Below, piece by piece: positions 1 through 34,921 of a DNA stretch of 34,921 nt. Location: contig JAEIOG010000050.1 in the NCBI GenBank assembly GCA_016342495.1, positions 1 to 34,921 on the forward strand, read 5' to 3'. The notes below the pieces were generated by a model. That model saw only the letters and a program-made list of their open reading frames with translations, did no database searches and was not told the origin of the DNA. Both the position numbers and the translations under genes were made by a program. The stretch comes from Phycisphaerae bacterium. GTDB taxonomy: Bacteria; Planctomycetota; Phycisphaerae; Sedimentisphaerales; SM23-30. Each line of letters starts with the position of its first letter. The stretch's first letter is position 1.

Positions 1-66
1 ACCCCAAAAAAAAGCTATTTTTGCTACCGCAAATCAGCTTAACACACCTATTCCCTAGACTATGGG

Positions 67-2457
67 ATGGTTGTGTTAATTTTCCTATTATCCCTGTTTG
101 CCAGTTCTTTATACGCTGATCAGGTGCCCAATTGCGATTCCCTGTGGTACCAGCAGCCTCCGACTAAATGGGACGATGCATTTCCGATGGGTAATGGTCG
201 CTTGGGGATGGTTGTCTATGGTACTGCCGATGAATATATTATTTTTAATGAAGATAGCATCTGGAGTGGATGGTCAGAAAAAAATAATGATCGTGAGGGT
301 TCTTTTGCGGCATTACAGAAAATACGAAAACTGCTGAAAGAAGATGCTCCACCGGCGGAAATAAATAAAATTGCTATGGATGATTTCTGTAGCTTGCATG
401 GATATGGCAAACCTGATTTTGGTGCTTATCAATCATTCTTTAATGCCCATATTGATTTTGGTCATGATCAGGAAGATATCTCAAATTATCGTCGTCGCCT
501 TGATTTAAGTACCGCAGTGGCAGATATTACTTATGTATATAATAATGTAAATTACCAGCGGGAATACTTCAGCAGTTATCCCGGCCAGGTTTCTGTCATG
601 CGTTTTACTGCGGATAAAACCGGTTCAATAGATTTGTTATTTTCCCTTTCCAGCTTGCACAAAAAAACCAGTGTTATTGTTAAGGATAATACCTTATTTC
701 TTGATGGGCAGGTAGATACCGGGGTTGTTGGCCAGGATGGAATGAAATTTCAGGCTCAAATACAGTTTCAGATTAAAGGCGGTAAAATAAGTCAAACAGA
801 AGTTGTTAGCGAAATCCCGGTTGGCAAAAATAAAATTGTTTATCCGGCACCTGCGATTAAAATTGAAGATGCCGACGAAGTTGTGGTTATTATGGCCGGG
901 GCAACCAATTATAAGCTCCAATGGCCTGATTATACAGGCGGTGACCCTTCGGATAAAAATGCAAAAGTTCTAAATGCAATAAAAGGCAAATCCTATGAAG
1001 ATTTAATATCGGAACATATAAAGGACTATAAGAATTTATTCGATTCTGTCAAACTTGAAATTGCAGGAACCGATCGCTCGGATTTGCCGACAGATACCCG
1101 CAGAAAAGAATATAAAAAAACCGTCGATGATCCAGCATTGGAAGTCCTGGTTTTTCATTTCGGGCGTTATCTGATGATATCTTCCTCTCGGCCAGGTGGC
1201 CTGCCGGCCAATCTGCAGGGGCTGTGGAACAATACTAATTCTCCACCATGGCTGGGAGATTATCATTTGAATATCAATTTACAGATGAATTATTGGCCGG
1301 TAGATTTATGTAATCTTTCTGAGTGTATGGAACCATTGACAGACTGGCTCCTTGATTTGCAAAAGCCAGGGGCAAAAACAGCTAAAATACATTATAATTC
1401 CAGGGGGTGGGTTGCTCATCACTCGGCCAATATATGGGGCTTTACTTCTCCAGGTCCTAATAGGGGCGTTCACATGCTGGAAGCTGAAAGTGCGGCATTT
1501 ATCTGTCAAAATGTATGGGATCATTATGCCTATACCGCAGACAAAGACTATCTCAAAAATCAAGCCTGGCCCCTTCTTAAAGGTGCGGCTCAATTCTGGG
1601 TAGACAGCCTCCAGGAGGTAGATGGCGGCTATCTGGCTGTAGTTCCGGCCTTTTCTCCCGAACACGGGCCTTTAACCGATAGTGCTTATTTTCAGGTTAT
1701 GGTTGTCTGGGACCTGTTCAGCAATTGCATCAAAGCTTCAGAAATACTGGATATTGACCATGAATTTGCCAATCAGCTCAAAATTATGCGTGAACGTCTT
1801 ATGCCATTACAGATCGGAGAATATGGCCAGCTCCAGGAATGGCGTGACCAGAATCTTGAAAAGAATGTCAAGACTGACAAACATCGCCATTTCTCCCATT
1901 TGTATGCAGTTTATCCTGGCAAACAGATTATTACTGGTAAAGACCCAAAATTTACCAAAGCTGCCATACAATCCATGAACTTTCGTGGTGATGGAGCAAC
2001 AGGCTGGAGTATGGGTTGGAAGGTTAATACCTGGGCTAGACTGCTCGATGGCAATCGAGCGCACAAACTGGCAAGTACTTTTGTCAGCTCAAGAGTTTCA
2101 GACGCTTTGTGGTGTCTTCATCCACCGTTTCAGATTGATGGAAATTTTGGCTATACATCCGGAATTGCCGAGTTGCTGTTGCAAAGTCATATACCCTTAA
2201 AGGCTGATGGTGCATTTTATGAAATCCACTTACTGCCGGCTTTGCCGGATAAATGGGCTTCAGGATCAATTAAGGGCCTAAAGGCAAGAGGGGGCGTACT
2301 CATAGATCATATGAGCTGGGAAAATAAAGAACTAAAAAATATCCAGGTCAAAGCCAATACAACTGGTAAATATACCTTTGTTTATAAAGATCGAAAATTT
2401 GAGGTTCAACTTAAGAAAAATGCGATTGTCAGTTTGAATAAGTATTTGATAAATTAG
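67..2457 (+). CDS. GH95 family alpha-L-fucosidase (or alpha-L-galactosidase), secreted
   Basis: The 796-residue protein starts with a signal peptide (cleavage likely after LYA, about residue 17) and has the GH95 layout: an N-terminal beta-sandwich (roughly 20-270), a helical (alpha/alpha)6 catalytic barrel and a C-terminal beta domain. The family signature N-I-N-L-Q-M-N-Y-W lies at 402-410. N402 and N404, E532 (in SPEHGP) and D691 (in IDGNFG) match by position the catalytic Asn/Asn/Glu/Asp set of the GH95 enzyme AfcA. Family members are inverting exo-enzymes removing alpha-1,2-L-fucose or L-galactose from glycan ends; which sugar cannot be read here. The start is the only ATG after an in-frame stop at 40-42 and lacks a clear Shine-Dalgarno, so the promoter and leader may lie outside the window. 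With the sulfatase at 15.9 kb it suggests use of fucose-containing, perhaps sulfated, glycans. Confidence 0.92.
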   Translation: MVVLIFLLSLFASSLYADQVPNCDSLWYQQPPTKWDDAFPMGNGRLGMVVYGTADEYIIFNEDSIWSGWSEKNNDREGSFAALQKIRKLLKEDAPPAEINKIAMDDFCSLHGYGKPDFGAYQSFFNAHIDFGHDQEDISNYRRRLDLSTAVADITYVYNNVNYQREYFSSYPGQVSVMRFTADKTGSIDLLFSLSSLHKKTSVIVKDNTLFLDGQVDTGVVGQDGMKFQAQIQFQIKGGKISQTEVVSEIPVGKNKIVYPAPAIKIEDADEVVVIMAGATNYKLQWPDYTGGDPSDKNAKVLNAIKGKSYEDLISEHIKDYKNLFDSVKLEIAGTDRSDLPTDTRRKEYKKTVDDPALEVLVFHFGRYLMISSSRPGGLPANLQGLWNNTNSPPWLGDYHLNINLQMNYWPVDLCNLSECMEPLTDWLLDLQKPGAKTAKIHYNSRGWVAHHSANIWGFTSPGPNRGVHMLEAESAAFICQNVWDHYAYTADKDYLKNQAWPLLKGAAQFWVDSLQEVDGGYLAVVPAFSPEHGPLTDSAYFQVMVVWDLFSNCIKASEILDIDHEFANQLKIMRERLMPLQIGEYGQLQEWRDQNLEKNVKTDKHRHFSHLYAVYPGKQIITGKDPKFTKAAIQSMNFRGDGATGWSMGWKVNTWARLLDGNRAHKLASTFVSSRVSDALWCLHPPFQIDGNFGYTSGIAELLLQSHIPLKADGAFYEIHLLPALPDKWASGSIKGLKARGGVLIDHMSWENKELKNIQVKANTTGKYTFVYKDRKFEVQLKKNAIVSLNKYLIN

Positions 2458-2637
2458 CGACTAAGGTTGGTGCTGACTACAACATTAAGATCGGAAATTG
2501 CATCCTTTAGGGTTGGATCGGGCGTGGATGGGCGTGGCGGTTCTGACAGTAAGGAGGTTGTGATGGGATTTGGAAAAGGCTGATTTGGGTCTAAAAAAAG
2601 GGGAATTATGGCAGGGCTAACGCATGAAATTGTTTTT

Positions 2638-2721
2638 GTCATTCCCGCGTAGGCGGAAATCCAGTTTTCGAGCCAAAATCATGGTTTACATTTCCTGGGT
2701 CCCCGCCTGCGCGGGGATGAC
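2638..2721. repeat. Imperfect inverted repeat, dispersed intergenic type
   Basis: A left arm of 27 bases (2638-2664) and a right arm of 27 bases (2695-2721) are imperfect reverse complements. Both carry the pattern gtcat(t/c)cccgcg followed by aggcgg, and about 30 bases separate them. Elements with this cattcccgcg / cgcggggatgac appearance are common in intergenic DNA of many bacteria. No open frame is present. It is probably a REP-like or non-autonomous repeat; it has no run of T like a terminator. Confidence 0.65.
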
Positions 2722-2961
2722 AAGGTCAACTTTTTTGATTTAGTATCGATTTTGAGCCACAAACAAGGATAAAAATTTCATGCGATTGCCCTGGGAATTA
2801 TGGGTGGATTAGGGCGGTTTTGCTCTATTTTTGCCTCCAGAGAGCTACTGGGTTAGCCTGATCTAGATTTGTAGGGGGCCAGGAGTCTGTCGAAATACCC
2901 AGACTCTGGATTAATAAATAAGTGGTTTTACTTTTTTACTTAAACATATAAAGTACTGGCT

Positions 2962-3076
2962 TGAACTAGTCCCAACACAATAACCATATAACAGCAAAGC
3001 AACCATCATCTGAGGGTCGTAAGGAGGCTGGGCCGCCTTTGCCTGTTAGGTAAGGCCGACGAAATTCGGATAAGTC
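2962..3076 (-). pseudogene. Decayed transposase fragment (IS1182-like, DUF772 N-terminal region)
   Basis: On the minus strand, 3076-3056 encodes DLSEFRR in one frame. After a frameshift near 3025-3028, the next frame (3024 to about 2962) encodes PYDPQMM followed by VALLLYGYCVGTSSS. This matches the well-known start of IS1182-type transposases, where a DLS..Y segment is followed by G-P-YDP-MMVALLLYGYCVG-SSR. The frame dissolves right after TSSS and the catalytic domain is missing, so only a short remnant is left. The hit rests on motif memory; a protein search against the IS1182 family would settle it. Confidence 0.6.
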
Positions 3077-3224
3077 TTACTCCGCCAAGGACAGTTTTTG
3101 GCCCAACTAAACTAATTTTTGGTATAAAACCAAGAAAAGCCAAGCGTGTCGTGTGATATATGCAGACTTGAATGTGAGCGATGTTAAGGAAAGTGATTTG
3201 CCTGAATAAACAATATGGATTTAA

Positions 3225-3260
3225 AATAAAAAAGGCCCCGGTGAAAATGGCGGGGCCTTT
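3225..3260 (-). terminator. Rho-independent terminator of the GLUG-protein gene
   Basis: A stem of aaaggccccg (3231-3240) and cggggccttt (3251-3260) closes a 10-base loop. Read on the minus strand it is followed by a T-rich run (3230-3225). It lies about 25 bases past the stop codon of the leftward GLUG gene. Confidence 0.88.
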
Positions 3261-3285
3261 GATATTTTAAACATTTCTTTAATGT

Positions 3286-4584
3286 CTAATTTTCTTCCAG
3301 CCAGTTAGCTGCAATGATTGCAAAGTCATTGATATCAACTATTCCATCGTGATTTATGTCGGCTTGATTATAGAAACGGATATTGGGATATGTCTGGTTT
3401 TGGGTGATTTGCCAGAATTCATTAAAATCCCAATTGGTAAAGGTTTCCTGTTGTCGCATTTGCTGAGAAGATTTCGTGGTTCCGCCATCACTGGTTGTTG
3501 TCCCGGAAGTATCTTTGTCCCAGAAACTGTCGTAAACATCGGGGTCACCATCGTCGCTATCTCCAACTAAGCCACCGACTTTGCTGGCGCCAGTGACGGT
3601 TCCAGTTGCGAAACATTTTCTGATGCCACTATAAGTATGTCGACCGACCAGTCCGCCAACATAGTTATTACCCTTGACAGTTCCCAGTGCATAGCTATTG
3701 TTCACATTGCTACTATTTGAATTATAGCCAATCAAGCCACCGATATAGTTTCCACCGGTAGTGAAATAAGGGCCAACATCACCAGTGGCAAAACATTTGG
3801 TGACCTGGCTCCACTGGTTGGCGCCGATAAGACCGCCGGCATATTGTGAGCCAGCTCTAACTTTAACCTCTGAACCGGAATAACAAAAAATGACTGGAGC
3901 AGAGCTGGCATAATTTTTACCGATCAGGCCACCGACATACATGCTGTCGGCATCAGACTGAACCATTCCAAAGCTGTGACATTGAATAACCTTGCCATAG
4001 AGGTTATTGCCAATGAGCCCACCAATCTGGCTGGCATCGGCACCAACCAGCACGCGTGCGACGGCAGAGCAGTTCAGAACTGCGCCCTTGTTTTCACCAG
4101 CTAATGCTCCGACACATTCGGTGCTGTGGCCAGTAAAAACGGAAATATCTATGGCAACGTTGCCGAAGTCATAGGGAAGTTTACCGATAGAGAGATTTTT
4201 AACGAGTGCACCGGTATCAATTTTTCCGAAAAAGCCCAGATAATCATAATCAGGTTGTAATGGCGGGTAATTATGATCGATTTTTAAAGTTGTGATGCAA
4301 TGCCCCATGCCATCAAAAACTCCGGTAAAAGCTGTGCCTTGAAAGCCGGTGGTGGCTTGATCTGTATCGGGGGCAATTACCGCGGTGGCATAAGAGCCCA
4401 GGGCCAGGTCGGTTTCTAGTTGTACATAGCCATTCCAATAGTTCGAATCGGCGGTGAATTCATTGAAATGGTTTATGTTTTCAATTCGCCATGGCTGGGC
4501 TTGTGTGCCAGAGCCGGGCAGAACAGCCATCACCGTATTTACCAAAAACAATGAAGGCAGTAGTAGATTAACGATGTTAGACAT
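3286..4584 (-). CDS. Secreted GLUG-repeat protein with C-terminal dockerin-like module
   Basis: From the ATG at 4584 the protein has 432 residues. I chose this start because AAAGGAGA sits six bases upstream; the open frame extends 30 bases further to a GTG that would place this ribosome site inside the gene. A signal peptide (cleavage near TVMA) is followed by about seven GLUG-type repeats of the form (Y)VGGLIG-N...V-CY-A-G-V, roughly residues 150-380, expected to build a beta-helix. The C-terminus, ADINHDGIVDINDFAIIAANW, is a half-dockerin-like calcium-loop module shared with other secreted proteins in this window. Function is unknown; GLUG proteins are typically surface or adhesin-like. It is transcribed alone and ends at the hairpin at 3225-3260. 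Confidence 0.85.
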   Translation of the reverse strand: MSNIVNLLLPSLFLVNTVMAVLPGSGTQAQPWRIENINHFNEFTADSNYWNGYVQLETDLALGSYATAVIAPDTDQATTGFQGTAFTGVFDGMGHCITTLKIDHNYPPLQPDYDYLGFFGKIDTGALVKNLSIGKLPYDFGNVAIDISVFTGHSTECVGALAGENKGAVLNCSAVARVLVGADASQIGGLIGNNLYGKVIQCHSFGMVQSDADSMYVGGLIGKNYASSAPVIFCYSGSEVKVRAGSQYAGGLIGANQWSQVTKCFATGDVGPYFTTGGNYIGGLIGYNSNSSNVNNSYALGTVKGNNYVGGLVGRHTYSGIRKCFATGTVTGASKVGGLVGDSDDGDPDVYDSFWDKDTSGTTTSDGGTTKSSQQMRQQETFTNWDFNEFWQITQNQTYPNIRFYNQADINHDGIVDINDFAIIAANWLEEN

Positions 4585-4737
4585 AACATTTCTCCTTTTA
4601 CAATAACAGTTCACATTAGCTCTGGCCCTACCAGAGTAGATAGTACACAGCTGACATGTTTCCTTTGGCTAAACAAAGAGATGATATATGTCCGCTAAAT
4701 TTATTTTAGCGCTAGTTAATCGAATTGACCACCCGTT

Positions 4738-4774
4738 AATTAAAAAAGGCCCCAGGCAAAATGCCGGGGCCTTT
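4738..4774 (-). terminator. Rho-independent terminator of the MFS transporter gene
   Basis: The stem aaaggcccc-a-ggc / gcc-ggggccttt (about 4745-4774) has an AAAA-type loop and is followed on the minus strand by a T run (4747-4738). It lies 20 bases after the transporter stop and strongly resembles the terminator at 3225-3260. Confidence 0.88.
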
Positions 4775-4793
4775 GGTGTTTGGAGGGTTAGCT

Positions 4794-6434
4794 CTATTTG
4801 GCAAGCTCTCTTTCGATTTCTTCCAGGCTTTTGCCTTTGGTTTCGGGCAATTTGAAATAAACAAAGAAGAATCCTATTACACAAACAATGCCATAGAGCC
4901 AGAATGTGCCATGAGCTCCGAGTGATTTATTAAGAAAGCTGAAAGTAAAGGTCAGAATTGTGCAGGCAATCCACAAAGCAGAAACCGCAATAGCCATCGC
5001 TGCCCCACGAATTCTATTGGGGAAAATTTCAGAGATTACAACCCAGACAATCGGTGCCAGACTCATCGAATAACAGGCGATGGCCAGCAGAACCAGAACC
5101 AGCATTACTGTTCCAGTTACATTATAATAATAGCAGGCGCCAAAAACAGCGTAGATGACCGCTAAGCCACCAGAGCCGACCAGCATCAAAGGCTTACGGC
5201 CAATTTTATCGACAGTGAAGATTGCAACAAAAGTGAACACCAGATTTACAATCCCAGTTTTTACGATGTTGTCCATAGTTGAATTGATGGTATAGCCAGC
5301 TTCACGGAAAATGTCTTCGGCATAATTAAAAATAACATTAATCCCACACCATTGCTGGAAGACTGCTAAAAATACACCGATGCCCAGAATTCGAACCATT
5401 TTAGATTCGAGCAGTTCATTGAATCGGACTTTGGAGCCATCTTCGCTTTGGACTGTTTTCTGGATGTCGGCAACTTCAAAGTTTGCGTATTGGAGACCAC
5501 CGATTTTTTCGAGGATTTTTTTAGCTTTTTCAGCTTTGCCATATTTGATGAGCCAACGTGGAGATTCCGGGATAAAGAACATTAGCAAAAAGAATAAGCC
5601 CGCCGGAACAGTTTCGGCGGCAAACATCCAGCGCCAACCTTTTTGGCCATTCCAGCTATTTAGAATATAATCGGATAATAATTTCTGATCTGTTTTTTTT
5701 CTAGCTTCGAGCTGTTCTTCGCTATGGGTTTCAGCATCTAGAGTAGGTAAATAGGCGATGTCGGGATGTATTTCTTTTATGAAAGAAATAGCATCATCGT
5801 CGGAGAACTGTTGGGCATGATTAATCGCTTTGGCAGCGACTTCATATTCTGTTTGAATAACTTTAAATGATTGCGGATTGGCTAATATTCGTACATCATC
5901 GGCAGTTGGCGTAGGTTTGTCAATCATGACATTTATGATCTGGGCAGCCAAGACGCCGATAACAATTGTCAGCTGATTAATTGAGACAAATCTGCCACGA
6001 ACTTTAGCAGGAGAAACTTCGGCGATATACATTGGTGATAAGCTTGACGCTAAGCCGATACCAAGGCCACCAAGTAAGCGAAAAGCATTAAAGGAAAAGA
6101 AATCCCAGGCCAGGGCCGTGCCGATTGCCGAGGCAGTGAAAAAAATCGCGGACAAAATCAATAATTTTTTTCGGCCAAAGCGGTCAGCGGTTATCCCTGA
6201 AATGATCGCACCGACAAGGCAGCCCACAAGAGCACTGCTATTGGCCCAGCCTTCACGCCAGGGAGTGTCAGCGGAAATATTAAAAAAAGGTTTGAAGAAA
6301 GGCTTGGCCCCCCCAATAACAACCCAGTCATAGCCAAACAGCAAACCACCCATCGCAGCGACTAAGCTGATTCGCCAGATGAAACCCATATTGATTTTAG
6401 ATTCATTGTTTTTCAACTCGACTTTATTTGTCAT
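4794..6434 (-). CDS. Sugar-porter family MFS transporter with enlarged periplasmic loop
   Basis: This 546-residue, 12-helix inner-membrane protein has the sugar-porter signatures: DRFGRKK after helix 2, PESPRWL (P289) after helix 6, DKIGRKP in the second half and PETKG (P530) after helix 12. It is related to XylE-type sugar:proton symporters, and the substrate cannot be read from sequence. Residues about 172-265, between helices 5 and 6, form a mostly hydrophilic insertion roughly 75 residues longer than in XylE, predicted to face the periplasm. The gene follows the UroD-like gene by 66 bases on the same strand, with a small hairpin between them, so both are probably co-transcribed. Only a weak AGGG-like ribosome site precedes the ATG. 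Confidence 0.93.
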   Translation of the reverse strand: MTNKVELKNNESKINMGFIWRISLVAAMGGLLFGYDWVVIGGAKPFFKPFFNISADTPWREGWANSSALVGCLVGAIISGITADRFGRKKLLILSAIFFTASAIGTALAWDFFSFNAFRLLGGLGIGLASSLSPMYIAEVSPAKVRGRFVSINQLTIVIGVLAAQIINVMIDKPTPTADDVRILANPQSFKVIQTEYEVAAKAINHAQQFSDDDAISFIKEIHPDIAYLPTLDAETHSEEQLEARKKTDQKLLSDYILNSWNGQKGWRWMFAAETVPAGLFFLLMFFIPESPRWLIKYGKAEKAKKILEKIGGLQYANFEVADIQKTVQSEDGSKVRFNELLESKMVRILGIGVFLAVFQQWCGINVIFNYAEDIFREAGYTINSTMDNIVKTGIVNLVFTFVAIFTVDKIGRKPLMLVGSGGLAVIYAVFGACYYYNVTGTVMLVLVLLAIACYSMSLAPIVWVVISEIFPNRIRGAAMAIAVSALWIACTILTFTFSFLNKSLGAHGTFWLYGIVCVIGFFFVYFKLPETKGKSLEEIERELAK

Positions 6435-6466
6435 ATCTTTACCCTAATATATACTCATTTATTAAT

Positions 6467-6486
6467 CACAAGCAAAAATGCTTGTG
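6467..6486. repeat. Small intergenic hairpin between UroD-like and MFS genes
   Basis: cacaagca and tgcttgtg form a perfect 8-bp stem with an AAAA loop. There is no T run on the minus (transcribed) strand, so it looks more like an mRNA-processing or stability hairpin, or a small repeat, than a strong terminator. Confidence 0.55.
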
Positions 6487-6500
6487 CTACATTTCCAAAA

Positions 6501-7781
6501 TTATAAATTTCTACAATCTTCGATGGCTTTGAACATTGCCAGCATATTTTCTGTTGGGACATCGCTTTGGATATTATGGATACTGTTGTAGACAAATCCG
6601 CTGTTTTGAGAAAAAATTTCAATTCTTTCGCGGGTTTGCTGGTAAACCTCATCTGGGGTGCCAAACGGTAAAGTTTTTTGGGTATCGACTCCGCCACCCC
6701 AGAAGACAATATCTTTGCCATATTCTTTTTTCAATGTTTTTGCATCCATGCATTCAGCTGAGCATTGTACCGGATTTAATACATCAAAGCCAGCTTCGAT
6801 AAGGTCCGGGACCAAAGATGAAATCGCACCGCAGGAATGAATAAAAGTTTTCCAATTTGTAAGCTCATGAATTTTGTCATTGATTGCCTTTTGGAAAGGT
6901 TTATACAATTTGCGATAAGTCCGCGGTGAAATAAATAAGCCACGCTGAGTTCCAAAATCAGTGCCACTGGTGAAAACAACCTGCACTTTATCGCCTACGG
7001 CTTTGGCTAAGGTTTCGATATTGGCCAGTGCGTATTCACATTGCTTTTCAAAAACTTTATAAATATAATCCTGTCGCATAGCAGTTGAGACATACCATTC
7101 TTCTACATCGCGGATACCTTTGGGGTCTTTTAGCCAGGTCGCAGGCACCAGGGCAATATCGCCAAAGGCCATCCCGGGCAGAGTCATATAAATACCATAA
7201 TCGGTTTTTTCATGATAATAATTTACATTATCAACAAAATGTTTCACATCGGCATTACTGAGCAAACCAAATTCTTCACAATTATCCATCGGATCAAGCT
7301 TTGTTTCATCGATAGGTTTTTGACGATTCAGGGCATCAAAAAAATAGCTTCCGGCAGGCATGATCGCACAAGGTGGCACCGAAGTATCACCTTCGGGATA
7401 CATGAAAATATCGCCTTTTTCATTTTTGGTATAGTTGAATTTTCCCGGGACCAGGACGTCAGTGCCAGTGGGAGTGGTGAAAGGTTTCCAGCCTTCATTG
7501 GCAAAGCCAAACATATTATTAAGAGGATTAATGCCCACAACATCAAGTTCTAATTTTTGGCGTAGTGATTCTTCAACTTCACCGAGCATTTGGAAAGGTT
7601 CATTGATTTTGGGGACATAGTCCTGTTGGCCAGTTACGGCTTTATGTAGTCGAGCCAGGGCACCGGCACCGATACCAGTTTGGCCCCCAGCGCCGAAATC
7701 GACACAGAGCTTATCGGTTGGTTGATGATTTAATGCAGCATTGAGCCGTTGACGTGGCGTCATAGTTAAAGTATTTGTCAT
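6501..7781 (-). CDS. Uroporphyrinogen decarboxylase/methyltransferase-like protein (UroD superfamily), putative zinc type
   Basis: The 426-residue protein has the UroD-superfamily TIM-barrel pattern: N-terminal RLNAALNHQPTDKLCVDFG and C-terminal KDIVFWGGGVDTQ. The RQAGR substrate-binding motif of true uroporphyrinogen decarboxylase is absent, so a haem role is unlikely. H315-S-C317-G and a later C340 (or C344) match the H-x-C...C zinc site of MtaA/CmuA-type corrinoid methyltransferases. No corrinoid protein is encoded nearby. It sits between a sugar transporter and a XylR-like regulator, suggesting a role in sugar catabolism, perhaps on methylated or otherwise modified sugars (inference). An AGGA site lies upstream of the ATG. 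A paralogue is at 23112-24272. Confidence 0.8.
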   Translation of the reverse strand: MTNTLTMTPRQRLNAALNHQPTDKLCVDFGAGGQTGIGAGALARLHKAVTGQQDYVPKINEPFQMLGEVEESLRQKLELDVVGINPLNNMFGFANEGWKPFTTPTGTDVLVPGKFNYTKNEKGDIFMYPEGDTSVPPCAIMPAGSYFFDALNRQKPIDETKLDPMDNCEEFGLLSNADVKHFVDNVNYYHEKTDYGIYMTLPGMAFGDIALVPATWLKDPKGIRDVEEWYVSTAMRQDYIYKVFEKQCEYALANIETLAKAVGDKVQVVFTSGTDFGTQRGLFISPRTYRKLYKPFQKAINDKIHELTNWKTFIHSCGAISSLVPDLIEAGFDVLNPVQCSAECMDAKTLKKEYGKDIVFWGGGVDTQKTLPFGTPDEVYQQTRERIEIFSQNSGFVYNSIHNIQSDVPTENMLAMFKAIEDCRNL

Positions 7782-7974
7782 AATAATATCCTAAAGTTCA
7801 AAAGATGAGTTATAGAACATTATTATAATCAAACCTTTAATGGACTAAAACGCCAATTTTGTCATAACTGTCGCCAAATATTGTAATTGCTATATTATTT
7901 ACAGCATTTACGAAATGTGAAAGCAGCTTAAAGCCTTAAAATGCAAAGATTTAACGAGATATCTACGACGCTAT

Positions 7975-7998
7975 AACCACAAGCGCCAGCGCGTGGAC
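7975..7998 (+). repeat. 24-bp intergenic repeat, copy 1
   Basis: The 24 bases beginning aaccacaagcgcc are found again, identical and inverted, at 19113-19136. The unit is itself a partial palindrome (CCAC...GC....GC..GTGG). Both copies lie just past the 3' end of a minus-strand gene. The flanks do not match. Confidence 0.75.
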
Positions 7999-8017
7999 GA
8001 TTATTTCAGCTTGACGA

Positions 8018-9178
8018 TCAAATCGAAAACTTTTTGCGATATTCCATGGGCGTGATATCTTTTTCCTGTTTGAAAAAGCGGGCAATATGGTCGGCATCAT
8101 TATAGCCCAGTTTCAAGGCAATTTCTGAAATAGAAATATTAGTGTTAGACAACATATTACAGATATTCTGGATTCTCATGCGACGAATTTCGGCAAAAAC
8201 TGAATGTCCCAGGCAGCGTTGGAATTTCTGATCCAAGCCTTTTCTTGAACAGCCAACGGCTTCAAGGACATCGGATACCTGAATTAATTTTTTATCATTT
8301 TGATTAATATAGTGCAATGCCTGGGCGACTTGTCGATCATCAATAGCCATCGAATCTGTGGATTGTCGACTGTGTACCCCCAATACTTTAACCTGAATAT
8401 TTGCGGTTTGAACTTTCTGGCCCGAGATTAACCGGTCCAAAGCTTCCGCGGCCAAATATCCAGCTTTTTGAGTGCTAAGGGTAATACTTGACAATGGCGG
8501 ATTAGTCAAATCGCACACTTGCTGATCATTATCAACACCCAAAACGGCAACTTCATAAGGGACCTTAAGTCCGGCAGTCTTGCAAGCTTCGATAATATCA
8601 TTACCGCGGTCATCATTGCAGCAGAGAATAGCCACCGGTTTAGGCAAAGATTTAAGCCAATCAATTAAAATCGGGTATTCTTTATCCCAATTGGTTAATC
8701 TTTGCGATTTTGAATTGAAAATATCAACTTTGTATTCCTTTTTTCCAATTGCATCAGCAAAGCTCTCTGCCCTTCTCATGGACCAGGGCATATCCTGGAA
8801 TCCACAATAGGCAAAATTATGAAAGCCATGGCTCATAAAATAGTCACAGGCCAAAACACCAATTTGTTTGTGGTCGGAGACAATTTCAACAATATCACTG
8901 ATGGCTTCCTGAAAAGCTTCAACGGCGATTATAGGCAGGCCTAAATCTTTGAGTTTATGAATTTCCTGAAAATCGCGAGTGATAATACCATCGGCTCCCC
9001 AGCGTTTGATCCAGGAGAAATCATTGATTTTACTGTGTTGACGGCAATAAAACGTATCTTCCTTATAAAAAGTCCATGGCCCATGCAGCAAAGAATACTG
9101 GGCGATGCCACTTATCAAATCGCGGCCATACTGGCGTGAACTTTCGAGAAACAATACTACTTTTGTTATCTTAGGCAT
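8018..9178 (-). CDS. XylR-like AraC-family transcriptional regulator
   Basis: From the ATG at 9178 the protein has 386 residues, close to E. coli XylR (392), and its opening MPKITKVVLFLESSRQYGRDL aligns with the XylR start. The open frame runs 25 codons further to a TTG, which I consider unlikely. An N-terminal LacI/periplasmic-binding-type sugar-sensing domain (about 1-265, including AVLGVDNDQQVCDLTNPPLSSI) is followed by two AraC helix-turn-helix motifs (about 285-386, ISEIALKLGYNDADHIARFFK). Such regulators activate sugar genes when they bind a pentose or related sugar. Its likely targets are the adjacent UroD-MFS pair, and possibly the rightward LamG genes across 695 bases. Confidence 0.88.
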   Translation of the reverse strand: MPKITKVVLFLESSRQYGRDLISGIAQYSLLHGPWTFYKEDTFYCRQHSKINDFSWIKRWGADGIITRDFQEIHKLKDLGLPIIAVEAFQEAISDIVEIVSDHKQIGVLACDYFMSHGFHNFAYCGFQDMPWSMRRAESFADAIGKKEYKVDIFNSKSQRLTNWDKEYPILIDWLKSLPKPVAILCCNDDRGNDIIEACKTAGLKVPYEVAVLGVDNDQQVCDLTNPPLSSITLSTQKAGYLAAEALDRLISGQKVQTANIQVKVLGVHSRQSTDSMAIDDRQVAQALHYINQNDKKLIQVSDVLEAVGCSRKGLDQKFQRCLGHSVFAEIRRMRIQNICNMLSNTNISISEIALKLGYNDADHIARFFKQEKDITPMEYRKKFSI

Positions 9179-9611
9179 ACTTTGAATAATACAATAATAA
9201 TAATAATCTTTCAAGCAAGATAAAAGAAACACGATACCGCTTTGATGAGGCAATTTATGCTAACATTAAAGTACGTAGGCGTATTTTGCGGGGCAATAAA
9301 CAGTTTATATGCGAATTTAATTATTAGAGACTTCACCGTATAATATCAAACAACTATAAATTATTATTTTTGTTGTTGTTAATAAATGGTATTGGTGATA
9401 TAATGACTTATAGTCTAATCGGACAAGGCTTTTTCTGAGCCAAAAATAAGTATTGTACTGTCTAAAAATTTTAATATTAAGGTTTTCTTTTTTATAAGTC
9501 CGCAAATATTTTAAGTATAGCGTTTATCTTATATAATATATTCTATAAAAAACACCAGTTGTTTATTGTAATTTAATATCAGTTTGGGTTTGAGTATGGA
9601 CAGGAGGAAAA

Positions 9612-9671
9612 ATGTTCTGCATTAAATTCTACTTATCTATTGGCAAACAAATTTATCTAAACAAAAAGTAG
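9612..9671 (+). CDS. Possible 19-residue leader ORF
   Basis: An ATG at 9612 lies four bases after AGGAGG, one of the best ribosome sites in the window, and opens a 19-codon frame (MFCIKFYLSIGKQIY...) ending in TAG at 9669-9671. It lies about 200 bases upstream of the first LamG gene. It could be a translated leader or pure chance; nothing shows it is conserved. Confidence 0.2.
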   Translation: MFCIKFYLSIGKQIYLNKK

Positions 9672-9839
9672 CTATGCTACCTGAATGTTAATGTCTGCGC
9701 ATTATGTTTGCGCAAATTTACTATATCTTAAAACCAATTTTGCCCCTGCAACTCGGTCGTAACTGTCCAGAAAAGGAGGTGTGCTTTCAGACATTAAATT
9801 TATCTCAGTGTCACGTTTATTGATGAAACGGAAAAAAAT

Positions 9840-9860
9840 GTAAGTATTATTGTAACTTAC
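9840..9860 (+). promoter_or_regulatory. Inverted repeat just before the LamG1 ribosome-binding site
   Basis: GTAAGT and ACTTAC form 6-bp arms around a 9-base centre, ending one base before the GGAGG ribosome site (9862-9866) of the gene at 9874. It could be an operator or a small 5'-UTR hairpin. Confidence 0.3.
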
Positions 9861-9873
9861 TGGAGGACTAACA

Positions 9874-11778
9874 ATGATAAATATATGGAAGAAATTTGTT
9901 TTTATTGGAGTGCTATTTTTGTGTTTTGGCTTAGCGAGCACAAGTTTGGCAGAAATCGGCAGAGCCCGATATGATTACTGGCTTAACATTTCTGGAACGG
10001 CCGTTGCCGACCTGACTGGAAATGCAAATTATCCAGACAACCCCACAGGAACCAACATCTATACTAATATGACAGGACCACGTCAATTTGGTGAAAATTA
10101 TGGTGCCCGTCTAAGTGCTTTCCTGATTCCACCTGTCACGGGTGAATATACTTTCTGGATCGCAAGTGATGATGCAGGTGAATTATGGTTAAGCACTGAT
10201 GATAATCCTGCCAATGTTCGCAAAATTGCCGAGGTGCTGACTTCTTGTGAGAACAATGATTTTGACGCTTTGCCCGAACAGGTCTCGGACCCCATCACTT
10301 TACAAGCCGGTAGAATTTACTACATTATGGGTCTGGTTAAAGAAGCTACTGGCGAAGACCACATCTCTATCGCCTGGGCATATCCAGATCAGGAAAGATT
10401 AATTATTGGTGGTGATGCTATTGCTGATTCTAATCCGAAGCTGGCATCAAACCCAAGTCCTGCTGACAAGGCAACTGGCGTTGCTTTGGAAGGCACAACC
10501 CTTAGCTGGGATTCACCTGTAGAAGGTTTTGTGGTTACACCAGCTTATGATGTCTATATTGGCGAAACTGCTGAAACCCAGACAACTAAGCTGTTGGATA
10601 ACTCTACTGACACTTCTGTAGCAGCTGGCTCGCTTGAATTTGAAACTTCGTATTTTTGGCGTGTCGATGTTCATGATCCGAACGATGGTACTCCTGTTGT
10701 TCGTACCGGTACCGTTTGGCAGTTCAACAGTGTTGTACCCAAACCAGAAATCACAACTCAGCCTCAAAGTGCATGGGTAGATTCTGGTGGAGATATAACT
10801 TTGACTCTGGAAGCTCAGGCTCCTGTAGTAGAATATCCTATTACCGGATTTGCATGGTTTGATGCCGCTGATCCTAATAATTCCATTGCTACGACACAAA
10901 ATCTGGATTTGACTAATGTTACCACAGATGGCGCTTTCTATTGTGAAGTTACCAATGCAAAAGGCACAACTACTTCTGATACTGCAACAATTACCATCAA
11001 ACGCACATTGGCTCATTGGCCTTTCGAAAACAATCTCAATGATATCGCCGGCAGCCATAATGGTACCGGAATAGGCGCAACTGCACCAACATTCGCAGCT
11101 GGTATTGTTGGCCAGGCAGTTCAACTTAATGGAACCGATCAATTTGTTGAAGTTCCTTTTGCTGCTGAACTTAATCCTGCTGACAGCTTTTCGGTTTCGG
11201 CTTGGGCTAATATTGCCTCGACCAGTGTTGGGCGCTATCGTGCTGTTGTAAGTAACCGTGATGATGCTCCTCAGAGAGGTTTTATCCTTTATGCTCAAGA
11301 CAGCAATAGCTGGGCTTACTGGACAGGTCCTGGTTGGAGCAATCTAACTGGTACCGCTGTCGCAACAGATGCATGGACTTTATTGGCTATCACTTTTGAT
11401 GCTGACACTATCGTATCTCCTACTACGGTTATCGGCACAAAAAGGCTGTATGTAAATGGCGAAGTTGTGGCCACCGCTACTGGAATAACTATGGATACTA
11501 ATACTGTTCAGGCCTTCCAGATTGGTGCTGGTGCTAACGAATCCACAACTGGCCACGACTTCTTTGTAGAAGGTTTAATTGATGAAGTTAAATTTTACAA
11601 TTATACATTAAGCGACAAAGAAATCGCTCAGCTGTACATAGATGTATATCCTGATGCAGTGATTTGTGCTGGTAATCCAGCGTTTGATCTTAATGGCGAT
11701 TGTCAGGTTAATATCGAAGATCTGCAATTACTCATGCTCAGCTGGCTCGATTGTAACCTTTTACCGGATTGTCAATAA
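9874..11778 (+). CDS. Secreted PA14/Fn3-like/Ig/LamG protein with C-terminal half-dockerin
   Basis: The 634-residue protein starts with a signal peptide (cleavage near TSLA, about residue 26). It continues with a PA14-like domain (about 30-180, VTGEYTFWIASDD), a fibronectin-III-like segment (about 187-290, SYFWRVDV), an Ig-like domain (about 292-373, GAFYCEVTNAKG), a LamG/concanavalin-like domain (about 375-600, LAHWPFENNLNDIAG) and a half-dockerin tail, FDLNGDCQVNIEDLQLLML. No catalytic domain is visible; a carbohydrate-binding or surface/matrix role is inferred. GGAGG lies seven bases before the ATG. It forms a two-gene operon with the paralogue at 11816, 37 bases downstream. Confidence 0.88.
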   Translation: MINIWKKFVFIGVLFLCFGLASTSLAEIGRARYDYWLNISGTAVADLTGNANYPDNPTGTNIYTNMTGPRQFGENYGARLSAFLIPPVTGEYTFWIASDDAGELWLSTDDNPANVRKIAEVLTSCENNDFDALPEQVSDPITLQAGRIYYIMGLVKEATGEDHISIAWAYPDQERLIIGGDAIADSNPKLASNPSPADKATGVALEGTTLSWDSPVEGFVVTPAYDVYIGETAETQTTKLLDNSTDTSVAAGSLEFETSYFWRVDVHDPNDGTPVVRTGTVWQFNSVVPKPEITTQPQSAWVDSGGDITLTLEAQAPVVEYPITGFAWFDAADPNNSIATTQNLDLTNVTTDGAFYCEVTNAKGTTTSDTATITIKRTLAHWPFENNLNDIAGSHNGTGIGATAPTFAAGIVGQAVQLNGTDQFVEVPFAAELNPADSFSVSAWANIASTSVGRYRAVVSNRDDAPQRGFILYAQDSNSWAYWTGPGWSNLTGTAVATDAWTLLAITFDADTIVSPTTVIGTKRLYVNGEVVATATGITMDTNTVQAFQIGAGANESTTGHDFFVEGLIDEVKFYNYTLSDKEIAQLYIDVYPDAVICAGNPAFDLNGDCQVNIEDLQLLMLSWLDCNLLPDCQ

Positions 11779-11815
11779 ACCATAAATGCCTTAATTATAA
11801 TTGGAGGATTTAACT

Positions 11816-13927
11816 ATGAGAAAATTAACTATAATAAGTTTAATTTTATTCCTATTTTATGCAGTGTCGGGTTCAGCATTAGCTGTTGCCCCGGTAACCG
11901 ATGGCTTGGTTATGCAGCTTGAAGCAGATGCTATCACAGGTTTAAGCGACGGTGAAGCAATCACCGTTTGGCCCGCAAGTGCTGGCTCTGACGCTGTTGC
12001 TGCTGGACCTACTTCTGTAATTTACAAAACTAATGTTATCAATGGCCTGCCCGTTGTTCGTTTTGATGGTTTTGGCGGCTATGTAAACTTTACCCCAATT
12101 GATGATATTCGTACCGTTTTTTGGGTTGTCAAAGAAGATGCCGACGTCAACAATATCGATCAGGGACAATGGCGACACTTGCTCAATCGTGACGGTGCTG
12201 CTGGTTTCCATCGTGGAACAGTAGCTCAATCAACCGATAACTATTGTGCTATCATCTCAAATGAATGGGGTGGTGGTGTTGGCAGTGGAGAAGGCTCTGA
12301 TCGTGTAAGAAATGGTGTAGTGCAAATCAATGCTGATACCGTGGATCCTTTAACTACTTCAGTTCCACGTGATTTGTCAATTATTTTCATTCAGACCAGC
12401 GATGTTCTTGGCGCCAATAACTTTTCCTGGGATGATGCTCAGGGTGCTATTCGTAGCTGGGATGGCGATTTAGCAGAACTGCTGATTTATAATCGCGTTT
12501 TAACTACTGCTGAAATCAGAAATGTTGGCAGTTATCTGGCAGAAAAATATGCATTGGATACTAATTATGCTGCATATACCCCAGCAACTTTAATCAGTCC
12601 TGCTGATGGTGCTGTAGATGTTGATGCTACTGCTTCCCTGCAGTGGACACCAGTAACAGGAACAACTTTGCAAGAAGTTTATATTGGTACAGAACCCAAT
12701 GCCGCTTTGACCAAAGTTGGCACACCTGCTAATTCAGCAACATCGTTTGATCCAGATATTGACACTAACAGCACTTATTATTGGCAAATTGTAAGTTATG
12801 TTGGACCAACTTCAGATCCAAACAATGTTTTCATGTCGCCAGTTGCTAAGTTTTCTACTGTGATTGCCAGACCTGAATTTGATGCTCCTTATGGACAACA
12901 GCCTGCTTCATATAATGCAGCATTGATAGATGATTCGGTAACATTGACTGCCCAGGCTGGTGTAAGTCCTGGTCAGGACACCAATATAACCTATCAATGG
13001 TTAAAGAATGGTTCTCCTATTACTGGTGAAACTGCAGCTTCCTTGACTATTGCCGGTATTGTTGAAGCTGATGGCGGAACATATACCTGCCAGGCTACCA
13101 ATTCTGCCGGAACCACCACTTCTAAAGGCTCCACACTTAAAGTTATCAAACTGATAGGTCACTGGCCTTTCGATGGCAACTATAATGACATCGTTGGTGG
13201 CAACACTGCTGCTGGAATTGGAAATCCTGCTTTCGTAGATGGTATCACAGGGCAGGGTGTTAAATTTAACGGTCTTGGCGACCAGGCTGTTACCGTACCG
13301 TCAGCCGCTATCGCTGCTGATGGTAACTTCACTTTGATGTTCTGGGAAAATACTGATGCGGCCGCTCCAGAAAATGCTGGTTATATTTGTGCTTCTGGTA
13401 CTGCAGCTTCCGGCCATGAACAGCTATATATGTGGCGTTGGCATAATCCTGGCTACAATTGTGAATATTATGGTAATTTATTCTTAGTAAGTAATGGCGG
13501 ACTCTGGGGACCTATCCCTGAGCTTGACCAATACCCACGTGGTATGTGGCATCATCATGCTGTAACTTACAATGCAAATACCATGGTTTCTCACTGGTAT
13601 ATTGATGGTGTTGCTAAAACTAATACCGTCATGAATACTCACGATGTATTAGCGGAGCTAATTTACCTGGGTAATCGCCAGAGTATGGCGCGTCCATTTA
13701 CTGGTGTTATGGATGATTTCCGTCTCTATAACTATGAATTGCCTCGTGAAATGATCGCTCAGATATATGTTGATGCTACCGGCAATTCCGTTTGTATGGA
13801 AGCATTACAGTTTGACCTCAATGGTGACTGTGCAGTTAACCTCGAAGATTTCGCTCTCTTAGCAGATCAATGGATGGTGTGTAATTTAGTACCTTCTACT
13901 GCTTGTGATGGCGGAGCGAGTGAATAA
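11816..13927 (+). CDS. Secreted LamG/Fn3-like/Ig/LamG protein with C-terminal half-dockerin
   Basis: I place the start at the ATG at 11816, with GGAGG at 11803-11807; the frame continues five codons upstream to a TTG that overlaps this site. The 703-residue protein has a signal peptide (cleavage near SALA), an N-terminal LamG-like/jelly-roll domain (VTDGLVMQLEAD...VVRFDGFGGYVNF), an Fn3-like segment (SLQWTPV...YYWQIVSYV), an Ig-like domain (GGTYTCQATNSAG), a second LamG domain (IGHWPFDGNYNDIVGG) and a tail of FDLNGDCAVNLEDFALLADQW. From the Fn3-like segment onward it is a clear paralogue of the preceding gene. Function is unknown, and a surface or glycan-binding role is inferred. Confidence 0.88.
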   Translation: MRKLTIISLILFLFYAVSGSALAVAPVTDGLVMQLEADAITGLSDGEAITVWPASAGSDAVAAGPTSVIYKTNVINGLPVVRFDGFGGYVNFTPIDDIRTVFWVVKEDADVNNIDQGQWRHLLNRDGAAGFHRGTVAQSTDNYCAIISNEWGGGVGSGEGSDRVRNGVVQINADTVDPLTTSVPRDLSIIFIQTSDVLGANNFSWDDAQGAIRSWDGDLAELLIYNRVLTTAEIRNVGSYLAEKYALDTNYAAYTPATLISPADGAVDVDATASLQWTPVTGTTLQEVYIGTEPNAALTKVGTPANSATSFDPDIDTNSTYYWQIVSYVGPTSDPNNVFMSPVAKFSTVIARPEFDAPYGQQPASYNAALIDDSVTLTAQAGVSPGQDTNITYQWLKNGSPITGETAASLTIAGIVEADGGTYTCQATNSAGTTTSKGSTLKVIKLIGHWPFDGNYNDIVGGNTAAGIGNPAFVDGITGQGVKFNGLGDQAVTVPSAAIAADGNFTLMFWENTDAAAPENAGYICASGTAASGHEQLYMWRWHNPGYNCEYYGNLFLVSNGGLWGPIPELDQYPRGMWHHHAVTYNANTMVSHWYIDGVAKTNTVMNTHDVLAELIYLGNRQSMARPFTGVMDDFRLYNYELPREMIAQIYVDATGNSVCMEALQFDLNGDCAVNLEDFALLADQWMVCNLVPSTACDGGASE

Positions 13928-13953
13928 TAGTTAATTAAATATTCACTAAAAAC

Positions 13954-13988
13954 AAAAAAGCAGTCCATTAATCTGGGCTGCTTTTTTT
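13954..13988 (+). terminator. Rho-independent terminator of the LamG operon
   Basis: aaaagcagtcc and gggctgctttt pair around a short loop and are followed by a run of T (13982-13988). It lies about 30 bases after the second LamG gene. Read on the other strand, the A run also gives a T tract, so it may serve the leftward direction too. Confidence 0.88.
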
Positions 13989-14019
13989 ATACTTATAAAA
14001 TTTTACACTTTAAGGTGTA

Positions 14020-15510
14020 TTATTTCTTCACAACAGTAAACTTATCTTTAAGTTTGCTGATAGCTTCCATCGCGAGCTTAGGAGTCATGTCGACTTTGTA
14101 TAAACCGCCATTTTTCAGCAGACTATCATTATTGTCTGCCAAATCGCGCCAGGTAACCGTTTCGACAAAAGATTTGCTTAGAGCGATACGGTAAGCTGTT
14201 TCGAGCCATTGTGCCTGAAGTTTTTTATCCCATTTTTTATGCCATTGACCAGGGTCGCTGGCATCGTCGCCATCAATTTTTTCTGGCTTGCTCGGAGCGC
14301 CCATCCCGGATATATGCAAAGGCTTGCCGCCAAACGCTAATTTATCCAGCAAAGCTGAAAATTCCAGCATATCACGCATCTGACCTTCTATTCGTGGTTG
14401 GGCAAAACTCATTTTTACACCCAGACCATCGAAATTAACTCCACTTTGGGTTAGCATTTCCAGATAAATCATTGGTGGGATCGTTCGCTGATTACGAGCA
14501 TAATAACTTCCCCATGGGTCAGTTATTTCCACAAGAACCAATGCCTTGGCTGCAGCTCTTTTCGCTGCCAGACATGCCGAACGAGTCATGTCAATTAGCT
14601 GGTCGAAGCCAAAATTAAGACAATTTTCAGCATTTAAACTACTGACAACATCCCAGGCCTGAACTTTTGAGGTGTATCTTTCCACAATTTTAGTAATAAA
14701 ATCATAGGCCAATTCGCGAACCTGCTCAAAATCACTTTCCCAAATATATACCCAATCAGGCAGACAATCATGAGAAAACTGAACCAAAGGGCCAATTTTT
14801 ATAGCGATTCTGTTCTGATTAAGCCAGTTAACTGCTTGATCCAGTTGGGCGAAATCATAACTCTGTTCGTCAGGCTGTAAACTGCGCCAGCTAACTGGAA
14901 TTGTCACAAATGAAAATTTTTCTTTAATTACTTTGAGATAATTGACATCGGTCATTCTATTAAGATCAAAACAACAGCCAAAACTATATCGACCTATGCC
15001 ATGATTACTTAATCGTTTTTCCAGCAGGCCATTTGCGTGAGCCAGAGCAATTTGTTCGCCGGCCTGCATAGCATAAATCAATGCCTGATCAGCAAAGTCA
15101 GCTGCCAATCTGGGTTCATCTATATTACAAATGGCATTAATGAACTGTTCGAGCGATTCATCCAGCAATTCATGGTGTTTTTCTGTCAAGGCCAGATCTG
15201 TCAGGCCCCATTCTTCCCGCTTTTGCGAGATTTTCAGTAAACGCCCACGCACAATCTCCAGATTAAGGTTGTATGCTTTATCCCTTTCGGGCAGACGTGT
15301 GGTTTGCAGGACTACTTTTCCAAAATCTTTAACAGGCCAAAGGGTTTTCAAGCCAATAGCTGTGTCGCCATGACGATTACCCAAAAGCTGGCCTTCGGTA
15401 TATTCCAGTTGTGTACGTACCGGGACTTCATCCTGTCCAAACAGGTAAGCACCTTGCAGGTCAAGTTCGCTTGCGACAAGACCGTCACTGAATATATCAA
15501 ATTTAATCAT
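14020..15510 (-). CDS. GH10-like TIM-barrel protein lacking canonical catalytic glutamates
   Basis: The 496-residue protein has an N-terminal beta-rich region (about 1-120) and a barrel resembling GH10 xylanases (about 170-470: FSFVTIPVSWRSLQPDEQSY, then WDVV at 286-289). In active GH10 enzymes WDVVNE carries the acid/base Glu; here the segment reads WDVVSSLNAE, with S291 at that place. The nucleophile strand ITELD reads ISGMG (400-404). No signal peptide is seen, so it appears cytoplasmic. Such divergent GH10-like proteins recur in Planctomycetota and are often annotated as xylanase; true xylanase activity is doubtful. No clear ribosome site precedes the ATG. The sulfatase gene lies 372 bases upstream on the same strand. 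Confidence 0.7.
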   Translation of the reverse strand: MIKFDIFSDGLVASELDLQGAYLFGQDEVPVRTQLEYTEGQLLGNRHGDTAIGLKTLWPVKDFGKVVLQTTRLPERDKAYNLNLEIVRGRLLKISQKREEWGLTDLALTEKHHELLDESLEQFINAICNIDEPRLAADFADQALIYAMQAGEQIALAHANGLLEKRLSNHGIGRYSFGCCFDLNRMTDVNYLKVIKEKFSFVTIPVSWRSLQPDEQSYDFAQLDQAVNWLNQNRIAIKIGPLVQFSHDCLPDWVYIWESDFEQVRELAYDFITKIVERYTSKVQAWDVVSSLNAENCLNFGFDQLIDMTRSACLAAKRAAAKALVLVEITDPWGSYYARNQRTIPPMIYLEMLTQSGVNFDGLGVKMSFAQPRIEGQMRDMLEFSALLDKLAFGGKPLHISGMGAPSKPEKIDGDDASDPGQWHKKWDKKLQAQWLETAYRIALSKSFVETVTWRDLADNNDSLLKNGGLYKVDMTPKLAMEAISKLKDKFTVVKK

Positions 15511-15882
15511 AATTTAACGTATGCCTTTGTTTGCTAAATTATTAGCAACCTAAATATATCTTATTTTGGTCGCTAATAATACATATATTTTACTTTTCGG
15601 CAATAATGGCGAGTAAAAGCAGGATTTTTGGCAGGTTTTCGCATACTTTTTTTATGCGGTGCAGGAGGGGCGAGCTTTCACTTAGGTCAGTGGCATTTGC
15701 CCCATAGTTATCAAAACATTATAATACAAAGCTGGCAAATGTGAAGTAAAAAATATCAAATTCGACTTTAGTGTCATTTTCGGTGATTTATGCAAGAAAA
15801 CCAGACTAAATATGGGCGTACCAATGCAGGCAGGGCAGTCCCCAGGCGGCAATTAAAACTGGGAAAGCATTAGTTGTATTGT
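15511..15882. other. Intergenic region between sulfatase and GH10-like genes
   Basis: In these 372 bases I see no conserved frame, RNA gene or strong terminator. There is a weak tccccag/ctggga dyad near 15838-15863 with no T run. The promoter of the leftward GH10-like gene presumably lies here. Confidence 0.4.
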
Positions 15883-17301
15883 TTATTCTCCGTAAAGAAT
15901 CTTAAAATATGGGTTCAATATATGGGCATTGCTGGCGATTTGTTCCAGTTCAGCGACTTTGGCTGGATTAGCTGATGCTATATTATTGGACTCACCAAGG
16001 TCGGCATCAAGATCGTAAAGTTCAGAAATTGGATTTTCAGTATTGACGCTTTTGCGAACCAGTTTCCATTTTCCCTGTCTAACTGCCTGTGTTTTGCGGG
16101 CTTTGAATTCCCAGTATAGATATTCATGCTGTTTTTGGCCGGATTTGCCCAGAATTGTAGGCAGATATGATATGCCATCGGTGTCTTGTTCGGTGCCATC
16201 GGACCATTTGACTTTGGGGCATTTAACGCCCAAAAGATCGGCACAAGTGGGTAAAAAGTCCCAGAAAGTCGAAATATGGTCTGTGGTAACACCAGGTTTG
16301 ACTTTTCCTGGCCATCGAATTACAAATGGATCGCGGATTCCGCCTTCGTAAAGATCGCGTTTGATTCCACGTAATGGGCCGTTGGCATCGAAAAATGTGC
16401 CTGTTCCGCTTTGGGCATGGGGGCCATTGTCGCTGGTGAAGATCACAATTGTGTCATTATCAATATTTTGTTTTTTGAGTAACTCCATAATGGTCCCAAT
16501 GTCACGGTCCATTCTGGAAATCATGGCGGCCTGAATTTTATGGTCTGACGCCCAATCTGTGTTGGCATATTCACCTAATTCCGGGACTTGAAATTTGGTA
16601 TGCGGGATGGTATATGGAATATGCAGAAAAAATGGTTGATCTTTATACTTATTAATAAACCATAGAGCTTCTTTGGTCATCAGGTCATGACTGTATACCG
16701 TTCCACCCAGTGGGATCTGGTCGCTATTGCGCCAGAGATGATCGGGGTAATAACTATGAGCCTGAACCTGGCCGAGGTAGCCAAAGAAATGTTGAAAGCC
16801 CATTTTGGCAGGAGTGCCGGTGGAGTCTGGACCACCCAAACCCCATTTTCCGATACAGCAGGTTTTATAGCCAGCATCCTGAAAGAGGTGCCCAACGGTT
16901 TTGGTGCCAGCAGGTAGGGCTAGTTGATAGCCATTAATTTCATAATTATCACGAATAAAGCTATGGCCAGAATGCAAACCGGTTAGCAAAACACAGCGGG
17001 AAGGAGCGCAAACGGTGTTGCCGGCATAGTGTTGAGTAAATTTCATGCCCTCAGCGGCTAATTTATCGATATTTGGGGTTTTGATTTTCTTTTGGCCATA
17101 GCAACCCAAATCGCCATAGCCCAGATCGTCGGCAAGAATATGAATGACATTAGGTAACTTCCGGCCCAGTCGGACTTTGGCATTTGAATTGGCAATTTGA
17201 ACCTGACCATTGACCGCTGAAGAAGTCAGGGCAAAAGCACCTGCTGCAAAACTGCATGATTTAAGAAAATTACGACGGGTGACTTTATGTTGTGATTGCA
17301 T
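15883..17301 (-). CDS. Tat-exported sulfatase (arylsulfatase A-like, S1 family)
   Basis: The 472-residue protein opens with a twin-arginine signal (TRRNFLKSCSFAAGAFAL) that implies folded export. The sulfatase signature C98-A-P-S-R102 is of the cysteine type, converted to formylglycine by an FGE or anaerobic sulfatase-maturating enzyme not encoded in this window. Metal-site motifs are ADDLGYGDLGCYG near the start and FTSDNGPH in the middle, plus GKWGLGG. The length is typical of S1 sulfatases from polysaccharide degraders; substrate subfamily is not assignable by eye. AGGAG lies six bases before the ATG. With GH95 in the same window it fits removal of sulfate from fucose-rich glycans (inference). 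Confidence 0.94.
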   Translation of the reverse strand: MQSQHKVTRRNFLKSCSFAAGAFALTSSAVNGQVQIANSNAKVRLGRKLPNVIHILADDLGYGDLGCYGQKKIKTPNIDKLAAEGMKFTQHYAGNTVCAPSRCVLLTGLHSGHSFIRDNYEINGYQLALPAGTKTVGHLFQDAGYKTCCIGKWGLGGPDSTGTPAKMGFQHFFGYLGQVQAHSYYPDHLWRNSDQIPLGGTVYSHDLMTKEALWFINKYKDQPFFLHIPYTIPHTKFQVPELGEYANTDWASDHKIQAAMISRMDRDIGTIMELLKKQNIDNDTIVIFTSDNGPHAQSGTGTFFDANGPLRGIKRDLYEGGIRDPFVIRWPGKVKPGVTTDHISTFWDFLPTCADLLGVKCPKVKWSDGTEQDTDGISYLPTILGKSGQKQHEYLYWEFKARKTQAVRQGKWKLVRKSVNTENPISELYDLDADLGESNNIASANPAKVAELEQIASNAHILNPYFKILYGE

Positions 17302-17406
17302 TTGAGCTCCTGATAAACAAATATTCCGATTTTCCTATAATATAAATCTGCTGAAATGGCAAAGTTTGGACGGAATAATCGGGAGTTTGAAGAAAAAATA
17401 GCAATA

Positions 17407-17697
17407 TTATAGACGGCGGCGTTTGAGCTGATCGTATATTCCACCACGGCTATCAACTTCAACAACGGTAACTAATAACTTATCATCTTTGATTTCATAT
17501 ACTATGCGGTAATCACGGACACGAATTCGATATAGATTTGGATAGCCTTTTAATGATTCACAGCTATCTGGTCTTGGATTAAAAGCTAATGCCAAAATTG
17601 CCTTTTTGATTTGTGACTTTAGTTTGTTATCTAAAGTTTTGAATGTTTTGGCAACATTGCGATGAATTTCAATCTTATAGTTTCCCTGCACAAGCAA
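17407..17697 (-). CDS. RelE/ParE-family toxin
   Basis: The product of about 96 residues carries the RelE-fold pattern: NYKIEIHRNVAKTFKTLDNK at the start, a helix with KSQIKKAILAL, NPRP, LKGYPNLYRIRVRDYRIVYEI, and a basic tail. RelE toxins cleave mRNA at the ribosome; ParE relatives target gyrase, and the sequence looks more RelE-like. The frame has no ATG. Possible starts are TTG at 17697 or GTG at 17691, both just after the antitoxin stop at 17707, so translation is probably coupled to the antitoxin. Confidence 0.85.
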   Translation of the reverse strand: MLVQGNYKIEIHRNVAKTFKTLDNKLKSQIKKAILALAFNPRPDSCESLKGYPNLYRIRVRDYRIVYEIKDDKLLVTVVEVDSRGGIYDQLKRRRL

Positions 17698-17706
17698 AAA
17701 CCTTTT

Positions 17707-17955
17707 TCATTCGTTGGTTTGATTAAAAAAATCTTCGGCTGATATAAAGCCCTCAGGTTCATTCATTGCTTTTTTGTGAGCAGCGATGTCCATTTGATCT
17801 TCCAGCAATTGAAGGATTTTAAGTTCTTCCATTGAAATAATGGCACCAACGTCCTTTCCATGAGATGAAAGGACTATCCTTTGGCCACCAATTCTTACCC
17901 GGTTGAGCAATTCTCCCAACATGGACCTTGCATGACTAATACTAAAATTTTCCAT
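17707..17955 (-). CDS. Phd/YefM-family antitoxin
   Basis: The 82-residue protein has the Phd/YefM N-terminal DNA-binding pattern: SISHARSMLGELLNRV, then GGQRIVLSSHGKDVGAIISMEEL. A variable acidic C-terminus would bind and neutralise the toxin. It precedes the toxin by about 10 bases on the same strand, the usual antitoxin-first order. AAAGAAG precedes the ATG. The 180-base upstream region is extremely AT-rich (many TATAAT-like strings) and should hold an autoregulated promoter. Confidence 0.85.
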   Translation of the reverse strand: MENFSISHARSMLGELLNRVRIGGQRIVLSSHGKDVGAIISMEELKILQLLEDQMDIAAHKKAMNEPEGFISAEDFFNQTNE

Positions 17956-18135
17956 CTTCTTTAGATACCTGTATTAAATGTGAAACAGATTGTTAATAAC
18001 CTATAAGTAAAGTATATATTATATATCATTTATGTCAAATATGCACTTTAGTAATATTTGTACTAATTTAATATAAACTATTGTGTAATAATGATTTAAA
18101 ATATATAATATTTTTATAAATTATATATAATTTTA

Positions 18136-18840
18136 CTATTCGGTGAACCGGGCCAGCCAAGGGTTGGCTAGTTGGAAGAGGATAATTAGGATAAGAGCGG
18201 GGGTGAAGTTTGCGGTTTGGATTTTTTTTAGTTTTAGGAGATTGATACCAATCATAATAATGAGCAGGCCACCAACAGCGGAGACGGCATCGATCATGGG
18301 TTGATCGACATAGGGAGAGACAGTGCCAGAGGCTAAAGTTAAAGCTCCCTGGATGATCAAAATTGAGACAGCGGAAAATGCCACGCCCCAGCCCATAACG
18401 GCGGTAAGCAAGATAGCGACAGAGCCGTCCATAACAGATTTGAGATATAGAAGCTGATAATCCTTGTCGATGCCGGCTTTGAAGGAGCCAACGATGGTCA
18501 TGGCCCCGACGCAGAAAAGTACTGTGGCATCGAGAAAGCCTTCGGCGAACTGGCCCTGTCCCATGGACCCGGGCAGTTTAGTTTTCATCCAGCCACCAAA
18601 ACCAAGGATTCTATCTTCGATTTTCAGGTATGTGCCTAAAAGGCCACCGATTACCAGCGAAAGCACCATATATAGAGGATTACATTCATTTTGAGCCATA
18701 GATATGCCAATGAATAAAGTAAAAATACCCAATGCATTGAAAACTGTTGTTTCATATTTATCATGGATTTTGCCCTTGAGGAATAGTCCGATAAAAGAGC
18801 CAATCAGTACAGCTAAAGCGTTTATTATTGTTGCAATCAT
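18136..18840 (-). CDS. DUF554 family membrane protein
   Basis: Starting at the ATG at 18840 the protein has 234 residues. The open frame extends six codons to a TTG, but MIATIINALAVLIGSFIGLFLKG is the usual DUF554 beginning. Seven or so hydrophobic helices alternate with glycine-rich turns (VIGGLLGTYLKIEDRI, FCVGAMTIVGSFKAGIDKD, DAVSAVGGLLIIMIGINLL), all family hallmarks. DUF554 proteins (YdfK/YqgA-like) are predicted transporters of unknown substrate. No link to neighbours is evident; the gene is transcribed alone. Confidence 0.88.
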   Translation of the reverse strand: MIATIINALAVLIGSFIGLFLKGKIHDKYETTVFNALGIFTLFIGISMAQNECNPLYMVLSLVIGGLLGTYLKIEDRILGFGGWMKTKLPGSMGQGQFAEGFLDATVLFCVGAMTIVGSFKAGIDKDYQLLYLKSVMDGSVAILLTAVMGWGVAFSAVSILIIQGALTLASGTVSPYVDQPMIDAVSAVGGLLIIMIGINLLKLKKIQTANFTPALILIILFQLANPWLARFTE

Positions 18841-19174
18841 GGGGGTATAATATGTCAAGGGGATGGAAATGTACAGTAATTTTTGGTATCTGGCAAACCT
18901 TTAATTGTTTTGTCGGTCTGAAGATTAAAATTGAGTTAGGTAAAAAAATGGTAATTTTTGGTGTTTTTTAGTGTTTTTATGTCGATTTGAGGGTGTGAAG
19001 TGCCCTTGGGTTCCTGTCAAAATGACAGGGGGAAATGTAAGAACAGGCATGAGGTAGGGGTGTGGAATTGGCTTGTGTTATTTGGGTTGCAGACGCTGAA
19101 TGTGTTTTTGTTGTCCACGCGCTGGCGCTTGTGGTTGTATTGAAACAATCGTATGATGGTATTTGTAGTTTGAA
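18841..19174. other. Intergenic region with hairpin and repeat copy
   Basis: These 334 bases lie between the kelch gene's 3' end and the DUF554 start. They hold a cctgtca/tgacagg hairpin with an AAA loop (19013-19029) without a T run, and the second copy of the 24-bp repeat (19113-19136). No conserved frame is seen. Confidence 0.5.
19113..19136 (-). repeat. 24-bp intergenic repeat, copy 2 (inverted)
   Basis: This is an exact reverse complement of 7975-7998. It lies 38 bases past the stop of the leftward kelch gene, just as copy 1 lies 19 bases past the stop of the leftward regulator gene, but in the opposite orientation. Confidence 0.75.
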
Positions 19175-20446
19175 TTAATGGGTATAATAATAGATATGGC
19201 AGTTGCCCTGGATGGTATCGGTGTAGTTATAGCCAGAGATTAGCATGATGCGTTGATATTTTTGGGTAGGTGGTAATGGTACGGCTGAGAAATCGTCATG
19301 GCCGGTGGGCATGGGGCCAATGTTGACCAGGGTGTTTGAGTCGGAATAATATAGCCAGGCTGAATCCAGCACGGTATCGTTTTGATTATTATTGCCGGGG
19401 TCATATTCCCCGCCAGCTAATAGGATAATGGTACCTTTTCTATTTGGATCATTAGCGAAAATATCAACGGCGGCTAAATCAGAAAGGCCCGGAAGAGTTT
19501 TGCCATCGCTGGTGGGTTTGAGTGTTGGCCCTTCGGTTAAGATGTCTGATTGATAATCATAAAGCCAGGTTTTGTCGATGCAGCGGCCTGAAGAAAGAAG
19601 TTGGGCGCCGGCTATTAAGATTTTGCCGTTATTGAGTAAGGAAACTGATAAATCATCAAAAACATTGGGTAATCGAGTCTTTTTTTGGGTAAAAACTTCA
19701 TTTTCTGGGTTGAAAAGTTCGATTGCTGTGCTTCTTCCGGCAATTATCAGTACCTGGCCATTGGGGAGATTAATAGTGTCATGGTTGATATGGCGGGAAT
19801 TGGTTTGGTTTTTGGTGGGCCGGGTAGTGTATTTTCCTGCTGGGTTCCAGCTTAAGATAGTTGCCTGGCGGGAACCACCGGTGATTAAAACTTCATTGTT
19901 ATTTAAAAGGTTTAGCCCGGGACTGAAAACTGGGTTGGGCAAATCTGGAAGGGTCGTTACCTTACCGGTGTTATAATCGTATAACTCCATTGTTTTGAGG
20001 TTTTTACCGTGTTGGCCTTTTCCACCGGCGATAAGAATTTTGTTATTGGGAAGTTTAAGGGCCGAATGGAGGAAGCGGCCATTAATCAGCGTAGAGCCAA
20101 GAGTTCGCCATTGAGATTTTTCCGGGTTGAAAATACGTATGCCGGTGGAAGCGATTGGGACTTTGTCGAACATTTTGGCATAGCCACCGATTACGACAAT
20201 TTCACCATTATCCATGACGGTGGCGGAATGAGCAGAGGTTGGCCCGGGCAGGGATGGGGCTTTGGCAAAGCCATCGGTTATGGGGATGGGGTAAGATTCT
20301 ATTTCGCTGTAAACTGTTTTAACTGAGGTGTTTATGTTATTTTGTGGTGGAGGAATCAATGGGTTGGCATTATATTTTGATATAGCCCAGCCTATGGTAA
20401 TACCAGCGATGAGAATCATCATTAGTTGTATGAAGGAGTTTCTCAT
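19175..20446 (-). CDS. Membrane-anchored kelch/galactose-oxidase-like beta-propeller protein
   Basis: The 423-residue protein has one N-terminal hydrophobic helix (IQLMMILIAGITIGWAI), a signal anchor or uncleaved signal, followed by about six kelch-type blades. Recurring elements are HSATVMDNGEIVVIGGYAK, LPNNKILIAGGKG, LLNNNEVLITGGSR, LPNGQVLIIAGRS, LNNGKILIAGAQ and IILLAGGEYDP. No galactose-oxidase copper site is evident by eye and no other domain is present, so an enzyme function is not claimed. It is probably an extracytoplasmic binding or scaffolding protein. No strong ribosome site precedes the ATG. Confidence 0.85.
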   Translation of the reverse strand: MRNSFIQLMMILIAGITIGWAISKYNANPLIPPPQNNINTSVKTVYSEIESYPIPITDGFAKAPSLPGPTSAHSATVMDNGEIVVIGGYAKMFDKVPIASTGIRIFNPEKSQWRTLGSTLINGRFLHSALKLPNNKILIAGGKGQHGKNLKTMELYDYNTGKVTTLPDLPNPVFSPGLNLLNNNEVLITGGSRQATILSWNPAGKYTTRPTKNQTNSRHINHDTINLPNGQVLIIAGRSTAIELFNPENEVFTQKKTRLPNVFDDLSVSLLNNGKILIAGAQLLSSGRCIDKTWLYDYQSDILTEGPTLKPTSDGKTLPGLSDLAAVDIFANDPNRKGTIILLAGGEYDPGNNNQNDTVLDSAWLYYSDSNTLVNIGPMPTGHDDFSAVPLPPTQKYQRIMLISGYNYTDTIQGNCHIYYYTH

Positions 20447-20558
20447 AAATTATTGGTATATAAGGTGTATAAGAATTATTTCTGGCATTAATTGGCAACA
20501 CCAAGCCAATAAACCACTGCGGGTGCGATAAATAAAAGCTTATGGTGGAATATGTGCT

Positions 20559-20580
20559 GAGACAAGGCATGCCTTGTCTC
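20559..20580. repeat. Perfect 22-bp palindrome
   Basis: gagacaaggca joined to tgccttgtctc reads identically on both strands with no loop. It lies in the 192-base gap between the methyltransferase and kelch genes (both leftward). It has no T tract. Palindromes of this gagacaaggcatgcc type occur as dispersed repeats in various bacteria, so it is more likely a mobile or REP-like repeat than an operator. Confidence 0.7.
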
Positions 20581-20638
20581 TACAAGGGCTATCTTTATTT
20601 TTTTGCCAAATAATATTCTCGCACACGTATACAAGGAC

Positions 20639-21565
20639 TCATTCTTCATTGTCGAATAATGAAGTTGTTGGCGCTGTCTTAGTTTTTTTGGTTTTACGTT
20701 TGCGTATTGGAGTTTGAACGCCCGGTGGATTATAGGCAACAGTGTCGGTAAGGTCGATATTTTGGGTAGATTCAAGTCGGGCGAGGCCCTGTTGGACATA
20801 ATTTTCGGAGATATCGGTAGCCAAATAGCGTCTATTTAGAGTTTTTGCAACCGCAACTGTTGTGCCGGAACCAGAAAATGGATCGAAAACCAGATCTTCG
20901 GGATTGGAAGCGACTTTTATGATTCTTCCGAGAAGTTTTTCGGGCATTTGGCAGCCATGAAAGCCTTTTCGTTCTTTGAAGGTGCCACAGACGCGGGGGA
21001 TATGCCAGGTATCTTCAGAATCCAGGAAGGCATCGGGGATGGCCTGAGGGCGGATGATCCAGGTATCATCGGGGATTTTGCCACGGCCATCGGCACGTTT
21101 ATCGGCATAGGTTGTTTGGCGGGCAGAGGGGACTCTTACTTCTAAGTCATTGAAAGTAAGTGACTTATCATTTTTGGCGAAATAGAAGATATGGGTATGG
21201 CTGCGGGAGAATTTGGCTTTGGTATTTTGGCCAAAGGTGTAATACCAGATAATCCAGTTTCGCATTGTCAGTCCCAATTTGCGGGCAGTTATTTTGATTT
21301 CGGCGGCATATTCGTCGCCAATAGCTATCCAGAACGAGCCATTATCTTTTAAGGCGGCGGTGCACGCGGTCATCCAGTCATTGGTCCATGATACATAGTT
21401 GTCGTAATCGAGGTTGTCTTTGTATTTATCGTAGCTGTAGCCAATATTAAAAGGGGGATCGGCAAAAACCAGATCGATAAAAGGTTCGCCGTTATTTTGT
21501 TTTAACTGTTTTTCTAATATGGAGATACAGTCGCCGTGGATAATTGTGTTTTCGATGGTGCTCAT
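20639..21565 (-). CDS. Solitary DNA methyltransferase, N6_N4_Mtase family (beta-class order)
   Basis: The 308-residue protein carries motif IV DPPF (residues 36-39) before motif [11 protein letters not shown] (D228 in the Asp), the circular order of beta-class amino-methyltransferases. It transfers methyl from SAM to adenine N6 or cytosine N4; DPPF fits adenine or cytosine-N4 members, and the target site is not deducible. A variable region with [14 protein letters not shown] lies between. No restriction endonuclease or specificity gene is adjacent, so it looks like an orphan regulatory or housekeeping methylase. A basic tail ([10 protein letters not shown]) follows the core. No phage or integrase genes flank it. 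Confidence 0.9.
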
Positions 21566-21674
21566 GAGAGGTATTTTAGGAGAAAAAAATGTGATTTACA
21601 ATTTATATTTTGGATATGTGTTTATTCGTGAGTGAGATTTTTTAGTGGCAGGGTAAAAATATAAGAATAGCACA

Positions 21675-21709
21675 CGGATTTTGACGGATCTGGCGGATTT
21701 TCGCGGATT
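21675..21709. repeat. Short direct repeats, CGGATT units
   Basis: CGGATT or CGGATC occurs at 21675, 21685, 21694 and 21704. Strings of this cggatttncgcggattt type are common in intergenic DNA of diverse bacteria. They could be protein-binding iterons or decayed repeat DNA. Confidence 0.5.
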
Positions 21710-22014
21710 TGATTGGGCAATAGCCAACGATTGTTTTAATGGATTTGTGGATTTTTTAGCTGGCAAGGCCTGTTTTGATGCAATTGGTTTTTAATTGTTT
21801 GTTTTGAAATTGTCAATTTGGAATTGATTATCACAGATCAAGCCAGATTTTTTTATGGCTATTGTTGACTACAAGCCCGGAAGACCAATTTTAAGCACGA
21901 GTCATTTGCTAAGTGGATATTGAATATGGCTTTAGGGGTGCCACCAAATAAACTCGCTCACGTTTATTCTTTGGAATAAGGTCTAAAAAAAGAAAATGTG
22001 TCATGAAATACATA

Positions 22015-22070
22015 GCCAGCAAACAAAATTTTCCGTTCTCGTTACGAAAGCAATTATTAGAGATCCCCTT
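22015..22070. mobile_element. Truncated copy of the MITE-like element
   Basis: Positions 22015-22080 match 27359-27424 over 66 bases with only a few differences, including gccagcaaacaaaa, the acgaaagcaattattagaga core and the terminal ATCTCTAATAATT (read on the minus strand). The matching left half of the full element is absent. Its end lies about four bases past the stop codon of the leftward AraC gene (stop at 22076-22074). Confidence 0.7.
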
Positions 22071-22073
22071 GAT

Positions 22074-22901
22074 TTAAAGGGATTTACGAAACTCATTTGG
22101 GCATCGTCCCATTTCTTGTGTAATTCGTCTTGAAAAGTAGGCAGGGTCGGAATAGCCACAGGCAAATGCGATTTCGCTGATTGACATATCGCTATGATGA
22201 AGAAGAGACAGGGCCTTACGCAGACGCAAACGCTGTAGATACTCCGAAGGGGACATCCCCGCAGCTTTACGAAAAAGGCGACTTAGCTGTGAACGATGGG
22301 TTTTTAACTGTCCAGCTAGTTTATTTACATTGCATTGGGGGTCAGTATATTGCTGTTCCAACAAATCTCTGGCCTGCTTGACAATGTTATTTAAAGATTT
22401 ATCATCATGTTGAGGTGTTGCCTGTGCTGCCTGAACAAGAATTTCATAGGCGATGGTGCTAGCGTGATATTCACTTCCATACATAAAACCTTGGATTTCA
22501 TTTTCAAGCTGGTCGAATAATTCTACAGGGCATTTTCCTGCCCAACGCAAAGGAGGTTTATCTAAATTCAAAGTACAGATCAGCTCCCATGCCATTGGCC
22601 CATCAAGAGTCAGCCATCGATAATTACCTGCTTGTGGAACTGGTACTCCGGTAATATGTGTTTCAGGGGGCAAAACTACAAAATGGTCGGCCAGGACTGA
22701 TAATAAAACACCATCAGCCAAAAATTGAACCTGTCCTTGTAATCCCCAGTAAATGTTGACCCAGTGAATTATTCCGGTATTGTGTTTCCAGCCAGAATTG
22801 AAATTTGCCTGTCCAACAGAACGAGCTCCAAGGGGAACCGGCACCGAAGGGGATTCCGATGGTCGCCACCACCCCCACCAATTTCTCGTAATTTCAGTCA
22901 C
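22074..22901 (-). CDS. AraC-family transcriptional regulator with cupin-like sensor
   Basis: The 275-residue protein starts at a GTG; no in-frame ATG is near, and only a weak GGAT precedes it. An N-terminal cupin-like ligand domain (about 35-150, HWVNIYWGLQGQVQFLADG) is followed by a linker and a C-terminal AraC double helix-turn-helix (about 170-275, VNKLAGQLKTHRSQLSRLFRKAAG and SISEIAFACGYSDPAYFSRRI). AraC proteins of this build activate adjacent catabolic genes on sugar binding. It diverges from the UroD2/isomerase-DUF1080/Gfo operon across 210 bases, its likely target. A truncated MITE lies right after its stop. Confidence 0.9.
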   Translation of the reverse strand: MTEITRNWWGWWRPSESPSVPVPLGARSVGQANFNSGWKHNTGIIHWVNIYWGLQGQVQFLADGVLLSVLADHFVVLPPETHITGVPVPQAGNYRWLTLDGPMAWELICTLNLDKPPLRWAGKCPVELFDQLENEIQGFMYGSEYHASTIAYEILVQAAQATPQHDDKSLNNIVKQARDLLEQQYTDPQCNVNKLAGQLKTHRSQLSRLFRKAAGMSPSEYLQRLRLRKALSLLHHSDMSISEIAFACGYSDPAYFSRRITQEMGRCPNEFRKSL

Positions 22902-22954
22902 AATAATCCAATCTTTATCACAAAATTCGCTCTATTAATTGTTTAATTATGTAT

Positions 22955-22960
22955 TATAAT
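22955..22960 (+). promoter_or_regulatory. Candidate -10 box of the UroD2 operon
   Basis: A perfect TATAAT lies 49-54 bases before the putative leader ORF start (23009). No good -35 hexamer lies 16-18 bases upstream, as is usual for AraC-activated promoters. The call rests on the consensus and position only. Confidence 0.35.
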
Positions 22961-23008
22961 GGTATTTAATTCAAGAGCAAACTAACATAAATCTAAATAG
23001 GAGCTTTT

Positions 23009-23119
23009 ATGTTTAGGTTTTGCGTGCAGGTATTTGTTGAAATTCAATTTTGCAGAATGCGAATCAATGCAATTGATTTATTAAAACAAAAAATTATCAC
23101 CAAAGGGCTTTATGACTGA
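23009..23119 (+). CDS. Possible 36-residue leader ORF overlapping the UroD2 start
   Basis: AGGAG (22999-23003) lies five bases before this ATG. The frame (MFRFCVQVFVEIQFC...) runs 36 codons and stops at TGA 23117-23119, overlapping the UroD2 ATG at 23112 by eight bases in another frame. This arrangement fits translational coupling or a leader peptide. The peptide resembles nothing I recognise, and no attenuator hairpin is obvious. Confidence 0.35.
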   Translation: MFRFCVQVFVEIQFCRMRINAIDLLKQKIITKGLYD

Positions 23120-24272
23120 ATTAACTTCATTGGAACGAGTGATAAGAGCTGTGACACATCAAAAGGTGGATCGCATTCCACTGGATATTGGTGCTTCTTA
23201 TACGACAGGAATCACAAAGAATGCCTATTGTGGGTTGGCAAAGGCGATGGGCGCAGTCGGTATCGAGCCACAGCTGTTTGATGTTGTTCAGCAGTTAGCG
23301 GTAGTTGATGACCAGATGGCTGAATTAATCAAAGTTGATATTCGCGGGATTGCACCAAATGTCATTCGTAAAAATCCCGCGATAGAAATTATTGATGGGG
23401 TTCAGTGTTTTACTGATGAATGGGGTTTGAAATGGATTAAAGAAGAAGGAGTGTTGTATTTTCATCATAGCAATGCTCCTTTGGGCGGGGAAATAACAGA
23501 AAAAGAGATTGAAGAATTCCCCTGGCCTGATCCAACAGATCCGAAATTGTTTGATGGCGTTGTTGATCAGGCAAAACAATATCATCAGCAGGGGTATGCT
23601 GTTATTCTGGAGTCTATCTGTTCGGGGATATTTGAGATGTCATGCCGTTTGCGGGGAACCGAGCAGTTTTATATGGATTTGGCTCTGAATCCTGATTTGG
23701 CATGTGCTTTGCTGGATAAACTGGTTGAAATAAAAATCAAGTATTATAAGGTGGCAGCTAAGGCTGTTGGCCAATATGTTCAGTTTATCCGGGAAGCCGA
23801 TGATGTAGCTGGGCAGGAATCTCTTTTGATGTCGCAGAAGATGTATCGGCAGTTGATAAAGCCACGTCACAAAATGCTTTTTGACGCACAAAATCAGGAA
23901 TTTCCTGAGCCATTTTTTATCTGGTTTCATTCTGATGGGGCGATTTATGATATTCTTGGGGATTTTATTGAAATTGGAGTGCAAGTGCTTAATCCCTTGC
24001 AATTAACAGCAAAAGGAATGGATGCTGAAAAAATCAAAAGTGAATTTGGCAAAGATCTTGCTTTTTGGGGCGGAGGTGTTAATACTCAGCATATATTGCC
24101 ACATTGTGGGCCTGAGGATGTTGGTGATGATGTTCAGCAACGTATAAAAACTATTGGTCCGGAAGGTTTTATTTTTGGGACAGTACATAATATTCAGGAT
24201 GATGTGCCAACTGCAAATATTATGGCAATGCTGGAAAAATTTGAAAAAATGAAGCATGTTGTCGATAATTAA
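23112..24272 (+). CDS. UroD-superfamily protein without the zinc cysteines
   Basis: The 386-residue protein is a paralogue of the one at 6501-7781, with ERVIRAVTHQKVDRIPLDIGA at the start and KDLAFWGGGVNTQHILPHCGPEDV near the end. The UroD RQAGR motif is missing. At the zinc-site position it has H273-S-D275-G instead of HSCG, and LQL instead of VQC, so the methyltransferase-type zinc site is not conserved. The two paralogues therefore probably differ in chemistry. AAAGGG lies before the ATG. It is the first full gene of an operon with the isomerase-DUF1080 and Gfo/Idh/MocA genes, implying a role in sugar breakdown; the reaction is unknown. Confidence 0.8.
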   Translation: MTELTSLERVIRAVTHQKVDRIPLDIGASYTTGITKNAYCGLAKAMGAVGIEPQLFDVVQQLAVVDDQMAELIKVDIRGIAPNVIRKNPAIEIIDGVQCFTDEWGLKWIKEEGVLYFHHSNAPLGGEITEKEIEEFPWPDPTDPKLFDGVVDQAKQYHQQGYAVILESICSGIFEMSCRLRGTEQFYMDLALNPDLACALLDKLVEIKIKYYKVAAKAVGQYVQFIREADDVAGQESLLMSQKMYRQLIKPRHKMLFDAQNQEFPEPFFIWFHSDGAIYDILGDFIEIGVQVLNPLQLTAKGMDAEKIKSEFGKDLAFWGGGVNTQHILPHCGPEDVGDDVQQRIKTIGPEGFIFGTVHNIQDDVPTANIMAMLEKFEKMKHVVDN

Positions 24273-24311
24273 TGAATAACTGACTCGAAACTATTTAATA
24301 TGGAGAAAGAC

Positions 24312-25844
24312 ATGAAGCGAAAGAAATTATTATTTTTTATTGGAATTATGATGCTTATAGGTATGGCTATGCCCTGTATCGCTGCTGTTCTGCAAAAGAC
24401 CAATCCTAATCCTGATGCCAGATTCCAGTTTGGTATTGCAACATATTCTTTTTGTCAAAGATCATTAGATGAACTTCTCCAGACAGCACAAAAACTTGAT
24501 CTAAAAGTTTTGTCAGTTAAATCATGTCATTTGTCATTTGATTGTGATGATGCTAAGTTAAACTCAATTAAGCAGAAAATAAATAAGGCAGGTATAGCCA
24601 TCGGTTCTGTTGGTGTTGTTTATATGAACACTGAAAATGAGGTTAATAATGCATTTGAATATGCCAGGAAGGTTGGCACCAAAATGATCATTGGTGTTCC
24701 TAAAGAGGAGATGATAGACCTGGTCGAGAAGAAAATAAAAGAATATGATATTAAAGTGGCTATCCATAATCACGGTGTCTGGACTATGCTTTATCCCAGC
24801 CCGGAAAGCATTTATAAACTTTTAGAAGGCCGGGATAAAAGACTGGGTTTATGTATTGATGTTGGTCATACTGTACGCCTGAATCATGATCCTGCTGAAG
24901 CTATCAGAAAATATGCTGATAGAGTTCTTGATATACATGTCTGGGACAGTACATCAGCTTCAGCTGATGGCAAAGCTACTCTGGCAGGCTATGGTATTAT
25001 TGATTTTCATGAGATTTTACAGGCACTTATCGATATTGGCTATAGCGGCAATGTAAATACAGAACTCTGGTATGACATGAAAGAACCTGAAATATCCACC
25101 GCCCAAACCATTGGTTACCTCAATGGTATTCTTAATTCATTAAATTACAATAAAAATGATGATGTAAAAATGAATACTCTTTCTGACAAAGAGATCATAG
25201 AAGGCTGGGAGTTGCTTTTTGATGGCAAAACAACCAAAGGCTGGCGGGGCATTAATCAAAATACCTTCCCCAAGTCAGGCTGGAAAATCACAAATGGCCA
25301 GTTGGCGATTGATGCTGTTGATGGCGGAGAATCTACTAATGGCGGTGATATTATTACAGTTAAAAAATACAGTGATTTTGAACTGAAGTTTGAATGGAAA
25401 ATGTTGACCAGAGGCGGCAACAGCGGCGTGAAGTATTTTGTGCTCGAAGGGTTATCTGACAACAACAAACATGGAATAGGCCCGGAATTCCAGATTCTTG
25501 ATGATGCCAACCATCCCTGGATGGTTCAGGGGCAGATGAAACCTGGTGATTATTATACAGTAGGCAGCCTGTATAATTTATATAAACCTGTCAACAAAAA
25601 GCTAAAACCGCTCGGTGAATATAATCACTGCAAAATCATCAGCAAAGGCAAACATGTGGAGCATTGGCTCAATGGCGTTAAAGTTGTTGAATATGAAAGA
25701 GGCAGCCATGATTTTAAAAAACGGGTTAGCCAATGTAAATTAAATATTTATGAGGATTTTGGACTGGCAACAGAAGGCCATATTCTGCTGCAGGACCATG
25801 GTAGTAAAATTCACTTTAGAAATATTAAAATCAAAGAGTTGTAA
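24312..25844 (+). CDS. Secreted fusion: sugar isomerase/epimerase-like TIM barrel + DUF1080 (3-keto-disaccharide hydrolase)
   Basis: I start at the ATG at 24312, with GGAG seven bases upstream; an in-frame ATG at 24300 would overlap that site. The 510-residue protein has a signal peptide (MKRKKLLFFIGIMMLIGMAM), then an AP-endonuclease-2/xylose-isomerase-like barrel (about 30-280). Metal-ligand-type segments are AIHNHGVWT, LCIDVGHTV, VLDIHVWDS and VNTELWYD. A DUF1080 concanavalin-like domain follows (about 295-510: WELLFDGKTTKGWRG, KFEWKMLTRGGNSGVKYF, GPEFQILDD, EHWLNGVKV). DUF1080 enzymes act on 3-keto-glycosides after C3 oxidation by Gfo/Idh/MocA proteins such as the next gene. Fusion of both activities in one exported chain is notable. 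Confidence 0.9.
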   Translation: MKRKKLLFFIGIMMLIGMAMPCIAAVLQKTNPNPDARFQFGIATYSFCQRSLDELLQTAQKLDLKVLSVKSCHLSFDCDDAKLNSIKQKINKAGIAIGSVGVVYMNTENEVNNAFEYARKVGTKMIIGVPKEEMIDLVEKKIKEYDIKVAIHNHGVWTMLYPSPESIYKLLEGRDKRLGLCIDVGHTVRLNHDPAEAIRKYADRVLDIHVWDSTSASADGKATLAGYGIIDFHEILQALIDIGYSGNVNTELWYDMKEPEISTAQTIGYLNGILNSLNYNKNDDVKMNTLSDKEIIEGWELLFDGKTTKGWRGINQNTFPKSGWKITNGQLAIDAVDGGESTNGGDIITVKKYSDFELKFEWKMLTRGGNSGVKYFVLEGLSDNNKHGIGPEFQILDDANHPWMVQGQMKPGDYYTVGSLYNLYKPVNKKLKPLGEYNHCKIISKGKHVEHWLNGVKVVEYERGSHDFKKRVSQCKLNIYEDFGLATEGHILLQDHGSKIHFRNIKIKEL

Positions 25845-25883
25845 ATAATACTGATTATTAGTCTAAAATAAGGAAATAATATT

Positions 25884-27251
25884 ATGGAAACAAATGTGAC
25901 ACGAAGAAGTTTTATTAAATATTCTGCTGGTATCGCTACCACTGGTGCATTATGGGGAACCAGCCCAACCTGGGCAGGGGCCAATGATAAAATCCGGGTT
26001 GCTGTTGTTGGAATACGTGGTATGGGCCAAAACCATATCGCCGCTTATCAGGCTTTGCCGAATGTAGAAGTTAATGCTCTTTGCGATGTGGATGAAAATC
26101 TTTTTGCTGAAATAGTTGAAAAACACTTTGTAAAGAAAAACCTGCCCAGGCCCAAACTCTATATTGATATTCGAAAACTTCTCGAAGATAAAGATATTGA
26201 TGCTGTCGCGATTGTAACTCCAAATCACTGGCATTCACTTGCGGCAATCTGGTCGATTCAGGCCGGCAAGCATGTTACGGTGGAAAAACCATGTTGTCAT
26301 AATTTTTTCGAAGGCCAAAAACTCATCGAGGCCTCAAAAAAATATAAGGTAATCGTCCAGGATGGTGCCGAACAACGCAGTAATCCATGTGCGCAGAGCA
26401 TGGCTGAATTCCTGCATGATGGCGGACTCGGTGAAGTTTATATGGCCAAGGGCTTGTGCTACAAGTGGCGTAATACCATCGGCCATACCCCTGATTCACC
26501 TGTGCCCAAAGGCGTCAATTATGATCTATGGTTAGGCCCGGCTAAAAAACGTCCTTTCTCGAAAAACCGTTTCCATTATAACTGGCACTGGAATTGGGAT
26601 TATGGCAATGGCGATATGGGAAACCAGGGTATTCATGAGATGGATATTGCTCGCTGGGGCTTGAATGTCAAACTGCCCACTAAAATCGCTACCATGGGTG
26701 GACATTTCATGTTTGATGATGACCAGGATACTCCTAATACATTGATGGCTATGTTTGAATTTGATAATAAAGAAGCTGCTGGTGATAAGAAAAAAATATT
26801 GCAGTTTGAAACCAGGCATTGGATCTCTAATCGCGAAGACCATAAATGGATGAAATCAGCGCCAAAAGACCCCACCGGGTATATGACCAGTGCAGATAAT
26901 ACCATTGGTAATCTTTTTTATGGCTCCAAAGGTTACCTGGCAAAAGATGTCCAAACCTGGCAGGCTTATATGGGGCAAACGCGAGAACCTGGTGCTTCCG
27001 GTAAAGGCCATGCCAATCATTATGCCGCTTTTATCGATGCAATCCGCAAGAATGATCCTAAAAATTTTAATAAAGGTGTAGAAGAAGGTTTTTATACTTG
27101 TGCTTTGATACATTTGGGGAATATTTCCTATCGACTTGGTCGTTCGCTTGATTTTGATCCTGTGACGCAGAAGTTCATAAATGATGAAGAAGCCAATGGT
27201 ATGCTGAAACCTGAATATCGTAAGAATTTTGTAGTTCCGGATATCGTTTAA
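25884..27251 (+). CDS. Tat-exported Gfo/Idh/MocA family oxidoreductase
   Basis: The 455-residue protein has a twin-arginine leader (TRRSFIKYSAGIATTGALWG), an NAD(P)-binding Rossmann fold with G-I-R-G-M-G (VVGIRGMGQNH), the family EKP motif (VEKPCCHN) and the catalytic-type HEMDIARWG segment. Export with a tightly bound cofactor is typical of glycoside hydrolase GH109-like and 3-keto-forming members. Next to DUF1080 the likely reaction is C3 oxidation of a glycoside (inference from family and context). AAGGAAATA precedes the ATG by a few bases. Its stop codon TAA (27249-27251) overlaps the end of the MITE at 27248. Confidence 0.92.
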   Translation: METNVTRRSFIKYSAGIATTGALWGTSPTWAGANDKIRVAVVGIRGMGQNHIAAYQALPNVEVNALCDVDENLFAEIVEKHFVKKNLPRPKLYIDIRKLLEDKDIDAVAIVTPNHWHSLAAIWSIQAGKHVTVEKPCCHNFFEGQKLIEASKKYKVIVQDGAEQRSNPCAQSMAEFLHDGGLGEVYMAKGLCYKWRNTIGHTPDSPVPKGVNYDLWLGPAKKRPFSKNRFHYNWHWNWDYGNGDMGNQGIHEMDIARWGLNVKLPTKIATMGGHFMFDDDQDTPNTLMAMFEFDNKEAAGDKKKILQFETRHWISNREDHKWMKSAPKDPTGYMTSADNTIGNLFYGSKGYLAKDVQTWQAYMGQTREPGASGKGHANHYAAFIDAIRKNDPKNFNKGVEEGFYTCALIHLGNISYRLGRSLDFDPVTQKFINDEEANGMLKPEYRKNFVVPDIV

Positions 27252-27416
27252 GGGAACCTCTAAAAATTCAATTTCTACTGCGAACGAATCTTTTGTCTGT
27301 TGGACTGCGGAACAAAAAACCGCGAATATCTACAAATATGCACGATTCTTTGTTCCTTGCCAGCAAACAAAATCTTTCGTTCTCGCTACGAAAGCAATTA
27401 TTAGAGATACCCTTAA
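27248..27416. mobile_element. MITE-like element with ~21-bp terminal inverted repeats at the Gfo stop codon
   Basis: The left end TTAAGGGAACCTCTAAAAATT (27248-27268) matches the reverse complement of the right end (27396-27416) at 18 of 21 bases. The element is about 169 bases, has no coding capacity, and is bounded by TA on each side if the termini are read as AGGG...CCCT, as with TA-targeting (IS630/mariner-type) MITEs. Inside is a perfect ctttcgt/acgaaag hairpin near the right end (27374-27394). A truncated relative lies at 22015-22070 and a further end at 27510-27528. Confidence 0.7.
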
Positions 27417-27446
27417 CTCAAAGGCATAGACAGATTTCTGATGATA

Positions 27447-27493
27447 ATAATAAAACAACCTCCTGAGCAATTAGTTATTGACCAGGAGGTTGT
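27447..27493 (-). terminator. Rho-independent terminator of the flavoprotein operon
   Basis: acaacctcctg (27455-27465) and caggaggttgt (27483-27493) form a perfect 11-bp stem. On the minus strand it is followed by TTTTATTATTAT (27454-27443). It lies 38 bases after the flavoprotein stop. Confidence 0.85.
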
Positions 27494-27509
27494 ATAATTG
27501 CTATCTTCA

Positions 27510-27528
27510 AATTATTAGAGATACCTTA
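27510..27528. repeat. Isolated MITE terminal repeat next to the flavoprotein stop
   Basis: aattattagagatacctta repeats the right end of the MITE (27396-27416) with one or two bases missing. It lies two bases past the flavoprotein stop codon (27533-27531), in the same orientation relative to the gene as the other copies. Confidence 0.65.
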
Positions 27529-27530
27529 TA

Positions 27531-29450
27531 TTATGATATTGGCCAACTGCCAAAAGCCTGCTTTTCAAATTTCATGGTTCCATCATCACCTTTGAAGATA
27601 TTAATCCATGCGAACCAGTTATTATCATCGATATCTGGATAATCCAGACGATAGTGGCTGCATCGGCTTTCTTTCCGCATAATAGATGCTTTAAGTTTCA
27701 TCTCAGCACTTATAATCATATTAGCTGTCTCATGAGCCAGCCTGAGTTCGTGCATGTCAGCAGCCCTAAGCAGTGGCATGTGGTGGTCTCGTAGTTCTTC
27801 AATATAAGCCAGAGCGGCTTTTAAGAGATTCTCTTTCTTTATATATAATATGAAATTTGGAATCATAATACCCTGGAGAGTTTGAGTAACCCAGGCAGGG
27901 CCATAGCCAATTTGTCTTTTTAAAGGGGCAAGGATTTCCTCCTGCACTTTACTGATTTTAGCTTTTGTGATTACTGGCATTTCGATGGTTTTACAATATT
28001 CAGCAGCAGCCTCAGCGGCAATTGCGCCTTGGACGGCAGAGCCTGCCAGTGAAGAACCTATCTGGGTGTAAATAGCTCCGGCCATATAAGATCCTAATGC
28101 ATCGCCTGCAGCGTATAGCCCAGGTATGTTTGATTCGCATTTTTCATTAATTGGCACAAGTCCTTCAGATTTATGGATAGCCATACCTGCGGAAGAACCT
28201 CCGACGGATATTCCACGGGGACCTGGGTGGCCTCCTTTGCCGGGGTGTTTGTCATCTGATCTATTATTTGGGTGTCTACCCTGGTCGGGAGGGCCAAAGC
28301 CGGCAGGGCTATTACCATCGGGACGATCACCTGGAGGAGGGAAATCCATGTCAGGGGCACCAGCGGGGGGGCCAAAGTTATTTCCAGGGCCAGGTCTATC
28401 ACCGCCGGGGCGATTACCAGATTCGCCACCGGGTCTGCCTCCGGGAGGGCCGGATTCCTGGAATTCTATGGGGCGATATGGGCCACCTGAAGAATGATTT
28501 TGTGGTCTTAGGCCGGGGCCCATCTCAGTATTGCCGTTTTGGGTTGAGCCAGGATTGCCATTGATATAAGATGAATAATTTTGGTCAACACCTAAATCAT
28601 GGCGTATTCCAATACCGGTTGTGTCAGGTTTTCTTTCAAACATACCGTGCCATCCATCAAAGCAGGCTGCGGGGTTTGTCATTTGTCCGGGGTGGCCATC
28701 GTTCCATTCTTTACCGGTGACTTTGGCTCCAATGTTATATGCCATAATGGTCCCATCATGGGTCAGGTCACAGATGGGGAAACCATTTGGTTTAAAACCG
28801 CCGGCTCCGGTACAAAGAATTACACTTTTGGCTTTGTAAATATGTATTTTTTCCTGGTCCAGACTAAAGCCTGCCGCACCGGCAATTTTGCCATTTTCTT
28901 TGATCAAGTGAGTAATAACAATTCTTTCCTGTATCGGGATATTGCGTTGTTTAATAGGTTTATTAAAAGAGTTGTAATATAAAGGAGAATCAAAGAAGCC
29001 CCATTGTCGGAGCTCATTGACTCTGGCAAGGGAATGTTCGGCCATCTGTTTTGTATAAACTGGGTTGTTTGTTCCTAAGGCTGAGCGCGATACTGCATTG
29101 ACAAATTCATCCAGTGACATTTTGGCATTGGCCGGGTCATAAGCAAAAATTCCTTTGGCAAAAGGTGTCTGGCCTGAAGCGCCAAGTCTTCCTTTGGAAA
29201 CAAGCATGACTTTGGTACCGGCATCGTGAGCTTTTACCGCGGCAAATAATCCAGCCATCCCGCCGCCTATAACAAGGACATCTGTCTGATTTTCCTGATA
29301 TTGCATTTTATCAATATCGATATTCGATTCATTTGCGGCCCAGCTTTTATTATCTGCAAGCGAAGCTAAGGCAGCTATACCGACAGCACCGCCAGCTAAG
29401 GTCATAAACTTTCTTCTGGATATATCTGTGTTTTCTGATGATTTATTCAT
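27531..29450 (-). CDS. Tat-exported FrdA/SdhA-like FAD flavoprotein with Gly/Pro-rich insertion
   Basis: The 639-residue protein has a twin-arginine leader (ISRRKFMTLAGGAVGIAALA) and a dinucleotide-binding motif (DVLVIGGGMAGLFAA). Fumarate-reductase-flavoprotein features follow: LGASGQTPFAKG, VILCTGAGGFKP, NIPGLYAAGDALG, and a C-terminal helical domain with HELRLAHETANMI and RCSHYRLDYP. Residues about 310-412 are an unusual low-complexity Gly/Pro-rich segment (GPPGGRPGGESGNRPGGDRP and similar) placed just before the last FAD-fold strands. The substrate is unknown. It overlaps the membrane cytochrome gene by eight bases and follows the ferredoxin gene, so the three are one operon that probably passes electrons across the membrane to or from this exported enzyme. 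Confidence 0.88.
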   Translation of the reverse strand: MNKSSENTDISRRKFMTLAGGAVGIAALASLADNKSWAANESNIDIDKMQYQENQTDVLVIGGGMAGLFAAVKAHDAGTKVMLVSKGRLGASGQTPFAKGIFAYDPANAKMSLDEFVNAVSRSALGTNNPVYTKQMAEHSLARVNELRQWGFFDSPLYYNSFNKPIKQRNIPIQERIVITHLIKENGKIAGAAGFSLDQEKIHIYKAKSVILCTGAGGFKPNGFPICDLTHDGTIMAYNIGAKVTGKEWNDGHPGQMTNPAACFDGWHGMFERKPDTTGIGIRHDLGVDQNYSSYINGNPGSTQNGNTEMGPGLRPQNHSSGGPYRPIEFQESGPPGGRPGGESGNRPGGDRPGPGNNFGPPAGAPDMDFPPPGDRPDGNSPAGFGPPDQGRHPNNRSDDKHPGKGGHPGPRGISVGGSSAGMAIHKSEGLVPINEKCESNIPGLYAAGDALGSYMAGAIYTQIGSSLAGSAVQGAIAAEAAAEYCKTIEMPVITKAKISKVQEEILAPLKRQIGYGPAWVTQTLQGIMIPNFILYIKKENLLKAALAYIEELRDHHMPLLRAADMHELRLAHETANMIISAEMKLKASIMRKESRCSHYRLDYPDIDDNNWFAWINIFKGDDGTMKFEKQAFGSWPIS

Positions 29451-30090
29451 TTGTTCCCCCTTCGATTTTTGAGGATTTTAATATATAGGTTTTGAGAAGG
29501 AGAAGGATCCCGCCTGCAGCCATAATGCTCATGCATATAGACATGGCACGATCCATGTGGCGGCCAAGCATGATGGCATGTCTGGTAGCGATTAAAATAA
29601 ACATAATTGACAGGATGCCATGGATAACTCTCCATGTTTTATATTTTATTGGAAGCTTATTGCGCAGGAGAGAGGTAACTCCTAAGATGAACATCAGGCA
29701 CCAGGCGATGATGCCAAGGATGACGCCAGGGCTTTCAAAGGTCGTAATTAAGGTTATAAATGCTTCTTTGGGTTCAATTCCAGCTTCAAAATATCTTGGG
29801 AATATAATTAAAAAAGGATGCGCCAAAAGGATAGGGACAAATATGTATCCGATAAGCTTATGGATTTTTAATGCTTTGGTAAGATTATAATCTTTTAGAA
29901 TGTTCTTGCTGGTGCGAGCCAGGAAAAATTGGCCCAGCATCAAGGAAAATGCTATTATTGTCAAAACTGAAATAGAATCTTTTAATGCTGTTCGCTGGGG
30001 AAGGTCATTTAAGGACCATAATAACAGCGGCAAACCAATAAAAGTCAGGCTCATCGAAAAAAGGTAACATTTTTTATTTGTTTTAATCAT
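29443..30090 (-). CDS. Ferric-reductase-like bis-heme membrane protein
   Basis: I start at the ATG at 30090, two bases after the ferredoxin stop, with GGGG upstream; a GTG twelve bases further would overlap the ferredoxin gene. The 215-residue protein has about six membrane helices. Two of them hold His pairs each separated by 13 residues, H-KLIGYIFVPILLA-H and H-GILSIMFILIATR-H, the signature for two b-type haems in the ferric reductase/NOX/MsrQ superfamily. No flavin or NADPH domain follows, so an outside partner must supply or take electrons; the adjacent ferredoxin and exported flavoprotein are obvious candidates. The stop overlaps the flavoprotein start. Confidence 0.87.
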   Translation of the reverse strand: MIKTNKKCYLFSMSLTFIGLPLLLWSLNDLPQRTALKDSISVLTIIAFSLMLGQFFLARTSKNILKDYNLTKALKIHKLIGYIFVPILLAHPFLIIFPRYFEAGIEPKEAFITLITTFESPGVILGIIAWCLMFILGVTSLLRNKLPIKYKTWRVIHGILSIMFILIATRHAIMLGRHMDRAMSICMSIMAAGGILLLLKTYILKSSKIEGGTNE

Positions 30091-30092
30091 TT

Positions 30093-30308
30093 TTAACCCC
30101 ACGAAACTATAACAGGAATAGATTTTTCAGGTGAAATAGTAATAGCATCCACCGGACAGTACATCCGGCACAAATGGCATATCTGGCAATCGGCAGGATA
30201 TTTTATGAATGCTTTTTTGGTTTTTGGATCCAGGGCAATAACATCTGTCGGGCAGGTTTGCACGCAGATGCCACAACCGATACAGCCATTAATTTGTTTG
30301 ATAGTCAT
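30093..30308 (-). CDS. 2x[4Fe-4S] ferredoxin
   Basis: The 71-residue protein has two complete cluster motifs, C-IG-C-GI-C-VQT-CP and C-QI-C-HL-C-RMY-CP, with TDVIA and VDAITIS after them as in bacterial 8Fe ferredoxins. No signal peptide is present, so it is cytoplasmic. AAAGG precedes the ATG. As the first gene of the operon with the bis-heme membrane protein and exported flavoprotein, it is the probable cytoplasmic electron donor or acceptor of that chain. Confidence 0.95.
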   Translation of the reverse strand: MTIKQINGCIGCGICVQTCPTDVIALDPKTKKAFIKYPADCQICHLCRMYCPVDAITISPEKSIPVIVSWG

Positions 30309-30465
30309 AAGTTGCCTTTACTATTATTAAAAGTTTTAGATATTAATTTTTCAACACTTCTACAATTTTAGACGTCATTATTTAAGCTGCCTTGTGCTTA
30401 TTTATAATAATTTTTGAAATAATTACCGAAATTTATGTTGGTACAAATGTATGATGATGCTAAAG

Positions 30466-30479
30466 TTGATAATTATCAA
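30466..30479. promoter_or_regulatory. Perfect 14-bp palindrome between divergent operons
   Basis: TTGATAATTATCAA reads the same on both strands and lies in the 220-base gap between the ferredoxin operon (leftward) and the sigma-factor operon (rightward), 49 bases before the sigma ATG. A shared operator is plausible. AT-rich palindromes also arise by chance. Confidence 0.4.
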
Positions 30480-30528
30480 ACTGGATTTTTATTAGCTTAA
30501 ATCTGTTTCACTGGCCGAAAAAAAAGAT

Positions 30529-31071
30529 ATGTTTATCGATGAATTACAAAAAGGTTCGCAGCAGGCATTCAAAAAACTGATCGAGATGTACAGCCATGAT
30601 GTTGTCAAAAGCTGCTATAGTTTTGTGAAAAATCAGGAAGATGCCGAAGATATTGCTCAGGAAGTTTTTTTAGATGTTTATCGATCAATAAAAAGTTTTA
30701 AGAAGGATTCTGAGCTTAAAACCTGGATAATTCGGATCGCTATTAATGAATCTCTGGATTTTCTTCGTAAGCAAAAACGTAAAAAGCGGATTGGGGACTT
30801 GAAAGAGCTGTTTTTGCATAAGAATAAACCAGATATTGGCCCTGGTAAGCAGTTGGAAGATGAAGAACGCCGAAAGATATTGTACCAGCAGATCGCAAAA
30901 TTGCCCGAAAATCAAAAAATTGCGATGATTTTGAGTCAATATGATAAACAGTCCAATAAAAGCATCGCTGAGATCATGAAAACCAGCGAATCGGCGGTAG
31001 AATCGCTCCTCCATCGAGCCCGAGAAAATCTGAAAAAGAGACTTCAGAAAATTTTTGAAAAAAATATATAA
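30529..31071 (+). CDS. ECF-type RNA polymerase sigma factor
   Basis: The 180-residue protein has sigma region 2 (SYSFVKNQEDAEDIAQEVFLDVY, KTWIIRIAINESLDFLRKQKRKKR) and region 4 (LPENQKIAMILSQYDKQSNKSIAEIMKTSESAVESLLHRARENLKKRL), typical of RpoE-like ECF factors. It heads an operon with a small membrane protein in the usual anti-sigma place, a Spy/CpxP-like protein and then the CotH protein. The ribosome site is weak and A-rich. It probably controls its own operon and perhaps the divergent redox genes in response to an envelope signal (inference). Confidence 0.95.
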   Translation: MFIDELQKGSQQAFKKLIEMYSHDVVKSCYSFVKNQEDAEDIAQEVFLDVYRSIKSFKKDSELKTWIIRIAINESLDFLRKQKRKKRIGDLKELFLHKNKPDIGPGKQLEDEERRKILYQQIAKLPENQKIAMILSQYDKQSNKSIAEIMKTSESAVESLLHRARENLKKRLQKIFEKNI

Positions 31072-31137
31072 TTGGCCACAGGGTAGGAAAATAGATGGCG
31101 TCTAATATTATGAGAGACCTGAAAAGTAGGGTTTATT

Positions 31138-31461
31138 ATGAAAATGAATAAGAAAATTGAAAAAGAAATAGAACTGACACTGCAAAGGCTTGGTGATGAC
31201 ACTAATATAGAGGTAAGCCCAATGTTTGCAGACATGCTAAATGGTAAAATCGCCAAAATGCATACTGCCAGGGGCGTTGACTATCGCAGCAAAAGTTTTT
31301 ATCCGGTTATTATCATATTACTGGTAGTTATGAATATTTCAGCTTGCGTGGTCAGTTTTACTGGTAATAGCCAAACTGATCAGAGTAGCGATTATCAAAA
31401 CAGTGTGCTGGCAAGTGAATATTCAATAGGCCAGAATACTTTTTCGTCTTTTTTAGATTGA
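31138..31461 (+). CDS. Small single-pass membrane protein in anti-sigma position
   Basis: The 107-residue protein has a charged N-terminal cytoplasmic part (about 1-57: KIEKEIELTLQRLGDD, SPMFADMLNGKIAKM), one membrane helix (FYPVIIILLVVMNISACVVSF) and a short polar tail of about 35 residues. No HxxxCxxC zinc anti-sigma motif is present. Position right after the ECF gene, membrane topology and size suggest an anti-sigma factor, but I recognise no family. GTAGGG precedes the ATG. Confidence 0.7.
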   Translation: MKMNKKIEKEIELTLQRLGDDTNIEVSPMFADMLNGKIAKMHTARGVDYRSKSFYPVIIILLVVMNISACVVSFTGNSQTDQSSDYQNSVLASEYSIGQNTFSSFLD

Positions 31462-31471
31462 ATGGATTGTA

Positions 31472-32008
31472 ATGGATTATTTTACAAAAAATAAAATGTT
31501 ATTCTGGTGTGTAATAGCTTTGGTTATACTGAATGTTTTGACATTGACTGCATTTTGGATGGGGAGGCCACCTAGGGGGCAAAGACCACCAGGCCATAAT
31601 CGTGCTGGCCAAAATGTTCTTGAAGACAAGCTTCAACTTACTGACATTCAATCAGATAAATTTGAGCAAATACGACAGAAACATTTCAGTGTTATCCGTC
31701 CTATGCAAGACGACATGCTTAATATCCAGATAGAATTAGTGCATGAAATTTTCAATGCAAAACCGGATCAGGAAAAAATAAAGAATTTGCTGGCTCAGCT
31801 CGAAATAAAACATGGCCAGTTTGAAACTCAGCTTATCCAACATTTTCAACAGTTAAGAGATGTCTGTAACGCAGATCAAATGGAAGAACTTAAAAATATG
31901 CTGATCAATCTGGTAGAATCAACCCGCCCGATAGCCCCAGTAGACCGGGAGCAGCAAGGCCCGCCCGGAGAGCCAGGGCCAGGGCATAGGCCCCCACCAC
32001 GTCGTTAA
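31472..32008 (+). CDS. Spy/CpxP-like periplasmic sensor protein with Gly/Pro-rich ends
   Basis: The 178-residue protein has an N-terminal membrane anchor (FWCVIALVILNVLTLTAFWMG), a Pro/Arg-rich linker (RPPRGQRPPGHNRAG), a helical core with LTXXQ-type features (LQLTDIQSDKFEQIRQKHF; then EELKNMLINLV) and a Pro/Gly-rich tail (GPPGEPGPGHRPPPRR). It resembles the Metal_resist/CpxP/Spy group of periplasmic stress sensors or chaperones, often encoded with ECF sigma factors. It starts 10 bases after the previous stop with no strong ribosome site. Its Gly/Pro-rich ends recall the insertion in the flavoprotein. Confidence 0.75.
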   Translation: MDYFTKNKMLFWCVIALVILNVLTLTAFWMGRPPRGQRPPGHNRAGQNVLEDKLQLTDIQSDKFEQIRQKHFSVIRPMQDDMLNIQIELVHEIFNAKPDQEKIKNLLAQLEIKHGQFETQLIQHFQQLRDVCNADQMEELKNMLINLVESTRPIAPVDREQQGPPGEPGPGHRPPPRR

Positions 32009-32072
32009 AAACGACAAATTAAGATAATTTAAATAGCGATAAAAAGCTTAATACGTGAAATGTGCGCGCTGA

Positions 32073-32089
32073 TATACCCAATGGGTATA
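32073..32089. promoter_or_regulatory. 17-bp palindrome upstream of the CotH gene
   Basis: TATACCCA and TGGGTATA flank a single central A, giving 8-bp perfect arms. It lies 122 bases before the CotH ATG in the 203-base gap. It could be an operator of a separately regulated CotH promoter; it has no T run, so it is unlikely to be a terminator. Confidence 0.4.
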
Positions 32090-32211
32090 GTTTTATCTGG
32101 CAGAGCCAACTTTTAAGCCTTGTAGCATATAAACTCAAAGGCGGACAAAATGGAAAAACTCAATTGTTATGAGTATATAATTCAAACCATCGGAGAAAAA
32201 GGAGATCTATT

Positions 32212-34455
32212 ATGAAGGTTCAAAACATTGCTTATTGTACGAAAATAAATCTTTTAATCATAATTGCATTATTGTCTACTTCGTTATTTGCGGGTGACTT
32301 TTATGAAAATGATGCGATAAATATTATAGGATTAAAATTTGCTGATGATAACTGGGATGCCGAATTGGATGCAATATATGAGAAGGACAGTGACAGCGAC
32401 GGTGAATATGACAGGCTTTCATGTACCGCGACATTAAATGGCATAGAATATGAACAAGTCGGCGTAAGATACAAAGGCAACAGTTCCTATAGTGCAAACA
32501 ATGCCAAAAATCCTTTTAATATAAAACTTGATTATATGCTTGAACAGGACTATGAAGGTTATGGAACATTGAAACTGTCGAATGTACATAAGGATCCTTC
32601 TTTTGTCAGAGAAACTCTCTCATATGAAATTGCCCGAAAATATATGCCTGCGTCAAAAGCAAACTATATGAAAGTTTATATTTATAACTACAGCAGTAGC
32701 ACATATGTATACCATGGTCTTTATACCAATGTTGAAGCTGTTGACAAAAAGTTTTTTGCAGAGCATTTTTCCTCTAATGACAATGCGAGGTTTAAGTGTA
32801 ACCCAAGCGATACATGGTCACCTCAAACAGGAGGAACTGGTGCATCCTTAGATTATCTTGGCACTGATGCATCACTTTATTCTGGGTCTTATCAATTGAA
32901 AACAGATGACATAGCTCACTGGGATGATCTGATAGCTTTAACTTATGATATTAAATATGATACCCCAAATTTAGATAATGCTATTGACCTTGATCAGGCT
33001 ATCTGGATGTTGGCCTATGATAATGTTTTAGTTAATTTAGACAGCTATATCGGCCCTTCCAGGCAGAATTATTATCTTTATAAATGTAATGATAACCGAT
33101 GGGCAACAATTCTCTGGGATCTGAATGAATCTTTCGGAGGATTCACGCAGGTTGATTCTGGTGGTGGACATCCAGGACCGGGCCAAACTGATATTTCCAA
33201 TCTGGACCCTTTGCTCAGGCAAGGAGATAGTGGTTGGCCATTGTTGAATATCATTTTAAGCGATTCGACCTATAAAAATATGTACATAGCTCACATGCGA
33301 ACAATAATCAAAGACAATTTCTCTAATGGCTGGTACAAAACCAGGGCGCTTGAAATTCAAAGTGTAATCGATTCCGATGTTGCAGCTGATACAAATAAAA
33401 TCTATACATATTATGATTGTGTAAATAATATTGATTATAATCGAGGGGGTGTAACTGGCATTGCTGAGCTGATGGGGAAAAGAGTTACTTATCTTAATAG
33501 CCAATCAGCTTTAACAGCAACTGTTCCAACAATCACAAGCATTAATGTTTCATCTTACAATCCAGCAGCCAACAGTAGCGTTTTAGTCAATGTTGATGCA
33601 AACAATGCAAATACTGTGACACTGGCATATCGATATGCTAACACTGGTAAGTTTGTGAAATTGCAGATGAGCGATGATGGCAATAATAATGACGGCACAG
33701 CAGGAGATGGGACCTATGGCGTGTCATTACCAATCGCAAATACCAATGTCCAATGTTATTTTTATGTGGAAAATAATAATGCGGGTGTATTTTCTCCAGA
33801 ACGGGCAGAACATGAATTCTATACGCTTGAAGTTTCTCAAACTTCGGTGGTCATTAATGAATTCATGGCCGAAAATGATACTACTATTCAAGACCCTGAT
33901 GGCGGGGCTGGATACCCCGACTGGATAGAATTGTATAATCCTGGTCAGGGGACTGTTGATCTGGGTGGCATGTATTTAACTGATGATTTAAGTCAGCCAA
34001 CTCAATGGCAAATACCAGAAGGAATAAGTATTGCCCCAGGGGACTATGTGTTATTCTGGGCTGATAATGATGAAGATCAGGGTGCTATGCATACTAATTT
34101 CAAACTGAGCAAATCTGGAGAGGCTATTGGATTATTTGATAGTGATGCAAATGGCAACGCTTTAATAGATTCCATTACTTATGGTTTACAGACTGCCGAT
34201 GTTTCCTATGGCCGAATAGGGGATGGTGATGATAACTGGCAGGCAATCACAAGTTCATCACCGGGTGGAGCCAATCCTTCGCTAAGCGATTTAGATGGAA
34301 ATGGCGTGGTTGATTTGCTGGATTTTGCTTTATTGTGTTCGCATTGGCAAAATAAGGATTGCGGTGATTGTGATGGCGTAGATATAACAGGTGATGGTTC
34401 TGTTGATATAGATGATCTCTTAGTATTCTGTACAGATTGGATGAAAGGACTTTAA
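32212..34455 (+). CDS. Secreted CotH-kinase family protein with lamin-tail domain and dockerin
   Basis: The 747-residue protein has a signal peptide (cleavage near LFAG) and a CotH-type domain (about 35-430: VGVRYKGNSSY, KNPFNIKLDY, LKLSNVHKDPSFVRETLSYEIAR, GLYTNVEAVDKKFF, and ILWDLNESFGGF with D303). A beta-sandwich linker (about 440-540), a lamin-tail domain (about 545-690, VVINEFMAEN...GYPDWIELYNPG) and a two-repeat dockerin-like end (DLDGNGVVDLLDFALL...HW; DITGDGSVDIDDLLVF...W) follow. CotH proteins are atypical protein kinases first known from Bacillus spore coats; here the target is unknown. A GGGHPGPG stretch sits right after the catalytic loop. AAGGAG precedes the ATG. Confidence 0.92.
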   Translation: MKVQNIAYCTKINLLIIIALLSTSLFAGDFYENDAINIIGLKFADDNWDAELDAIYEKDSDSDGEYDRLSCTATLNGIEYEQVGVRYKGNSSYSANNAKNPFNIKLDYMLEQDYEGYGTLKLSNVHKDPSFVRETLSYEIARKYMPASKANYMKVYIYNYSSSTYVYHGLYTNVEAVDKKFFAEHFSSNDNARFKCNPSDTWSPQTGGTGASLDYLGTDASLYSGSYQLKTDDIAHWDDLIALTYDIKYDTPNLDNAIDLDQAIWMLAYDNVLVNLDSYIGPSRQNYYLYKCNDNRWATILWDLNESFGGFTQVDSGGGHPGPGQTDISNLDPLLRQGDSGWPLLNIILSDSTYKNMYIAHMRTIIKDNFSNGWYKTRALEIQSVIDSDVAADTNKIYTYYDCVNNIDYNRGGVTGIAELMGKRVTYLNSQSALTATVPTITSINVSSYNPAANSSVLVNVDANNANTVTLAYRYANTGKFVKLQMSDDGNNNDGTAGDGTYGVSLPIANTNVQCYFYVENNNAGVFSPERAEHEFYTLEVSQTSVVINEFMAENDTTIQDPDGGAGYPDWIELYNPGQGTVDLGGMYLTDDLSQPTQWQIPEGISIAPGDYVLFWADNDEDQGAMHTNFKLSKSGEAIGLFDSDANGNALIDSITYGLQTADVSYGRIGDGDDNWQAITSSSPGGANPSLSDLDGNGVVDLLDFALLCSHWQNKDCGDCDGVDITGDGSVDIDDLLVFCTDWMKGL

Positions 34456-34483
34456 TTGAAAATCAGTTATTATTGTTAAGTAA

Positions 34484-34849
34484 GAAGTTTCAGAGGAATG
34501 TTATTTCACTATAACCACTCTGCCTGCTGGAGCCACTGATTATGATATTGATTATGGCTATTTCTGGACAAACACCAGTGCTTACTTCGGCGGGGACAGT
34601 CAAGAATATTATTATGCCTGGTATGTAGCTTTTGGAAGTGCCGTTGGTCAGGATGGAGCAGATTTCCATGGTGCTGGTGCCGCTAGATTTGATACCAAAA
34701 TTGAAGGCGGGCCGCTGGGCGAAGGCGGCGAACGCTATTATAACTATGTTCGGCTGGTTCGAGGTGCTTCTACCGCTACCTGCCAGCAACTGGTCAATAG
34801 CGGGGACTTTAATGCTGATTGTAAAATCAATCTTTTAGATTTTGCGTAA
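34484..34849 (+). pseudogene. Broken Lcl C-terminal (DUF1566)-like protein with dockerin-like tail
   Basis: An open frame of 121 codons after an in-frame TAA at 34481 has no start but clear content: YGYFWTNTSAYFGGDS, EYYYAWYVAFGS and RYYNYVRLVRG are typical of Lcl C-terminal domains. It is followed by GDFNADCKINLLDFA, the beginning of the half-dockerin tail. The frame stops (TAA 34847-34849) exactly where LAxxW should follow. That piece (NNLAMWSKF) continues in another frame from 34849, so a frameshift has cut it. The N-terminal part is missing, so this is a decayed 3' gene fragment. Confidence 0.7.
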
Positions 34850-34921
34850 CAATTTAGCCATGTGGAGCAAATTTCTTGAAAAAAGTCTCAAAAAAGTTCC
34901 AAATGTTAATATAGGCAACTT

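Follow-up and report, generated by a model that had tools for sequence, protein, structure and literature searches.

The window (the whole stretch of 34,921 nucleotides analysed here) holds all seven genes that an earlier sequence-only reading had proposed, at the positions it had assigned, as judged from the open reading frame list and Pfam matches; the latter also agreed with the gene families it had named, including the ECF, Spy-like and CotH assignments. Three genes lie on the minus strand: a flavoprotein gene (27531..29450; FAD_binding_2, 79 bits, and Succ_DH_flav_C, 48 bits), a ferric-reductase-like gene, hereafter FerRed (29443..30102; Ferric_reduct, PF01794, 57 bits), and a gene for a 71-aa 2x[4Fe-4S] ferredoxin (30093..30308). 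They overlap, as had been noted, by 8 bp (flavoprotein/FerRed) and 10 bp (FerRed/ferredoxin). The second operon diverges from the first across an intergenic region of 220 bases (30309..30528), an arrangement that had likewise been read correctly. On the plus strand it carries genes for an ECF sigma factor (30529..31071; Sigma70_r2/r4_2), a small membrane protein, predicted to have a single hydrophobic segment and a candidate for an anti-sigma factor (31138..31461), a candidate sensor of CnrX/Spy fold (31472..32008; Metal_resist, PF13801, 54.6 bits) and a CotH protein (32212..34455; CotH, PF08757, 136 bits against a cut-off of 23.8, and LTD, 68 bits). Directly 3' of cotH lies a feature that the earlier reading had overlooked, a 5'-truncated Lcl_C remnant of the PF07603 type (34484..34849, plus strand; 61.5% identity, E 2e-20) ending in a truncated dockerin-like stretch.

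The 14-bp palindrome reported in the divergent gap, TTGATAATTATCAA, is present at 30466-30479, but when the gap was shuffled 2000 times, 5.9% of the shuffled sequences had a palindrome of at least that length; its length was therefore not above chance and we rejected it as an operator. It was missing from the upstream stretches compared at four other loci (L111, L112, L113 and L114). Elsewhere in the window, a 22-bp perfect palindrome, GAGACAAGGCATGCCTTGTCTC (20559-20580), adjoins a DNA methylase-like ORF (20639-21565).

The exported flavoenzyme

Pfam and fold matches revealed the FAD fold of the superfamily in the flavoprotein, whose closest solved relatives were AprA, PAPS reductase and SdhA/FrdA, with AprA as the best PDB profile match (E 1.6e-32) and 8a8o as the top fold match. 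The Tat signal ascribed to it was borne out by the motif SRRKFM, and a Tat-like motif was found in nearly all complete members. Judged by these features, the protein is a FAD enzyme of the AprA/FrdA superfamily with predicted Tat export. Its H253 aligned with the active-site His of the HPT type, and the His was kept in 42 of 43 rows. At three loci (L019, L048 and L056) tatC lies directly beside the flavoenzyme gene, accompanied in L019 and L048 by TatA-like genes; L019 encodes three flavoenzyme paralogues, two without a Tat signal and the third with one.

The capping region could not be aligned with the AprA/FrdA relatives; in its place stands a Gly/Pro-rich (GPP) segment at about residues 325-415, of which residues 333-409 were unordered in the AlphaFold model of the window protein. 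Gly/Pro enrichment of this region relative to the rest of the protein was seen in nearly every member parsed, the weakest contrast being that of L090 (0.17 versus 0.14). In the flavoproteins of fumarate reductase and succinate dehydrogenase, the capping domain carries a catalytic Arg in an RDxxSR-like motif; a motif of this form was found in the cap region of none of the flavoenzyme members. The enzyme resembles AprBA and archaeal PAPS reductase in its FAD domain, its C-terminal helical domain and the separate 2x[4Fe-4S] protein encoded nearby. It differs from them in its predicted Tat export, in the GPP segment at the capping region, in the membrane haem protein encoded in its operon and in a score (86.1 bits) far below the AprA cut-off of NCBIfam TIGR02061 (641.75 bits).

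The flavoprotein was not found in any of 160 further genomes from the order to which the window belongs and is 52-76% identical to members across many other phyla, which indicates that it was probably acquired by transfer. A search for viral relatives, as a sign of viral spread of the flavoenzyme, found none.

The membrane conduit and the place of the ferredoxin

Gene neighbourhoods were compared at 82 loci, namely the best 80 of 161 relatives in named genomes plus the Paracoccus and Ilyobacter plasmid loci; since the 80 kept were the closest relatives, the window's arrangement may be over-represented among them. By tblastn, the ferredoxin was present in 78 of the 82 loci and a FerRed-type protein in 77. 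The two HX13H pairs recognised by the sequence-only reading in the membrane protein (residues 81/95 and 161/175) were kept in 55 of 56 homologues, and the FerRed protein has the PF01794 bis-haem conduit of MsrPQ, its partner in the window being a FAD enzyme and not the molybdopterin enzyme MsrP. The ferredoxin of the window has no evident signal peptide, and a double CX2CX2CX3C pattern occurred in 50 of 51 ferredoxins. As far as gene content and distribution tell, the triad of ferredoxin, ferric-reductase-like protein and exported flavoprotein is a conserved, transferred module.

At 21 loci FerRed is replaced by a form with FAD/NAD-binding domains (Pfam on one member), through which cytosolic NAD(P)H can feed the conduit. 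The AprA/SdhA superfamily includes enzymes running in either direction, which speaks for an exported dehydrogenase that passes electrons inward; the FAD/NAD-binding form, with NAD(P)H as donor, speaks against it, and we regard this direction as very unlikely.

The earlier proposal of an electron path from ferredoxin through the membrane to the FAD enzyme held for its parts, as all three gene types, the haem pairs and the Tat motif are there. Their order is in doubt: the membrane protein can be FerRed, FerRed with FAD/NAD-binding domains, or an FMN_bind/Fer4_5 protein, and with each of the three the ferredoxin was kept beside the flavoenzyme, which makes the sequence ferredoxin, haem, FAD doubtful. 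This same retention, together with AprA being the best PDB profile match and having in AprB a 2x[4Fe-4S] partner, suggests that the ferredoxin may be an AprB-like partner, exported by the Tat route with the flavoenzyme as a hitch-hiker, so that electrons would pass from the membrane protein to the ferredoxin and then to FAD. The ferredoxin could also act in the cytoplasm as electron donor to the membrane protein, and we consider the two roles about equally likely; the choice touches only the order of the chain and leaves the interpretation given below otherwise intact.

Extracytosolic fumarate-reductase-like enzymes and MsrQ-like clusters, the latter defined by flavinylation, have been described (PMC8238504), and the window module shares with these systems an exported PF00890 flavoenzyme, a PF01794 bis-haem conduit and, at some loci, a PF00175 NAD domain. 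Unlike them, it has no FMN_bind protein, no FMN_bind match being obtained among the nine window proteins scanned by Pfam. An FMN_bind/Fer4_5 protein is present in Ilyobacter (near L019), with a related gene in L056.

The ECF unit, CotH and Lcl_C

The small membrane protein had no Pfam match and is a candidate anti-sigma factor from its CnrY-like position and topology. The sensor candidate is membrane-anchored with a GPP-rich tail; CnrX was its top fold match, with a weak E of 0.06, and ZraP/Spy folds also matched. The operon thus resembles CnrYXH in having an ECF sigma factor, a small membrane protein and a membrane-anchored CnrX-fold protein, a likeness drawn from fold and operon content, and differs from it in the GPP tail of the sensor and in the genes that follow, CotH or Lcl_C. 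A metal or envelope-stress response, in which the CnrX-like sensor would detect a metal reduced by the exported flavoenzyme, would agree with these fold matches, with the PF13801 family of the sensor and with the link of PF01794 clusters to iron reduction (PMC8238504). The recurrent gene set, however, has no metal transporter, and the neighbours Lcl_C, CotH and VTC suggest work at the surface, so that we find this explanation distinctly unlikely.

The trio of ECF, small membrane protein and sensor genes accompanies the triad in only 3 of the 82 loci (L040, L072 and L091); L091 repeats the divergent layout of the window and L040 is one same-strand run. In the window's order the trio also occurs without the triad, beside Lcl_C (L111 and L112) or CotH (L113), and the L115 stretch has only the Spy-like and CotH genes of the unit. 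Within this order, relatives of the window's Spy were found in genomes that have no flavoprotein.

CotH of the window is a secreted CotH-family protein with an LTD domain and a weak dockerin-like match (18.8 bits, below the cut-off), and its own genome has an intact Lcl_C gene on another contig (L100, contig C90), encoding C-terminal EF-hands and a GPP tail. By tblastn, CotH was found in 22 and Lcl_C in 23 of the 82 triad loci, followed by a small GPP protein (18), VTC (13) and DUF4956 (12), with at least one scored accessory gene in 51 loci and none in 31; EF-hand proteins and GPP-bearing sensors also recurred near the triad. Chance placement of CotH was rejected by a control on the host genomes: within 9 kb of the flavoenzyme in 40 loci, 19 CotH genes were seen versus about 0.31 expected from the density in the 40 host genomes (74 matches to CotH, in a total of about 190.8 Mb), about 60 times chance. 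To account for the distribution of CotH on the flavoenzyme tree, at least 12 changes of state are required, indicating that the association of CotH with the triad is not a single inherited event. CotH was missing from 13 of the 40 host genomes. Lcl_C was present in 34 of these 40 and in 1 of 14 control genomes, counts that refer to whole genomes and not to proximity.

In Firmicutes, CotH, polyphosphate polymerase and DUF4956 are known as accessory genes in pel clusters (PMC7112168), and CotH, VTC and DUF4956 are likewise repeatedly found as a group next to the triad at several loci; here, unlike in pel clusters, they are tied to the redox triad, Lcl_C and GPP sensors, and the window itself has no VTC or DUF4956 match. 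The PF07603/DUF1566 domain of the Legionella collagen-like protein Lcl (PMC11162425) is recurrent in triad loci, where, unlike in Lcl, no true collagen repeats were noticed and some copies have EF-hands and GPP tails.

Separable modules and their association

The sequence-only reading had joined both operons into one envelope system, to be checked by neighbourhood co-occurrence. Part of this stood, as CotH recurs by the triad far above chance and the trio joins the triad at three loci; on the other hand, the trio and the triad are mostly apart. The rarity of the trio in triad loci, the Spy relatives in genomes without the flavoprotein and the hosts without CotH argue for separable modules rather than an obligate system. 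From gene neighbourhoods, then, the redox triad and the ECF/CotH unit are separable modules that are repeatedly associated, and one regulon for both operons is plausible. No report of this gene combination was found in the open-access literature, and a word search of the main text of PMC8238504 gave no mention of CotH or EF-hand.

As a whole, we slightly favour the explanation that an outward-electron reductase module has been co-selected with a CnrYXH-like surface-protein unit. The minus-strand operon would be a transferable extracytoplasmic reductase module, in which the bis-haem FerRed protein would carry cytoplasmic reducing equivalents across the membrane to the Tat-exported FAD enzyme, which would reduce an envelope substrate. 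The plus-strand unit, with its putative anti-sigma factor and CnrX-fold sensor, may switch on secreted surface proteins, now CotH and formerly also Lcl_C, and we propose that a surface layer served by both modules is the reason for their co-selection. This explanation draws on the constancy of the ferredoxin and FerRed-type proteins, the FAD/NAD-binding form and TatC beside the enzyme; on the enrichment of CotH and the changes of its label on the flavoenzyme tree, the Lcl_C counts and the L091 and L040 layouts; and on the trio beside Lcl_C or CotH in the order, the weak CnrX fold match and the Lcl_C remnant after cotH. Against it count the 31 loci without accessory genes, the CotH-less hosts, the few loci with the trio, the chance-level palindrome and the failure to find a shared promoter motif.

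Alternatively, the transferred triad may have landed by accident beside a resident ECF-CotH-Lcl_C locus. The lack of the flavoprotein in the 160 other genomes of the order and the occurrence there of the trio with Lcl_C or CotH and without the triad are in line with such accidental neighbours, but in other phyla the surroundings of the triad are enriched in CotH and Lcl_C, and the combination is repeated in L091 and L040, which makes accident somewhat unlikely.

At least two [GP]PP/PP[GP] motifs were found in 9 of 14 LytS, 6 of 27 HisKA kinases, 4 of 4 Spy-like, 11 of 18 small and 10 of 17 EF-hand proteins, versus 10 of 677 of the rest; the by-family comparison (50/117 versus 10/677) involves families partly picked post hoc and members that are not independent, and is suggestive only. 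Enrichment did not differ with distance from the flavoenzyme (9/629 near versus 15/781 far). That the GPP segments of the flavoenzyme, of three unrelated sensor classes and of several secreted partners form one functional code, for instance a polyproline-type contact by which redox enzyme, sensors and CotH, Lcl_C and EF-hand surface proteins act on one matrix, we consider unlikely.

Taken together, the redox triad beside the CotH module, with recurrence of the same partners in unrelated bacteria, suggests a redox system of the cell envelope that is uncharacterised and has been widely transferred. Its MsrQ-like route, which in the window shows no flavinylated partner, is an addition to those described. 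The conserved exported reductase family, present in many phyla and found time and again with CotH, Lcl_C and GPP-bearing sensors, offers a concrete entry to the roles of CotH-family secreted proteins and DUF1566 proteins outside spores and Legionella.
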